From positions 1 to 64,000 of the forward strand of contig CAJFUA010000002.1 of assembly GCA_904420085.1 (NCBI GenBank): DNA of 64,000 nt, written 5' to 3'. How positions within the stretch are numbered: the first letter of the stretch is position 1; the number at the start of each line of letters is the position of its first letter. Under the pieces are notes generated by a model, which was not told the DNA's origin, did no database searches, and was given only the letters and a program-made list of their open reading frames with translations. The translations under genes and the position numbers were made by a program. Below are positions 1 through 64,000 of the stretch, piece by piece. Origin of the DNA: an uncultured Eubacterium sp. (lineage in GTDB: Bacteria; Bacillota; Clostridia; Lachnospirales; Lachnospiraceae).

Positions 1-1276
1 ATACTTTATCTGCCAAAGGTATACAGGCGCTGTCTGCTACACCTTCGTAAGCAACTGCCACCGTCTCAATCTCCTCCGGTGAAATTTTAATTCCCTTGTA
101 ATTTATCACGTCATCGGCTCTTCCGAAGACATACACCTTTCCGGTTTCGTCAATATAGCCTAAATCGGTGGTATAAATCACACCTTTAATCACGGTTTCC
201 TTTGTCAGTTCAGGACTGTTAAAGTAACCCTCCATCATCATGTCACCGCTGATTGCCAGCAGTCCCAGATTATCCTTGGAACTTTCGATGACATTTTTAT
301 TTTCATCGGTGACGAAAAATTTTGCATGTCTGCTTGGATATCCGATGCACATACTGAAATCTTCCTTATTGAAATCGTACACGCAGCTTCTTCCTGCCTC
401 GGTGGAACCATAAAAGTTGTACAGTCGTGTGGTTGGGAATAAAACTTTCAATTCCTCTTTTAAGTCATCGTCTAAAACGGCTGTTCCAAGCTCGATATAA
501 TCAAAACGGGAGCTATACTCCCTCAATGCCTTCTTTGCAATCTTTACCAGAAGTTTACCAAGCGTTGGAGAGATATCCAAAGCATTTACCTGATAAGTGT
601 CAATCATTGAGAAGAAACCGCCAATATTGGTAATTCCGTCAATAATGACAACGCAGCTTCCGTTAATAAAGTTTGCATAACATGTTCTGAGACCGTGAGA
701 ATGACTGAGCGGCATCGGGATAATTTCCACTGTGTTCTCGTTCATCTCCGTACCATACATGATGTTTTCTGCCACTGCCACATTGGCTCTGTGGGACAGC
801 ATAATACCTTTCGGCTTTCCCGTAGTTCCCGTGGAGTAAAGAATCTCTGCCACATCATTGGTATCCGGAAGACCTGAAGCACTTTCATCAACAGGGTATT
901 CTTCCGCCAAAAGATTATCTAACCGATACCATGTTCCGATGGCAGAATAATCTGTCTGACCAATGATACACTTTGCTTTTGTCTCATTAAATATCTCAAT
1001 GACCCTTGCCTCTACCGCTTTTTTCTCCACAGGTACGAACACGGCTCCCAGCATTTCACAGGCAAAATCCAGCAGTAAATACCGTATATCCTGACTGCAT
1101 TCAATCACCACATAATCACCTTTTGCAATATGAATTTTTGACAATGCTACCGCCGTTTCCTTGATTTTCGCATAAAATTCACTGTACGTGTATTTGTTTT
1201 CCGTATCAGCCACAGCCAGCTTATCTTTCTTTGTTTTGCTGTGCTGATAAACCGCCTCTAAAATTGAATTATACAT
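1..1276 (-). CDS. AMP-binding (adenylate-forming) acyl-CoA synthetase / acyl-ACP ligase-like protein, truncated by window edge
   Basis: Reverse-strand frame starting ATG at 1276 (MYNSILEAVYQHSKTKKDKLAVADTENKYTYSEFY...) with YSTGTTGKPKGIMLSH (P-loop-like AMP-binding motif) and YNFYGSTEAG; overlaps the ACP stop by 8 bp. Confidence 0.85.
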   Translation of the reverse strand, partial: MYNSILEAVYQHSKTKKDKLAVADTENKYTYSEFYAKIKETAVALSKIHIAKGDYVVIECSQDIRYLLLDFACEMLGAVFVPVEKKAVEARVIEIFNETKAKCIIGQTDYSAIGTWYRLDNLLAEEYPVDESASGLPDTNDVAEILYSTGTTGKPKGIMLSHRANVAVAENIMYGTEMNENTVEIIPMPLSHSHGLRTCYANFINGSCVVIIDGITNIGGFFSMIDTYQVNALDISPTLGKLLVKIAKKALREYSSRFDYIELGTAVLDDDLKEELKVLFPTTRLYNFYGSTEAGRSCVYDFNKEDFSMCIGYPSRHAKFFVTDENKNVIESSKDNLGLLAISGDMMMEGYFNSPELTKETVIKGVIYTTDLGYIDETGKVYVFGRADDVINYKGIKISPEEIETVAVAYEGVADSACIPLADKV

Positions 1277-1490
1277 ATTTTTCCACCAACTCTGCCATAG
1301 ATTTAATTGAATTAAAGTTTTCCGGTATGATTTCTTCATATGGAATTTCCAAATCGAATTCATCTCCGATTTCAGAGATAATGCTGATTAATGTCACTGA
1401 ATCTAAAATTCCGTCGTCAATTAATGCTGTAGAAGTGTAATCAATACTGCTGTCTACCCCCTCACAGATTTCTAAAATCTTTTCTTCCAT
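1269..1490 (-). CDS. Acyl carrier protein (DltC-like)
   Basis: 73 aa with DDGILDSVTLISII phosphopantetheine-attachment motif; lies between an adenylating enzyme and an MBOAT gene. Confidence 0.85.
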   Translation of the reverse strand: MEEKILEICEGVDSSIDYTSTALIDDGILDSVTLISIISEIGDEFDLEIPYEEIIPENFNSIKSMAELVEKYV

Positions 1491-1521
1491 TTCTGATACC
1501 TCCGTTATCTGTTTTTATATT

Positions 1522-3165
1522 TTAATATTCGCCATAGGCAAAGCCGCTGGCGTCAAATCCCGGTCCGTAAATAGCAAATACTGCTACTAACGCAATTGCA
1601 ACAATATAAATGCACCATCGGATTGGCAGCGGTATTGCCGCAATCCCTTCCCTGATTTTTGCCCCTCGCTCATGAATCAGGTCAACCAGTAAAATCATGA
1701 TAATTCCAACCACTGCTATATAGAAATTTTTTCTGTCCAAACCATGGGTAAACAGACTTTCGTCAAACAACACCCACAATTTATGCTCTGCAAACATTCT
1801 GTCAAAAATTGTGACAAACCCGGCAAGTCCTCCTGCTGCAGTAAAACATTTACCGATTACAAAAATAGCATATGTGCGAATATACTGCCAGTATCTGAAC
1901 CAGCTTCTGCTTCTATCAATACGAAGTACCTTCGTCACCTTATCCATAACTAATGTAGTCTCGTTGGAGATGGTCATCATGGCACACCAGTACAGTCCCC
2001 ACACAATATAGTCTGCTCCTGTTCCGTGCCACAATCCGGTAAACAACCATACGGATATCAGTGGTACAAAGGAATTGACAAATGAAGATAACCATTTATG
2101 TTTCTTTTTCTTTAACGTTCTGACCACTTTAACAAATCTTGGACTCATGGCAATCGGCAGATATATGTATGCCTTTGTCCATGCACTTAACGTCATGTGC
2201 CATCTGGTCCAAAATTCAGAAGCGGATTTTGCAAAGAACGGCTGTCGGAAGTTTTCTTCCAGTTCAATCCCCATTACCTGGGAGACACCAATGACAATAT
2301 CCATACATCCGCTGAAATCTGCATATAACTGCATACCACTGAATACCACTGCAATGAACACTTCCACGCCGCCGTAATTGGCCAGATTTCCAAACACCGC
2401 ATCCGTATATATAATCAGCCTGTCGGCAATGATCATTTTCTTTGCATAACCCCAAAGCATTCTCTGTAAACCAAAACATACTCTTTTGTAATCAAATTTT
2501 GGAATATCTGATATCTGCTTTAAAAGTTTGTCATACTTACTGATTGGACCCTGTATGATATGAGGAAAATATGTCATAACTACCAGCAGGTCTAAAAAGT
2601 TGTGTACCGGCTTTGTCTTTCTCCAATAAATATCTGCCAGATATCCGACGGCTGAAAGCGTATAATAGGAAATACCCAATGGTACAATGATTCCCATTCC
2701 CGTGAACATCTGTTTAAAGGATATCACTGTAGGCATACCGATAAATCTGCCCACTTTCACGTAAATCCACAATCCTAAAATCAGTACCAGCGCCAGCCAT
2801 AAAAATCGTTTGGCCCGCTTTTTGTATCTGCTCAAAAAAGCAACCTGCTCTTTTGGTTTTAATTCTTTTCCTTCTTTGTCCTTTTCATACTGCTTATACA
2901 CCCGCTCCATCAACAGGGAAACAATGTATACAATCACTGCCGTTCCGAAAACGATAATCAGACCTGTCCATCCGGAAAATATGCAGAAAAAGATATTTCC
3001 CAACAGTATCCATACTTTTTTAAGCGGTCTGAATTTCAATAAAAAGAATATACTAAAAAATACTGCCAGAAAAACTAAAAACCGAATCTGATTATATGAC
3101 ATGGCATATTCTGTTGTGGATAACAGCTCTGCCAATAAATCTCCTACCTTTTGTAATAATGCCAT
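1522..3165 (-). CDS. MBOAT-family membrane O-acyltransferase (DltB/AlgI-like)
   Basis: 547 aa polytopic protein with GLWHGTGADYIVWGLYWC (MBOAT histidine region) and YFPHIIQGPI. Confidence 0.9.
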   Translation of the reverse strand: MALLQKVGDLLAELLSTTEYAMSYNQIRFLVFLAVFFSIFFLLKFRPLKKVWILLGNIFFCIFSGWTGLIIVFGTAVIVYIVSLLMERVYKQYEKDKEGKELKPKEQVAFLSRYKKRAKRFLWLALVLILGLWIYVKVGRFIGMPTVISFKQMFTGMGIIVPLGISYYTLSAVGYLADIYWRKTKPVHNFLDLLVVMTYFPHIIQGPISKYDKLLKQISDIPKFDYKRVCFGLQRMLWGYAKKMIIADRLIIYTDAVFGNLANYGGVEVFIAVVFSGMQLYADFSGCMDIVIGVSQVMGIELEENFRQPFFAKSASEFWTRWHMTLSAWTKAYIYLPIAMSPRFVKVVRTLKKKKHKWLSSFVNSFVPLISVWLFTGLWHGTGADYIVWGLYWCAMMTISNETTLVMDKVTKVLRIDRSRSWFRYWQYIRTYAIFVIGKCFTAAGGLAGFVTIFDRMFAEHKLWVLFDESLFTHGLDRKNFYIAVVGIIMILLVDLIHERGAKIREGIAAIPLPIRWCIYIVAIALVAVFAIYGPGFDASGFAYGEY

Positions 3166-3176
3166 TGTTTTTTCTC

Positions 3177-4733
3177 CTAATAATTTTCTAATACCCAGTT
3201 CCGATATTTCTTAAACATAAACAGTTCCAGACTTCTCTCTCCACTTCTCCACCATTTTTTCTGGGAATCATGGGTATTGAAAGCAACACTGTCTACCACA
3301 CAGCCTGACTGATTGTCATACACGACAATATTCAATCCGGCACTGTTAATGGCATAATTCTTGTTGTCTATATTAATAGCGGCTGCCGCTTCTGCACTGT
3401 CTCCGTTACTGGATAAATTTGCAATGGTTCCATTTTGTAATGTATATTGATATGCTATGGCATCTTTATTTACATTTTCATATACTAATTTTCCACCTGA
3501 AATCACTGCTAAATAAGAATTTTCCTGATGCTCGCTACCAAGAACAGTCTTACAGCCTAACTGCTGTAACTGTTCCAAATCTTTACTGTTAAGACCTGCC
3601 GTCACATCACCCTTTCCACTGATAAAGATGGTTAAATCCTTCTTATTCTCATTCAGCAGGGACAGATATTGATTAAAATCCGTCTCCATATCGTACTTTA
3701 ACATATTGTCATAATAAGCGTCATAATACTTTACGGATTCATCAAACTGTTTGTTGGTACTGCCCTTAAGGCCATATTGTTTTACAAGGTAATCTGTGTA
3801 ATATTTTGTGGTTTTCTTTGCACCACTGGCATTCACATGATTTCCGTCTGCCATATCCGTACTGTAATTGAGAATTACACCATCCGGCTGATTTAAATCC
3901 AAAAAGTCCACCCCTAATTTATCAGCCACCTGCTGGGAAAGTTCTTTTTTTGTACTGTTCCACCGGTTGGTCGGTGTTGTCGTTAAAAGCAGTTTTACAT
4001 TGTTTTCATCACACAGTTTTTTGATTTTTTCCAGATATGCCATACAGCTTTTCCGTATTACCGGCGCTGAATTTGGATCTTTTTCAATTTTCTTTGCCAG
4101 TTTCTTATCAAAAGCCTCCATATCAAAATCAATTTCCGTAATATAAGTACGTATCACCTGTCCTTTTAACTGTGTGACAGGCGCATTGACATCAAATTCT
4201 TCTTCGTCCAGTTCATCCCATCTGTCATGGTAATAATATATCGGACAAAGTGCCTCCCCCATGGCAAAAGGCTTGATATCATCATGATACTCGGCATAGG
4301 CACTTGCCATTTTCACTTTGGTCCATGAAAGAGGCATACTGTCCATACTGTATCGGAACTTTGCAATATTGATCTCACTTCTTTTATAAAACAGACCTGC
4401 CACATCATAAATAACCACTTCCGGAGACTGGCTTTTCAAAGCCTCCTCCAACAGATAATAGGATACTTCCATAGGCTGTTTTGCCGTACTTAAATTAAAA
4501 GAAGTAATTCCTGTCTGTTTGTAACATTCTATAGGTGAAAAACCCAGCGTTGTATGACTGGAACCTAAAACAAGTACCTGTGCGGAATTTTTATCCAAAT
4601 CGTAAAACTCTTTCATGGATAAATCCGGCTGCATTTCGTGTTCATACTGCAACACTTTTGATACCACAGCCAGACATGCAAAACATACAATCAAAAACGA
4701 TATCGCTTTTACTATATTTCCTATCTTTTTCAT
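3177..4733 (-). CDS. DltD/SGNH-like protein with C-terminal ILEI (interleukin-like EMT inducer)-like domain
   Basis: N-terminal TM then VLVLGSSHTTLGFSP (SGNH block I-like) and DGNHVNASGA; C-terminal DLTIFISGKGDVTAGL...SYLAVISGGKLVYE...INSAGLNIVVYDNQSGCVVDSVAFNTH resembles ILEI. Confidence 0.7.
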   Translation of the reverse strand: MKKIGNIVKAISFLIVCFACLAVVSKVLQYEHEMQPDLSMKEFYDLDKNSAQVLVLGSSHTTLGFSPIECYKQTGITSFNLSTAKQPMEVSYYLLEEALKSQSPEVVIYDVAGLFYKRSEINIAKFRYSMDSMPLSWTKVKMASAYAEYHDDIKPFAMGEALCPIYYYHDRWDELDEEEFDVNAPVTQLKGQVIRTYITEIDFDMEAFDKKLAKKIEKDPNSAPVIRKSCMAYLEKIKKLCDENNVKLLLTTTPTNRWNSTKKELSQQVADKLGVDFLDLNQPDGVILNYSTDMADGNHVNASGAKKTTKYYTDYLVKQYGLKGSTNKQFDESVKYYDAYYDNMLKYDMETDFNQYLSLLNENKKDLTIFISGKGDVTAGLNSKDLEQLQQLGCKTVLGSEHQENSYLAVISGGKLVYENVNKDAIAYQYTLQNGTIANLSSNGDSAEAAAAINIDNKNYAINSAGLNIVVYDNQSGCVVDSVAFNTHDSQKKWWRSGERSLELFMFKKYRNWVLENY

Positions 4734-4779
4734 GTGTTCTCACTTTCCATTATCTATAATTATCTTTCAGGTTGCTTAA

Positions 4780-6201
4780 CTAAATCGTGCTGAAAGCATC
4801 CCAGTATTTTAACAGCAGATAACATAAAACCGACATTAACGCAATAACCATAATGCTCATTTTATAGCCCTCTTTCAACATATATTTCGGCTGCAGACCA
4901 TAACCTACCGGTATCGCACGGATAGATGTTGGAAGCATATATGAAAGATTTACACCAACGGAAGCTATATAAATATACGGAATCGGATTTAAACCGATGC
5001 CCTGTATGATGGAAATTACCACAGGCATGGAAACCGCCGCCGTAGCCGTATTGGATGTGACATCAGATAACAGCAAAGTAATTGTCACAATGACAAATAC
5101 AGTAACAAATCCTCCTGTCAGCCCCATATCTGCTACTAATTCGCCGATTTTTTCTGCCGCACCGGATTCGTTAATCAGTGTTCCTGCTGCCAGACCGCCT
5201 GCAAAAATATATATCATTTCCCAGATAATCTTGGACTGAACGGATTTCCATACCATAAGGCGTTCTCCGTTGCTGCGGTGAACAAGGAATGACAGAATGG
5301 CACAGATAATAAATACATATGCCGGCTTCAGTCCCGGTAAAAGATCCTGATAAAATTGTCTTGTGAAAGCCAAAACAGTCGCAAGAACAAATAATCCCAA
5401 AGAAATCTTTTCTTCCATTTTCATTTTTGGAAATTTCTTATATTCCTGACGGAAATATTCTCTGGAACCACCCAGACTTTCTTCTTTTTTTACATCACGA
5501 ATCATGAAAATAATATTAGAAACTACAAGAACAAATACGATTGGAAGAAAACGTATTACCCATGATACATACATATATTCCTGCCCGGTGAGCTGCTGCA
5601 GATAATCCACCGTAACCAGATTCATGGCACCACCCAGTGGAGATGCCAGTCCGCCCAATCCTGCGGCATAGGCAATCGTCAGTAATAATTTTGAGCCAAT
5701 TCGGCTGTTAGAAATATCATCTTCTTTTATGTACTTTAACATAGACATGGCGATCGGTGTTATGGTAGCACACACCACTGCGTTAGGCAGAATGGAAGAT
5801 AATGCTGCAGATAACAGAAACCAGAAGATAATCTGTCTTCGGAAATTGTCTCCGATTAAGCTTAACAGGGACGCTGCAATTCTTCGATCCAACCCTGTCT
5901 CTTCCCATGATATGGTTAAAATAGATGCACCTAAAAGTAACAGAATGGTCTCTGATGCATAATTGGATATAACCAGAGACATATCACACATGGTAACTAA
6001 GGCATTAACTGCAATCGGCAAAAATGCAGTCACTGCATAATCCACCGGCCCCGTAACCCACCAGAAAGCCATCCACGCCACCGTACCGATGGCTGCTCTG
6101 CTTGCCAATGTAGGGAATGCTGCTCCCGGAATTGCAAAACAGCATAATAAAAATATTGCCGGTCCTATCAGGACAAACAACAGGCGTTTTTTATTGTTCA
6201 T
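4780..6201 (-). CDS. DASS/SLC13-family sodium:anion (dicarboxylate/sulfate) symporter
   Basis: 473 aa polytopic protein; SPLGGAMNLVTVDYL, LLLSDVTSNTATAAVSMPV and SYMLPTSIRAIPVGYG resemble the SNT-type motifs of DASS transporters. Confidence 0.85.
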   Translation of the reverse strand: MNNKKRLLFVLIGPAIFLLCCFAIPGAAFPTLASRAAIGTVAWMAFWWVTGPVDYAVTAFLPIAVNALVTMCDMSLVISNYASETILLLLGASILTISWEETGLDRRIAASLLSLIGDNFRRQIIFWFLLSAALSSILPNAVVCATITPIAMSMLKYIKEDDISNSRIGSKLLLTIAYAAGLGGLASPLGGAMNLVTVDYLQQLTGQEYMYVSWVIRFLPIVFVLVVSNIIFMIRDVKKEESLGGSREYFRQEYKKFPKMKMEEKISLGLFVLATVLAFTRQFYQDLLPGLKPAYVFIICAILSFLVHRSNGERLMVWKSVQSKIIWEMIYIFAGGLAAGTLINESGAAEKIGELVADMGLTGGFVTVFVIVTITLLLSDVTSNTATAAVSMPVVISIIQGIGLNPIPYIYIASVGVNLSYMLPTSIRAIPVGYGLQPKYMLKEGYKMSIMVIALMSVLCYLLLKYWDAFSTI

Positions 6202-6315
6202 TTGTTTTCTCCTTTTCTGATTGATTTATCTCTTTGCCATGCAGCACTGCTCAAAGTAAATTGTTCTCACTTCTGTTCAGTTTGCATATTATATTTTGAT
6301 AATACCAGTCATAGT

Positions 6316-6344
6316 ATTTTATCATTTCCAAGAACAGTTTTCAA
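6316..6344 (-). promoter_or_regulatory. Candidate sigma-A promoter upstream of the DASS gene
   Basis: Minus strand TTGAAA - 17 nt - TAAAAT (-35 at 6344..6339, -10 at 6321..6316). Confidence 0.55.
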
Positions 6345-6401
6345 TAAAAAATATTTTAAAAAAATCTATAAAAGAGTTTTCATTTTTATGCAATTTTTTG
6401 T

Positions 6402-7178
6402 TTATTCTTTTATTAACCCACGTTTTGTAAGCAGTTTTTTTTCAATGACAGAAAAAATACATTTGTCAATGGCAATACCCACGATGATAATGACAATCAT
6501 GACAAGCATAACCTGATTAATGTCTGCCAAATCCCTGCCAATAATCAAAGTCTGCCCCAATCCTACGGAAGTCGTCATAACCTCTCCAGCCATCAGCGCT
6601 CTCCATGCAAAAGACCAGCCCTGCTTCAACCCTGATACCAGTTCCGGCAAACTGGCCGGAAGGATAACCCGGGTATATAACTGCTTTTTGTCTGCCCCCA
6701 TAGTCAGGGCGGCTTTTATATAAATGGGCTGAACATTTTTAATTGCATTATCCACGGATATTGCAATACTGAAAGTGGAACCTACAACCACTACAAAAAG
6801 TATGGCGCTTGAGAAAATGGAAGTTTTCGGAATGCCAAACCACAGAATGGCAAAAGGTACCCAGCACACACTTGGAAGGGTCTGGATTCCCAGAACCAGA
6901 GGTTTTAAATTTTTTTGCAGATAACGGATGCGATTCATCAGCAGTCCTAAAACAAATCCGATAAGAACGGCGATGGCATATCCCACAATTCCCCGTAACA
7001 GAGAATTTCCCAAAGCCATAAATATACTTCCATCGCTGCACAAGTCTACAAAACGCTCCCAGACGCCTACGGGAGACGGCATGGCATATTCCATAAAAAC
7101 GCCCAAAACATCAACGCCAAGCCAGTAAGCTCCCTGCCATAATAAGATTAAAAGAATTAAAAATATAACCAGACTCAT
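6402..7178 (-). CDS. ABC transporter permease, nitrate/sulfonate/taurine type (SsuC/TauC-like)
   Basis: 258 aa BPD-type permease; ILPASLPELVSGLKQGWSFAWRALMAGE EAA-like loop. Confidence 0.85.
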   Translation of the reverse strand: MSLVIFLILLILLWQGAYWLGVDVLGVFMEYAMPSPVGVWERFVDLCSDGSIFMALGNSLLRGIVGYAIAVLIGFVLGLLMNRIRYLQKNLKPLVLGIQTLPSVCWVPFAILWFGIPKTSIFSSAILFVVVVGSTFSIAISVDNAIKNVQPIYIKAALTMGADKKQLYTRVILPASLPELVSGLKQGWSFAWRALMAGEVMTTSVGLGQTLIIGRDLADINQVMLVMIVIIIVGIAIDKCIFSVIEKKLLTKRGLIKE

Positions 7179-7179
7179 C

Positions 7180-7920
7180 TTATGCCTTCCCCCTTACTTC
7201 ATCCAGCATTCTGTGGCGCAGTTCCACAAACTCTTCGGAATATACATGTCTTGGACGGGGCAGATGAACGTCAACAATTTCCGCAATCCTTTGTGTATCC
7301 GGTGACAGAACCACCACCCGGTCTGCCAGATAAACCGCCTCCTCTACACTGTGGGTGATAAACAGGATGGTCTTTTTCGTTTCCAGCCATATCTGCTCCA
7401 ATTCTTCCCTCAGAAAATTAGAGGTCTGTTTGTCCAATGCGGAGAAAGGTTCATCCATCAAAAGAACCTTGGAATCCATAGTCAGCGCTCTTGCCAAAGC
7501 TACGCGCTGGCGCATACCCCCGGAAAGCTGATGAATGGGATAATCTTTGTACTCCTCAAGATGAACCATTCGCAGATATTTCATCGCCCGTTCTTCCTGC
7601 TCTTTCTTTGACAGTCCTGCCAGTTTCATACCGAACTTTACATTTTCAATCACATTTAACCAGGGGTACAGTCCGTGTTCCTGAAACATGACCGTTCTGT
7701 CAGCCCCCGGTCCGGTGACCGGCTTTCCCTCCAGAATAATTTCTCCTGAAGTAATCTCTTCCAGCCCTGCCACAAGATTCAGCAGTGTACTTTTCCCGCA
7801 TCCCGACTGGCCTACAATACAGACAAATTCCCCAGCCTCTATCTCCAGACTGATTTCTTTTAATGTGGATTTATCACTGTTGTCAAATTTTTTTGATAAA
7901 TTATTTATCACCAGAGACAT
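7180..7920 (-). CDS. ABC transporter ATP-binding protein (SsuB/TauB-like)
   Basis: Walker A GQSGCGKST, signature LSGGMRQRVALARAL, Walker B VLLMDEPFSAL; start taken at internal MSLVINNLSKKF rather than the longer ORF start at 7956. Confidence 0.9.
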   Translation of the reverse strand: MSLVINNLSKKFDNSDKSTLKEISLEIEAGEFVCIVGQSGCGKSTLLNLVAGLEEITSGEIILEGKPVTGPGADRTVMFQEHGLYPWLNVIENVKFGMKLAGLSKKEQEERAMKYLRMVHLEEYKDYPIHQLSGGMRQRVALARALTMDSKVLLMDEPFSALDKQTSNFLREELEQIWLETKKTILFITHSVEEAVYLADRVVVLSPDTQRIAEIVDVHLPRPRHVYSEEFVELRHRMLDEVRGKA

Positions 7921-8908
7921 AAAGCTGTTCCTCCTTCGGTATTTCGCTGATAACATCCTGTTCTTTGCTTATCTGTGCAAAACCACTGATAGAGGCTTTG
8001 TTTAATTCCGTACTTACACCGATTCTCTCAAAGGCTTCCTGGAGAATGCGAGTATCCAAAGCCTTTCCCGTTGCCTCTTTCAATTCCGTATTCATAATCT
8101 CTAAAGTCTTCTCTTTGTCAGTATTTATCCTGTCGGTCATCAACTGATGCTGTTCTAAAAATTTTTCTACAATCTCGGGATGTTCTTTGTGAAATTCTTT
8201 TCTTACAACAACCAATGCAACATCATAATCTCCCTGAAGATATATCTCATCATAATCCAGCACCAGTTCCGCACCCTGTTCCAGCAATGTGGCTCCCCAC
8301 GGTTCCGGAACCAGTGCCGCATCAATATCACCCCGCTCCATGGTATTTCCAATATCTGCATTGGAAACTGCAATTACATTGACGTCTCCGCCTTCAGAGA
8401 CCGGCTTCAGATTGTTTTCTGATAACAGGTTTAACAGATTTAAATGCTGGGTGTTTCCAATCTGTGGAATGGCCACGGTCTTTCCTTTTAAATCAGCCAC
8501 GCTGCTGATATCGGTTCCTTCTCTCTTAATCAGCACTGCACCGCCTTTCGTTGCACCGGAAAGTATCTGTACGTCTCCTTTGGACTTTACATTGGCTGTA
8601 ATGGCAGGAACCGGCCCCATATATCCGATATCAATACTTCCCGCAAAAAGTGCCTCTACTTCCGCAGGTCCCGCATTGAACGCCGTCCAGTTTACTTTGA
8701 TATCCTCTCCAAGACTCTTTTCCAGACTTCCTTCTGCCTTCATAAGCAATGCCTGTGGATGGGTAATGTTGTTAAAATATCCGATATTTACCTCATTGGA
8801 CTGCTCATTTTTTGAACCGCAGGCAGTAAGTCCAAACAGAACCGTTCCTAAAACTCCCACTGTAATTACAGTTTTGAGGAATGTTTTCACCAGTGTCATT
8901 CGATACAT
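7901..8908 (-). CDS. ABC transporter substrate-binding lipoprotein, aliphatic sulfonate/nitrate type (SsuA-like)
   Basis: Lipobox LFGLTACG; NIGYFNNITHPQALLMKAEGSLEKSLG periplasmic-binding fold typical of the SsuA/TauA family. Confidence 0.85.
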   Translation of the reverse strand: MYRMTLVKTFLKTVITVGVLGTVLFGLTACGSKNEQSNEVNIGYFNNITHPQALLMKAEGSLEKSLGEDIKVNWTAFNAGPAEVEALFAGSIDIGYMGPVPAITANVKSKGDVQILSGATKGGAVLIKREGTDISSVADLKGKTVAIPQIGNTQHLNLLNLLSENNLKPVSEGGDVNVIAVSNADIGNTMERGDIDAALVPEPWGATLLEQGAELVLDYDEIYLQGDYDVALVVVRKEFHKEHPEIVEKFLEQHQLMTDRINTDKEKTLEIMNTELKEATGKALDTRILQEAFERIGVSTELNKASISGFAQISKEQDVISEIPKEEQLYVSGDK

Positions 8909-8968
8909 ATTTTTCTTTCTTATATAATATCTTTCTTTATCAGGAAGATATTACACACTCCTTTCTCC

Positions 8969-11032
8969 CTATTTTTTTTGAAATGATATGTCTGACTGAT
9001 ACAGTTTCATATCTTTTTTGAAATATACGGTATAATGATCTTTCTCCATCATATCCAGAGGAATCGGATCATATATCTTTATCCCTGCAAAATATTCCAT
9101 TCTCTCCTGTTTGGAGTAGGACAAATCTCTGATATAAGACTGATTTTCACCGACAAAATATAATGCCTGCAGCAAATGATCCTGATGTCTGATATAAAGA
9201 ATATTCTGTTCTATCTCGGCGCTGATATCCAATATTCCCTTTTCTTCCGATGTGGCATGTTCTGTATCGATATCAGATACTTTGATTGCATTGCTTACAT
9301 CAGGGGGAGTGCATTTCTCGATTCCATGCAGTTCTCCGATATAATAAGCGTCATCCATATCCATCGGCTCTGTCATCATCTGCGGCTGGAACTTAAATTT
9401 CCTTGCTCTGTAAAATCCAAAATTCATCTTGAATTTATTTAAAACTGCTCCACTGTCATAATCGTATTCTATAACACTTCCTACCGCAATTTTATCTGTT
9501 TTGGTTTTCGTTACGGTCTGACCGTTCTCATCCGTAACCTGCTCTTCCTTCACAACCTTTTTCCATATTCTTCCGTTCATTGCCAGCACCCGGTTTTCTT
9601 CCTGTTCCCAGAATGCGTCAGACCGGATACCGGAACGGTCACTGTCAAATGATTTTATAAGAGACACAGTGTTTTTGTTTTCATCAATTTCATATATGCG
9701 GACAAAGGACTTATCCTTAATTTCATCATAAGTTTCTACCGCTCTCCGCTTACAGTTATGGTTATCAAACAGGATTAACTTTCCTACGCTCTGATGATCT
9801 TTTGGAAAATCAACATAATACGCTGCATGCTGATGGTAAAACCACTGCATGTCTCCTGTCGGTTTCAACACTTTATCTTCCTGTGGCGTTCCTTTCCAGA
9901 CAGTAGGGTCGCAGAGAATCCAGAGTAATTTTTTATTTCCCCAGTCTATTTTAAGAACGGAATGAAGATTTCTGCATGACACGATAACGGTCTTATTTTC
10001 TTTATCATACTGAAGGGAATTCAGATGCGCCCAATCCGAAGAATCTATAAATTTCTTATCCACATAATCTTTTATGTTAACCTCATTAACCACCTGACCT
10101 GTTTTTCTGTCAATCTCCAAAACGGCATCTTCATATGTTCCGTCAAAAGCATTGCTGGCAACAACAAGATTTCCATCTTCCAACTCACAATAGTCATGGT
10201 GAGAACCTGCTTCAATATTATAGATTCTGTGGATTCTTCCCAACTGGTCAATTTCATAAACCTGAAGTCCCGACGGATTATGACATGTCTCACGGGTCGC
10301 TTTTTTGGCTAAAAACAGGTATCTGCCGTTTTTCATCGGCTGAAAACCGTAGGACTTTGGAACCATGGAGAAGATAAAACGTCTGTCTCCGTTTTTATCA
10401 AAAGCATAGGGGTATACTCCGTTATTGCCGCCGTATACCAGTGTAAGTCCGTAGCAGTAGTCTGTCACGGACGGCTCTTTTATTATTTCCAGCTCCCCGT
10501 TCACACCTTTCATTTCTTCCGTCCTGATAATAACTTCTTTTCTTTTTAACACATTATCTTTGTCATCCAGCAAACATATTTCTACTTTGTTTTTCATGCC
10601 TTCATACAATCCCAGTATGGGAACTCTGTGTCGTCTGGTTTTATCTAATGTATAGGAAATGTTGGTGTCTTCTGTTTTTCCAAAAACTGTTACGGATACT
10701 TTGCAATCCTTCTTCGTTCCAAAAATTGCCATGGCACAAAGAGGTGCATACTGGTATGGATTGGTTACAATCAGCATATTCATAAACGTATACTTTTTGT
10801 CATCCAAAAGTTTTTCAATGGTAAGGTCAATTTCTTTGGACTGCTGTGGATATACTTTACATTTCTTAATATCTGAATCAATTTCATATCCCAGCCCCTT
10901 TGTTAAATCAATGCCCTTCTCTCTGACCTGATACAGCATCCACTTTTTTGACTGTACCCAGTAAGTTTTACCCACGGTAATTCCTACCATTCCAAGACTT
11001 TTTTTAATTACCTGTTTGATTGTTTTCATCAT
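8969..11032 (-). CDS. Arylsulfotransferase (ASST/AssT family)
   Basis: 687 aa; N-terminal Ig-like region (MLIVTNPYQYAPLCAMAIF...) then propeller with DWAHLNSLQYDKENKTVIVSCRNLHSVLKIDW and DMQWFYHQHAAYYVDFP, matching histidine-bearing ASST motifs. Confidence 0.8.
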   Translation of the reverse strand: MMKTIKQVIKKSLGMVGITVGKTYWVQSKKWMLYQVREKGIDLTKGLGYEIDSDIKKCKVYPQQSKEIDLTIEKLLDDKKYTFMNMLIVTNPYQYAPLCAMAIFGTKKDCKVSVTVFGKTEDTNISYTLDKTRRHRVPILGLYEGMKNKVEICLLDDKDNVLKRKEVIIRTEEMKGVNGELEIIKEPSVTDYCYGLTLVYGGNNGVYPYAFDKNGDRRFIFSMVPKSYGFQPMKNGRYLFLAKKATRETCHNPSGLQVYEIDQLGRIHRIYNIEAGSHHDYCELEDGNLVVASNAFDGTYEDAVLEIDRKTGQVVNEVNIKDYVDKKFIDSSDWAHLNSLQYDKENKTVIVSCRNLHSVLKIDWGNKKLLWILCDPTVWKGTPQEDKVLKPTGDMQWFYHQHAAYYVDFPKDHQSVGKLILFDNHNCKRRAVETYDEIKDKSFVRIYEIDENKNTVSLIKSFDSDRSGIRSDAFWEQEENRVLAMNGRIWKKVVKEEQVTDENGQTVTKTKTDKIAVGSVIEYDYDSGAVLNKFKMNFGFYRARKFKFQPQMMTEPMDMDDAYYIGELHGIEKCTPPDVSNAIKVSDIDTEHATSEEKGILDISAEIEQNILYIRHQDHLLQALYFVGENQSYIRDLSYSKQERMEYFAGIKIYDPIPLDMMEKDHYTVYFKKDMKLYQSDISFQKK

Positions 11033-11052
11033 GGCTGACTCTCTCCTCCGGT

Positions 11053-12879
11053 TTATAATCTTGCATTTAATTCTTTTAACAGAAACGCTACGGCTTCCTC
11101 CACTGTCCTTCCTTCTGTGTTGACCACAATATCCGGATTAACAGGTGGTTCATAGTCGCTGGAAATTCCTGTAAAGTTTGGTATTTGATGATTTCTTGCC
11201 TTTTTGTACAAACCTTTCACATCCCGCTTTTCACAGGTATCAAGAGAAGTGTTTACATATACTTCTATAAAGTCATTTTCTCCGATAATCTGTCTTGCAT
11301 TCTGACGGTCCTTCTCATAAGGAGACACGAGAGATGTAAGGACAATCAGTCCCGCATCATTCATCAGTTTACAGATTTCTGCGGTTCTGCGGATATTTTC
11401 AATCCGGTCCGTCTCATCAAATCCCAGATTTTTGTTGATGCCCATACGAAGATTATCCCCATCTAAAACCATTGTATGTCTGCCGGCGGCATACAGCCTC
11501 TTTTCAATTTCATTGGCCAGAGTGGATTTTCCTGCCCCTGACAGTCCCGTAAACCAGATTGTTTTTGGTTTTTGCGATTTCTGCGATGCCCGATTGGCTC
11601 TTGTAATGTCCATCTGCTGCCAAACCACATTTTCGCTTCTTCGCAGCGTATGCTCGACAATTCCACAGGCTGACGTCATATTCGTAACTCTGTCAATTAA
11701 GATGAAACTTCCGATATCCCGGTTGTTTTTAAATTTATCAATCACGATTTTATCACTGATTGCAATATCGCAGCATGCAATCTCGTTTTTCTTTAATTTT
11801 TTTGCCGTAAGCCGACTTCCCTCGTTGACATCAATCTGATATTTAATTTTCATGATGGTCGCCGGAATCATTTTGGTGCCCAGTTTCAGATAATAGTTTT
11901 TTCCTTCCAGCATTTCCATGTCATCCATCCACAAAATTGTGGCTGTAAACATGTTGCTTAATGTGATGTTTTCATCGGAAGAAAGGACACAGCCTCTTGA
12001 AACGTCCACTTCCCTGTCCAGAGAAATATTGACTGCCTGTCCCTTATATGCAGTCTGTTCTTCCCGATCCGTTACAAGAATCCCCTTCACTTTCGCTCTT
12101 TCTCTGCTGGGATATGCAATAATTTCATCTCCCACGCTGATTTGCCCTGAGGATACCTGCCCCTGAAATCCCCGGAAGGTTCTGTCCGGCCTGCATACTC
12201 TTTGTACCGGCAGTATAAACTCTTTCTCTTTGTCATCCTCATCCACCTGTATATTTTCAAGGTAATCTAATAAGGTCTGACCGGTATACCATTCCATATT
12301 TTCTGATGGAACGGTCAGATTATCTCCCTTTGTGGCACTGACCGGAATAATTTTAACGGAATCAAAATCAAATTCCTGAATCATATTTTCTATATCTGCC
12401 TTCAGTTCATCAAACACCTGACGGCTGTAATCCACAATATCCATCTTATTGACGGTAAAAACAACATGTTTAATTCCCATCAGAGCACAGATTCTTGTAT
12501 GACGTTTTGTCTGAATGAGAAGTCCCTGGGATGCATCCACTAAAATGACAGCCAAATCCGCAAAGGAGGCGCCAACGGCCATATTTCTCGTATATTCTTC
12601 ATGTCCCGGTGTATCCGCAACAATAAAACTTCTTTTTTCCGTTGTAAAATAGCGATAGGCTACGTCGATTGTGATTCCCTGTTCCCGCTCTGCCATAAGG
12701 CCGTCCAACAAAAGCGAGTAATCAATCTCTCCTCCGGCACTTCCTACCTTGCTGTCCAACAGCAGCGCTTTTTCCTGATCTGCAAACAATAGTTTTGCAT
12801 CATATAACATATGTCCGATTAATGTGGACTTTCCATCGTCTACGCTTCCACATGTAATAAATTTTAATAAACTCTGCAT
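11053..12879 (-). CDS. cysNC: Bifunctional sulfate adenylyltransferase subunit 1 / adenylylsulfate kinase (CysN-CysC fusion)
   Basis: GTPase motifs GSVDDGKSTLIGHMLYD, DTPGHEEYTRNM, VNKMD; C-terminal APS kinase GLSGAGKSTLANEIEKRLY. Start at MQSLLKF; the longer ORF start at 13020 overlaps cysD. Confidence 0.93.
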   Translation of the reverse strand: MQSLLKFITCGSVDDGKSTLIGHMLYDAKLLFADQEKALLLDSKVGSAGGEIDYSLLLDGLMAEREQGITIDVAYRYFTTEKRSFIVADTPGHEEYTRNMAVGASFADLAVILVDASQGLLIQTKRHTRICALMGIKHVVFTVNKMDIVDYSRQVFDELKADIENMIQEFDFDSVKIIPVSATKGDNLTVPSENMEWYTGQTLLDYLENIQVDEDDKEKEFILPVQRVCRPDRTFRGFQGQVSSGQISVGDEIIAYPSRERAKVKGILVTDREEQTAYKGQAVNISLDREVDVSRGCVLSSDENITLSNMFTATILWMDDMEMLEGKNYYLKLGTKMIPATIMKIKYQIDVNEGSRLTAKKLKKNEIACCDIAISDKIVIDKFKNNRDIGSFILIDRVTNMTSACGIVEHTLRRSENVVWQQMDITRANRASQKSQKPKTIWFTGLSGAGKSTLANEIEKRLYAAGRHTMVLDGDNLRMGINKNLGFDETDRIENIRRTAEICKLMNDAGLIVLTSLVSPYEKDRQNARQIIGENDFIEVYVNTSLDTCEKRDVKGLYKKARNHQIPNFTGISSDYEPPVNPDIVVNTEGRTVEEAVAFLLKELNARL

Positions 12880-12880
12880 T

Positions 12881-13780
12881 TTAGAAATATCCCTCTCTTT
12901 TTCTTCTCTCCATACTTCCTGCCGCCTCGTGGTCGATGACACGGCTTGTCCGCTCCGAAGAAACGGCACTAAGTGTCTCCTCAATAATTGCATCCAATGT
13001 ATCTGCATCAGACTCAACACCTCCGGTTAACGGATAACAGCCCAGTGTTCGGAATCTGACTTTTTTCATCTCCGGTTTCTCTCCCGGCAGAAGTCGCATT
13101 CTGTCATCATCCACCATAATAATGTTTCTGTCCCTGTTTACCACCGGTCTGTAATCGGCAAAATACAATGGTACAATATCTATATTTTCCCGTCTTATAT
13201 ACTGCCATATATCTTTTTCGGTCCAGTTGGATATTGGGAATACCCGGATGCTTTCTCCCTGAAAAATATTCGTATTATAGAGTTTCCACATTTCCGGCCG
13301 CTGATTTTTCGGATCCCACGCCTGTTCTTTATTTCTAAAAGAGAAGATTCTCTCTTTCGCTCTTGATTTTTCTTCATCACGTCTTCCACCGCCAAAGGCA
13401 GCATCAAAGCCATACTTGGAAAGTGCGTCTTTTAATGCTTTAGTTTTCATAATGTCCGTATAAGCGGAACCATGGTCAAAGGGATTAATGCCTTTTTCCA
13501 CACCTTCTTCATTGGTATAGGAAAGCATTTCGATACCCAGTTTTTTTGCCGTCTCATCACGGAATCGAATCATCTCCTTAAATTTCCATGTGGTATCAAT
13601 GTGTAAAAAAGGAAAAGGCGGTTTCTCCGGATAAAATGCTTTCATTGCTAAATGAAGCATTACCGAACTGTCTTTTCCTATGGAATAAAGCATAACCGGT
13701 TTTTCGCACTCGGCAGCAACTTCTCTTATAATGTAAATTGCTTCTGCCTCCAGGGCATCTAAATGTGACATTTTATTCAT
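12881..13780 (-). CDS. cysD: Sulfate adenylyltransferase subunit 2 (PAPS-reductase-like fold)
   Basis: [65 protein letters not shown]-like block. Confidence 0.95.
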
Positions 13781-13991
13781 ACGATTCTCCTTATATAAAA
13801 ATATATAAATCTTTAAAATTGAAAAACAAAATAAACCAAGACAACATTAGTATTCATCACAGACAGCATGTTATACGCAGATGTCTCATATTCCGGTCTG
13901 ACATTCATGTTATCATTTTATGTAATAAGCATTATTCGTTTTCAAAATCATTTTATTATCTCATGACAATTTGATATAATAATGACATCAC

Positions 13992-14033
13992 AAAAGGGAG
14001 ATGTGTCATCTGCATTTTACACATCTCCCTTTT
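13992..14033 (-). terminator. Rho-independent terminator (probably bidirectional)
   Basis: Perfect 15-bp inverted repeat aaaagggagatgtgt...acacatctccctttt flanked by A/T runs, downstream of the LytTR gene. Confidence 0.75.
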
Positions 14034-14067
14034 CCGGCAACTGTCTATTTTCCGTTTTTTGCATTCT

Positions 14068-14805
14068 CTAACATTTTGATAATTCTTCCAAAAAACTGCG
14101 TTTTAAACGCACGCCCAGTTCCAGAGTTCCATATTCGTTGGTCAGTTCAATATAGCGGTTAACCGGGTCTACTCTGTCAATATAATCAATGTTTACAATC
14201 GTATTTTTATTACATTTTAAAAATTTATTGGAATTTAATTCCAGAAGAATAACTTTATTGGATTTATATGGCGTTTCTATCACTGATTTATTCGCATGGT
14301 GAATAAAAACATTAAATTTATTATTTTGAAAATATACAATATCTCTGACCTTCACTGCATAATACACACCGTCTTTTTTATAATTATAAAATCTGCTTTC
14401 TTCCTTCACGGTATAAAAGTTTAAAGCCTCTCTGACAACTTGTATAAATTCCCGACTGTCATAAGGCTTTTCAAAATATCTGTAACAATGTAAATGGGCA
14501 TATGCATAAAGTTCCGGATCTTCTAATGCTGTCGTAAATATCACAGGCGTAAATGTATATTTTTCTATTTTCCTTATACTTTCCACAAACTTTATTCCTG
14601 ACACATCTCCCGGAATGCCTGAATTTAATATGATATCTACAATAAATAAATCGATGTGATATTCTAAAGCGTAGCGATATGCCTGTTCGCTGTTTTCTGC
14701 CTTATGAATGAATATCCCACCGATTTGTTGGAGAAGTGTACACGCTTTTTCCATACTGCGCTTATTATCTTCTATAATTAAAATTTGTTTATCGGATGAC
14801 TGCAT
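14068..14805 (-). CDS. Response regulator with LytTR DNA-binding domain
   Basis: Receiver domain (IIEDN, LFIVDIIL phosphoacceptor, YFEKPYD) plus LytTR domain (VYYAVKVRDIVYFQNNKFNVFIH...FLKCNKNTIVNIDYIDRVD). Confidence 0.85.
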   Translation of the reverse strand: MQSSDKQILIIEDNKRSMEKACTLLQQIGGIFIHKAENSEQAYRYALEYHIDLFIVDIILNSGIPGDVSGIKFVESIRKIEKYTFTPVIFTTALEDPELYAYAHLHCYRYFEKPYDSREFIQVVREALNFYTVKEESRFYNYKKDGVYYAVKVRDIVYFQNNKFNVFIHHANKSVIETPYKSNKVILLELNSNKFLKCNKNTIVNIDYIDRVDPVNRYIELTNEYGTLELGVRLKRSFLEELSKC

Positions 14806-14829
14806 ACTATCATCTTCCCCTTTTGTATA

Positions 14830-15150
14830 TTAAAATTTACTTACCTCTAATACTGCCATAAGAATATTTTTTACATTCGGTATCTGCGTATCATCAAAAG
14901 CTTCTAATATATGTATCAATTCTTCGCTACATTGGTAATTTTCATTCCCTGTCATTATATAATCACAGGAGACTTCCAGAGCCTGACAGATTTTCAGCAG
15001 AACTGCTGCAGACATTCCTTTTTGACATGTTTCTATTTCGTACAGAAATTTTGAAGAAATCCCCGCATATTTTGCCAGTTCTTCCCTTGTATAATGATTC
15101 AATTCTCTTATATATTTAATCCTTGTTCCCACCGAAGGATTTGTCATCAT
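14830..15150 (-). CDS. XRE-family HTH transcriptional regulator
   Basis: GTRIKYIRELNHYTREELAKYAGISSKFLYEIETCQKGMSAAVLLKICQALEVSCDYI. Confidence 0.85.
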   Translation of the reverse strand: MMTNPSVGTRIKYIRELNHYTREELAKYAGISSKFLYEIETCQKGMSAAVLLKICQALEVSCDYIMTGNENYQCSEELIHILEAFDDTQIPNVKNILMAVLEVSKF

Positions 15151-15243
15151 AACTGTTCCCCCCTTATCTTTTGTATTATCAATAATAAATATAGTATAAG
15201 TTGAAAATAGTTTTCAACCAACCCATAATTGTTCATAAAAATC

Positions 15244-15267
15244 GGAACAATAATTCGCTATTGTTCC
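15244..15267. repeat. Perfect inverted repeat GGAACAATA-attcgc-TATTGTTCC
   Basis: 9-bp perfect arms, upstream of the intact xre gene; the half-motif recurs upstream of the broken xre paralogue (~15766..15780). Confidence 0.6.
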
Positions 15268-15680
15268 TATTCTTCCTCTTCGTGAAACTCATTTAATATT
15301 TTATTTATCAAAGCCTTATACTTATAATTATCAATTTTGCAACAATAGGTTAATAATCTTAATAATACATATAACTTTTTCTCCCCGGACAAAGTTTCAA
15401 AAGAAAGTTCTATGTCATTTTCAGTTCTTTTTACCCCCTTTACAAGATAGTCTACAGACACATTCAGATGATTACTGATTATTTCCAGATATTCAACATT
15501 TACCTGATTGCAGCCGGACTCAATCTTTTGTACTGCCTGGGCTGAATCCTTTCTGCCCACTTTCTATTTCATATAAAAATTTTGAAGAAATATCAGCATA
15601 CTCTGCTAATTCCTCCCTTGTATAATGATTCAGTTCTCTTATATATCTGATTCTTGTTCCTATGAAAGGATTTGTTTCCA
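15267..15680 (-). pseudogene. Frameshifted/chimeric XRE-family HTH regulator
   Basis: Frame from ATG at 15680 reads METNPFIGTRIRYIRELNHYTREELAEYADISSKFLYEIESGQKGFSPGSTKD*; a second frame continues AQAVQKIESGCNQVNVEYLEIISNHLNVSVDYLVKG (ORF 15267..15560). Confidence 0.65.
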
Positions 15681-15786
15681 TTATATTTCCCCCTATCTTT
15701 TGTACGATTCATGTATAGTATAAACGGGAAATACCTTTCAACCAACCCATGATTGTACAGAAAAACCGGAACAATAATTCATTTTT

Positions 15787-17202
15787 TTATTCTGCTTTTT
15801 TTCTTTTAAAATACGCTCTGGTTTCTTTCGCAATCACTCCGCTAAGCACAAACAGGGCAATAATGTTTGGTATGGCCATCAATCCGTTAAAAATATCCGC
15901 AATGGTCCAGACTGCGGCCACAGTCATATATGGTCCGATAAAAATTGCCAGAATGTACAGCCAGCGATAGACTTTTACCGCTTTCATACTGCCATTAGAC
16001 AAGTATTCCAGACATCTCTCTCCGTAATAATCCCATCCGAGAATTGTTGTAAAGGCAAAAAATACCAGGCAAATCATCAATATCAGAGCCGATATGTTTG
16101 ACGGCAGGAAATATAATCCCTGTTGGAATGCCGCTGTTGTCACCTGTACACCTTCTAAACTGGAATCGGCCCATGTTCCCATCATTACAATTGAAAGTCC
16201 GGTCATGGTACAGACAATAATTGTATCAATAAATGTACCTGTCATGGTTACAAGTCCCTGACGTACCGGCTCTTTTGTCTGTGCTGCTGCCGCCGCAATC
16301 GGCGCAGAACCAAGACCTGATTCGTTGGAAAAAATACCACGGGCCACACCCTTTTGCATTGCTATGGCAATAGAAGCCAAAGCGCCTCCTGCAATTGGCT
16401 TTATACCAAAAGCGCCTTTAAAAATTTCTCCCAGCGCCATCGGTAATTTATCAATATTTGCAATAATCAGCACCAGGGCTGCCAGAATATACAACACCGC
16501 CATAAAAGGAACAACCACCTCTGAGACAGCCGCGATTCTCTTAATACCACCGATGACAACCAGTCCGACGCATAATGTCAGTACAATGGCTGTAATTACA
16601 ATCGCTATGGAATATTCCGCTCCAAATAAGTTGACCGTATTGGTCTTTTCAGGATCAAAGAAAGACTGCACTGCCGATGCAATTCCGTTTACCTGCGTAA
16701 AAGTACCGATACCAAACAGACCGACACAGGCTCCAAAGAATGCAAAAATCTTTGCCAGCCATTTCCATTTCAGTCCCATTCCGTTTTCTATATAATAGAA
16801 CGGTCCGCCCAAAACATGTCCTTCCTCATCAATCTTTCTATATTTCACTGCCAGAAATCCTTCCGCATACTTTGTTGCCATGCCAAAGAATGCAGCCAGC
16901 CACATCCAAAACAATGCCCCAGGTCCACCTGCCAGCACACCGATTGCCGTGGCAACGCCTACAATATTTCCGGTTCCTATGGTTGCTGAAAGGGCTGTAC
17001 ATAAAGCTCCAAAACTTGTCACTTCACCTTCGCCGTCCTCTTCATTCTGAAACATAAACTTTAATGCTTTCGGTAAATGAAAAACCTGTAACAGCCTTAA
17101 ACGTAAAGTAAGGTAGATACCTGCTGCCAGGATGAGTACAATTAATGGTACTCCCCACACCAAATTATCTACCTTTGTTAAAAAATTTGTAAATTGTTCC
17201 AT
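15787..17202 (-). CDS. Sodium:alanine/glycine symporter (AgcS family)
   Basis: GNIVGVATAIGVLAGGPGALFWMWLAAFFGMATKYAEG; FSNESGLGSAPIAAAAA; start at MEQFTNFLTK after the riboswitch. Confidence 0.93.
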   Translation of the reverse strand: MEQFTNFLTKVDNLVWGVPLIVLILAAGIYLTLRLRLLQVFHLPKALKFMFQNEEDGEGEVTSFGALCTALSATIGTGNIVGVATAIGVLAGGPGALFWMWLAAFFGMATKYAEGFLAVKYRKIDEEGHVLGGPFYYIENGMGLKWKWLAKIFAFFGACVGLFGIGTFTQVNGIASAVQSFFDPEKTNTVNLFGAEYSIAIVITAIVLTLCVGLVVIGGIKRIAAVSEVVVPFMAVLYILAALVLIIANIDKLPMALGEIFKGAFGIKPIAGGALASIAIAMQKGVARGIFSNESGLGSAPIAAAAAQTKEPVRQGLVTMTGTFIDTIIVCTMTGLSIVMMGTWADSSLEGVQVTTAAFQQGLYFLPSNISALILMICLVFFAFTTILGWDYYGERCLEYLSNGSMKAVKVYRWLYILAIFIGPYMTVAAVWTIADIFNGLMAIPNIIALFVLSGVIAKETRAYFKRKKAE

Positions 17203-17207
17203 TTTTT

Positions 17208-17318
17208 CCTCCTGTCCTTTTGCCTGAGAGATTAACATACCAATTATGATATGCGTACACCTTCGGCGCCTGAGTAAACAAAAAATGTCATCAGACCTCT
17301 CCAGTCGCTTGTATTTTA
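17208..17318 (-). ncRNA. Glycine riboswitch (apparently single aptamer)
   Basis: Minus strand ...ACTGGAGAGGTCTGATGAC...GGCGCCGAAGGTGTACGC...ATCTCTCAGGCAAAAGGACAGGAGG, matching the conserved glycine aptamer core directly upstream of agcS. Confidence 0.85.
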
Positions 17319-17408
17319 TAATATTTCGAATAAATTTGCCTTTCCGCAGTGCAAATCCTGCGAAATGTTTTTATGTCATAGGAACGAAATTTCTATAACA
17401 TAAAGAAG

Positions 17409-17449
17409 AAAATACGGACATCGTGATTCCACGTATATGTCCGTATTTT
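17409..17449 (-). terminator. Terminator downstream of rplL
   Basis: Perfect 13-bp inverted repeat aaaatacggacat/atgtccgtatttt. Confidence 0.75.
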
Positions 17450-17486
17450 ATCTTTGCGTTCATAACGCTTTAATTTTTAAGATTCA

Positions 17487-17855
17487 TTACTTAAGAGTAA
17501 CTGTTGCTCCAACTTCTTCTAACTGTTTCTTAAGAGCTTCAGCTTCTTCCTTAGAAATTCCTTCTTTAACTACCTTAGGAGCACCGTCAACTACTTCCTT
17601 AGCTTCCTTCAGTCCTAAACCTGTTGCATCCTTAACAGCCTTGATAACTTTAACCTTCTGATCACCAACTTCTGTTAACTCTACATCAAATTCTGTCTTT
17701 TCTTCTGCTGCGCCGCCTTCTGCGCCGCCTGCTGCTGCAACTACAACGCCTGCTGCTGCAGATACACCAAATTCTTCTTCACATGCTGTTACTAATTCGT
17801 TTAATTCTAAAACTGTTAATCCTTTGATTACTTCAATGATTTCTGCTGTTGTCAT
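17487..17855 (-). CDS. rplL: 50S ribosomal protein L7/L12
   Basis: [32 protein letters not shown]...[44 protein letters not shown]. Confidence 0.98.
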
Positions 17856-17931
17856 TGTTTCATTCCTCCTAAAAATAAAAATTTAAAAATTTGTTTCATT
17901 CAGGCTCATAAGCCTTTTCCATAATTCCGTT

Positions 17932-18426
17932 TTATGCTGCTTCTTCGTCTTTTTCAGCTATCTGCTTGATAACACGGGCGAAGTTTGCAACAGGTGACTG
18001 TAAAGAACCAAGTAACTTGGAAAGAAGCACTTCTCTTGATGGAATGTTTGCAAGTTTTTTCAATCCTGCTTCATCATAATAAGCGCCATCTACAATACCA
18101 CCCTTAACTTCCAAAGCTTCAGCGTTCTTTGCGAACTTATATAAAACTCTGGCTGCCGCTGTAGCATCATCTTTGCAGACTGCAATCGCAGTCGGGCCTT
18201 CAAGATGCTGAGCTAAATCTTCAAATTCTGTGTCTTTGATTGCAAAGTTAATCATTGTGTTCTTGTATACTTTGTACACAACACCGGCTTCTCTTAACTC
18301 TCTACGAAGCTCTGTATCCTGCGCAACAGTAAGTCCACGGTAATCAACTACAACTGCAGTAGCCGCACCATTGAGTAACTCTGAAATCTCTTCTACGATA
18401 GGTTTCTTCAACTCTACTTTTGCCAT
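17932..18426 (-). CDS. rplJ: 50S ribosomal protein L10
   Basis: DYRGLTVAQDTELRRELREAGVVYKVYKNTMINFA. Confidence 0.97.
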   Translation of the reverse strand: MAKVELKKPIVEEISELLNGAATAVVVDYRGLTVAQDTELRRELREAGVVYKVYKNTMINFAIKDTEFEDLAQHLEGPTAIAVCKDDATAAARVLYKFAKNAEALEVKGGIVDGAYYDEAGLKKLANIPSREVLLSKLLGSLQSPVANFARVIKQIAEKDEEAA

Positions 18427-18499
18427 GAATGTCTGCCTCCTTATTTTTTTTAGGTCATAACCTTCATTTCGCCGAATTTATACATTCGCCAAATGCAAA

Positions 18500-18715
18500 T
18501 CCTTGTGCAGGCACAAATTTGCACTTGGCTCATCGTGTATAACAAAAAGCCTTTCCGTCCTAAGACAGAAAGGCATAAAGTTTCTTTCTATAAAACTTAA
18601 TTCCTCGGTAGGCGACAAAATTCTTTTGCGCTTACATTCGTCATCAGAAGATTCTCTCAGGATTTCTTCTCTGACAAATACCTACTGTCTTCGGCAACTG
18701 GTCTCAAACCACTTG
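18500..18715 (-). ncRNA. L10 (rplJL) leader RNA with terminal attenuator
   Basis: Position between rplA and rplJ; structured tract ending in GCCTTTCTGTC-TTAG-GACGGAAAGGC-TTTTTGTT (18543..18573). Exact 5' boundary not determined. Confidence 0.7.
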
Positions 18716-18786
18716 TGCATATTAGCACAATTCAATTATATTGTCAACAGAATTTCTGCCAACTTCTCTTTTTGCATTCCGCAGGC

Positions 18787-19485
18787 TTATGCGTTTACAA
18801 TCTTTGCAACGTTTACCTTTACACCCGGTCCCATTGTGGATGTCAGTGTAATTGTCTTCAGATATGCACCTTTCACAGCTGCAGGTTTTACCTTCAAAAT
18901 AGCATCCATCAATGCATTGAAGTTTTCTGTAAGCTGTTCTTCCGTAAAGGAAGCTTTACCAACCGGAACATGAACGATGTTTGCCTTATCAAGTCTGTAC
19001 TCAATTTTACCGGCCTTGATATCTTCAATTGCCTTTGTAACATCCATCGTTACTGTACCTGCTTTTGGGTTTGGCATTAAGCCCTTTGGTCCAAGTACAC
19101 GACCAAGTCTACCAACAACACCCATCATGTCCGGTGTGGCTACAACCACGTCAAAGTCAAACCATCCGTCATTCTGAATCTTTGGTATCAATTCTTCGCC
19201 ACCAACATAGTCAGCTCCTGCTGCTTCTGCTTCGTCAGCCTTAGCACCTTTAGCGAAAACCAAAACCTTAACAGTCTTACCTGTTCCGTTTGGTAAAACT
19301 ACGGCACCACGAATCTGCTGATCTGCGTGACGTCCGTCACAACCGGTTCTGATGTGACATTCTATTGTTTCATCAAATTTTGCAACTGCTGATTTCTTCA
19401 CTAAAGAAATCGCTTCTTCTGTATCATACTGAACAGCTCTGTCAATGTTCTTAGCTGCATCTGTATATTTCTTTCCTCTCTTCAT
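18787..19485 (-). CDS. rplA: 50S ribosomal protein L1
   Basis: [31 protein letters not shown]...[22 protein letters not shown]. Confidence 0.98.
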
Positions 19486-19555
19486 TTAAACCTCCTCGTG
19501 GTAATAACGGATATACCTCCCACGTTTTTCAATTCTTATTTTCGATATAAATCGA

Positions 19556-19990
19556 TTAGTCTTCAACCTTGATTCCCATGCTTCTTGCTGTACCTGCAAT
19601 CATGCTCATTGCAGATTCAATATTTGCTGCATTTAAATCTTTCATCTTTGTTTCAGCAATCTGCTGTAAATCTGCTTTTGAAATGGTAGCCACAGTTTCT
19701 TTTAATGAATTGCCTGCACCTTTTTGAATCTTACAAGCTTTCTTTAATAAAACTGCTGCCGGTGGAGTCTTTGTTATAAAACTAAAACTCTTGTCCTGAT
19801 AAACAGTGATAACAACTGGAATAATCATTCCCGGCTGATCTGCTGTTCTTGCGTTGAAGTCCTTTGTGAACTGAACGATGTTTAATCCCCATTGTCCAAG
19901 TGCTGGACCAACTGGTGGCGCTGGTGTTGCTTTTCCAGCTTCGATTTGCAATTTAATGTATCCTTCTACTTTCTTTGCCATCTTCGGCAC
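19556..19990 (-). CDS. rplK: 50S ribosomal protein L11
   Basis: [37 protein letters not shown]. Confidence 0.98.
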
Positions 19991-20106
19991 CTCCTAAAAA
20001 TTGTGGTATTATCGGGAACCCCTCCCACTGCTTTGTGTACACCACAAAACATTCTTCTATAAGCACTTAAATATAGATAAGCGCTCACATAAAACTCCTG
20101 AGAGTC

Positions 20107-20628
20107 TTATTTCAATTTTTTTACTTCGGTAAAGTTTAATTCTACCGGAGTTTCTCTACCAAACATGTCCACATTAATTGTGACTGTCTGTCTGGCATCA
20201 TCGATACGTTTTACCTCTCCGGCTGTACCGGCCCAAACACCTGCGATGACATTTACCATCTCGCCTTCTTCAAAATCAATATTGATTTTTTCATTGGTCT
20301 TTACACCCAATGTCATCATTTCTTCTGCTGTGAGCGGAACCGGTTTTGAACCCGGACCTACAAATCCGGTAACACCTCTGGTGTTTCTGACAACATACCA
20401 TGTGTCATCGTTCATCACCATGTTTATAAGCACATATCCAGGAAACAGTTTTTTTTCAGAAACTTTTCTGACGCCATTTTTTAATTCCACCACTTCCTGT
20501 GTTGGAACTGATACTTCTAATATTTGATCCTGAAGTTTTCTATTTTCAATGGACTGCTCGATATTCGTCTTTACTTTGTTCTCATATCCTGAATAAGTAT
20601 GCACAACATACCAATTTGCTTCTGACAT
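20107..20628 (-). CDS. nusG: Transcription termination/antitermination factor NusG
   Basis: WYVVHTYSGYENKVKTNIEQSIENR...LFPGYVLINMVMND...VRNTRGVTGFVG. Confidence 0.97.
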   Translation of the reverse strand: MSEANWYVVHTYSGYENKVKTNIEQSIENRKLQDQILEVSVPTQEVVELKNGVRKVSEKKLFPGYVLINMVMNDDTWYVVRNTRGVTGFVGPGSKPVPLTAEEMMTLGVKTNEKINIDFEEGEMVNVIAGVWAGTAGEVKRIDDARQTVTINVDMFGRETPVELNFTEVKKLK

Positions 20629-20652
20629 ATCATCACCTCTTATTCATTCTTA

Positions 20653-20853
20653 TTATTTCAAAATGTTGTTTAAACCAAACTGTATCAGCTGATCCATCAA
20701 TCCAATAAGAATTCCCATAATAACCGTGACAATTACAACAACAACAGTCTGTCTGATAATTGATGCTTTTGTAGGCCAGATAATTTTTGAAAACTCAGCT
20801 TTCAAACCTGTCCACCAGTTTTTAAAGCCTTTTTCTTTCTTAGCTTCTGCCAT
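20653..20853 (-). CDS. secE: Preprotein translocase subunit SecE
   Basis: 66 aa single-TM protein; KNWWTGLKAEFSKIIWPTKASIIRQTVVV, next to nusG. Confidence 0.93.
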   Translation of the reverse strand: MAEAKKEKGFKNWWTGLKAEFSKIIWPTKASIIRQTVVVVIVTVIMGILIGLMDQLIQFGLNNILK

Positions 20854-20948
20854 AATTTACCTCCTAATGCTTCATTCAGAAACGCTTGTACTCCATCAAA
20901 ACACAAACTTAAGGTTGAAAAATCCTTTCAGCCTTTTCTCTAAACCGA

Positions 20949-21098
20949 CTATTTCGTTTCTTTATGCATTGTATGTTTCTTGCAGAACTTACAATATTTC
21001 TTTGTTTCAATTCTGTCCGGATGTGTCTTCTTATCCTTTGTTGTATTGTAATTTCTCTGCTTACATTCTGTACATTCTAATGTAATTTTCGTTCTCAT
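20949..21098 (-). CDS. rpmG: 50S ribosomal protein L33 (not in the ORF track)
   Basis: Read directly from the reverse strand: [49 protein letters not shown], two CxxC pairs. Confidence 0.95.
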
Positions 21099-21254
21099 GA
21101 GTTTCACCTCCGCTTTATTCTATCGTAGGTCTTTCTTCTATAATATAGCACATATTTCCGAATAAAATTAGTGCAAAAAAAAAAGACCTCTCTTCTTATG
21201 CCCTATTAATATAACACACCCTCAACCAAACGTCAATAAGATTTTCGCGACAGC

Positions 21255-21398
21255 ACAAAGTCATGCAAAACAAAAACTACAAACAGCAATTGTGCTCGCA
21301 CAAATTGCTGTTTTGTAGCTTTTTGTTTTATAGGGCGTGAGCCCGCGACCGAGATGTAAGATGCTGTGCATCTGTAATCGAGGTTTGCATGACTTTGT
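21255..21398. repeat. ~144-nt composite palindromic element between comF and rpmG
   Basis: Perfect 15-bp outer inverted repeat acaaagtcatgcaaa (21255..21269) / tttgcatgactttgt (21384..21398) enclosing a long inner hairpin (21267..21329) and gggc-gtga-gccc. Confidence 0.7.
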
Positions 21399-21401
21399 TT
21401 T

Positions 21402-22100
21402 TTACGTTTTGTCTCTTCCTCCTGCCACACACATAAAATATACTTTTTCCACGCCCGCCGCTTTCAAAACTTTCGCGCAGGCATCTATGGTGCTTCCGGT
21501 TGTATAAATGTCATCCACCAGCAGTACCGAATTTACACCTTTTGCCTTTTCCGGGTTCACACCAAAAGCGTTTTTCAGGTTTTTATACCGTTCTTCTTTA
21601 TTCAGCCCCTTCTGGGGCTTTGTCTCCCTAAGCCTCTTTATCAAGTCTGTTGCCATTGGAATGTCTGTATACTCTGTCAGGCTTCCTGCAAATTCTTCCG
21701 CCTGATTATACCCTCTTCTTTGCTGTTTCTTTTGATACATGGGTACGGGAACAATCATTTTCACTTTCCACTGTCTGAATAATTTTCTATATTTTTTTGC
21801 TCCCACATAACCAAAGAAATCGCTGTAGCACCTTTTATTTTTATATTTAAACCGATATAATACCTCTTTCATTTCTTCCTTATAATTAAAAATACATATC
21901 CCTCTGTCAAACACGTGATTCACTTCATCACAATCCGTACAAAACAATTTCTCATCGCTTTGCAGCTTTTTTCCACATTTTTCACATTTAGGTTCTCCGA
22001 TAACTTCTATCTTTCCCATACATTCTCTGCAGATTTTTTCGTGCGGAAAAATCACTCTGCCACAGACCGGACAGACATCAGGAAAAAATATCTTTTCCAA
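21402..22100 (-). CDS. ComF family phosphoribosyltransferase-like protein
   Basis: Zinc-finger cysteines CPVCGR...CRECMG...CEKCGK...CTDCDE and PRPP motif VLLVDDIYTTGSTIDACAKVLK. Confidence 0.92.
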   Translation of the reverse strand: MEKIFFPDVCPVCGRVIFPHEKICRECMGKIEVIGEPKCEKCGKKLQSDEKLFCTDCDEVNHVFDRGICIFNYKEEMKEVLYRFKYKNKRCYSDFFGYVGAKKYRKLFRQWKVKMIVPVPMYQKKQQRRGYNQAEEFAGSLTEYTDIPMATDLIKRLRETKPQKGLNKEERYKNLKNAFGVNPEKAKGVNSVLLVDDIYTTGSTIDACAKVLKAAGVEKVYFMCVAGGRDKT

Positions 22101-22114
22101 TATCTTAATAATTT

Positions 22115-24400
22115 TTATTTTTCATCCATCTCCTTTTCAGCATTTTCATAATAATTCAGTAAGTGCCATCTTAATCCTGAATATCTCCTGCGTTGGTCTT
22201 CATTGGTAATCATGGTGGCAAAGGTTTCTTTTCTTCCTACAATGCAGACACATTTTTTCGCTCTGGTCACCCCGGTATACAGCAGATTTCTGGTCATCAG
22301 CATGGATACCCCGGAAACTAATGGCATAATCACTGCCGGATACTCACTTCCCTGCGACTTGTGAATCGTAATGGCATATGCCAGTTCCAATTCTTCCGCC
22401 TGTTTTGAATCATAGATCACATATCGATCGTCATCAAAAACGACCTCTATATAATTGGTAGAATTATTTATGACTGTGATAATCCCCATATCGCCATTAA
22501 AAATGCCCATACCGCTGTCATAGATTCTGCCGTCGCTGCTTCTCTGTTCCCATTCTAACTGGTAATTGTTTTTAATCTGCATCACTTTGTCTCCTTCCCG
22601 AAACAAAGTTCCACCAATTTCCCGTTCGTTCTTATCCTGACTTTCCGGATTCATATATTTTTGTAACTGCTCATTTAATGAATTCACACCCAAAATTCCG
22701 CCACGCATTGGCGTCAGCACCTGAATGTCCATTGCATCTGCCCCCACATAATCAGGAAGTTTGGACTTCAGCAGCCCGATGGTGGCATTGAGCGCCATCT
22801 GAGCGTTTTCTCTTTCCACATACAGAAAATCCCCCATCTGATTGTCCAAAACCACCTGCTCACCGTTATTTATTTTGTGGGCATTTGTTACAATACCGCT
22901 CTCTCCCGCCTGACGAAATACTTTTGTCAGCTTTACAACGCTGAACTGATTGGAATCAATCATGTCCCGCAATACGTTTCCCGGTCCCACACTGGCAAGC
23001 TGATTCACATCTCCCACAAAGACAATCCTTGTTCCAATGGTAACCGCTTTTAACAATGCATGCATCAGAAATGTATCTACCATGGACATTTCATCTACAA
23101 TAATTACATCTGTTTCAAGAGGATTCTGCTCATTCCTTCCAAATCTTGCCTCCACTTCTTCTCTTCCCACACCTTCCGAAGACCCGGTTATCTCCAGCAT
23201 CCGATGAATGGTCTTTGCCTCATGACCGGTAGCCTCATTCATACGCTTAGCCGCACGACCCGTGGGGGCGGCAAGACTCACATCCATGCCGTCCGCCTCA
23301 AACATCTGTATAATCGCATTAATAGTAGTTGTTTTTCCTGTACCCGGACCACCGGTAATGACTGACACACCATGATTTTGCGTTTCCACAACCGCCTGTC
23401 TCTGCAGTTCATCCAAATGTACACCGGTCAGTTTTTCTATGGTATCCAGTTTAACGCCCATAATGTATTCATCTTCCGGATTGGAAATGTTTAATTCCAA
23501 TAACATTCGGGCAATATTTAATTCCGTATAATAAAAGGTAGACAAAAATACGGCTTCTTTTCCGTCGATGTGTTTTAAAATAATTTTTTTATCCAAAACC
23601 AGTTCCGTAAAACAGTTATCCAATAAATCCATATTGTAACTTCCGTCTGCACTTAAATACTGGTCTCTCAAACCGAGCAGATTTACCGTCGTTTCTACCA
23701 ATTTATCTTTTGGTAAATATGTATGCCCCGCACCTGAAGCCTCCGACAGTGCATAGCACATGCCACTTTTAATGCGAACCGATGCATTCACTTCCACCCC
23801 GGCTCTTCTGGCAATCTCATCTGCGGTTTTAAATCCGATACCTGTCACTTCATCTGCCAGACGATAAGGATTGGATTTTATCACGTCATATACACCTGAA
23901 CCATATAATGTGTAAATCTTATTACTCAATGTGGGGCTAATTCCATATCCCTGAAGAAAAATCATCACATCCCGCATGTCTTTTTTTGCTTCAATCTGTT
24001 CACAGATACTCATTGCCTTTCTCATGGTAATTCCCCGGATTTCCGCCAGGCGTTCCGGCTCTTCCTCCACAATTCTCAGAGTATCTTCCCCAAATTTGTC
24101 CACAATCCTCTCTGCAAGCACCGCTCCCAGACCTTTTACCGCACCGGAACCTAAATATTTCTTTAAAGACATTTCATCCGTGGCCGGAACGACTTTATAC
24201 GACAGTACTTTTATCTGTTCCCCATAAATATCATGGAACACTTCCTCTCCTTCTATATCGATATATTCCCCCTCGGAAATATATCCGAAATTTCCGGTAC
24301 ACTTTATTTCTTTTTTTCCATAGGAAAGGGTGAGTACCGTATATCCGTTATCTTCATTTCTGTATGTTATGCTTTCTACATATCCGCTGATTGATTTCAT
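22115..24400 (-). CDS. recD2: ATP-dependent RecD2-type SF1B DNA helicase
   Basis: VITGGPGTGKTTTINAII, DEMSMVD, VGDVNQLASVGPG, YAITIHKSQGSEYPAVI; start at MKSISGYVESITY. Confidence 0.92.
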   Translation of the reverse strand: MKSISGYVESITYRNEDNGYTVLTLSYGKKEIKCTGNFGYISEGEYIDIEGEEVFHDIYGEQIKVLSYKVVPATDEMSLKKYLGSGAVKGLGAVLAERIVDKFGEDTLRIVEEEPERLAEIRGITMRKAMSICEQIEAKKDMRDVMIFLQGYGISPTLSNKIYTLYGSGVYDVIKSNPYRLADEVTGIGFKTADEIARRAGVEVNASVRIKSGMCYALSEASGAGHTYLPKDKLVETTVNLLGLRDQYLSADGSYNMDLLDNCFTELVLDKKIILKHIDGKEAVFLSTFYYTELNIARMLLELNISNPEDEYIMGVKLDTIEKLTGVHLDELQRQAVVETQNHGVSVITGGPGTGKTTTINAIIQMFEADGMDVSLAAPTGRAAKRMNEATGHEAKTIHRMLEITGSSEGVGREEVEARFGRNEQNPLETDVIIVDEMSMVDTFLMHALLKAVTIGTRIVFVGDVNQLASVGPGNVLRDMIDSNQFSVVKLTKVFRQAGESGIVTNAHKINNGEQVVLDNQMGDFLYVERENAQMALNATIGLLKSKLPDYVGADAMDIQVLTPMRGGILGVNSLNEQLQKYMNPESQDKNEREIGGTLFREGDKVMQIKNNYQLEWEQRSSDGRIYDSGMGIFNGDMGIITVINNSTNYIEVVFDDDRYVIYDSKQAEELELAYAITIHKSQGSEYPAVIMPLVSGVSMLMTRNLLYTGVTRAKKCVCIVGRKETFATMITNEDQRRRYSGLRWHLLNYYENAEKEMDEK

Positions 24401-24488
24401 TTTTCCTCTTATCTCCCTGTATTTCTTCAAAGAGTTTTTGCCGTGTCTATTTTGTACAAACACAATTCACTTCCCAAGTTTTTACCAC

Positions 24489-24527
24489 ATAATAAGGCTG
24501 CCCATCAAAATCGGACAGCCTTATTTT
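24489..24527 (-). terminator. Terminator downstream of mbl/mreB
   Basis: aataaggctg...cagccttatt inverted repeat with A/T flanks. Confidence 0.6.
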
Positions 24528-24551
24528 ATGGCAGTAAATCTGCCCTCTTTG

Positions 24552-25553
24552 TTATTTTACCTTTTCTGTCTGTTCTGCATCAATATATTCCAGATACTGA
24601 CCTGTGCCAATGGCAACTGCCGTCATCGGATCTTCCGCCGTCATCGTATTAATACCGGTTTTTGCCTCAATCAGCTCGTCCAATCCGTGCAGCAGACATC
24701 CTCCGCCTGTCAGAACGATTCCCCGAACGGCAATATCTGCCGCCAGTTCCGGTGGCGTCTGCTCCAACACCCTGTGCACCGCTTCCACAATACTTGTCGT
24801 AACATCACTTAACGCTTCTTCTGTTTCTTCGGAAGTGATTTCTATGGTTTTTGGAAGGCCGGTCACCAGATTCCGTCCCCTGACTTCCATCTTCTGATTT
24901 TCGGATTTGTTATAACATGTACCGATACCAATTTTGATTTCCTCAGCAGTTCTGTCTCCTATAAGAAGATTATGTTTCTTTCTCATATATCTGACAATGG
25001 CCTCATCAAAATCATCACCGGCCACTTTCACGGATGTGCTGACAACTGTTCCTCCAAGAGATATCACGGCAATATCTGTTGTTCCACCGCCAATATCTAC
25101 AATCATATTTCCACACGGCTTTTTAATCTCTATTCCTGCACCGATAGCCGCTGCCAATGGTTCTTCCACCACAAAAACTTCTCTGGCGCCCGCCTGAAAA
25201 GCTGCATCCTGAACTGCTTTTGTCTCTACTTCCGTGGCACCGCTGGGAATGCATACACAAATACGTGGTTTTTTATATGAACGCTTTCCGACAGACTTTT
25301 GGATAAAATAGCGAATCATCTGCTCCGTAACAGAATAATCTGATATAACTCCCTGCTTCAAAGGCCTTACCGCCACAATATTTCCCGGTGTACGGCCAAT
25401 CATCAGTCTTGCTTCTTCTCCCACCGCCTTGATTTTTCCGGTGTCTCTGTCGATGGCTACTACGGATGGCTCCTTTAAAACCACACCTTTTCCTTTGATA
25501 TATACCAGTATACTTGCCGTTCCTAAATCTATTCCAATATCTGTGTTAAACAT
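24552..25553 (-). CDS. mbl: MreB-family actin-like protein (Mbl)
   Basis: GIDLGTASILVYIKGKGVVLKEPSVVAID; IGGGTTDIAVISLGG; downstream of spoIIID as in B. subtilis spoIIID-mbl. Confidence 0.88.
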   Translation of the reverse strand: MFNTDIGIDLGTASILVYIKGKGVVLKEPSVVAIDRDTGKIKAVGEEARLMIGRTPGNIVAVRPLKQGVISDYSVTEQMIRYFIQKSVGKRSYKKPRICVCIPSGATEVETKAVQDAAFQAGAREVFVVEEPLAAAIGAGIEIKKPCGNMIVDIGGGTTDIAVISLGGTVVSTSVKVAGDDFDEAIVRYMRKKHNLLIGDRTAEEIKIGIGTCYNKSENQKMEVRGRNLVTGLPKTIEITSEETEEALSDVTTSIVEAVHRVLEQTPPELAADIAVRGIVLTGGGCLLHGLDELIEAKTGINTMTAEDPMTAVAIGTGQYLEYIDAEQTEKVK

Positions 25554-25803
25554 TTGTTACTCCTTTGGTCATTCTGTTTTTTGATATGCTATTATATCTT
25601 TTAGAATATCCATACTACACTAAAGTATAACAATTTTTTGTCATTCTGTATATGTTTATTTTTGATTTTTATACCAAAACTTTCCTATTTTGTCGGCAAA
25701 TAATTTATTAAATTTTATTATTTTTTATTGTTTTCGTCAATTTTCGATTTATTTTACAATTTGTTAATAATTTATTAACATTTGTATTTTATAAAATAAT
25801 TGT

Positions 25804-26034
25804 ACCACTTAAGTGGTGCACATAGTTTGTATACGTCATACCCTATAATGGCGTATTTTAAGTTTTTCATACTCAACCTAGTGGGTGAAATTCCCACTAG
25901 GTCCCCCGAAATCAACAGCCTTGAGTGAATCGCTCAAGGCTTTTCTAATGCCCTTAGAAAATTTACGTATCATCAGAAACTTGCGCTTCTGAACTTTCTA
26001 TACTATAAAAGTCTTTCAAGCTTCTAATGATACG
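25804..26034. other. Cluster of stacked hairpins in the spoIIID-mbl intergenic region
   Basis: ACCACTTAAGTGGT palindrome; CCTAGTGGG/CCCACTAGG; AGCCTTGAG/CTCAAGGCTTTT; TTTCTAA/TTAGAAA; CGTATCAT/ATGATACG. Confidence 0.6.
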
Positions 26035-26041
26035 AGGATTT

Positions 26042-26305
26042 CTACATCTTATTTTCTTTTACCTTCCGATATTTTTCTTTGGTAGCCAATCCTCCCCGTA
26101 TATGCCGCTCACTTTTATTCTTCTCCAAAACATCTCTTACCATTCCAAACATGGACGGATTAATATGTGGAAGCCGCTCCGAAACATCTTTATGTACGGT
26201 ACTCTTACTGATTCCGAACTGTTTTGCACAATTTCTGACAGTTGCCTTATTGTTAATTATGTATTTCGCACTTTCCAGTACTCTCTCTTCAATATATGCT
26301 TTCAA
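26042..26305 (-). CDS. spoIIID: Stage III sporulation protein D, likely TTG start
   Basis: LKAYIEERVLESAKYIINNKATVRNCAKQFGISKSTVHKDVSERLP; GCAGAGG ribosome-binding site just upstream of TTG at 26305. Confidence 0.93.
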   Translation of the reverse strand: MKAYIEERVLESAKYIINNKATVRNCAKQFGISKSTVHKDVSERLPHINPSMFGMVRDVLEKNKSERHIRGGLATKEKYRKVKENKM

Positions 26306-26375
26306 AAAAACCTCTGCATAAAACACACTTTGTACATTCTATGCAGAAGGATTTTCTGTTATACCCTGTGAATGG

Positions 26376-26681
26376 TTAGGCGTTATATTTTACATCAAGC
26401 GTTCCTGTCCAAGTTTTGAGGTTCCCCTTGTAGCCGACCTTTACACCATTTTTCTCTTTACTCCAATCGATATTATGTATTCGTGTAACCTGAGCCAATG
26501 TTTCAATTTTAACTTCTGATTTATTTTTTTCTTCATTTCCTTCTGGATGGGTCATTTCATAAACATATAACAGTCTTTTCAAAGCTTTGAAACGTTGTAA
26601 AGTATATACAGAAATCAATAATTTTGACATAAACGTTGATAAATACCTCTTTTTTTCTTGTAAAAATAACAATCGCAACAA
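26376..26681 (-). CDS. Hypothetical protein, possibly a gene fragment
   Basis: 101-aa ORF with no recognised family; hydrophilic C-terminal half (TLAQVTRIHNIDWSKEKNGVKVGYKGNLKTWTGTLDV). Confidence 0.35.
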   Translation of the reverse strand: MLRLLFLQEKKRYLSTFMSKLLISVYTLQRFKALKRLLYVYEMTHPEGNEEKNKSEVKIETLAQVTRIHNIDWSKEKNGVKVGYKGNLKTWTGTLDVKYNA

Positions 26682-26685
26682 ATGA

Positions 26686-26720
26686 GGAGGCAGAAAATCA
26701 ACTCCTGATTTTCTGCCTCC
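26686..26720. repeat. Perfect 15-bp inverted repeat downstream of the Rpn gene
   Basis: ggaggcagaaaatca / tgattttctgcctcc with 5-nt loop; no U-tract on either side. Confidence 0.65.
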
Positions 26721-26764
26721 CTGTTGAATATTTTTGCTTTTTGATACAGCATGCTGTTACTTTT

Positions 26765-27589
26765 TTATTTTAATATTTCTAACTCTTTCATCAGTTTTTC
26801 ACGGTACTCTTTATCTTCCGCTATTCGAACAATATCCTGATTCCGTCCCTGCTCTGCCAGCTTTAATATAAGTTCATTCATTTCTTTCGTACCGCGGTCA
26901 TAGCCTTCCATTTCGCCGCGGTCATAGCCTTCTTTATACTTATCTCTCAGTTCCACATATAACGACATATACTCTCGCCTCCATCTGACATTATCTCTGG
27001 CTTCCACAACTTTCTCGTCAATCCTTTTTGCCAAAACTTCTTTCGGTTTTTTGCCATCCATATATGATAACAAATCTCTCAACGTACTGCTGATATTGCC
27101 ATGTTTTCCCTTTGTATTTAGAAAAATTTTCTTTGTCTCATCCTTTAATCTCAATTCTGAAACTTCCTGACATTGATTCTCAAATGTATAAACGCATTCT
27201 CCTTTTCCAAACAAATCAAAGGTACATATAAAGATTACAATACTTGTTTTAAGTGTATCATAATCCTCACCTTTTTCAAGCAGATTTAAATCAATCACAC
27301 TTTGATAATATCTTGATCTTTTAGGAATATTTCCTGTATTCTCCGACTGCATTTCCAAATTATATACCGTATGTTCCTCATCTTCTACATAAATATCCAT
27401 TCTTATTCCTTTGGAACGGCCGGTTATTTTCAGCGTTTCTTCATAATCCAGATACTCTATCTTTTTTATTTTAATTTGCAATATTTCTTCCAACACCGGC
27501 TTACAAATCTTTTCATCCCGCATGATTTTTGAAAACATAAACGCATCGGTTATATTCAGTTCTTCATATTTCTTTTCTATTATAATCAC
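26765..27589 (-). CDS. Rpn-family PD-(D/E)XK nuclease (recombination-promoting nuclease / putative transposase family)
   Basis: N-terminal TDAFMFSKIMRDEKICKPVLEEILQIKI...GIRMDIYVEDEEHTVYNLEMQ; C-terminal YDRGEMEGYDRGTKEM repeats. Confidence 0.85.
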   Translation of the reverse strand: MIIIEKKYEELNITDAFMFSKIMRDEKICKPVLEEILQIKIKKIEYLDYEETLKITGRSKGIRMDIYVEDEEHTVYNLEMQSENTGNIPKRSRYYQSVIDLNLLEKGEDYDTLKTSIVIFICTFDLFGKGECVYTFENQCQEVSELRLKDETKKIFLNTKGKHGNISSTLRDLLSYMDGKKPKEVLAKRIDEKVVEARDNVRWRREYMSLYVELRDKYKEGYDRGEMEGYDRGTKEMNELILKLAEQGRNQDIVRIAEDKEYREKLMKELEILK

Positions 27590-27697
27590 TTCCTCCTTCT
27601 GCTATACTCATGCTGTATCTAAAGAACAGTATAACAGAAGGAAGTTTGTTTGTATATACTTTTCGTTGCTTTTATCATACTTTTAGTTGTCTTATCT

Positions 27698-29479
27698 CTA
27701 AGTTTCCATGGCGGTGTTTCTGAGCCATTCCTTTTCGTCTTCCGTCAAATATATCTCCAACGCCTCATAAACCCGTCTGTTATACTGATTTAACAACTCC
27801 TTTTCGGTCTCACTTAACATTTCTTCGTCAATCAGTTCCCGGTCATAAGGCACCAATGTCAGCGTTTCAAACTGAAGAAAATCTTTATATTTTTTACTTT
27901 CCTGACATAAAATCAGATTTTCAATACGAATGCCAAACTGGTTTTCCAGATAAACACCCGGTTCATTGCTGGTAATCATCCCTGGCAAAAGAGAGACATT
28001 CAACGCCGGATTATTTAATATCCTATAACGTATGGCATTGGGCGGTTCATGCACGCTCAACAGATATCCTACCCCATGTCCGGTTCCGTGATTGTAATCC
28101 ATCCCCATATCCCACAAAGGTTTTCTTGCCAGTAAATCCAGAGAAACTCCGCTGCATCCCTCCTTAAATACTGCCACAGCCAAATTCAAATGTCCTTTCA
28201 ATACAGCCGTATACATTTTTCTCATTTTATCCGTAACAGTTCCAAGACTGATTGTTCTGGTAATATCGGTTGTACCCTCCAGATAATGTCCGCCGGAATC
28301 GATTAAGACAATCCCCTCCGGCAAAACATCGTAACAACTCTCTTTTGTGGCGCTGTAATGTACGATGGCACCGTGATCCTGATATCCCACAATAGGCGCA
28401 AAACTAGGTCCCACATAACTTTTCGCCATTCCTCTGAAATGCTCCAATTTATCTCCCAACATCATTTCATCCATTGGGATTTTCCCCACATTTGATTTCA
28501 GCCAAAAGATAAATTTTGTCATGGCAATACCGTCCAGCAGATGAGCTTTCTTCATGTTGGTAATTTCCGTATCATTTTTTATTGCTTTCATGGTCAGCGC
28601 CGGAGAGAAATGATTATAAATTTCATTTTCCTGTTTCAACAGATTGACGATTTTAAAGTTTGCCGACGAAAAATCCAGCCAGACTTTTTTGTTCTTTATC
28701 TCAGAAAGTCTCCGGTAGATATCCTCATACGGTCTCACATCAATCTGATTTTCTTTTAAATATCCAGCAATCTGATTATCTACCTCTTCTTCCTGAACAA
28801 AAAGAGTCATTTTCTCTTGTTCGACAATCATAAAAGATAAAAATACCGGCGTGCAGGCAATATCATCTCCCCTCAAATTCAACGTCCACGCAATATTTTC
28901 AAGCACTGTTTCAACCAAAATATCGCAGCCTTTATCCGCCATTTCTTTACGAATATCTTTTATTTTCTCCGCTGTTGTTTTTCCTGCATAAACTTCATCC
29001 AGTCTCCATATTTTGCGGCAGGACAACGCCGGTCTGTCCGGCCATATGTCTCCCACCAAATCCATATCGCATATTACTTTTACACCATTCGGCAGACCGG
29101 TTTCTTCCTGCATCCCGGCCGTCATGCATCTGCCGTCAAATCCGACGGTAACCGTACCGTCACATTTCTCCATATAAGTTTGAATATACTCTCTGATAGA
29201 AGGGGTATCTTTCTCCCCTTCTCGCATTAGAACATAGTCTTCCGGCAACTGTTTCTCTGCCTGCACAAAATATCTTCCGTCCGTCCACAGGCACGCCTCC
29301 ACCGAGGTAATCACTGCCGTACCTGCCGAACCGGTAAAGCCGCTGATATACTCTCTTGTTTTAAAATAATCTGCCACATACTCCGAACCATGAAAATCAC
29401 AAGTAGGCACAATATAAATGTCTATACCGGATTCTGCCATTTTTTCTCTCAAATTTTTCAGTCTTTTTTCAACCGTCAT
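27698..29479 (-). CDS. Xaa-Pro aminopeptidase (M24B)
   Basis: LIDSGGHYLEGTTDITRTISLG, NHGTGHGVGYLLSVHEPP, ITSNEPGVYLE; start at MTVEKRLKNLREKM preceded by GGGAGG. Confidence 0.93.
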   Translation of the reverse strand: MTVEKRLKNLREKMAESGIDIYIVPTCDFHGSEYVADYFKTREYISGFTGSAGTAVITSVEACLWTDGRYFVQAEKQLPEDYVLMREGEKDTPSIREYIQTYMEKCDGTVTVGFDGRCMTAGMQEETGLPNGVKVICDMDLVGDIWPDRPALSCRKIWRLDEVYAGKTTAEKIKDIRKEMADKGCDILVETVLENIAWTLNLRGDDIACTPVFLSFMIVEQEKMTLFVQEEEVDNQIAGYLKENQIDVRPYEDIYRRLSEIKNKKVWLDFSSANFKIVNLLKQENEIYNHFSPALTMKAIKNDTEITNMKKAHLLDGIAMTKFIFWLKSNVGKIPMDEMMLGDKLEHFRGMAKSYVGPSFAPIVGYQDHGAIVHYSATKESCYDVLPEGIVLIDSGGHYLEGTTDITRTISLGTVTDKMRKMYTAVLKGHLNLAVAVFKEGCSGVSLDLLARKPLWDMGMDYNHGTGHGVGYLLSVHEPPNAIRYRILNNPALNVSLLPGMITSNEPGVYLENQFGIRIENLILCQESKKYKDFLQFETLTLVPYDRELIDEEMLSETEKELLNQYNRRVYEALEIYLTEDEKEWLRNTAMET

Positions 29480-29538
29480 TCCAAGCCTCCCTTGCTTCTG
29501 CACACGATTTATTCTGCATCTTATTTTTTATCCTTCCG

Positions 29539-29681
29539 GTTTATTATCATTCAAATTTATTTTTCATTCGGAACTTTTCCTGCCTGTTTATTATCACTTC
29601 AACTTATTTTTCACCTGAAACTTTTCCTGCCTGTTTATTATCACTTCAACTTATTTTCCCCCCCCGAAACTTTTCCTGCCT
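29539..29681. repeat. Three tandem 47-49 bp repeats at the 3' end of the EamA gene
   Basis: Units 29539..29585, 29586..29632, 29633..29681: gtttattatcacttcaacttatttttcacctgaaacttttcctgcct with few differences; third unit contains a C8 tract at 29658..29665. Confidence 0.9.
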
Positions 29682-30581
29682 GTTTACCACATAAATTCCT
29701 GCGCATACCAGCAGCAGGGCGATAAGAGTCTGCCATCCCATCTGGCTGTCTTCCCGCAACAAAATATAGGATAGCAGTACGCCAAATATAGGATTCATAA
29801 ACTTGTACACAGACACTTTGGACACGTTGTTGTGTTTTAGCAGGATACTCCAGATGGTATATGCCGCCGCCGAGATAAATCCCATATAGAGAATCAGAAT
29901 CCATGCGCTGTAAGAGATGCTCTGCAATCTACCTCCCATCAAATATCCCAAAGCCGCCATGACCACGCCGCCGCAGAAAAACTGATACCCACTTAACATA
30001 ACCACATCCGTGTCTTTTGAAAATTTTTTAATATAGGCTGCGGAAAAGGCCGAGGACACTGCCGATATCAGTATCATTCCTTCTCCCAGAAAACTGACAT
30101 TGAAATCCATTCCTTTTCCACTTGTATTTACAATGATAATTCCCACAAATCCCAACAATGTACCAAACATTTTCTTTGCAGTCAGTTTCTCCTGTCCAAA
30201 CACAAGGCAGGAAATCAAAATGGTAATAAACACCGCCGAACCGGTAATAATAGAAGATTTCACTCCTGTGGTATGTGCCAGTCCGATATAAAAAGGCACA
30301 TACTGTAAAATGGTCTGAAACAGACTGAGGGTGGCAATTCTTGCCGGGCGTGAAGGTCTGATAAACTTTCTTTGTATCAGACTGAATGTTATGATAACCA
30401 TCAGACCTGCCAGTGCAAATCGGATTCCGGCAAACAAAATCTGGGATGCCGTCTCACCACTTTCTATCTGAAATAATCGATAGCCGATTTTAATACATGG
30501 AAATGCTGAACCCCAAAGCAGGCAGCAAAACCCTGCCAGCAAAATAACGACCGGCGTCCACGATAATTTATTTTTACTCAC
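29646..30581 (-). CDS. EamA/DMT-family permease
   Basis: About ten TM segments with EamA-type duplication; probable GTG start (VSKNKLSW) overlapping the upstream gene by 8 bp. Confidence 0.85.
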   Translation of the reverse strand: MSKNKLSWTPVVILLAGFCCLLWGSAFPCIKIGYRLFQIESGETASQILFAGIRFALAGLMVIITFSLIQRKFIRPSRPARIATLSLFQTILQYVPFYIGLAHTTGVKSSIITGSAVFITILISCLVFGQEKLTAKKMFGTLLGFVGIIIVNTSGKGMDFNVSFLGEGMILISAVSSAFSAAYIKKFSKDTDVVMLSGYQFFCGGVVMAALGYLMGGRLQSISYSAWILILYMGFISAAAYTIWSILLKHNNVSKVSVYKFMNPIFGVLLSYILLREDSQMGWQTLIALLLVCAGIYVVNRQEKFRGGKIS

Positions 30582-31221
30582 ACTTTCCTCTTTCCTGCAC
30601 CACCAGTTTTGGTGCATCCTTACTTTCCATCACTTTTTTCAGATAAGCAAAACTTATCTCCCGGTATTTTGTCAATGTCTCCTTCCGAAAGTTCTTCTGC
30701 ATGATTCTGCTTTTCATATAAGTTTCATCAAATAACTTTCCCGACTGAAAATCTTTTATCATCAGCTCCGGTTTTCTGTCAATAAAATAAATCTCATCTG
30801 CCATATAGAGAAACCTGTCAGGAATGGTATGTTTCACGGCAATCCCTGTAATTTTCTTAAAATAAGGATTGGCACTCTCAAATCTTTTTAAATTGGTGGA
30901 TGTATAAACATCTATGCCCTTTTCCAACAGCATTTCCACCACATCATACACATATCCCTGCTGCCTGACTTTCATTCCCATCTCATCCATTACCACCAGA
31001 TCCGGATTTTGTTTCAATATATCATCAGGTTTTAAACGGATTCTCCCCTGATGATCCAACTTTATTCCATTGTCTTCTAAATTTTTTGTTACATCCCGAT
31101 GACCGTCGTGCAGAAAACCTACCACAACGTTCCTGCCCTTCGCTTTTTCCTCCATGGCTTTTTCTACCATGGCATAACTTTTTCCTGCGCCCGGTGTGTA
31201 ACTGGTAAAAATTGTCAACAT
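30574..31221 (-). CDS. Stand-alone KdpD N-terminal-like P-loop protein
   Basis: IFTSYTPGAGKSYAMVEKAMEEKAKGRNVVVGFL..., DLVVMDEMG, LLEKGIDVYTSTNLKRFES, ITGIAVKHTIPDRFLYMADEIYFID; no kinase or USP domain follows. Confidence 0.75.
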   Translation of the reverse strand: MLTIFTSYTPGAGKSYAMVEKAMEEKAKGRNVVVGFLHDGHRDVTKNLEDNGIKLDHQGRIRLKPDDILKQNPDLVVMDEMGMKVRQQGYVYDVVEMLLEKGIDVYTSTNLKRFESANPYFKKITGIAVKHTIPDRFLYMADEIYFIDRKPELMIKDFQSGKLFDETYMKSRIMQKNFRKETLTKYREISFAYLKKVMESKDAPKLVVQERGKCE

Positions 31222-31267
31222 TATATTACACCTCGTTTATTGCTTTGTAACGATTCATCCTTCTCGT

Positions 31268-32257
31268 TTAACGGTACTGCCTGCTTAATCTGGCGATTTC
31301 CTCCTGAAACTTTTCTACAACATTCGCAGGGCCTAAAATCTTTGCGCCTTCTCCCAGTCCCATAACCCAGCCGAAAAACATATTACTCACACTGACCCTG
31401 ACATTGATTGTAAACGTATTCTCATCTTGGGGCACAATCATCACATCCTGTCCAAACTTATCTATGACCACGCCGATAAGCCGGTTGTTAAATTGGATTT
31501 TCACATTCTGCTCATCTCCGGTAAACATATTAAAAACCTTTTTGGCATAAATTGCCATATCAAATGCCTGAAACTGCTCTTTTCCATCCCGCGGAATATT
31601 TAAGCAGGTAATCTTCCGCATCTTATCTACCCTGTAATGTTTGATGCAGTGATTCTCCCCGTCAAATGCCACCATATAATAATTCTCGTCATCCCACATT
31701 AATGCCCACGGACTGATGTTGGTTTTGTGTCCGTTTTCTCTGATTTTCATCTCTTTTTTCAACGTCCATTCATAGTAATCAAACTGTATTTTACTGTTAT
31801 GATTAATGGCATAATTCAAATAGTCAATATTAATATAAACATTATCATAATTTGTCTTCACCCGATTTGCCACATAAACCTGCCTCTGCAGTTCTGCCGC
31901 CTGATATCTGCTTGCCTGACTTTCTATTTTTTTGATTAATTCGTTGGAACGTTTCTGCGAAATAAACTTGGATGCCTGAACCGCATCCACCAGCAGCTTT
32001 AACTCCGGCAACTCAAAATCCCTGCTGATTAAAGAATAGTGATATGTTCGTCCTTTTTTGTTTCCCTGAATTTCATATCCGTAATCCGTCAGGTTATCTA
32101 TATCTGTATATATGGCTCTTCTCTCCGCCTTAACTCCTCTGGCTTCCAGTTCCTCTAAAATCTGCACCATGGTAATCCCATGGTCTTCGTCTGTGTTCTT
32201 CTTTAAGATATCCAGCAGCGCCAGTAACTTTTGTTTCTGATTCTCAGACTTTGACAT
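31268..32257 (-). CDS. WYL-domain helix-turn-helix transcriptional regulator
   Basis: N-terminal wHTH (HGITMVQILEELEARGVKAERRAIYTDIDNLTDYGYEI) plus WYL-like domain (SPWALMWDDENYYMVAFDGENHCIKHYRVDKM). Confidence 0.9.
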   Translation of the reverse strand: MSKSENQKQKLLALLDILKKNTDEDHGITMVQILEELEARGVKAERRAIYTDIDNLTDYGYEIQGNKKGRTYHYSLISRDFELPELKLLVDAVQASKFISQKRSNELIKKIESQASRYQAAELQRQVYVANRVKTNYDNVYINIDYLNYAINHNSKIQFDYYEWTLKKEMKIRENGHKTNISPWALMWDDENYYMVAFDGENHCIKHYRVDKMRKITCLNIPRDGKEQFQAFDMAIYAKKVFNMFTGDEQNVKIQFNNRLIGVVIDKFGQDVMIVPQDENTFTINVRVSVSNMFFGWVMGLGEGAKILGPANVVEKFQEEIARLSRQYR

Positions 32258-32286
32258 TCTTTTTTCTCCTACGTTATGTAAACTTG

Positions 32287-32784
32287 TTAATAACTTCTGA
32301 TTGTATCCGTCTCTTCTTCGCCGGTATTTTCTATCGATCTGATAATAACATAATAACTGTAATTAGCATTCACCTTTATTTCCACTCTGTCTCCCACTTT
32401 ATGCCCCATAAGCGCCGCACCTATAGGCGATTCGCTACTGATTCTTCCCTTTATGGAATCACCCCGCATTGTACTGACAATCTTAAAACGTTCCGTTTCA
32501 TCATCTTCCTCAAAATAAACCTGAACCGTCTTATTTAACCCTACTTCATCGCTCTTTGATTCATCGGAAATAATGGTAGCCGTTTTTAGAACTCTCTCCA
32601 AATATCTAATTCGACTTTCATTTCTATTCTTATCTTTCTTTGCCGCATGATACTCAAAATTTTCGCTTAAATCTCCATGAGCCCTCGCTTCTTTTACTGC
32701 CTCCAGCGCCTCTTTTCGCACCACTAACTTTCTATATTCTATTTCTTCTTTCATTTTTTCCACATCACTTTTTGTTAATTTCAT
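32287..32784 (-). CDS. greA: GreA/GreB-family transcription elongation factor
   Basis: KEARAHGDLSENFEYHAAKKDKNRNESRIRYLERVLKTATII; C-terminal SSESPIGAALMGHKVGDRVEI. Confidence 0.9.
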   Translation of the reverse strand: MKLTKSDVEKMKEEIEYRKLVVRKEALEAVKEARAHGDLSENFEYHAAKKDKNRNESRIRYLERVLKTATIISDESKSDEVGLNKTVQVYFEEDDETERFKIVSTMRGDSIKGRISSESPIGAALMGHKVGDRVEIKVNANYSYYVIIRSIENTGEEETDTIRSY

Positions 32785-32881
32785 AAACTCCTCCAGACAT
32801 ATCCAAACTTTGTATCTCTCACATTTTTACACAATTTTATAAAGCCACTCCACCTGACCCGGTAGTGTGGCTTTGTATCTT

Positions 32882-34246
32882 TTATTTTCTGTCTTCAACC
32901 TTTTCATAATCTAAGTAACCACAATTACTTACATATGCCGGTCTGATGATTTTATCTGCATTGACCAATTCCTCAATGCGGTGTGCACTCCATCCCACAA
33001 TTCTGGCGATGGCGAATATCGGTGTAAACAGTTCTTCAGGAATGTCCAGCATACTGTAAACCAGTCCACTGTAAAAATCCACGTTTGCACTGACACCTTT
33101 ATACATTTTGCGTTCTTCCCCGATGACCTCCGGTGCCAAATGCTCAATCATGCTGTACAGAGCAAAATCTTTTTCCCGCCCTTTGTCAATGGCAAGCTTT
33201 TCAACAAACGATTTGAAAATTTCTGCTCTCGGGTCGGAAATCGAATATACGGCATGTCCCATACCATAAATCAGTCCTTTTCTGTTAAAAGCCTCTTTGT
33301 TCAAAATCTTTCTAAGATATTCCTTGACCTGTTCCTGATCTGTGATATCTGATACATTCTTTTTAATATCTTTAAACATTTCCACCACCATAATATTGGC
33401 GCCGCCATGTCTCGGTCCTTTTAATGAGGACAATGCCGCCGCAATGGTGGAATATGTATCCGAGCCTGACGAAGTAACCACTCTGGTGGTAAAAGTAGAA
33501 TTATTCCCGCCGCCATGTTCCATATGAAGCACCAATGCCAAATCCAACACCTTCGCCTCTAAATTCGTATATTTTTTATCCGGCCGCAGTATCCGCAAAA
33601 GATTTTCACTGGTTGACAACTCCGGTTTCAATCTGTGTATGTAAAGACTTCGGTTTTTCTTGTAGTGATTATATGCCTGATACCCGTACACTGACAACAT
33701 CGGAAATAATGCGATTAATTGAACACATTGGCGAATCACATTCTCCAAAGAGGTATCTGAAACATTTCTGTCATAAGATGCCAGTGTGAGTACACTTTTC
33801 GTCAGGGAGTTCATAATATCTGAACTTGGCGCTTTCATAATCACATCTCTGACAAAATTGGTGGGAAGTCTTCTGGATACAGATAGCATCTCCTGAAATT
33901 CTTTTAATTCTGTTTCATTTGGAAGTGTTCCAAACAGCAATAGGTATGCCACTTCCTCAAATCCATATCTGTTTTCTCCCATGAAGCCTTTCACTAAATC
34001 TTCAATCATATATCCTCTATAGTACAGTTTTCCGGGAGCCGGAACACTCTCTCCGCCTACCATCTGGGAAGACTCAATTCTGGAAATGTTGGTAATACCT
34101 GTGACAACACCTTTTCCATTTAAATCTCTTAATCCTCTTTTCACTCCATACTCAGCAAACAATTCCTTTTTTACACTGTCATTCTTTCTGCAAATCTTAC
34201 TGTACTTTTCCGTAAAATTTCTAACATCCTCTCTCTTTAACGTCAT
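32882..34246 (-). CDS. Citrate/2-methylcitrate synthase family protein
   Basis: LYYRGYMIEDLVKG, LALVLHMEHGGGNNSTFTTRVVTSSGSDTYSTIAAALSSLKGPRHGGAN, YGMGHAVYSISDPRAEI. Confidence 0.93.
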   Translation of the reverse strand: MTLKREDVRNFTEKYSKICRKNDSVKKELFAEYGVKRGLRDLNGKGVVTGITNISRIESSQMVGGESVPAPGKLYYRGYMIEDLVKGFMGENRYGFEEVAYLLLFGTLPNETELKEFQEMLSVSRRLPTNFVRDVIMKAPSSDIMNSLTKSVLTLASYDRNVSDTSLENVIRQCVQLIALFPMLSVYGYQAYNHYKKNRSLYIHRLKPELSTSENLLRILRPDKKYTNLEAKVLDLALVLHMEHGGGNNSTFTTRVVTSSGSDTYSTIAAALSSLKGPRHGGANIMVVEMFKDIKKNVSDITDQEQVKEYLRKILNKEAFNRKGLIYGMGHAVYSISDPRAEIFKSFVEKLAIDKGREKDFALYSMIEHLAPEVIGEERKMYKGVSANVDFYSGLVYSMLDIPEELFTPIFAIARIVGWSAHRIEELVNADKIIRPAYVSNCGYLDYEKVEDRK

Positions 34247-34343
34247 ATATGCCTCCTCTACTTCTTATATATGTTCACACATTACCTGCACGCAGAAATG
34301 TTCTCAGGCAAAACACTCTCCGTCCTTAAATTTGCCGCACGTA

Positions 34344-35222
34344 TTAATAAATAAAATTGATTGCATCATGAACTACTTGAAAGTCCACAATGGCTCTACC
34401 CGGTTCTTTTTCGCCGTCCAGCGACCAGTCAATATCTGTACAGTCTGTAATTCTTGCAGAAGTAATCTGCTCCAATGTGATTTTCCCGGTAAATTTTTGT
34501 GTCAGCACCTTGACAATCAGTTCCATAAATTCAAAAAAGTTTTTAGGAAATTCAATCAGCATCAGTTCAAATAATCCGTCGTTAAACTGCACCGGTTCTT
34601 TGTCAAGGCTCATTATCCCCCCTACCTTTGTGGCATTGTTGATGGCGGCAAAAATATATTTTCCTTCGTATATTTTATTTTCCAATTCTATCTTTAATTT
34701 TAATCTTCTGATATGAAACAATTCTCTAAAACCATGCAATATATAAGCAAAATGTCCGAATTTGTTTTTCATTTTCTGCGGCGTGGTATAAGAAGTTTTC
34801 GTAAAAATACCTGCTGAAGCCGTATATACAAAAAAACGACCGTTGAATCTGCCCAAATCCAAAGGCTTTGCCTTCGTCGATACAATAAACTCTGCCTCCT
34901 CTTTTGGATTGGATTTCAGCCCCAGACTGGTGGCAAAATCATTGGTAGAACCTGCCGGAATATAGCCCAGCGGAGTGGTAACCTGCCCTTCAATCATTCC
35001 CTGAATTACCTCATTCAGTGTGCCGTCTCCTCCCATACACACAATCAGATCTACTTTCTCGCCAAACTCTCTTGCAATATTGGTTCCATCCAATCTTTTT
35101 CTGGTATATTTGATTCCTACTTTATATCCTGCATTTTCAAATACTTCCACAGCATCAGCTATATAATCCTTATTTTTCTTCATTCCTGCTTTTGGATTAA
35201 TGATAAACAAAAGTTTCTTCAT
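34344..35222 (-). CDS. Diacylglycerol/lipid kinase family protein
   Basis: LLFIINPKAGMKKN, IVCMGGDGTLNEVIQGM, PLGYIPAGSTNDFATSLGL. Confidence 0.92.
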   Translation of the reverse strand: MKKLLFIINPKAGMKKNKDYIADAVEVFENAGYKVGIKYTRKRLDGTNIAREFGEKVDLIVCMGGDGTLNEVIQGMIEGQVTTPLGYIPAGSTNDFATSLGLKSNPKEEAEFIVSTKAKPLDLGRFNGRFFVYTASAGIFTKTSYTTPQKMKNKFGHFAYILHGFRELFHIRRLKLKIELENKIYEGKYIFAAINNATKVGGIMSLDKEPVQFNDGLFELMLIEFPKNFFEFMELIVKVLTQKFTGKITLEQITSARITDCTDIDWSLDGEKEPGRAIVDFQVVHDAINFIY

Positions 35223-35298
35223 AATGATACTCCTTCGTATTCAAACAATTCTACAAAATACCTATACTTTATTATATGAAACAAAATTGAACAATTTG

Positions 35299-36099
35299 TT
35301 AACATGACTGTTGTTTCTTTGCCGCAAAAAAGGTTCCCACCTGATGTCCTTCCAGTGCTTTATAAATATTTTCCGGTTCCATTCCGCTCATGACGATGGT
35401 ATCGATTCCCGCTTCCGTGGAAATCTGTGCCGCCTGAAGTTTTGTTACCATACCGCCGGTGCCAAACTTTGAACCTTTTCCTCCTGCTATCTGAAACAGT
35501 TCCGGCGTGATTTCATCTACCACCGGTATGATTCTGGCATATTCATCTTCTTTCGGATTCCCATCATATAAGCCGTCGATATCCGTCAGTATCAAAAGTG
35601 CGTCTGCCTTGATTAATTTGGCAACAATGGCAGACAGACTGTCATTGTCTCCATATAAAATTTCTTCGATTGCCACTGCATCATTTTCGTTAATAATAGG
35701 AATGGCTCCCATCTTAAATATTTCTTCAAAGGTATTGACCAGATTTTCCTTGCATTCCGGATTTTCCACATCTCTTTTCGTCATAAGAAACTGACCTGTT
35801 GTATGACCGTACTCGCCAAACATTTTATCATACATAAACATCAGCTCGCACTGCCCCACCGTAGCCGCTGCCTGTTTTCCTGCTGTGGTAGTAGGTCTCT
35901 CTTTCAGCCCCAGTTTTCCCGCACCTACACCAATAGCTCCTGACGTAACCAATGCCACTTCTTTTCCTGAATTTATGACGTCAGATATGACCGTTACCAG
36001 TCTTTTCATTCGTCGGATATTTGCTTTCCCCGTATTATGTGCCAGCGTGGAGGTTCCGACTTTTATTACGATACGCTCCACATGATTTAATGTTGCCAT
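35299..36099 (-). CDS. proB: Glutamate 5-kinase (short form, no PUA domain)
   Basis: RIVIKVGTSTLAH, VALVTSGAIGVGAGKLGL, INENDAVA, GDNDSLSAIVA, GGMVTKLQAA; 266 aa. Confidence 0.93.
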   Translation of the reverse strand: MATLNHVERIVIKVGTSTLAHNTGKANIRRMKRLVTVISDVINSGKEVALVTSGAIGVGAGKLGLKERPTTTAGKQAAATVGQCELMFMYDKMFGEYGHTTGQFLMTKRDVENPECKENLVNTFEEIFKMGAIPIINENDAVAIEEILYGDNDSLSAIVAKLIKADALLILTDIDGLYDGNPKEDEYARIIPVVDEITPELFQIAGGKGSKFGTGGMVTKLQAAQISTEAGIDTIVMSGMEPENIYKALEGHQVGTFFAAKKQQSC

Positions 36100-36248
36100 G
36101 TCCTATCTCCTTTGTTTTTTCCATAGATACTATTTTAAAACGACACAGAACATTTGTAAACCTATAATTATCCTGCATTGGCAAATATACCAATCACATG
36201 GGAATGTTTCGTAAATAGAAAACAATCACAAAAGAGGCTCACGGAAGA

Positions 36249-37139
36249 TTATATTTCATTTTTAAAATGAGACTTAAATCCCTCGCCAAATACCTCTTTC
36301 GCCGAAGATACAATCATAAAAGCCTGTGGGTCTACTTCTTTTAAAATATTTCGCACTTTCGGCAATGTCTGTCGCCGCATCACGCACATAATAATCTCTG
36401 TAGACACATTGCTGTAAGCCCCCATTCCTTCCATCATCGTCACGCCTACGTCCAGTTCCTGCATCATCCGCACGGCGATAATCTTTCTTCTGTTACTGAT
36501 GATGTAGACCAACGTAGCTTCATCTCCTCCGTATATGGCTTTATCCATCACGATAGAAGACACATAGATAGCGATGGCCGCAAACAGTGCCACCTCAATA
36601 TTATGAAATGCCAGCGCTGAAGCCACCAATACCACCACGTCCATCAACATATATATCTGGCCCGTTCTCATATGTGGTTTTTTCTGTTTGACAATTTTTA
36701 CAATCACGTCCATTCCACCGGTGGTTGTCTCCATTCGAAACATGACACCCATGGCTACTCCAAACAGACCGCCGCCAATAATGGAAGCCAGCATCATATC
36801 ATCTGTTATGGAAGTTATGCCGGTTAATGCAGGTAATATATCAATCACTACAGAAGAAACAATCAATGTATAAATGGTTGATAAAACAAACCGGATTCCA
36901 AATTTCCATGCTCCCAATATCATAATCGGAACGTTAATAATTAAAATCAACATACCAACTCCCGGCAAAAACGGAAATACCTCTTTTAAAATAATGGCAA
37001 TACCGGATACTCCCCCCGGAGCCAACTGGTTTGGATTGAGGAAAAATGCAATGCCTATGGCATATACAACAGATGCTAATGTGATAACCGCATATCTTCC
37101 TAAAAATTTTAATACTCTATTATTTTTTAATTCTTTCAT
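36249..37139 (-). CDS. YitT-family membrane protein (DUF161/DUF2179)
   Basis: NPNQLAPGGVSGIAIILK and C-terminal VTMMEGMGAYSNVSTEIIMCVMRRQTLPKVRNILKEVDPQAFMIVSSAKEVFGEGF. Confidence 0.9.
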   Translation of the reverse strand: MKELKNNRVLKFLGRYAVITLASVVYAIGIAFFLNPNQLAPGGVSGIAIILKEVFPFLPGVGMLILIINVPIMILGAWKFGIRFVLSTIYTLIVSSVVIDILPALTGITSITDDMMLASIIGGGLFGVAMGVMFRMETTTGGMDVIVKIVKQKKPHMRTGQIYMLMDVVVLVASALAFHNIEVALFAAIAIYVSSIVMDKAIYGGDEATLVYIISNRRKIIAVRMMQELDVGVTMMEGMGAYSNVSTEIIMCVMRRQTLPKVRNILKEVDPQAFMIVSSAKEVFGEGFKSHFKNEI

Positions 37140-37317
37140 TTTGTGTCAAATCTGCTCCTTTCCGTTATATCTTTACTTTACCACGATAAAATCTCTTTAA
37201 AACAGATATAACTTATCATTAGGATATCCTTTTCTCACAATTCAATCCTTCTGATAAGTTATATACTTGCCTTTATTTTATATAAAATTGCAAATTATCC
37301 TCACAAAATATGGGATA

Positions 37318-37539
37318 TTACATTTCATCATCTCCCGGCAGTTCTGCTGTTGGCACACTACATGCCGTCGGATTGATAGAACATTCCGCACATCCTCTGA
37401 TGACAGATTTATCTTTCTTTATATCCTGCTGTCCATTGACTACTTCATTTACTTTTACATTAATATGTCCGTCGCCCTTTGACATATTGCCATCCAGCAT
37501 CGCCACAATATCATCTATCATTTTTTCTTTATCCATCAT
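37318..37539 (-). CDS. Small hypothetical protein with C-terminal Cys cluster
   Basis: 73 aa: ...MSKGDGHINVKVNEVVNGQQDIKKDKSVIRGCAECSINPTACSVPTAELPGDDEM; preceded by an AGGAGG-like ribosome-binding site. Confidence 0.6.
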   Translation of the reverse strand: MMDKEKMIDDIVAMLDGNMSKGDGHINVKVNEVVNGQQDIKKDKSVIRGCAECSINPTACSVPTAELPGDDEM

Positions 37540-37681
37540 ATCCTCCTGTTCTCTATTATATCAATAACATCGAAATTTATCTTCCGTTTGAGTATAACAG
37601 AAAATTGATTATCCGTAAACCGTTCCTTTAAGGTCTGCGTTATATAATAATTAAAAGCAGTAAATCGTTTTCATTATAAGA

Positions 37682-37724
37682 AAAACACCTGAAAGGTTGT
37701 TAAAAAACTTTTCAGGTGTTTTAT
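37682..37724 (-). terminator. Terminator of secreted-protein/peptide cassette A
   Basis: aaacacctgaaaggtt...aacttttcaggtgttt hairpin just after the small peptide gene. Confidence 0.75.
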
Positions 37725-37747
37725 ATGTATGATGTTAATTTACTTTT

Positions 37748-37888
37748 TTAGTAAAGTCCTGTCCAGCCGTTATCTTCATTTGCTGACTCACCTGTAAATG
37801 TATCAAGGATGCTAGGACTTGTTGTGATCACGTCTTTCGTGTCAAATTCCACCACTTCAGCCTGTGGGCTGTTATAAAATTTCTTCAT
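37748..37888 (-). CDS. 46-aa peptide, cassette A
   Basis: MKKFYNSPQAEVVEFDTKDVITTSPSILDTFTGESANEDNGWTGLY; GGAGG 5 nt before ATG, starts 10 nt after the upstream gene stop. Confidence 0.8.
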   Translation of the reverse strand: MKKFYNSPQAEVVEFDTKDVITTSPSILDTFTGESANEDNGWTGLY

Positions 37889-37898
37889 GCTAACCTCC

Positions 37899-40367
37899 TT
37901 ATTTGATAAATGAATCAATGGTTGACTGATACTCTTCCGCAATTCCTATATAGCCTGCAGCTTTTACTGCTGATGCTACCTGGCTGATGCTTCTTACCGG
38001 TCCCATACTTGAGTAAACCGTTACGGCATCTCCGTTTTCATAGTTGATGGTCACATAAGCTCTTGCAGTAAAGTTTCTGATGTAGTTTGACTCTACTACA
38101 TCACAGATGGAACCACAGTATGTTCCGACAGTGTCCTGATACCAGCCGCTGTTTACAACGTCCAGTTTTGTGTAATCACTGGTAAGGGTTAAGTCTGTTC
38201 CTTTTGCCTCGTAAATATCGTTGGCTGTAATCAGTGTTCCTTCTGTGATGGCATTAGATGCCACTGCATCCATGTTGTCAGATAAAACTGTTGACTGGAA
38301 TCTGATTCCTGCTGTTCCGATATAACGGATTCCTGCGCCGTCTGCCATCGTCACGGACAATTCATTGACAGATGTAAATACCATGTCAGTTTCTACTGTA
38401 ACTTCTGAATTTGGTGCATACATCTTTCCGTCACAGAAGTATCCGTATGCAGCATTACCCAGTGTTACTTTATCACCTGACATCTCTGCAGGTTCTCCAT
38501 CTACTGTTACTGTATATGTTGGTGCAGGTTCCGGTCCGACTACTTTAATTACAAACGGAGCCACATTGCTTCCTACTGCCGTAATTGTAAAATATTTCGT
38601 TTCTCCCGGCTGTGCTTCAACCATTGCCTGGTTAATATATATACAGTCAGCACCGATATATACCTGTGTGTTTCTTGCATCTTTTGCATTGATGTACTCT
38701 GTATCTCCAATGATAACACTTGACGCATTACTTCCTGTTGTAACAAATCCAAACACGGCAAGGTCTTTAAATGCCGTATTCACTCTGTTCCAATCCGGAG
38801 TACCATTATTATAAAATCCTCTAAGTCCGGCATTTCCCATATTTTCAACAGAAGAAGCATATACTGTTGAACCGTTTACGGATGTTCCTTGCAACTGCGT
38901 CCACTCTGAAATGGTCTCCGGGTCAATAGAAGTATCTTCTACTTTTTTTGTAGCATCCGGTTCTAATGGTGCCTCCACTTTAATTGCAAAGGTTTTCATT
39001 GTACCATCATTCATTACGATTGTTACCACGTTCTGTTCTTCCGTAAATACTTCTGTGGATATTTCAACGCAGTCACCGTCATTGTTAAATACGATGGAAT
39101 GATTTTCATATTTATTTCCGTTTACCCAGATTTTTTCTACATTCGTCTGTTTAAAAACAAATGCAGATGCCTCTCCCAAAATACAATTTACACGGTCACC
39201 GTGGTAAGGCGCCTTGGAATGCGGTGCATAAATTCCCCACCAGACACCTGTATCCAAACCATGTGTTCCATTAATAGAGTAAGCATTTTCTAAAACAGAA
39301 CCTTCCTTTGCTTCCAATGTAACCCAGGAACTTGTATCAACTTTTGAAAGATCATGTTCCTCCGGTGCTTCTTCCGGAACTAATTGCACTTCTATCGTGT
39401 TGTTCGTAATCGTAATCTCTTCGCCTTCTTCATTCAATGCTTTAATGATTACCGTATATACCTGATTTTCCTCTACGGAAATGTCCAAACGTGTATCAGA
39501 TACCGGGGTTTCCGTGCCGTTAACAGATACTACATAACTTACTGCACCTGTAATGGCACTCCACGAAACAGTTGCAGTATCTGTTCCATAAACAACGGAA
39601 ACTGCCGCATCAAAGTTCTGGGAAACTTCCTTGAAAAAAGTAAATGTGTTATTGGTAACCTCAATCTCACTACCCTCTGCATCGTATACTTTGACAATAA
39701 AATTATAGGTCTTACCTTCTTCATATGAGAACTGCTCCCAGTCTCCGGCAGTTTTTGATACCAATACATCCTCTGTATCAGCATCAATGATGTCATAACG
39801 TGCAGCTCCTGCAATTGCATCCCATTTTAAGAAAAGCAGTTTATTTGCCTCATCAATTCTGTCCTGTCTCAAATTTAAGTTCGTATTGATTACCTTTTCA
39901 AATTCAACTGCATTTGATGTTCCCTGTGCTACTACCGTTCCATCTTCTGCAAGATACTGAACCACAATCACGAAATTTCCACCATCCGCAACGTTTAATG
40001 ATGAATCTTTTGTGTGCGTAACAGTATCTAATGCCGTTCTGTCATCTTTATTGTTAGCAGTTGTCCAACACCATCCGTTTGCTGCCGCTGCATAATGATT
40101 TTCGTCAAGGACAATCTCATCTGCTTTGCACAAATAAAACGCAAGTGTGGCATAATTTCCATCAGGATTGTTCTCTGTAATCTGTGTCCATCCTTCCGGT
40201 TTTGTCCAGTTGGCATCTAAACCATTACCATCAGCTCTTTTTGTAGCTGTAACTGTAACTTCCACTGGATCATCTGCCTTTGCCGTGGTGTGATACACTG
40301 TAACTGATGTAGCAATCATGGCAAGTGATAACACCACCGAAAGAACCTTTTTAAAAGTCTTATTCAT
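37899..40367 (-). CDS. Large secreted protein, cassette A (FN3-like modules plus conserved C-terminal domain)
   Basis: Signal peptide (MNKTFKKVLSVVLSLAMIATSVTVYHTTAKA); FN3-like segments (ANKLLFLKWDAIAGAARYDI; DTATVSWSAITGAVSYVVSVNG); C-terminal domain RYIGTAGIRFQS...STIDSFIK. Confidence 0.8.
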   Translation of the reverse strand: MNKTFKKVLSVVLSLAMIATSVTVYHTTAKADDPVEVTVTATKRADGNGLDANWTKPEGWTQITENNPDGNYATLAFYLCKADEIVLDENHYAAAANGWCWTTANNKDDRTALDTVTHTKDSSLNVADGGNFVIVVQYLAEDGTVVAQGTSNAVEFEKVINTNLNLRQDRIDEANKLLFLKWDAIAGAARYDIIDADTEDVLVSKTAGDWEQFSYEEGKTYNFIVKVYDAEGSEIEVTNNTFTFFKEVSQNFDAAVSVVYGTDTATVSWSAITGAVSYVVSVNGTETPVSDTRLDISVEENQVYTVIIKALNEEGEEITITNNTIEVQLVPEEAPEEHDLSKVDTSSWVTLEAKEGSVLENAYSINGTHGLDTGVWWGIYAPHSKAPYHGDRVNCILGEASAFVFKQTNVEKIWVNGNKYENHSIVFNNDGDCVEISTEVFTEEQNVVTIVMNDGTMKTFAIKVEAPLEPDATKKVEDTSIDPETISEWTQLQGTSVNGSTVYASSVENMGNAGLRGFYNNGTPDWNRVNTAFKDLAVFGFVTTGSNASSVIIGDTEYINAKDARNTQVYIGADCIYINQAMVEAQPGETKYFTITAVGSNVAPFVIKVVGPEPAPTYTVTVDGEPAEMSGDKVTLGNAAYGYFCDGKMYAPNSEVTVETDMVFTSVNELSVTMADGAGIRYIGTAGIRFQSTVLSDNMDAVASNAITEGTLITANDIYEAKGTDLTLTSDYTKLDVVNSGWYQDTVGTYCGSICDVVESNYIRNFTARAYVTINYENGDAVTVYSSMGPVRSISQVASAVKAAGYIGIAEEYQSTIDSFIK

Positions 40368-40573
40368 GTTAAATGTTCCTCCTTACTTTTTTTACATTTT
40401 TATGATAACATACCAATTTTTACAATACAATCACACCTGCTTATAAAACAAATTTTATTTTTTCATACCTATAAAAATCTTAAAAGTTCCTTTTTCCCTT
40501 TATTTATACTGTGTTTTTAGATGTTTTAATAAATAAAAATGATTTTATTGACTTTTTATTACCGATTTTTCAA

Positions 40574-40607
40574 CGAAAAAAGCACCCGGATTTTTCTTCC
40601 GGGTGCC
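40574..40607 (-). terminator. Terminator of secreted-protein/peptide cassette B
   Basis: gcacccgga-tttttct-tccgggtgc hairpin followed on the minus strand by TTTTTTC. Confidence 0.8.
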
Positions 40608-40660
40608 TGTCATTTGCCTTTAATTCAATTCATGTATATGCGACTATACATACCCACTTT

Positions 40661-40810
40661 TTAGTAAAGTCCTGTCCAGCCATTATCTTCGTTTGCTGAT
40701 TCACCTGTAAAATCATCAAGGATGCTAGGACTTGTTGTAATCACATCTTTTGTGTCAAATTCTACCACTTCAGCCTCAGGGCTGTTATAAAATTTCTTCA
40801 TGCTAACCTC
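40661..40810 (-). CDS. 46-aa peptide, cassette B
   Basis: MKKFYNSPEAEVVEFDTKDVITTSPSILDDFTGESANEDNGWTGLY; 44/46 residues identical to the cassette A peptide, same GGAGG spacing. Start inferred at the MKKFYN methionine (approximately 40801..40810). Confidence 0.8.
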   Translation of the reverse strand, partial: EVSMKKFYNSPEAEVVEFDTKDVITTSPSILDDFTGESANEDNGWTGLY

Positions 40811-40811
40811 C

Positions 40812-43163
40812 TTATTTGATAAATGAATCAATGGTTGACTTGTACTCTTCCGCAATTCCTGCATAGCCTGCTGCTTTTACTGCTGATGCTACCTGGCTGA
40901 TGCTTCTTACAGGTCCCATACTGGAGTAAACGGTTACGGCATCACTATTTTCATAGTTGATTGTCACATAAGCTCTTGCGGTAAAGTTTCTGATGTAGTT
41001 TGATTCTACCACGTCACAGATGGAACCACAGTATGTTCCCACTGTTTCATTATACCAGCCGCTGTTTGTCACATTTAATTTGGTATAATCACTGGTAAGA
41101 GTCAATTCTTCTCCCTTTGCCTCGTAAATATCGCTTGCCGTAATCAGTGTTCCTTCAGTAATGGCATCCGAAGCTACTGCATCCATGTTGTCAGATACAA
41201 TACTTGACTGGAATCTGATTCCGGCTGTTCCGATATAACGAATACCTGCTCCATTTGCCATAGAAACAGATAATTCTTTGACAGATGTAAATGCCATGTC
41301 TGCTTCTACAGTAACTTCTGAATTTGGTGCATACATCTTTCCGTCACAGAAATATCCGTATGCAGCATCTCCCAATGTTACTTTGTTGTCAACTACACTT
41401 ACTTCTTCATTATCTACAGTTACCTTATAATCTTCCTGTTCAGGTTCTTTTACAACAACACTGCCTGTTTCTACTTCAGGCTCTGTGCTGTATCCTTTTA
41501 AGCTGACCGCCTTAACTGTAACATTTGCCTCAGCGCTGGCTGTTGCATCAATATATCCCATAAGGATTCCATACAAAGCATTTCCATTAGCTGCTTTTGT
41601 AGCCTGGAATTTCAGAGTCACTTCTACTTCCTGCCCTGCTTTTACGCTGGTAACCAGTCCTCCAAACTCTGACCAGTCACCGCCGGCATTTCCGTCACTC
41701 TGGATTAACAGTCTGAAGTTTTTATCTACATCAGATGACACGGTATATTTTGCAACATACCACTTACCTTCCTCTAATGTGATTCCATTCTGTACTAACT
41801 GTGTTGAGTAAGTCTCTCCACCGGCCTTCTCTTCAACAACGCAACTCATAGAACCGTCACCATTATCTGTAGAACTGATCATGTTATCATGATTCCAGTT
41901 ATCTGCACCGATGAACTGTGTATTTAACAGAATTTCTGTATCATCTGGTACCGGTGCTGCTGTCGTAGTTTCCGGTTCTTCCTCAACCTTTAAAAGAATT
42001 GTAACAGACTCTGTTCCGTAGTGGTCATATACAACAACTGTATAATATTCCTCTGTCAAGTTTTCTACAAACAATCTGAGAAACGCACCGTCCGGCATAT
42101 TTGCTTCCTCTACGTCTACGCCGTTAATTACTACCCTGCTGAATGTTGCTGCTATACTAAGTGCTGTATAAACAGTATTTTTTCCGTCAATCATTTCAAT
42201 CTGTGGTTTTACAACTACCTTATCTGCATTATCATATATATTGTAGTAAATATTATTGCTGCCGGTTACAGGTGTCCACTCTGTAATCTCTGAAGGATCA
42301 ATTGTTTCCTCATCTGCTGATGTAGTCTCTTCCGGTGTTGTTTCCTCATCTGCTGATGTAGTCTCTTCCGGTGTTGTTTCCTCGTCTGAGGATGTAGTCT
42401 CTTCCGGTGTTGTTGTTTCTGACGCATCTACACCATTTGCATTGGCAATCTTAACTGTTGCTGTTCCACCTGCATATGTAATTACTACTTCATTCGTCTT
42501 TAATACAAGAGCTGACAGATATATAACCACGCCTGCTCCCTGAACTGCTGAACCGCCAGAAGTGTCGCCATTAATTGAAACTTCGCTGATTCCAGCAGGT
42601 ACAGTCATATAAATACCTAATTCAGTAGCAAATCCAGGCTGTTGAATATTAACGATAGAAGCTGTTGTGCTATCGTCATATGAATATCCCTGTCCAAGGT
42701 CAATCCAGTTAACAACCGAAGGATCCCTTGTTGTCGTCTCTCCTTGTGACTCAATCTTTAATGTTGCATTTCCAGTAAGTGTCTTCTCCGGATCTTCCTG
42801 AGATGTACCTGTGACAACAATAGAATATTCTCCTTCTCCTAAATCTGACACTTCTGACAACGGAATAAACATTCCATTCGCATTTTTACCATCAACTGCA
42901 ACGTCCTCTCCGTTTACAGTTGCTGTTATTGTGTCTGCATCAAGTGCTGTTCCCCATGCAAAATGAATTCTGGCACTATCAAAAATCCCCTGACATGTAA
43001 ACCCGACAATATCGGTATCGCCATCTGTTACAGTGTATATGATTCCATCTACCGTTGCTGAACCTGAAGCATTAACACTGCTTGTATTATATACCGTTAC
43101 CGAGCATACAACCATTGCAATCGCACTGACAATTGCAATCATTTTTTTGAAACGTCTGTTCAT
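40812..43163 (-). CDS. Large secreted protein, cassette B (CBM-like module, Thr/Glu-rich linker, same C-terminal domain)
   Basis: Signal peptide; TTPEETTSADEE repeats; CBM4/9-like segment ILLNTQFIGADNWNHDN...AKYTVSSDVDKNFRLLIQSDG; C-terminal about 200 aa closely matching cassette A. Confidence 0.8.
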   Translation of the reverse strand: MNRRFKKMIAIVSAIAMVVCSVTVYNTSSVNASGSATVDGIIYTVTDGDTDIVGFTCQGIFDSARIHFAWGTALDADTITATVNGEDVAVDGKNANGMFIPLSEVSDLGEGEYSIVVTGTSQEDPEKTLTGNATLKIESQGETTTRDPSVVNWIDLGQGYSYDDSTTASIVNIQQPGFATELGIYMTVPAGISEVSINGDTSGGSAVQGAGVVIYLSALVLKTNEVVITYAGGTATVKIANANGVDASETTTPEETTSSDEETTPEETTSADEETTPEETTSADEETIDPSEITEWTPVTGSNNIYYNIYDNADKVVVKPQIEMIDGKNTVYTALSIAATFSRVVINGVDVEEANMPDGAFLRLFVENLTEEYYTVVVYDHYGTESVTILLKVEEEPETTTAAPVPDDTEILLNTQFIGADNWNHDNMISSTDNGDGSMSCVVEEKAGGETYSTQLVQNGITLEEGKWYVAKYTVSSDVDKNFRLLIQSDGNAGGDWSEFGGLVTSVKAGQEVEVTLKFQATKAANGNALYGILMGYIDATASAEANVTVKAVSLKGYSTEPEVETGSVVVKEPEQEDYKVTVDNEEVSVVDNKVTLGDAAYGYFCDGKMYAPNSEVTVEADMAFTSVKELSVSMANGAGIRYIGTAGIRFQSSIVSDNMDAVASDAITEGTLITASDIYEAKGEELTLTSDYTKLNVTNSGWYNETVGTYCGSICDVVESNYIRNFTARAYVTINYENSDAVTVYSSMGPVRSISQVASAVKAAGYAGIAEEYKSTIDSFIK
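42305..42412. repeat. Three tandem 36-bp repeats inside the cassette B coding sequence
   Basis: tttcctcatctgctgatgtagtctcttccggtgttg at 42305, 42341 and 42377 (third with 2 changes); encodes a TTPEETTS(A/S)DEE linker. Confidence 0.95.
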
Positions 43164-43484
43164 TTCAAATCTCCTTTCCTATTATTTACTTTAGGTTTTC
43201 GTGAATAATCCTTTCGAAGCCCCCTGATTAGTCCTTTACCCACAATCCTAAACTTAATTATAATAAAAATATACAAATATTGGCAGTGTGATTTTTATTA
43301 AAAAGGTGTCATTTTTTATAAAAACGTTTTTATTTGTTGGCGTTTTTTCTGAAATTCTTCTCTTTTTTTATTCTTTTTTCTTGTTTTGCAAAAAAAACAT
43401 TTTTAATTTTACATATAGAAAGTATGATTTTTTTGAGATTTCCGATGCATTTTCAGCTCCCTATTTCACGTTTTTCACCTTATA

Positions 43485-43529
43485 AAAAACTGCCTGTCAG
43501 GACTGTTTTTCCCGACAGGCAGTTTTTAT
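43485..43529 (-). terminator. Terminator after the transglutaminase-like gene
   Basis: ACTGCCTGTC...GACAGGCAGT hairpin followed by TTTTTTAT on the minus strand. Confidence 0.8.
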
Positions 43530-43534
43530 TATCA

Positions 43535-44761
43535 TTATTTTATCTTTATGGTCTTTTTTGCGGACCATTTTGTATAGACCGTTTTTCCCTGAATCACTTT
43601 TGACGCCCGGAAGCGTATATAATATTTTTTATTTCTTTTTAATTTCCGCAGATAAACATTTCTTTTCCTGCTTTTTATCTTTTTCGCCCCTTTAAAATTC
43701 TTTTTTTCAGCATACTGTATGATGTATTTCACACCTGTATCTACTTTTTTCAAAGTAATTTTCTTTTTATTTACCTTCTTAAAACGGGGTTTTATCATCT
43801 TAAACTGAGCAATCGTACTCTTTTTGGATAATGTGTTGGTTCCCTTACCATAATCCGATTTTGCCATGGGATAATTGGCATAAAATTCATCACTGCTGTA
43901 ATTATCAAATCGGATATGATTTTCAAAACTGTCACCTTTCAAAAAATTTTGATATGTATAACCTCTCTGATAATTTTCAGAATCCCATGTGGCGTCAATA
44001 TTATAATAATATTTTCCCAGCTTTACAATATTCCATCCATGCAGTTCTCCACCTGCATATCCTCCAATCAGTCTGACAGAAATATCAGCTTCCCGAAGCA
44101 TTTTATACATAAGTTGGGCATACCCCTGACACACTGCCTGACCGTTAAATAATGCTCCATAAGAAGTAAACACAATATCGTCTTTCATGTTATATGCATA
44201 CTGTACATTTTGACACACATAATCATAGACCGTTTTTATTTTTTCATAGTCCGAGGTTTTTTGGGTAAATCCAAACCTGCGAATTAACGCTTCTACCCTG
44301 GACTCTACCTTCTCTTTCTGTTTCAGCGTTGTATAGTAATCATAATCAATGTCAAACTGGTAATAATAAGTGATTTTGCCTTTTTCTAGTACCGGAAAAT
44401 ATACATAATTGGGAACCTCTGATTTAATGTCCCAATAGAGATAGTCCCCTTCACTGCTGTTATCTGTCTCTTTTGTCAGTTCCTGTTTAAAATGTTCGTA
44501 AACTTTAATGGGAGACTGAATGTTTGTCTTAAAATATACTTTCACATTGGACGCATGATTTGCCACTTCGTCTCTGACCTGGTCGGCTGCTGTTTCAATG
44601 GTAGTATATCGGATGTCCGCATTGACCTGTATGCTGCCGGACACTGTTACCAAAAGTAACAGTCCAATGATTGATATAATCTTTTTGATTCTCATTTCCC
44701 CCTCCTTCCCATATGTCAATAATGCCGCTGACTGCACTTTTAAAAGCACATCAGCGGGCAT
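43535..44761 (-). CDS. Secreted transglutaminase-like (cysteine peptidase fold) protein with Lys/Arg-rich C-terminal module
   Basis: Signal-like segment; ALFNGQAVCQGYAQLMYKMLREADISVRLIGG...LHGWNIVKLGKYYYNIDATWD (Cys-His-Asp triad); basic C-terminus PRFKKVNKKKITLKK...KKTIKIK. Confidence 0.85.
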   Translation of the reverse strand: MPADVLLKVQSAALLTYGKEGEMRIKKIISIIGLLLLVTVSGSIQVNADIRYTTIETAADQVRDEVANHASNVKVYFKTNIQSPIKVYEHFKQELTKETDNSSEGDYLYWDIKSEVPNYVYFPVLEKGKITYYYQFDIDYDYYTTLKQKEKVESRVEALIRRFGFTQKTSDYEKIKTVYDYVCQNVQYAYNMKDDIVFTSYGALFNGQAVCQGYAQLMYKMLREADISVRLIGGYAGGELHGWNIVKLGKYYYNIDATWDSENYQRGYTYQNFLKGDSFENHIRFDNYSSDEFYANYPMAKSDYGKGTNTLSKKSTIAQFKMIKPRFKKVNKKKITLKKVDTGVKYIIQYAEKKNFKGAKKIKSRKRNVYLRKLKRNKKYYIRFRASKVIQGKTVYTKWSAKKTIKIK

Positions 44762-44776
44762 TATCTATATTTTACT

Positions 44777-46558
44777 TTATTTGTTTTTCTTCCTGTACTT
44801 GGATGTATATGTCTGTTTATTGTATCTCTGCGCCCGAATCATCTTTTTACCGCCCTTTAGGGTGTAAGTAAATTTCTGTTTTGAGTATTTTCTTAACTTA
44901 AAGTGAAGCTGATAGGTTCCAATCTGTATTTGAGATACTTTGTTCTTGCTGCTGATGACTGTATCAAAGCCTAGCGTTTTGTTATTCAGGTCTTTGATTC
45001 TAAGACATGGTTCACCTTTAAACAGCACCGTTGAGATATAAATGGTGTATACTTTCTTTTCTCCCTGAACGATGCCTTTGTGCGTCCATGTACCTACCCA
45101 GAAACGAACTTTATATTCAAAATTTTTAATTTCCTTATAAAGTTTATCCGCTTTTTTACTTTCTTTTCTAACCGTTTTTAACAGGTTCATGGCTTCCGTC
45201 ATCTTACCGCTTTCACCAAGTTTTACCGCCTGGTTATAGACACTGTCGCTTAAATTTTGTGCCTTTGTATATTTTGCAATCTCATTGTACAGGTTTAATC
45301 CTTCCTGCGTCTTTCCGCTGTCCACCAGCGACTTTGCATACGCATATCCATATGTCCCATACTCTTCTTCATAGGATGCATCTTTGGCAAACACATTTTT
45401 TATGGTATTCCACGCTGTACTATAATCTCCCTGCAGGTAATTTACCTCTGCCATTCCTACACTTGCCTTATTGATCAGATTGAAGTCAGAAGCAGCATTT
45501 GCGCTGGACTTAAACAGTTCCATTGCTTCATCATACTTCTTTGCTTCCAATGTCTCCACACCCTTATAATAATCCAGATATGCACCTGCCATGGCTCCAT
45601 GCTGTGAATCCTTATCTGCCTCATAACTTTTTGTAAAATAATCTTTTGCAGTATTCTCATCTTTTTCTAACGCAGACAGTCCCAGATTATAGTACGCCTG
45701 TGCCAGATATTCTTCACTCTTTAAGAAACCGTTTAACTGTTCAAATTCTTTGGCTGCCTGTGCATATTTTTTGCCATTTAATAATTTTTGAGCCGCTTTA
45801 TATTGATTATTCGGCACAATAAACGCCATTGCGCCGGCTGTAATCAGACCTGCCAGAACGACGATAACCACTGCTGTAATAATATATTTTTTCTTTACGG
45901 ATTTCCTTCTGTGAGATTTCTTATCCTCTATTTTTTTTCTCCGGTCTTCCGTATTTTTTAACGCATTGAATTTATGTTCGGAATCTTTTAAGATTTTCTC
46001 CGCATCTTTATACCATGAGATACGTTTCAATATTTCAATACCGTTATTCATGTTAATATAATCTTCTCTGGCGATATCTTCTGTCGCTATTACATAATTG
46101 TCTTCATAATCTTTATTTTTCGCCTTTGCAAATACATCTAAATCGTCAATGGCACCTGTACTTTCATAGACTGCATCCTCTTTTACCCAGACAGTTCCAT
46201 CTTCAAATACAATCCGCTTTACCGTGATGTCAATTTCAGCCGCATCACTTTCTACATCGGAACATACCAAAACAGACTTAGATTCCAGATAATCCAGTCC
46301 CAGTGAAGTAAGATTCTGTTCCACTACTTCCTCTTTTCCCTGAGAATCTGTTATATTGACCTGAATATTCATTTCTCCGATATTTTTTTGAAAAATATTG
46401 GCAAAGGTCAGTGTCAGTTCTACTGTGCCTTCCTTCTCTCCTTTGTACACAATACCCGATTGGAAAATAACAGGGCTTCCATATGTCCACAGATTTTCTT
46501 CCAGTTCTTTTAAAACTTCTTTTTCCATATTTTTATTTTCTTCCATCGTATTCTCCAT
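44777..46558 (-). CDS. Single-TM protein with TPR-like extracytoplasmic repeats
   Basis: Cytoplasmic N-terminus, RRKSVKKKYIITAVVIVVLAGLITAGAMAFIV TM, then helical repeats (KYAQAAKEFEQLNGFLKSEEYLAQAYYNLGLSALEKDE...). Confidence 0.75.
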   Translation of the reverse strand: MENTMEENKNMEKEVLKELEENLWTYGSPVIFQSGIVYKGEKEGTVELTLTFANIFQKNIGEMNIQVNITDSQGKEEVVEQNLTSLGLDYLESKSVLVCSDVESDAAEIDITVKRIVFEDGTVWVKEDAVYESTGAIDDLDVFAKAKNKDYEDNYVIATEDIAREDYINMNNGIEILKRISWYKDAEKILKDSEHKFNALKNTEDRRKKIEDKKSHRRKSVKKKYIITAVVIVVLAGLITAGAMAFIVPNNQYKAAQKLLNGKKYAQAAKEFEQLNGFLKSEEYLAQAYYNLGLSALEKDENTAKDYFTKSYEADKDSQHGAMAGAYLDYYKGVETLEAKKYDEAMELFKSSANAASDFNLINKASVGMAEVNYLQGDYSTAWNTIKNVFAKDASYEEEYGTYGYAYAKSLVDSGKTQEGLNLYNEIAKYTKAQNLSDSVYNQAVKLGESGKMTEAMNLLKTVRKESKKADKLYKEIKNFEYKVRFWVGTWTHKGIVQGEKKVYTIYISTVLFKGEPCLRIKDLNNKTLGFDTVISSKNKVSQIQIGTYQLHFKLRKYSKQKFTYTLKGGKKMIRAQRYNKQTYTSKYRKKNK

Positions 46559-46794
46559 TTTTAATCTAAACCGGTGTCAAATTGCACCGGGTTCTATAAG
46601 TATCATTTACAATATCTTATTTTATCACACTTTCCTGCAAAAGAACACCTTACTTTCTATAAAATCTGTCTTAGAACTTTTTACCAGTCAATGCTTCTGT
46701 GTTCTTGTCAAATTTTATATTATGGAAATTCTTTATAATATAGGAAATCCCACGTATCTGATAATTTCCGATACATGGGATTTTCCTTATCTCA

Positions 46795-47991
46795 CTATTT
46801 TCTTATTTTAACTCTTTTTACTTTCGACCAGGCTCCATAAACTTTCCGTTTACCTGAAAGTTTGTAAGCTCTGACTTTGATAGAATAAGTCTTCTTTTTT
46901 CTTAATTTCTTCAGAGTATAACTGGTTTTCGTCGTTCTTTTTTGCAGATAACCGCGGAATTTTCTGTTATCGCACCAACGAATCTGATAACCTTTTGCTC
47001 CTTTTACTTTTTTGAACTTTAAGCTGATTTTTCTTTTTTTAATATTTTTTGCTCTTGTAATTTTGACTCTTTGGGGTTTTGTTACTTTCTTTACAGCAGC
47101 GTTTGTCGTTGCCGGTTTTTGATCTGAAATCCCGGCATTTGTTGTAGGTGTGACAGTCGGATTTCCAGTATAATATCTTACATAATCTACTTCCATCACT
47201 GCACTCCAGGATGATGATATTGGTGGTGTTCCCCCTGCTAAGTTTCCACCACATGCAATATTAAACAAAAGAGAATAATCATCATTTAATACGGAACGCT
47301 TTCCTGCATTGGTTCCTGTTGCCAAATCCACTGTAGAGAACTTACATGCCAGTTTTCTGTCGATATAAAAGGCAATGGTTTCTCCATCTCTATAGCATCC
47401 GAAGGTATGCCACTGTGTCTTATCATACTGCTCTGTGTACCAGTACAGATATTTATCTGTTCCTGACCATGTCGGGTAATGAATGGTGCTCTGAAGTTTG
47501 TTGTTTGTATTAAACGCTTCCATAATATCAATCTCGCCGCAGGCAGGCCATGTCTGACCGTTCGTTCCCAACATCCAAAATGCCGGCCAAATCCCCTGAG
47601 ATGAAGGGATCTTAATTCTTGCTTCCACATATCCCAATCCGATATGCACTAATTCATCACTGGTAATTCTTGCTGATGTCCAAAAATAATCTTTTCCCAT
47701 ATATGTAGTCGGTTCGTATTTCGCCGTAATTTTCATTGTTCCATTGGATACAGAAACATTATCTTCCTTATAAATTTGTCTCTCATTATTTCCCCAACCG
47801 GGTATACCATAGAGAGAACCATTTCCAATCTGTGGCGTCCAATAGTTTCTGTTTAACTCGTTTCCATTAAATTCGTCTGCCCATTTTACATTCATATTGT
47901 TAACATTCATGGACTCAGGTACCGCATACACTGTCACCCCAAATGCAAAGGTTGCTATCATTGCTGCAACCATCAGTATTAATTTTTTCAT
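46795..47991 (-). CDS. Secreted GH16-family glycoside hydrolase (beta-glucanase/laminarinase-like) with basic C-terminal module
   Basis: Signal peptide; WADEFNGNELNRNYWTPQIGNG; catalytic CGEIDIMEAFNT; C-terminus GYQIRWCDNRKFRGYLQKRTTKTSYTLKKLRKKKTYSIKVRAYK. Confidence 0.92.
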   Translation of the reverse strand: MKKLILMVAAMIATFAFGVTVYAVPESMNVNNMNVKWADEFNGNELNRNYWTPQIGNGSLYGIPGWGNNERQIYKEDNVSVSNGTMKITAKYEPTTYMGKDYFWTSARITSDELVHIGLGYVEARIKIPSSQGIWPAFWMLGTNGQTWPACGEIDIMEAFNTNNKLQSTIHYPTWSGTDKYLYWYTEQYDKTQWHTFGCYRDGETIAFYIDRKLACKFSTVDLATGTNAGKRSVLNDDYSLLFNIACGGNLAGGTPPISSSWSAVMEVDYVRYYTGNPTVTPTTNAGISDQKPATTNAAVKKVTKPQRVKITRAKNIKKRKISLKFKKVKGAKGYQIRWCDNRKFRGYLQKRTTKTSYTLKKLRKKKTYSIKVRAYKLSGKRKVYGAWSKVKRVKIRK

Positions 47992-48065
47992 TCAGTCTCT
48001 CCTCCTATATATTTAAAATTATTAAAATTATATCATAGTATTGATTTTTATAACAATATCCACTA

Positions 48066-48106
48066 AAAAATGGCACCCCTGTCCAAAATATGAGTACCAT
48101 TTTTTT
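48066..48106 (-). terminator. Terminator after the 2-hydroxyacid dehydrogenase gene
   Basis: aaaaaatggca...taccattttttt hairpin. Confidence 0.6.
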
Positions 48107-48110
48107 ATTT

Positions 48111-49100
48111 CTATTTTACAATATTATTTTCGATAATCTTTCCATCTATAAAGGATTTGGCATTTTCCATGGTGGTGTAACTAATCGCTTCCAATGCCTC
48201 ATCCGTCAGAAATGCCTGATGGGATGTGACAATGACATTTGGAAAAGATAACAATCTGGAGGTAATCGACGTCTCTAGTATATCATCCTCTCTATTTTCG
48301 AAAACATTGTTTGTTTCTTCTTCATAAACATCCAGACCCACACTATGGAATTTATGTTCCCGAATTCCTTTAATCAGATCTTCCGTGTCAATTAAGGCTC
48401 CACGGGAAGTATTGACCAGCACCACATCATCTTTCATTTTCTTAATGCTTTTAGAGTTGATAATGTGATAGGTATCGTCCGTCAGAGGGCAATGGAGAGA
48501 AATCAAATCACTTTCCTTCAGTAGCTGATCCAGCTCCACATATTGCACAAAATCCAAATCCGGATTCTGATACATGTCATAGGCAAGGACTTTCATTCCA
48601 AATCCATGACAGAGCCGGCACATGGCCGCACCGATTTTTCCTGTTCCGATAATTCCTGCAGTCTTCTGATAAAAATTCAGTCCCGTCAGTCCTACTAGGC
48701 TGAAATTGTTTTCCCTGACTCTGATATAGGCTTTGTGGATTCGTCTGTTACATGCCAGCGCCAATGCCATGGCATGCTCTGCAACAGCTTCCGGTGAATA
48801 TCCGGGTACTCTTAAAATCGTAATTCCATGTTTTTCGCAGGCTTTTAAATCGATATTATTAAATCCTGCACATCTCATAAGAATCAGTTTAATTCCACTT
48901 TCGGCTAAAATTTCAATTACCTTTTTGCTCAAATCGGAACTGACAAAAGCACATATTGCGTCATATCCTTTTGCATACTTTGCTGTACCCTCGGACACGT
49001 CCGCCTGCACATATTCCACTTCAATACCTTTATATTTAGGAAGAATTTTATCAAAAGATTCTTTGTCATACTTTTTTGTATCAAAAAATAATATTTTCAT
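48111..49100 (-). CDS. D-isomer-specific 2-hydroxyacid dehydrogenase (D-lactate dehydrogenase-like)
   Basis: TAGIIGTGKIGAAMCRLCHGFGMKVLAYD, LVNTSRGALIDTEDL, VTSHQAFLT; start at MKILFFDTKKYD. Confidence 0.92.
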   Translation of the reverse strand: MKILFFDTKKYDKESFDKILPKYKGIEVEYVQADVSEGTAKYAKGYDAICAFVSSDLSKKVIEILAESGIKLILMRCAGFNNIDLKACEKHGITILRVPGYSPEAVAEHAMALALACNRRIHKAYIRVRENNFSLVGLTGLNFYQKTAGIIGTGKIGAAMCRLCHGFGMKVLAYDMYQNPDLDFVQYVELDQLLKESDLISLHCPLTDDTYHIINSKSIKKMKDDVVLVNTSRGALIDTEDLIKGIREHKFHSVGLDVYEEETNNVFENREDDILETSITSRLLSFPNVIVTSHQAFLTDEALEAISYTTMENAKSFIDGKIIENNIVK

Positions 49101-49137
49101 AATAACCTCCAACATTTCTTAACTATTATTCACCATG

Positions 49138-49782
49138 TTACGCTTTGATATTCTCTTCAATCATCATATCTTTGACCTTCATCAGACGAATCTGTGTGCT
49201 ACGCTCGTTTTCATCTAATTTCATGGTTATATACTTTATATTGTCCATTGCTGCCGGAATTATTACATGTTCCAGTGCATTTACTCTTCTTCTTGTCTTT
49301 TCTATCTCGGAAGCCATTAACTGGCAGGATTTTTCCACTTCCGCCAGTTTTAACATATCCTCGAAAACTTCGGAAAGTGAATGCACGGCGTCATCCAAAT
49401 CGCCTGCCGTGAAGGCAAATCCATAAGAATAAATGTCATTTCCCTGAATATCACTGTTGGTAGTAAACTGTGGGATATCCACGCTCATCACATTTTTGAT
49501 GCTCTGTTTGATTTCCAGTGTTTTACCTGCGGCCGTCAGTGCCGTATTTAATACCTCGTCACTCATTGCGGCTCTTGCCACTGCAAATTCCCTGTTGGCA
49601 GCTTTCAACCCCTTTTCAACCTTGATACGTAGTTCCATATTGACTTTAATTAAATCCATAAACTGACGGACCAGTTCATCCCGTTTATCTTTTAAAAGTT
49701 TATGTCCTCTTGTGGCTGATGTGAGTTTCTTTTTCTGTTTTGTAAGTTCCATTCTGGTTGGATTTACTCTTGTCCCTGCCAT
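49138..49782 (-). CDS. ntpD: V/A-type ATP synthase subunit D
   Basis: RVNPTRMELTKQKKKLTSATRGHKLLKDKRDELVRQF. Confidence 0.95.
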   Translation of the reverse strand: MAGTRVNPTRMELTKQKKKLTSATRGHKLLKDKRDELVRQFMDLIKVNMELRIKVEKGLKAANREFAVARAAMSDEVLNTALTAAGKTLEIKQSIKNVMSVDIPQFTTNSDIQGNDIYSYGFAFTAGDLDDAVHSLSEVFEDMLKLAEVEKSCQLMASEIEKTRRRVNALEHVIIPAAMDNIKYITMKLDENERSTQIRLMKVKDMMIEENIKA

Positions 49783-49815
49783 AAACTGTCCTTTCTTTGC
49801 CCTCCACGATGCCAT

Positions 49816-49905
49816 TATAAATAATTCATTTGAAACACTTTGTTTTTGAACTATGCTCGCGTAGTTTTCAAAAAACTTCGTATGGTTTCCAATGAATTAT
49901 TTATA
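49816..49905. repeat. Nested inverted repeat between ntpB and ntpD
   Basis: Outer arms ataaataattcatttgaaac / gtttccaatgaattatttat (one mismatch), inner TTTTTGAA-CTA..TAG-TTTTCAAAAA. Confidence 0.75.
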
Positions 49906-49980
49906 TATGTCATCTGTGAATTCAGGCAATACAACTGTTATTGCTAATTTATTTAATTCGATTTCTTTCTGCTATTTATA

Positions 49981-51351
49981 TTATTTTCCATAATATTTCT
50001 CTAAATATTTATCGTCTATACGTTTCAATTCTGACTTTGGCAGCATGGAAAGAAGTTTCCAGCCGATATCCATTGTCTCTATGATGGAACGGTTTGCATC
50101 ATATCCCTGAGAAACGTATTCCTTCTCAAACTCATCTGCAAACTTGGCATAAATCAGGTCAATATCTGATAATGCGGCCTCGCCTAAAATCGTCATCAAT
50201 TCCTTGGCGTCTTTTCCTCTGGCATAGGCAGAAAAGAGCTGATTCATCACGTTGCTGTGGTCTTCTCTGGTCTTTCCTTCGCCGATACCTTTATCTTTCA
50301 GACGAGACAAAGAAGGCAACACGTCAATCGGCGGCGTAACGCCCTTTCTGTATAATTCACGGCTGAGAATAATCTGTCCTTCCGTAATATAGCCTGTCAG
50401 GTCAGGAATCGGATGGGTTTTATCCTCTTCCGGCATAGTCAGAATCGGTATCATGGTGATACTTCCGTCTCTGCCACGCTGACGTCCTGCACGCTCATAC
50501 ATGGTGGCAAGGTCTGTGTACATGTAACCCGGATAACCACGCCTGCCCGGTACTTCCTTTCTGGCTGCTGATACCTCACGGAGGGCGTCTGCATAGTTGG
50601 TAATATCCGTGATAATAACCAATACATGCATTCCTTTTTCGAAGGCAAGATACTCTGCCGCCGTCAATGCCATTTTCGGTGTGGCAATACGTTCTACTGC
50701 CGGGTCATTGGCAAGGTTCATAAACATGACTGTTCTGTCAATGGCGCCTGTCTCTTTAAAGCTGTTGACAAAAAAGTTGGATTCCTCGAAGGTAATACCT
50801 ACTGCCGCAAATACTACCGCAAAGGGATCATCCGTTCCAATTACTTTTGCCTGTCTGGCAATCTGTGCCGCCAGATTGGCATGGGGCAGACCGGACGCCG
50901 AAAATATAGGCAGTTTCTGTCCTCTGACCAATGTATTTAATCCGTCTATGGCAGAAATTCCTGTCTGAATAAATTCGGACGGATAATTTCTTGCCGCTGG
51001 ATTCATGGCAATACCGTTAATGTCTTTTCTTTCATCAGGAAGAATTTCCGGTCCTTGATCAATGGGATTTCCCAAGCCGTCAAACACGCGTCCCAGCATG
51101 TCCATGGACACACCCAGTTCCATGCTCCGTCCCAGAAACCGCACTTTACTGTTGGAAAGATTGATGCCTGTAGACTCCTCAAACAACTGAACCAATGCAT
51201 TGCTTCCATCCACTTCCAATACTTTACAGCGGCGGGTTTCTCCATTGGCAAGTTCAATTTCGCCCAGTTCGTCATAAGTAATGCCTTCTACACCTCTTAC
51301 GAGCATTAGTGGTCCCGCTACTTCCTGTATGGTTCTATATTCTTTTGGCAT
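49981..51351 (-). CDS. ntpB: V/A-type ATP synthase subunit B
   Basis: [60 protein letters not shown]. Confidence 0.96.
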
Positions 51352-51352
51352 A

Positions 51353-53125
51353 CTAGTATTCCTCCTTACGCAACGTATTTCCAATCTCTACGGATAACTG
51401 CTGATTAATTCTTGTAAACTCTTTGTCCAGATTCTCTTCCGGCGTATACTTAAACCGTCCGATTGCCTCACGGACCGGCATCTGAATCAGCGCTTCCACA
51501 TCCGCGCCCTGACTTAATGCATCTGCACATTTTTCATAGAATCCGATGACCAGTTCCATCATCATTTCCTGCTTTTTCAGGGATGTATACGTATCTATCT
51601 CATGGAAGGAATTCTGATGCAGATAGTCCTCTCTGATGGAGCGCGCCGCTTCCATCTTTAATCTGTCCGGAGCCGACAAGGCATCCATACCTACCATTTT
51701 TACAATTTCTTCCAGCTCTGCTTCATCCTGGAGAATGCTCATCAATTTCTGACGAAGTTCCAGCCATTTCGGGTCCACATGTTCCGTAAACCACGAACCG
51801 ATACTATCCACATATAACGAATAACTGGTAAGCCAGTTAATTGCCGGAAAGTGTCTCTTGTATGCAAGCGCGGAATCCAGTCCCCAGAAAACTTTTACGA
51901 TACGGAGAGTCGCCTGTGAAACCGGCTCTGAAATATCACCACCCGGAGGAGATACGGCTCCGATAACGGACAAGGCTCCGTCTCTTCCTTCTTTTCCTAA
52001 TGTAACCACATCCCCGGCACGCTCATAAAACTGTGCCAGACGGCTTCCCAGATACGCCGGATATCCTTCTTCACCGGGCATTTCTTCCAGACGTCCTGAC
52101 ATTTCACGGAGCGCTTCTGCCCAACGGGAGGTGGAATCTGCCATCAGTGCCACGGAATATCCCATGTCCCTAAAATATTCTGCGATGGTAATACCGGTAT
52201 AAATCGACGCCTCTCTTGCCGCCACCGGCATATCGGATGTATTTGCTATCAGAACCGTCCGCTCCATCAGAGACTGTCCGGTCTTCGGGTCTTTCAACTC
52301 CGGAAATTCATTCAAAACATCCGTCATCTCATTTCCACGCTCACCACATCCGATGTAGACCACAATATCTGCTTCCGCCCATTTGGCTAACTGGTGCTGT
52401 ATGACCGTCTTTCCACTTCCAAACGGTCCCGGCACGGATGCCACACCGCCTCTGGCAATCGGAAATAATGTGTCGATAACTCGCTGTCCGGTAATTAACG
52501 GCTTGTTTGGATTTTTCTTTTCCTTATAAGGACGTCCCTTTCGAACCGGCCATTTCTGCATCAGTGTGATTTCTTTTTCTTCGTTCTCTGTCTTAATTTT
52601 AGCAACCACTTCTGTCACATCATATGTTCCTGCCTGAATGTGGGTCACCTGACCTGACACACCATAAGGCACCATGATTTTCTGGGTTACAACGGCAGTC
52701 TCTTTCACGGTTCCAAGAACATCTCCTGCCTCAACCATATCTCCCACCTTTACGGACGGTTGAAATTCCCATTTCAAATCTCTTTTCAGAGAAGGTACCG
52801 AAACTCCCCGCTCCAAAAGATTTCCGGAAATCTTCATAATATCATCTAACGGTCTCTGAATACCGTCATAAATACTGCCAATCAGTCCCGGTCCCAATTC
52901 CACGGACAACGGTGCGCCTGTAGATACTACCGGCTCTCCCGGTCCCAGTCCTGCTGTCTCCTCATATACCTGAATGGATGCCGCATCTCCATGCATCTCG
53001 ATGATTTCTCCAATCAACTCTTTATCGCTTACACGGACCACATCAAACATATTGGCATCACGCATTCCATCAGCAATAACCAATGGACCTGCCACTTTTC
53101 TAATTACACCTTTGCTAAATTCCAT
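51353..53125 (-). CDS. ntpA: V/A-type ATP synthase catalytic subunit A
   Basis: [46 protein letters not shown]. Confidence 0.97.
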
Positions 53126-53221
53126 GTCCTGCCTCCTGCTTATTTCTAAAAAAGTAAAACGTCAACAATTCCGTCATCAGTTCGAATCCACAGGTAACCC
53201 TGCTTGTGTATAACTGGACTG

Positions 53222-53536
53222 TTATCCAAAAACAATATCTGAACCAATTGCCTGTTCTACGGAATCTTTCACTCCCTGCACGCCTGCTCCTGTATTTCCC
53301 ATGACACCGGGAATCAGAATCACCGCCGGAGTTACCTTTTCTTTATATTTTTCTATTTCTTCTTTCATCTGTTCTGCCAGCGACTCTGTTATATATATAA
53401 TCGGATAATTTCCGTCTGCCAGTTTCCTAAACAGCGGTTCTGCCTCTGCTTTGTCTTCTGCCGGGTAAATATCAAGTCCCAACGCTCCAAAGCCATATAT
53501 ACTGTCATAATCGCCGATGACTGCCACTTTAAGCAT
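53222..53536 (-). CDS. ntpF: V/A-type ATP synthase subunit F
   Basis: MLKVAVIGDYDSIYGFGALGLDIYPAED...YPIIYITESLAEQM; gene order (F-subunit naming as in bacterial V-ATPases; called ntpG in E. hirae). Confidence 0.88.
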   Translation of the reverse strand: MLKVAVIGDYDSIYGFGALGLDIYPAEDKAEAEPLFRKLADGNYPIIYITESLAEQMKEEIEKYKEKVTPAVILIPGVMGNTGAGVQGVKDSVEQAIGSDIVFG

Positions 53537-54497
53537 ACATCACCCTTACCCTTTCTCTGATAAATTCATTATCAAATCCATTGAGTTTTCCTGACAAAAT
53601 AATTTTTACCGTTTTTATCTCATTTTCTCTGGCAATCACATACGCAACAATGGGACCGACAGAAAATGAATTATATTTTTCAGGTTTTATATCCTCTATG
53701 ATCCAGTTATCACACCAGCATTCAAAGACGGATTTTGATTTTTTTAAAGCTGCTACAGCATCCGCAAATCCTACACTTTCCAGATAACTGCATACACCCT
53801 CTATGCCACTATCCACTGCTGACGCCAGCTCTGCCACACTGATGCCATGACAGGAAACAAGACATTTTTCTGCAAACTGACTGTCCTTTCCTGTGGCGGC
53901 ACATCTGACAGCTATCTTGATATCCGCAATCATTACCTGTGAATCCGCATATTTTTTTATCAGACCATTTTCTGATTTTTCTCCTGCTTTTTTCATTGCC
54001 TGAAGGGTTGCTTTGTCAATAATCACATCACACAACTGACCACTGCCTGTTTTTAACAAAGTCTCCGTAGCTTCTTTAGCTGCTTCCTGCATATCATCCG
54101 GCAAAAGATTGTACTCTCCCTGTCTGATACAATTTTTTAAATACTCCGGCTCCAGCCTGCAATGGGTATAGAAAAGGTCTTTTGTCTCATCTGCAGTACA
54201 CACCTGTTTGATGGCTGCTTTCAGATTATGAAACTCATCTTTCATGCTTAAAATCTCTATTGCATCATGATCTTCTACCAGTTCTTTCAAAATCTGCCAT
54301 GTTTTTTCTTTTTCTTCCCTTAGCATTTCATCAGGAGACTGTTCCATACTTCCGTCTCCCCAGCCTTTATCCCGCAGAAAATTCATGCACTCATCATAAT
54401 TCTGACACTGCAATAAAGCCGTTATTGTATCGTCATCAAACAGACTGCTCTCCAAAGCTCTGATTCTGGCAACACCATACGTATAATCCAATTCCAT
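53529..54497 (-). CDS. ntpC: V/A-type ATP synthase subunit C
   Basis: YTYGVARIRALESSLFDDDTITALLQCQNYDECMNFLRDKGW; operon position. Confidence 0.88.
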   Translation of the reverse strand: MELDYTYGVARIRALESSLFDDDTITALLQCQNYDECMNFLRDKGWGDGSMEQSPDEMLREEKEKTWQILKELVEDHDAIEILSMKDEFHNLKAAIKQVCTADETKDLFYTHCRLEPEYLKNCIRQGEYNLLPDDMQEAAKEATETLLKTGSGQLCDVIIDKATLQAMKKAGEKSENGLIKKYADSQVMIADIKIAVRCAATGKDSQFAEKCLVSCHGISVAELASAVDSGIEGVCSYLESVGFADAVAALKKSKSVFECWCDNWIIEDIKPEKYNSFSVGPIVAYVIARENEIKTVKIILSGKLNGFDNEFIRERVRVMYA

Positions 54498-54508
54498 GGC
54501 ACGACCTC

Positions 54509-55102
54509 CTATCCGAACAACTTTCTGTTGGCAATATCTTTCAGCCTGCCCATGTCTGCTTCAAACAGCGCTTTGATCCGGCAGTTTTCCTCAATCTCAC
54601 CATAAACGAGAACAAATCCGTTCTCCACATCTGCCCTGTCTGATGAAAACTCTATCTGACCGCCTTTTTCCTTTGCCACATTTTCTATCCGGGCTTTAAA
54701 ATTTTCCGGCATTCTCTTCATGTCTTTTTCGCTGAAAAATATAATGCCATTCTGTGGCTGTACATTTTTTTCAAGAAGCCGGGTGAGAAAATCAAAATAT
54801 TCATTCTCCGGAAGATTTTCCAGTTTCTCTCCGGCTCTTTTCAAAACTTCCTGCACACTTTGCTGTTTTGCTTTTAATATCGCATTTCTCTCTCGGAATC
54901 CGGCGCCGGATTTTGTCTTTTCCCTGTAAAGATTTCTCTGAGCTTCTGCATTTTTTTCAAAGTGTTCCACTTCCTGCTGAACCTCTTTTTTTACATTTGC
55001 CATATATTCTTCACAGTACTGATCCGCTTTCTGTAAAATAATATCTGCCTCTGCTTTTGCACTGGCTCCAATTTCTTCAATAATCTTATCTAATCCACTC
55101 AT
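54509..55102 (-). CDS. ntpE: V/A-type ATP synthase subunit E
   Basis: MSGLDKIIEEIGASAKAEADIILQKADQYCEEYMANVKKEV; operon position. Confidence 0.88.
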   Translation of the reverse strand: MSGLDKIIEEIGASAKAEADIILQKADQYCEEYMANVKKEVQQEVEHFEKNAEAQRNLYREKTKSGAGFRERNAILKAKQQSVQEVLKRAGEKLENLPENEYFDFLTRLLEKNVQPQNGIIFFSEKDMKRMPENFKARIENVAKEKGGQIEFSSDRADVENGFVLVYGEIEENCRIKALFEADMGRLKDIANRKLFG

Positions 55103-55161
55103 ACACTTATTCCTTCACCGCTGCGGTTACCCGCTTTTTATTGTATTGTTGCAAATGTGCT

Positions 55162-57665
<2,504 letters not shown>

Positions 57666-57673
57666 AAGACCTC

Positions 57674-57982
57674 CTATATCAAAGCGTCTATTACTGCTTC
57701 CACTGCTGCTTCCATCTTTTCTTCGGATGACGCTTTTAGTTCTGCAACTTTTTCATTCATCTGTTTTTCCATTTCCAAATCATACTTTTTGCATTCTTCT
57801 ACAACTTCACTCATCGCCTTATCTGCACGGGTCTGTGCCGCCTGAATCTGCTCTGCCCTGTAATCTGCTTCCTTCTTTTTGATTCCGGCTTTTTCTCCCG
57901 CAGCGTTTTCCTTTGCCGTAGCTATCTGCTTTTCTGCTTCCATCTCTGCGATACGAACGGCGTCCACTGTTTCTTTAATCAA
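57674..57982 (-). CDS. V/A-type ATP synthase peripheral-stalk subunit (G/H)
   Basis: Coiled-coil 102 aa at operon start. Confidence 0.75.
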   Translation of the reverse strand: MIKETVDAVRIAEMEAEKQIATAKENAAGEKAGIKKKEADYRAEQIQAAQTRADKAMSEVVEECKKYDLEMEKQMNEKVAELKASSEEKMEAAVEAVIDALI

Positions 57983-58316
57983 ATTGATACCATCCTTTCT
58001 GAATGTTCTATAGATTATTTACCATAATCACATAATATTCGTTTTTATTCAAACTGCATTTTATAACCTGTGTAATATTTTTCTACATTTTTACATTTTT
58101 GTAAATATTTCTTCTACTATACCACATTTTCCCTCTTTTATGTGAAGGAATTAAAATCGTATTATTACATTCTATTATTTTTTCTCACAAAGTCAATAAT
58201 ATTCCTTTGCAAAACACTTTTCTATATAATAAAAATTTTCAAAATTTTCATACAAGTTTACATAGGTTCATTTTTCGTTTGCTGAAAAGTATATGCAAAA
58301 AAGACCAGTATCCCTA

Positions 58317-59444
58317 CTAGTCTTCTTCATGAATATCTATAACGACATACTCTGACTTGCAGCCGGTTTTAAACTTGAAAGCCCAGTCAGAGATGCCGGA
58401 AGTGACAATAAAGTTTGTCCTGTCTCTCTTTTCATATCCGTAGGATTTGGCATTTTCTCCGGTCCATTCTCCCACATCGTTAATCGGAATAAACTGTCCA
58501 CCATGAGTATGACCGGACAGCACCATGTCTACCTGTGCCTTCTCCTCTCCATCATAATCATAAGGCTGATGATCCATGACAATGGAAAACTTAGATGCGT
58601 CCAAATCTTTGACCAGAGACTCCATATCTGCTCTCTGACTGCCCTGTTGTTCTTCCGAGCGGTCTTTTCTTCCAATAATATAAAATCTGCTATCAATCAA
58701 AACATTTTCATCCTGTAACACAGTGACATGATTTTTCTCCAGTTCTGCAATCAATTCTTCACTGTCATAGCCACGGCGGGAGGCTTCATAATATCCTTTA
58801 TCATGATTTCCAAAAGCATAGTAAGCCCCATACTTTGTTTTTAACTGTCCCATGGCTTTGCAGGACTTTATCATATCATCTCTTTGCGTATCATCATCTA
58901 CAAAATCTCCTGCAATCAGAACCACGTCCGGGTTTTCAGCATTCATTCTGTCAATGTACTGCTCCCAGTCGTCACCGTCAAAGGTGGTTCCCACATGAGA
59001 ATCGGAAAATAAAACAAGCCGCACCTTTCCTATATCTTTATCTGTGGCAATCTGATATTCCGTCCGCCACACGTTATTTGCAAGATACCAGCCGATACAT
59101 AAATAAATCGCGGTAAATATCATCGCCAGAACACCGGCATAACTTTTTGGAAACTCTTTTTTTGTTATCCTTCGAAAAATATATGCCCCAAAATCGCAAA
59201 GAAGCCAGAACACCACCAGATGCAGTAACACAATTACGGCGTTCATAAAATTCATGGTTATCCAAAACACCGCAATCAGAAGTGCCACCAAAGCCAAACT
59301 GACAGTTCTTTCCAGCCACTTTTTTCCTTTTGCAAATCGTTTTACAACTTGAAACTTTCTAAATCTATTGGACAGATATATAATAGCGGCTGCAAAAACT
59401 ATCAACAATGCAGCCATGATAAAAATCCATAATATCACTGACAA
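58317..59444 (-). CDS. Membrane-anchored metallophosphoesterase (YaeI-like)
   Basis: TM segments then LVLFSDSHVGTTFDGDDWEQYI, LIAGDFVDD, YYAFGNHDKG, VLSGHTHGGQFIP. Confidence 0.93.
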   Translation of the reverse strand: MSVILWIFIMAALLIVFAAAIIYLSNRFRKFQVVKRFAKGKKWLERTVSLALVALLIAVFWITMNFMNAVIVLLHLVVFWLLCDFGAYIFRRITKKEFPKSYAGVLAMIFTAIYLCIGWYLANNVWRTEYQIATDKDIGKVRLVLFSDSHVGTTFDGDDWEQYIDRMNAENPDVVLIAGDFVDDDTQRDDMIKSCKAMGQLKTKYGAYYAFGNHDKGYYEASRRGYDSEELIAELEKNHVTVLQDENVLIDSRFYIIGRKDRSEEQQGSQRADMESLVKDLDASKFSIVMDHQPYDYDGEEKAQVDMVLSGHTHGGQFIPINDVGEWTGENAKSYGYEKRDRTNFIVTSGISDWAFKFKTGCKSEYVVIDIHEED

Positions 59445-59453
59445 TACTCCTGA

Positions 59454-60299
59454 CTATTTCACTTCAAAAGCTATAATCAGTCCTTTTTCTTCCGCATAAT
59501 AACTGCATAATCCTCCGGTCAGCATAACTTCTATTTCTGCTTCCGGGTACTTTGCTTTTATCATTTCCGAAACATATTTTACTCTTTCTTCATTAAAGCA
59601 GTGGCTGATAATAACTTTTCCCCCATTATAGCCGCTGGAAAACATATCTTCAACCGTCTTTTTATAAATCATGTCTTTTCCGCGCAATTTCCTCAACAGC
59701 TCAATCGTTCCTTCACTGCTTGCCTGACCTAAGATTTTGATACCTAAAATCCCCGCCAGTTTTCCGGCAAGAGCGCTGACCCTGCCGTTTTTAATCAGAT
59801 TATCCATCGATTCAAGAATGAAATATGTTTTTACTGTCTCACAGTATTTTGTAATATGGTCTACGATTTCCTGAAAATTCATTCCCTTACCGATATATTC
59901 CTGCAGTTTTCTTACGATAATGGTCGTTCCTGCACCTGCTGACTTTGAATCAATCACATGAATTTTTTTATTAGGGTCTTCCTCCAACGCCATATCCCTT
60001 CCTATCATAGCGCTGTTATATGTTCCTGATAACTGACTGGTAATGGTTACCGCAAAAATTTCGTCTGCGTTTTTGTATGCATTGTACCATTCTTCCGGGC
60101 TTGGTGCCGAGCTGCCGGTTGCTTCTGAACAGGCGCTCATCTCCTTCATAAATGCGGCAATGTCCAAATCGAAATCATCAATATATTCTTTTTCTCCCAC
60201 TCTCAGCCGCAAAGGCACCCTTGCCATAAATGTATCGTTTTGAAAATTATTATCAATATACAAATCACAACTGGAATCTACGATAATTGCGTATTTCAT
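59454..60299 (-). CDS. DegV-family fatty-acid-binding protein
   Basis: AIIVDSSCDLYID, ATGSSAPSPEEWYNAY, VTITSQLSGTYNSAMIG, SMDNLIKNGRVSALAGKLAGILGIKI. Confidence 0.93.
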   Translation of the reverse strand: MKYAIIVDSSCDLYIDNNFQNDTFMARVPLRLRVGEKEYIDDFDLDIAAFMKEMSACSEATGSSAPSPEEWYNAYKNADEIFAVTITSQLSGTYNSAMIGRDMALEEDPNKKIHVIDSKSAGAGTTIIVRKLQEYIGKGMNFQEIVDHITKYCETVKTYFILESMDNLIKNGRVSALAGKLAGILGIKILGQASSEGTIELLRKLRGKDMIYKKTVEDMFSSGYNGGKVIISHCFNEERVKYVSEMIKAKYPEAEIEVMLTGGLCSYYAEEKGLIIAFEVK

Positions 60300-60447
60300 G
60301 CTACCTCCTCACAAACCTCCGACAATATCATTATACCCGCTTCTGTTTCTCTTTTTTCCTGTTTATATGTAGTTTTTATTACTACATACTATTGTATCAC
60401 TTACTTTATTATGCTACAATTTACAGAAACAGCACATATGTAAACTT

Positions 60448-60999
60448 TTGAGAGGATTTGAAATGCAGAAATTTTCTATCAGCAACTTTACGAAAAGAAA
60501 TAAATTTACCCGCATGTGCATCGGTGAAGCTACGGTTAATCTTATGAAAGAAAAAACCTTTGATAAAATCAAGATATTAGATATTGTCAGAAAAGCCGGT
60601 GTATCCCGCATGACTTTCTACAAATACTATCATTCGAAAGAAGGGGTTTTGGAAGGATATTTACAGGAGATTATTGCAGGCTATGTGGAGGAATGCGGGG
60701 AAGATTTTTCAAAAGATTATCCTACGTTTCAAAGCACCTATACGGCACTAAATTATTTCGACAGATATGCAGACTTTTTTCTCTGTATTGTCCGCGCCGG
60801 ACTTTACAGCCTTCTTATCAATGCCGTAAATTCTTATATGGAAGAAACAATCATCCCACGGTATGAAGCTTCTCCTTACACAATATACTATTACGCCGGT
60901 GCATTGCTCAATATTTTTATCAAATGGGAAGAGTCCGGAAAGAAAGAAGATGCCCGGACGATTGCTGAGAATATTTCTAAACTAAAAGTAACTGAATAG
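60448..60999 (+). CDS. TetR/AcrR-family transcriptional regulator
   Basis: ATVNLMKEKTFDKIKILDIVRKAGVSRMTFYKYYHSKEGVLEGYL; start could be MQKFSISN (60463). Confidence 0.88.
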   Translation: MRGFEMQKFSISNFTKRNKFTRMCIGEATVNLMKEKTFDKIKILDIVRKAGVSRMTFYKYYHSKEGVLEGYLQEIIAGYVEECGEDFSKDYPTFQSTYTALNYFDRYADFFLCIVRAGLYSLLINAVNSYMEETIIPRYEASPYTIYYYAGALLNIFIKWEESGKKEDARTIAENISKLKVTE

Positions 61000-61027
61000 A
61001 TGTACTTTGACACACGATTGGTTTATC

Positions 61028-61062
61028 ACGAAAAAAAGAACCAGTCTTTCGACTGATTCTTC
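61028..61062 (-). terminator. Terminator of tRNA-Trp
   Basis: Minus strand AGAATCAGTCGAAAGACTGGTTCTTTTTTT. Confidence 0.75.
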
Positions 61063-61065
61063 TAG

Positions 61066-61136
61066 CAGGGGCACTAGGAATCGAACCCAGCTCTGGAGTT
61101 TTGGAGACTCTTATTCTACCGATGAACTATGCCCCT
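61066..61136 (-). tRNA. tRNA-Trp (anticodon CCA), 3' CCA not encoded
   Basis: AGGGGCA-TA-GTTC ATCGGTA GAAT-A-AGAGT CT[CCA]AA ACTCC...CTGGG TTCGAAT CCTAG TGCCCCT folds as a cloverleaf. Confidence 0.9.
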
Positions 61137-61224
61137 ATCTGCAATTTTGCACAAAGATATTTATACCATAAACCCTAAATGTTGTCAATAAAATACTTTC
61201 TATATTTCATCTCAACAATGTTCT

Positions 61225-62580
61225 CTATATTTCATCTCCCGCCTGTTTGATATTCCTTACTCCAATCAACTGTATTCCTTCTACTTTTTTCAACGACTTA
61301 ACAGACACTTCCGGAAGAATGCACTTTTTAAATCCCAGTTTTTTTGCTTCCAACACTCTCTGCTCTGCCTGAGAGACGGCACGGACCTCTCCTGCCAGTC
61401 CTACTTCGCCAAAAACAAGGGTGTCGGAATCGATTGGTCTGTTTTTATAACTGCTAATCAATGCCAGTATCAAGGCCAGATCCATTGCCGGCTCATTGAT
61501 TTTCATTCCACCTGCCACGTTCACATAGGCATCATAATCTCCCATTTGTATCCCGATACGCTTTTCAATGACAGCCATCAGCAGATTGACTCTGTTATAA
61601 TCTGTTCCTACTGCCGTCCGGCGGGGCATACCAAAGGCGGTATGATTAATCAATGCCTGAATTTCCACGAGGAGCGGTCTGGTTCCTTCCATGAGACAGG
61701 CCACCACCGAACCGGAAGCGTCCGTCGGTCTTCCTTCCAACATAAACTCAGAAGGATTTAATACCTGATGCAATCCATCCTCTCTCATCTCGAAAACACC
61801 GATTTCATTGGTCGATCCGAACCGGTTTTTTACGCCGCGGAGAATCCGATAAGAAGCATGTCTGTCTCCCTCAAAATACAAAACGGTATCAACCATATGC
61901 TCCAGCACACGGGGACCTGCAACCACGCCCTCTTTTGTCACATGACCTACAATAAATATAGGAATGGTATTTCCCTTTGCCATCTGCATTAACGTGTTGG
62001 TCGATTCTCTTACCTGACTGACACTGCCCGGCGCCGAACTGATATCTTCTCTGAAAATCGTCTGTATGGAATCAATCACAACCACATCCGGTTTTGATTC
62101 TGTCACAACCGCTTCAATGGCATCCAAACTGGTCTCCGCCAACAGACTTAAACGGTCACAAAACTGTCCCATCCGATTGGCTCGGAGTTTTATCTGTTTT
62201 AATGACTCCTCTCCTGAAATATATAAAATTTTCTTTCCATTATCTGACATATTCCGGCAGACCTGAAGAAGCAGGGTAGACTTGCCGATACCCGGGTCTC
62301 CTCCTACCAAAACCAGTCCTCCCGGAACCACGCCGCCGCCAAGCACCCTGTCCAGTTCGCTGAAGCCGGTACTGACTCTTTCCTCATCATTGGCTGTCAC
62401 TTCGTTAATTGTGACCGGACTGCTGTTTAACAGACTCCGCCTTGATACTTTATTTTTTGGTCCTACGGGTTCCTCCACGAAGGTTCCCACTTCCCTGCAG
62501 CCGGGGCACTGTCCCAGCCATTTTGATGATTCATATCCGCACTCTTTACAAAAGAATACTGTCTTATCTGATTTTGCCAT
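61225..62580 (-). CDS. radA: DNA repair protein RadA
   Basis: Zinc finger CKECGYESSKWLGQCPGC; GGDPGIGKSTLLLQ; KNRFGSTNEIGVFEM. Confidence 0.97.
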   Translation of the reverse strand: MAKSDKTVFFCKECGYESSKWLGQCPGCREVGTFVEEPVGPKNKVSRRSLLNSSPVTINEVTANDEERVSTGFSELDRVLGGGVVPGGLVLVGGDPGIGKSTLLLQVCRNMSDNGKKILYISGEESLKQIKLRANRMGQFCDRLSLLAETSLDAIEAVVTESKPDVVVIDSIQTIFREDISSAPGSVSQVRESTNTLMQMAKGNTIPIFIVGHVTKEGVVAGPRVLEHMVDTVLYFEGDRHASYRILRGVKNRFGSTNEIGVFEMREDGLHQVLNPSEFMLEGRPTDASGSVVACLMEGTRPLLVEIQALINHTAFGMPRRTAVGTDYNRVNLLMAVIEKRIGIQMGDYDAYVNVAGGMKINEPAMDLALILALISSYKNRPIDSDTLVFGEVGLAGEVRAVSQAEQRVLEAKKLGFKKCILPEVSVKSLKKVEGIQLIGVRNIKQAGDEI

Positions 62581-62709
62581 AGTTCCACGCTTTCTGTCTG
62601 ATGATTCTTATTTTTATAAATGATTCATTTCCTGTCAACGAAATAAAGGTCCTGTTTTCAATGCTTTTTTGCATCGACAAATCGGGACCTTTCTTTTACG
62701 GTTTATTTT

Positions 62710-63123
62710 CTATGCGGCGATAACTTTTACCATCGTTAAAGCACCCGGCTGAAGTTCTACATCCAATGTAAGTTTTCCACCAATATCCGTCTTGGAGACG
62801 CCAAGTTCTTTTTCCTCAACAAAAACTTTGTATTCTTTGTTTGACTCCAGTTCTAATGTAATCTGGGTCTGACCCTTTCCGTCTACAAAAAAGCTGACTT
62901 CTTCTCCCGTTTCTTTGAATACGTTCACTGCCGTTCCCGGAATTGATTCATAAACGAAAGTTCCGTTTCTCTCCAGTTTTGTAATTTCACTCCATGTTTT
63001 TACCTTGTACATATCACCTGAAACTTCAAAGTCTGAAAGTTTCTTTTTCTCCCCCAGCTCATAATTTCCAAAACTGATTGTACCGTTACTTTCTTTTTTG
63101 ATTAATTCCTTAATGATTGCCAT
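62710..63123 (-). CDS. Conserved hypothetical protein (137 aa)
   Basis: MAIIKELIKKESNGTISFGNYELGEKKKLSDFEVSGDMYKVKTWSEITKLERNGTFVYESIPGTAV; resembles Lachnospiraceae proteins sometimes auto-annotated 'endosialidase'; no enzymatic motif seen. Confidence 0.7.
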   Translation of the reverse strand: MAIIKELIKKESNGTISFGNYELGEKKKLSDFEVSGDMYKVKTWSEITKLERNGTFVYESIPGTAVNVFKETGEEVSFFVDGKGQTQITLELESNKEYKVFVEEKELGVSKTDIGGKLTLDVELQPGALTMVKVIAA

Positions 63124-63187
63124 TTTCTCCTCCTGTTTTGTTTCGCTGAAAGCGACTTTATCTTACAAATTATTCTAACACATTATC

Positions 63188-64000
63188 TTACATTTTTGCA
63201 CTACTTTTCACTGCAAAAGTGACTTTTCCGTTCTTATAACCCACACTGACCTGCTGCCCCTGACAGACATTTCCTGCCAGCAGTTCTTCCGCAAGTTCAT
63301 CCTCCACCTTATTCTGTATCATTCTTCTAAGAGGTCTTGCGCCAAACTTTTTATCGTAACTCTCTTTGGCAAGATAATTTTTTAATCCCTGAGTGAAGGT
63401 AAGACGGATATCCAACTGCTCTTTTACCTGTTTTGCCAGTCCTTTCAGCATCAGTCCCACAATGCTCTTAACTTCCTGTTCCGTCAATGCATGGAATACG
63501 ATAATATCGTCAATTCGATTGATAAACTCCGGTTTAAACATCTGTTTTACTTCTTCCATAACGCCGGCTTTCATTTTCTCATAATCCTGCTTTTCCGTGT
63601 CACCCTGGCTGAATCCAAGATGTTTCGGGTCTACAATTCTGTTGGCTCCCGCATTGCTGGTCATAATGATAATGGTATTTTTAAAACTGATTTTTCTTCC
63701 TTTTGAGTCCGTAATATGTCCGTCATCCAACACCTGAAGCAGAATATTGAACACATCCGGGTGGGCTTTTTCAATCTCGTCAAACAACACTACGGAATAG
63801 GGATTCTGACGCACTTTATCACTGAGCTGTCCGCCTTCCTCAAAACCTACATATCCCGGTGGCGAGCCAATCAGTTTCGACACACTGTGCTTTTCCATAT
63901 ATTCGGACATGTCTACCCGGATCATCGAATCCTCTGAACCAAAGACTGCTTCCGCCAGTGTTTTTGACAGTTCCGTCTTTCCTACGCCCGTAGGTCCCAG
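63188..64000 (-). CDS. clpC: ClpC-type AAA+ ATPase, C-terminal part (truncated by window edge)
   Basis: GPTGVGKTELSKTLAEAVFGSEDSMIRVDMSEYMEKHSVSKLIGSPPGYVGFEEGGQLSDKVR...RRMIQNKVEDELAEELL. Confidence 0.92.
   Translation of the reverse strand: MGPTGVGKTELSKTLAEAVFGSEDSMIRVDMSEYMEKHSVSKLIGSPPGYVGFEEGGQLSDKVRQNPYSVVLFDEIEKAHPDVFNILLQVLDDGHITDSKGRKISFKNTIIIMTSNAGANRIVDPKHLGFSQGDTEKQDYEKMKAGVMEEVKQMFKPEFINRIDDIIVFHALTEQEVKSIVGLMLKGLAKQVKEQLDIRLTFTQGLKNYLAKESYDKKFGARPLRRMIQNKVEDELAEELLAGNVCQGQQVSVGYKNGKVTFAVKSSAKM

Follow-up and report, generated by a model that had tools for sequence, protein, structure and literature searches.

LPP-like peptide genes paired with large secreted proteins in a Lachnospiraceae genus, and a possible role for their shared tail in surface docking

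We analyzed a 64,000-nucleotide stretch of DNA (positions 1–64,000 of contig CAJFUA010000002.1, hereafter the window) from an uncultured Eubacterium sp. (GCA_904420085.1, an assembly of 2.57 Mb in 156 contigs, here labelled G000), in which two large secreted protein genes are each followed by a gene for a 46-aa peptide. In this genus, genes for such peptides, which resemble the linear polyphosphorylated peptides (LPPs; Popov et al., Nat Commun 2026, PMC13381572), stand beside those of large secreted proteins, and the C-terminal tail ties the peptides to membrane-anchored partners; this gives them a testable role in surface docking. Our overall reading, to which we assign a probability of about 0.45, is that an LPP-like peptide is made in trans and that its tail is an envelope ligand for the C-terminal domain (CTD) of the large proteins. 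The computed support for this consists of the gene linkage, the relationship of the leader, the presence of candidate modification modules, the sharing of the tail, and the co-occurrence of the CTD with an anchored protein that bears the same tail (the stalk).

Peptide-CTD gene pairs in the window and across the genus

Both cassettes lie on the minus strand and consist of a large signal-peptide gene with a CTD (CTD-I), followed by a 46-aa open reading frame (Table 1). The original prediction, made from the sequence of the window, had described duplicated cassettes with a gap of ~10 nt and a GGAGG, and this was confirmed; the peptide ATG is 10 nt past the large-ORF stop in both, with GGAGG directly after the stop. 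It had also placed a terminator after each peptide, and hairpins were indeed seen, by scan after copy 2 and by eye after copy 1. The N-terminal and middle parts of the large proteins do differ as it had claimed, with a Thr-rich linker and a CBM_4_9-like module (E 3e-6) in protein 2, and the identity of the peptides at 44/46 positions and their lack of a signal sequence were likewise verified.

Table 1. Positions of the cassette features within the window.
Feature	Position	Strand	Description and basis
Large secreted protein 2, 783 aa	40812..43163	-	Signal peptide, Thr-rich linker, CBM_4_9-like module (E 3e-6), CTD; ORF and CTD match
CTD-I of protein 2, Ig-like beta-sandwich domain	40815..41387	-	89% identity to the other copy
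GGAGG (Shine-Dalgarno) of peptide 2, directly after the large-ORF stop	40807..40811	-	Sequence
Peptide 2, 46 aa	40661..40801	-	Leader YxxP (Y5, P8); DVITTS, in which S24 is invariant; tail TGESANEDNGWTGLY at the C-terminus
Intrinsic terminator-like hairpin 3' of peptide 2	40580..40608	-	Hairpin scan
Large secreted protein 1, 822 aa	37899..40367	-	Signal peptide, N-terminal and middle parts differ from copy 2, CTD; ORF and CTD match
CTD-I of protein 1	37902..38477	-	CTD match, CTD profile
Shine-Dalgarno GGAGG of peptide 1	37894..37898	-	Sequence
Peptide 1, 46 aa	37748..37888	-	44/46 identical to peptide 2; leader and tail as in peptide 2
Hairpin then T-run 3' of peptide 1 (AACACCTGAAA...TTTCAGGTGTTTTT)	37683..37720	-	By eye; absent from hairpin scan output

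The two peptide genes differ at 10 codons, 8 of them synonymous and 2 nonsynonymous, so the window copies are recent duplicates and the near-identity of their products alone proves little about selection. The peptide had no match in Pfam or NCBIfam. Both large proteins end in the CTD, with neither an LPXTG motif nor a terminal transmembrane (TM) segment, and a domain search reported no cohesin, dockerin or SLH families for them. An AF2 model of the CTD-I family (pLDDT 91) matched only generic Ig-like chains when compared with the PDB (best E 2.7e-3), and on this basis the possibility that CTD-I is a known enzyme was rejected.

Within the window genome there are four peptides and five CTDs; all four peptides are encoded 10–13 nt after a CTD gene, and one of the five CTD genes (contig C71) is without a peptide. 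Co-occurrence of peptide and CTD had been put forward as a check on their pairing. When 23 genomes of the genus were searched independently with a peptide query and a CTD profile, 38 of the 62 CTD matches had a same-strand peptide match ≤200 nt downstream, where 0.01 would be expected. On this genus-wide linkage, chance or plain duplication was rejected as the source of the pairing. The 46-aa peptide is almost certainly translated and conserved. CTD genes with no downstream peptide lie in part at contig ends and in part are true orphans (G000:C71, G012:C22, G003:C9 and G020:C1). Orphan CTD-I proteins were recorded as L088/L009 for G000:C71, where the CTD copy sits just 5' of sequence reading as tRNA genes, and as L177 for G020:C1.

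Outside the genus CTD-I is rare, being present in only two of the other sampled genera (298 genera sampled). In one of these two (G073:C55), a CTD-like stretch also has a family peptide less than 30 nt behind it, and a contig scan with the CTD yielded no more than three loci, all from MAGs labelled Eubacteriaceae or Eubacterium.

The peptide family and its candidate modification enzymes

In the wider Lachnospiraceae family the common part of the peptides is the N-terminal half, YxxPExExxxF[DE]xxD[VI]ITTS. A profile of this leader half gave matches, some of them weak, in 19 other genera among the 298 sampled. There it comes after different secreted proteins, and because it recurs in this way the peptide is not confined to CTD-I. 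The original interpretation is upheld in part: its central claim, a functional pair, is favored by gene linkage and by co-occurrence of the CTD with the stalk (see below). Widespread homologues with no association to this CTD, which had been named as the outcome that would count against the pair, were found for the leader half; the GW tail and CTD-I, in contrast, turned up nearly exclusively in the genus of the window.

A leader set of 52 sequences was collected by motif without requiring the Ser, and three of these were unrelated ORFs as judged by spacing and sequence. In all 49 true family members, a sample weighted to the window genus, position Tyr+14 is Asp and position Tyr+19 is Ser. LPP precursors are 35–200 aa long and have the leader consensus YxxPxVLxHQxIxFETxxS with a phosphorylated Ser at Tyr+18; cleavage occurs after the T, three residues before this Ser, and an S3T variant was not phosphorylated (PMC13381572). 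That paper, the only one found on LPPs, gives their biological role as unknown. Compared with this consensus, the family has the YxxP, F-[DE]-T in many members (the T is not invariant) and the invariant Ser; HQ is absent, and the distance from Tyr to Ser is longer by one residue. Given the missing HQ and the shifted Ser, we term the family LPP-like, short of proven LPP.

Family members were also found inside LPP-type gene clusters, both in the window genus (L065–L067, L070–L072) and in five other Lachnospiraceae genera (L252, L256, L268, L274, L278). These clusters encode HprK-like proteins, PqqD-like RREs, S26-like peptidases, and NTP transferases or ABC exporters, in combinations that vary. 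We consider it likely that the window peptides are RiPP precursors of LPP type.

Stand-alone PqqD-like RREs (PF05402) occur in the window genome on contigs C1 and C72, in trans to the window. The C72 module comprises NTP_transf_5 (PF14907, E 1e-39), HprK-like, RRE and S26-like genes and an ABC exporter, beside capsule-type genes and regulators; the C1 module has NTase-like, HprK-like, RRE and S26-like genes and no adjacent exporter. The earlier statement that no RiPP maturase is visible nearby therefore holds within the window but not beyond it, as these modules are present and relatives of the peptide are encoded inside such modules. The HprK-like proteins had no Pfam match, but they have a P-loop, and the fold predicted for them with AF2 (pLDDT 91) matches HPr kinase (HprK/P) and PEPCK with E of about 1e-5 to 1e-6. 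In the S26-like family the catalytic Ser/His/Asp are conserved in SMxP, HR and GDN, motifs known from signal peptidases, and matches to signal peptidase I models were sub-threshold. No precursor gene lies beside the C1 or the C72 module, which counts against our overall reading, and action in trans is presumed.

In a tree of the genus RREs, clade A was nearly universal, and clade C mostly accompanied, in cis, the peptides of a second system (see below). Clade B, the C1 type, was found in 15/20 CTD genomes, or 17/20 counting G010 and G022, whose placement is uncertain. It was missing in G018, G019 and G021, all of which are without the CTD, and was unseen in three CTD genomes, G005 (90% complete), G016 and G017 (both incomplete). 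The association of clade B with the CTD gave a Fisher p of 0.011 at 17/20 and of about 0.03 at 15/20. With this patchy distribution, naming the module that serves the window peptides is a guess, in which we favor C1. The orphan HprK-like/RRE/S26 module on C1 adjoins a CRISPR array (L062, 586–6790) with genes that read by eye as Csn2, Cas2, Cas1 and Cas9, a type II-A locus by gene order.

The shared tail, the stalk and a second system

The last dozen residues of the peptide, with the tail ANExxGWTGLY, recur at the ends of the stalk and of a secreted L,D-transpeptidase (YkuD), which ends TGESANETTGWTDFH. A search with the peptide only brought up all three L,D-transpeptidase ends weakly (E 0.09–0.35), and a tail profile that included the YkuD ends and excluded the stalks recovered the stalk ends. 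The stalk is 150–190 aa long, with an N-terminal TM segment or lipobox and a low-complexity linker, and in the window genome it ends NSDDGWTDFY. As circularity was to be avoided, we chose an exact-pattern DNA scan; GW[ST][DG][FL][YHF]-stop matched 39 times across the 23 genomes, and the reversed pattern once. Apart from two of the 39 that were left unread (G007:C192 and G009:C99), all matches proved to be C-termini of peptides, stalks or YkuD proteins. The stalk and YkuD tails are predicted to lie outside the membrane, and it is very likely that the tail of the peptide is functionally shared with exported proteins.

The stalk gene occupies a single slot, flanked by asd on one side and by a gene for a membrane protein on the other. 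It was present in 18/18 CTD-I genomes in which the slot was recovered, and the slot was empty in G018, G019 and G021, which have no CTD (Fisher p 0.00075 over 21 genomes, with three negatives only and shared ancestry ignored). In an Asd tree, G019 fell near the window genome and apart from G018 and G021 (two separate lineages), so that the stalk/CTD pattern requires two or more losses, or else several gains. The conserved membrane protein (KVFGFRSG; L172, 8693–9196 of G000:C65, with orthologues L214–L234) preceded the stalk slot and asd in every case, and it is kept also in genomes without the stalk.

A second system with the same layout, but with different tails and another C-terminal domain (CTD-II), was found in G018, G021 and several further genomes. 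Several of the CTD-II operons also encode an anchored protein whose end resembles the tail of the peptide, the matched ends (anchored protein/peptide) being YGDLIG/YGELFG, FGPLIG/FGPLIDG, WGPLE/WGPLEDGN and GEDNTEPDWNDW/GEDNTDEGYIDW. Peptide and stalk tails co-vary: when those from eight loci were permuted, the score of the cognate pairing was reached by 4/40320 permutations, and by 1/720 within the genus. These values are indicative, as the loci were picked by inspection rather than blind and have some dependence on one another. An IRF motif had at first hinted that CTD-I and CTD-II are homologous, but this was dropped after a profile comparison found no similarity between them. The second system therefore supports the layout and not a common receptor fold.

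Two further loci of this kind were noted. A secreted protein of G005 with a Pro/Thr linker (L179, 8904–9479 of G005:C69) has the C-terminus GDGDDIGDLINKP, which resembles the tail GDGDDIGDLTGNN found on the second operon peptide, also in G005. G034, from another genus, encodes a secreted protein, a peptide and a very short TM stalk of 74–77 aa (L094, L112/L256); these short stalks end GWGPIK or GWGPINLYD, and the neighborhood is LPP-like in one case.

A docking model, its rivals and known systems

Our model takes the 46-aa ORFs as putative RiPP precursors of or near the LPP type, encoded away from their enzymes, for which the orphan C1 module (NTase-like, HprK-like, RRE and S26) would be the likely machinery. 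The stand-alone PqqD-like RRE would bind the leader (about residues 1–22) through its YxxP, the HprK-like kinase would phosphorylate the invariant Ser24 as its likely target, and the SipW-like S26 peptidase would cut off the leader at a site that we place by inference. The freed core would then be exported by a presumed route. Function of the core may sit in its C-terminal tail, ANExxGWTGLY, which would be displayed outside the membrane by the TM- or lipid-anchored stalk, the secreted L,D-transpeptidase and the processed peptide. Since the large secreted proteins end in the CTD with no LPXTG or terminal TM segment, another hold is needed, and they may be kept at the surface by binding of the CTD to the tail; the candidate ligand of CTD-I is the tail peptide FTGESANEDNGWTGLY. 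This is the most economical account that brings the observations together, but we propose only tentatively that the CTD is the tail receptor. Rather more speculative is the generalization to a new form of Lachnospiraceae surface display, in which a RiPP tail, carried also on stalks, docks the Ig-like CTD of diverse secreted proteins.

The main rival to docking by the CTD is recognition of the tail by a different surface factor, an enzyme or receptor which would act on the stalk and the L,D-transpeptidase too, leaving the CTD protein as co-expressed cargo or partner. That the L,D-transpeptidase carries the tail yet is no CTD protein speaks for such a factor, as do the CTD genes that have no peptide and the presence of the tail in three protein classes. 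However, the stalk tracks the CTD exactly in the 21 genomes scorable for both, and no further gene with such a profile was found among the loci inspected; we judge this reading unlikely, if the strongest of the competitors.

Linkage to large secreted proteins that persists across genera, tails that are strongly kept in the genus rather than diversifying, and the fixed slot of the stalk beside the housekeeping gene asd all argue against the peptide being a secreted RiPP signal or antimicrobial, next to the CTD through shared regulation only and with the stalk as a decoy for immunity or sensing. It is improbable on these grounds, even though LPP precursors are RiPPs with no known role, a single leader family here carries variable cores, and an anchored protein with the tail of the peptide could serve as a decoy. 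We give least credence to an unprocessed peptide that serves the CTD protein as a small cytoplasmic chaperone or regulator, regulation of the CTD having been among the roles considered in the original prediction. Its start 10 nt past the CTD-gene stop and its lack of a signal peptide would suit this role, but leader relatives sit inside LPP-type clusters, YxxP and Ser are arranged in keeping with the LPP leader rules, and the tail is common to proteins predicted to act outside the membrane.

If docking of the CTD to the tail is correct, it would account for the surface retention of gut-bacterial secreted proteins without LPXTG or a terminal membrane segment. It would also mean that RiPPs, beyond being secreted metabolites, can be structural components of the envelope, and would provide a first function for LPP-type RiPPs.

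In layout only, the large proteins are analogous to those of cohesin-dockerin and SLH docking, being modular secreted proteins with varied N-terminal parts and one C-terminal domain; the proposed ligand here differs in being a short linear C-terminal tail. Paeninodin-like lasso peptides also combine an RRE and a YxxP or WxxP leader with an HprK-like kinase, an NTP transferase and an ABC exporter. We nevertheless rejected filing the window peptides with them, as the B2 lasso leader peptidase (PF13471) gave 0 matches in the window genome; in addition, the leader has Tyr rather than Trp, and no asparagine-synthetase-like macrolactam cyclase was noticed in the neighborhoods of the C1 and C72 modules.

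The closest likeness is to LPPs. Both share a discrete RRE, an HprK-like kinase, a SipW-like S26 peptidase (Ser/His/Asp) and a capsule-type neighborhood, and in both no macrolactam cyclase was noticed in the loci. The NTP transferase and MsbA-like exporter of LPP clusters have counterparts together at C72, and C1 has an NTase-like gene with no exporter beside it. The precursors are alike in being short and in having a leader with YxxP, often F-[DE]-T, and C-termini that vary behind a Ser that is strictly conserved. Unlike LPP precursors, those of the window genome are encoded in trans, each gene lying downstream of one for a large secreted CTD protein, and the window peptides are without HQ and have one extra residue between Tyr and Ser. 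Their core ends in a tail common to membrane-anchored proteins, whereas such partner proteins do not figure in the LPP paper so far as consulted. Among open-access papers, we found none that links LPP-type peptides with secreted or surface proteins or with shared tails. The LPP class is already known, and our analysis suggests that its tie to surface proteins through a common tail is new.
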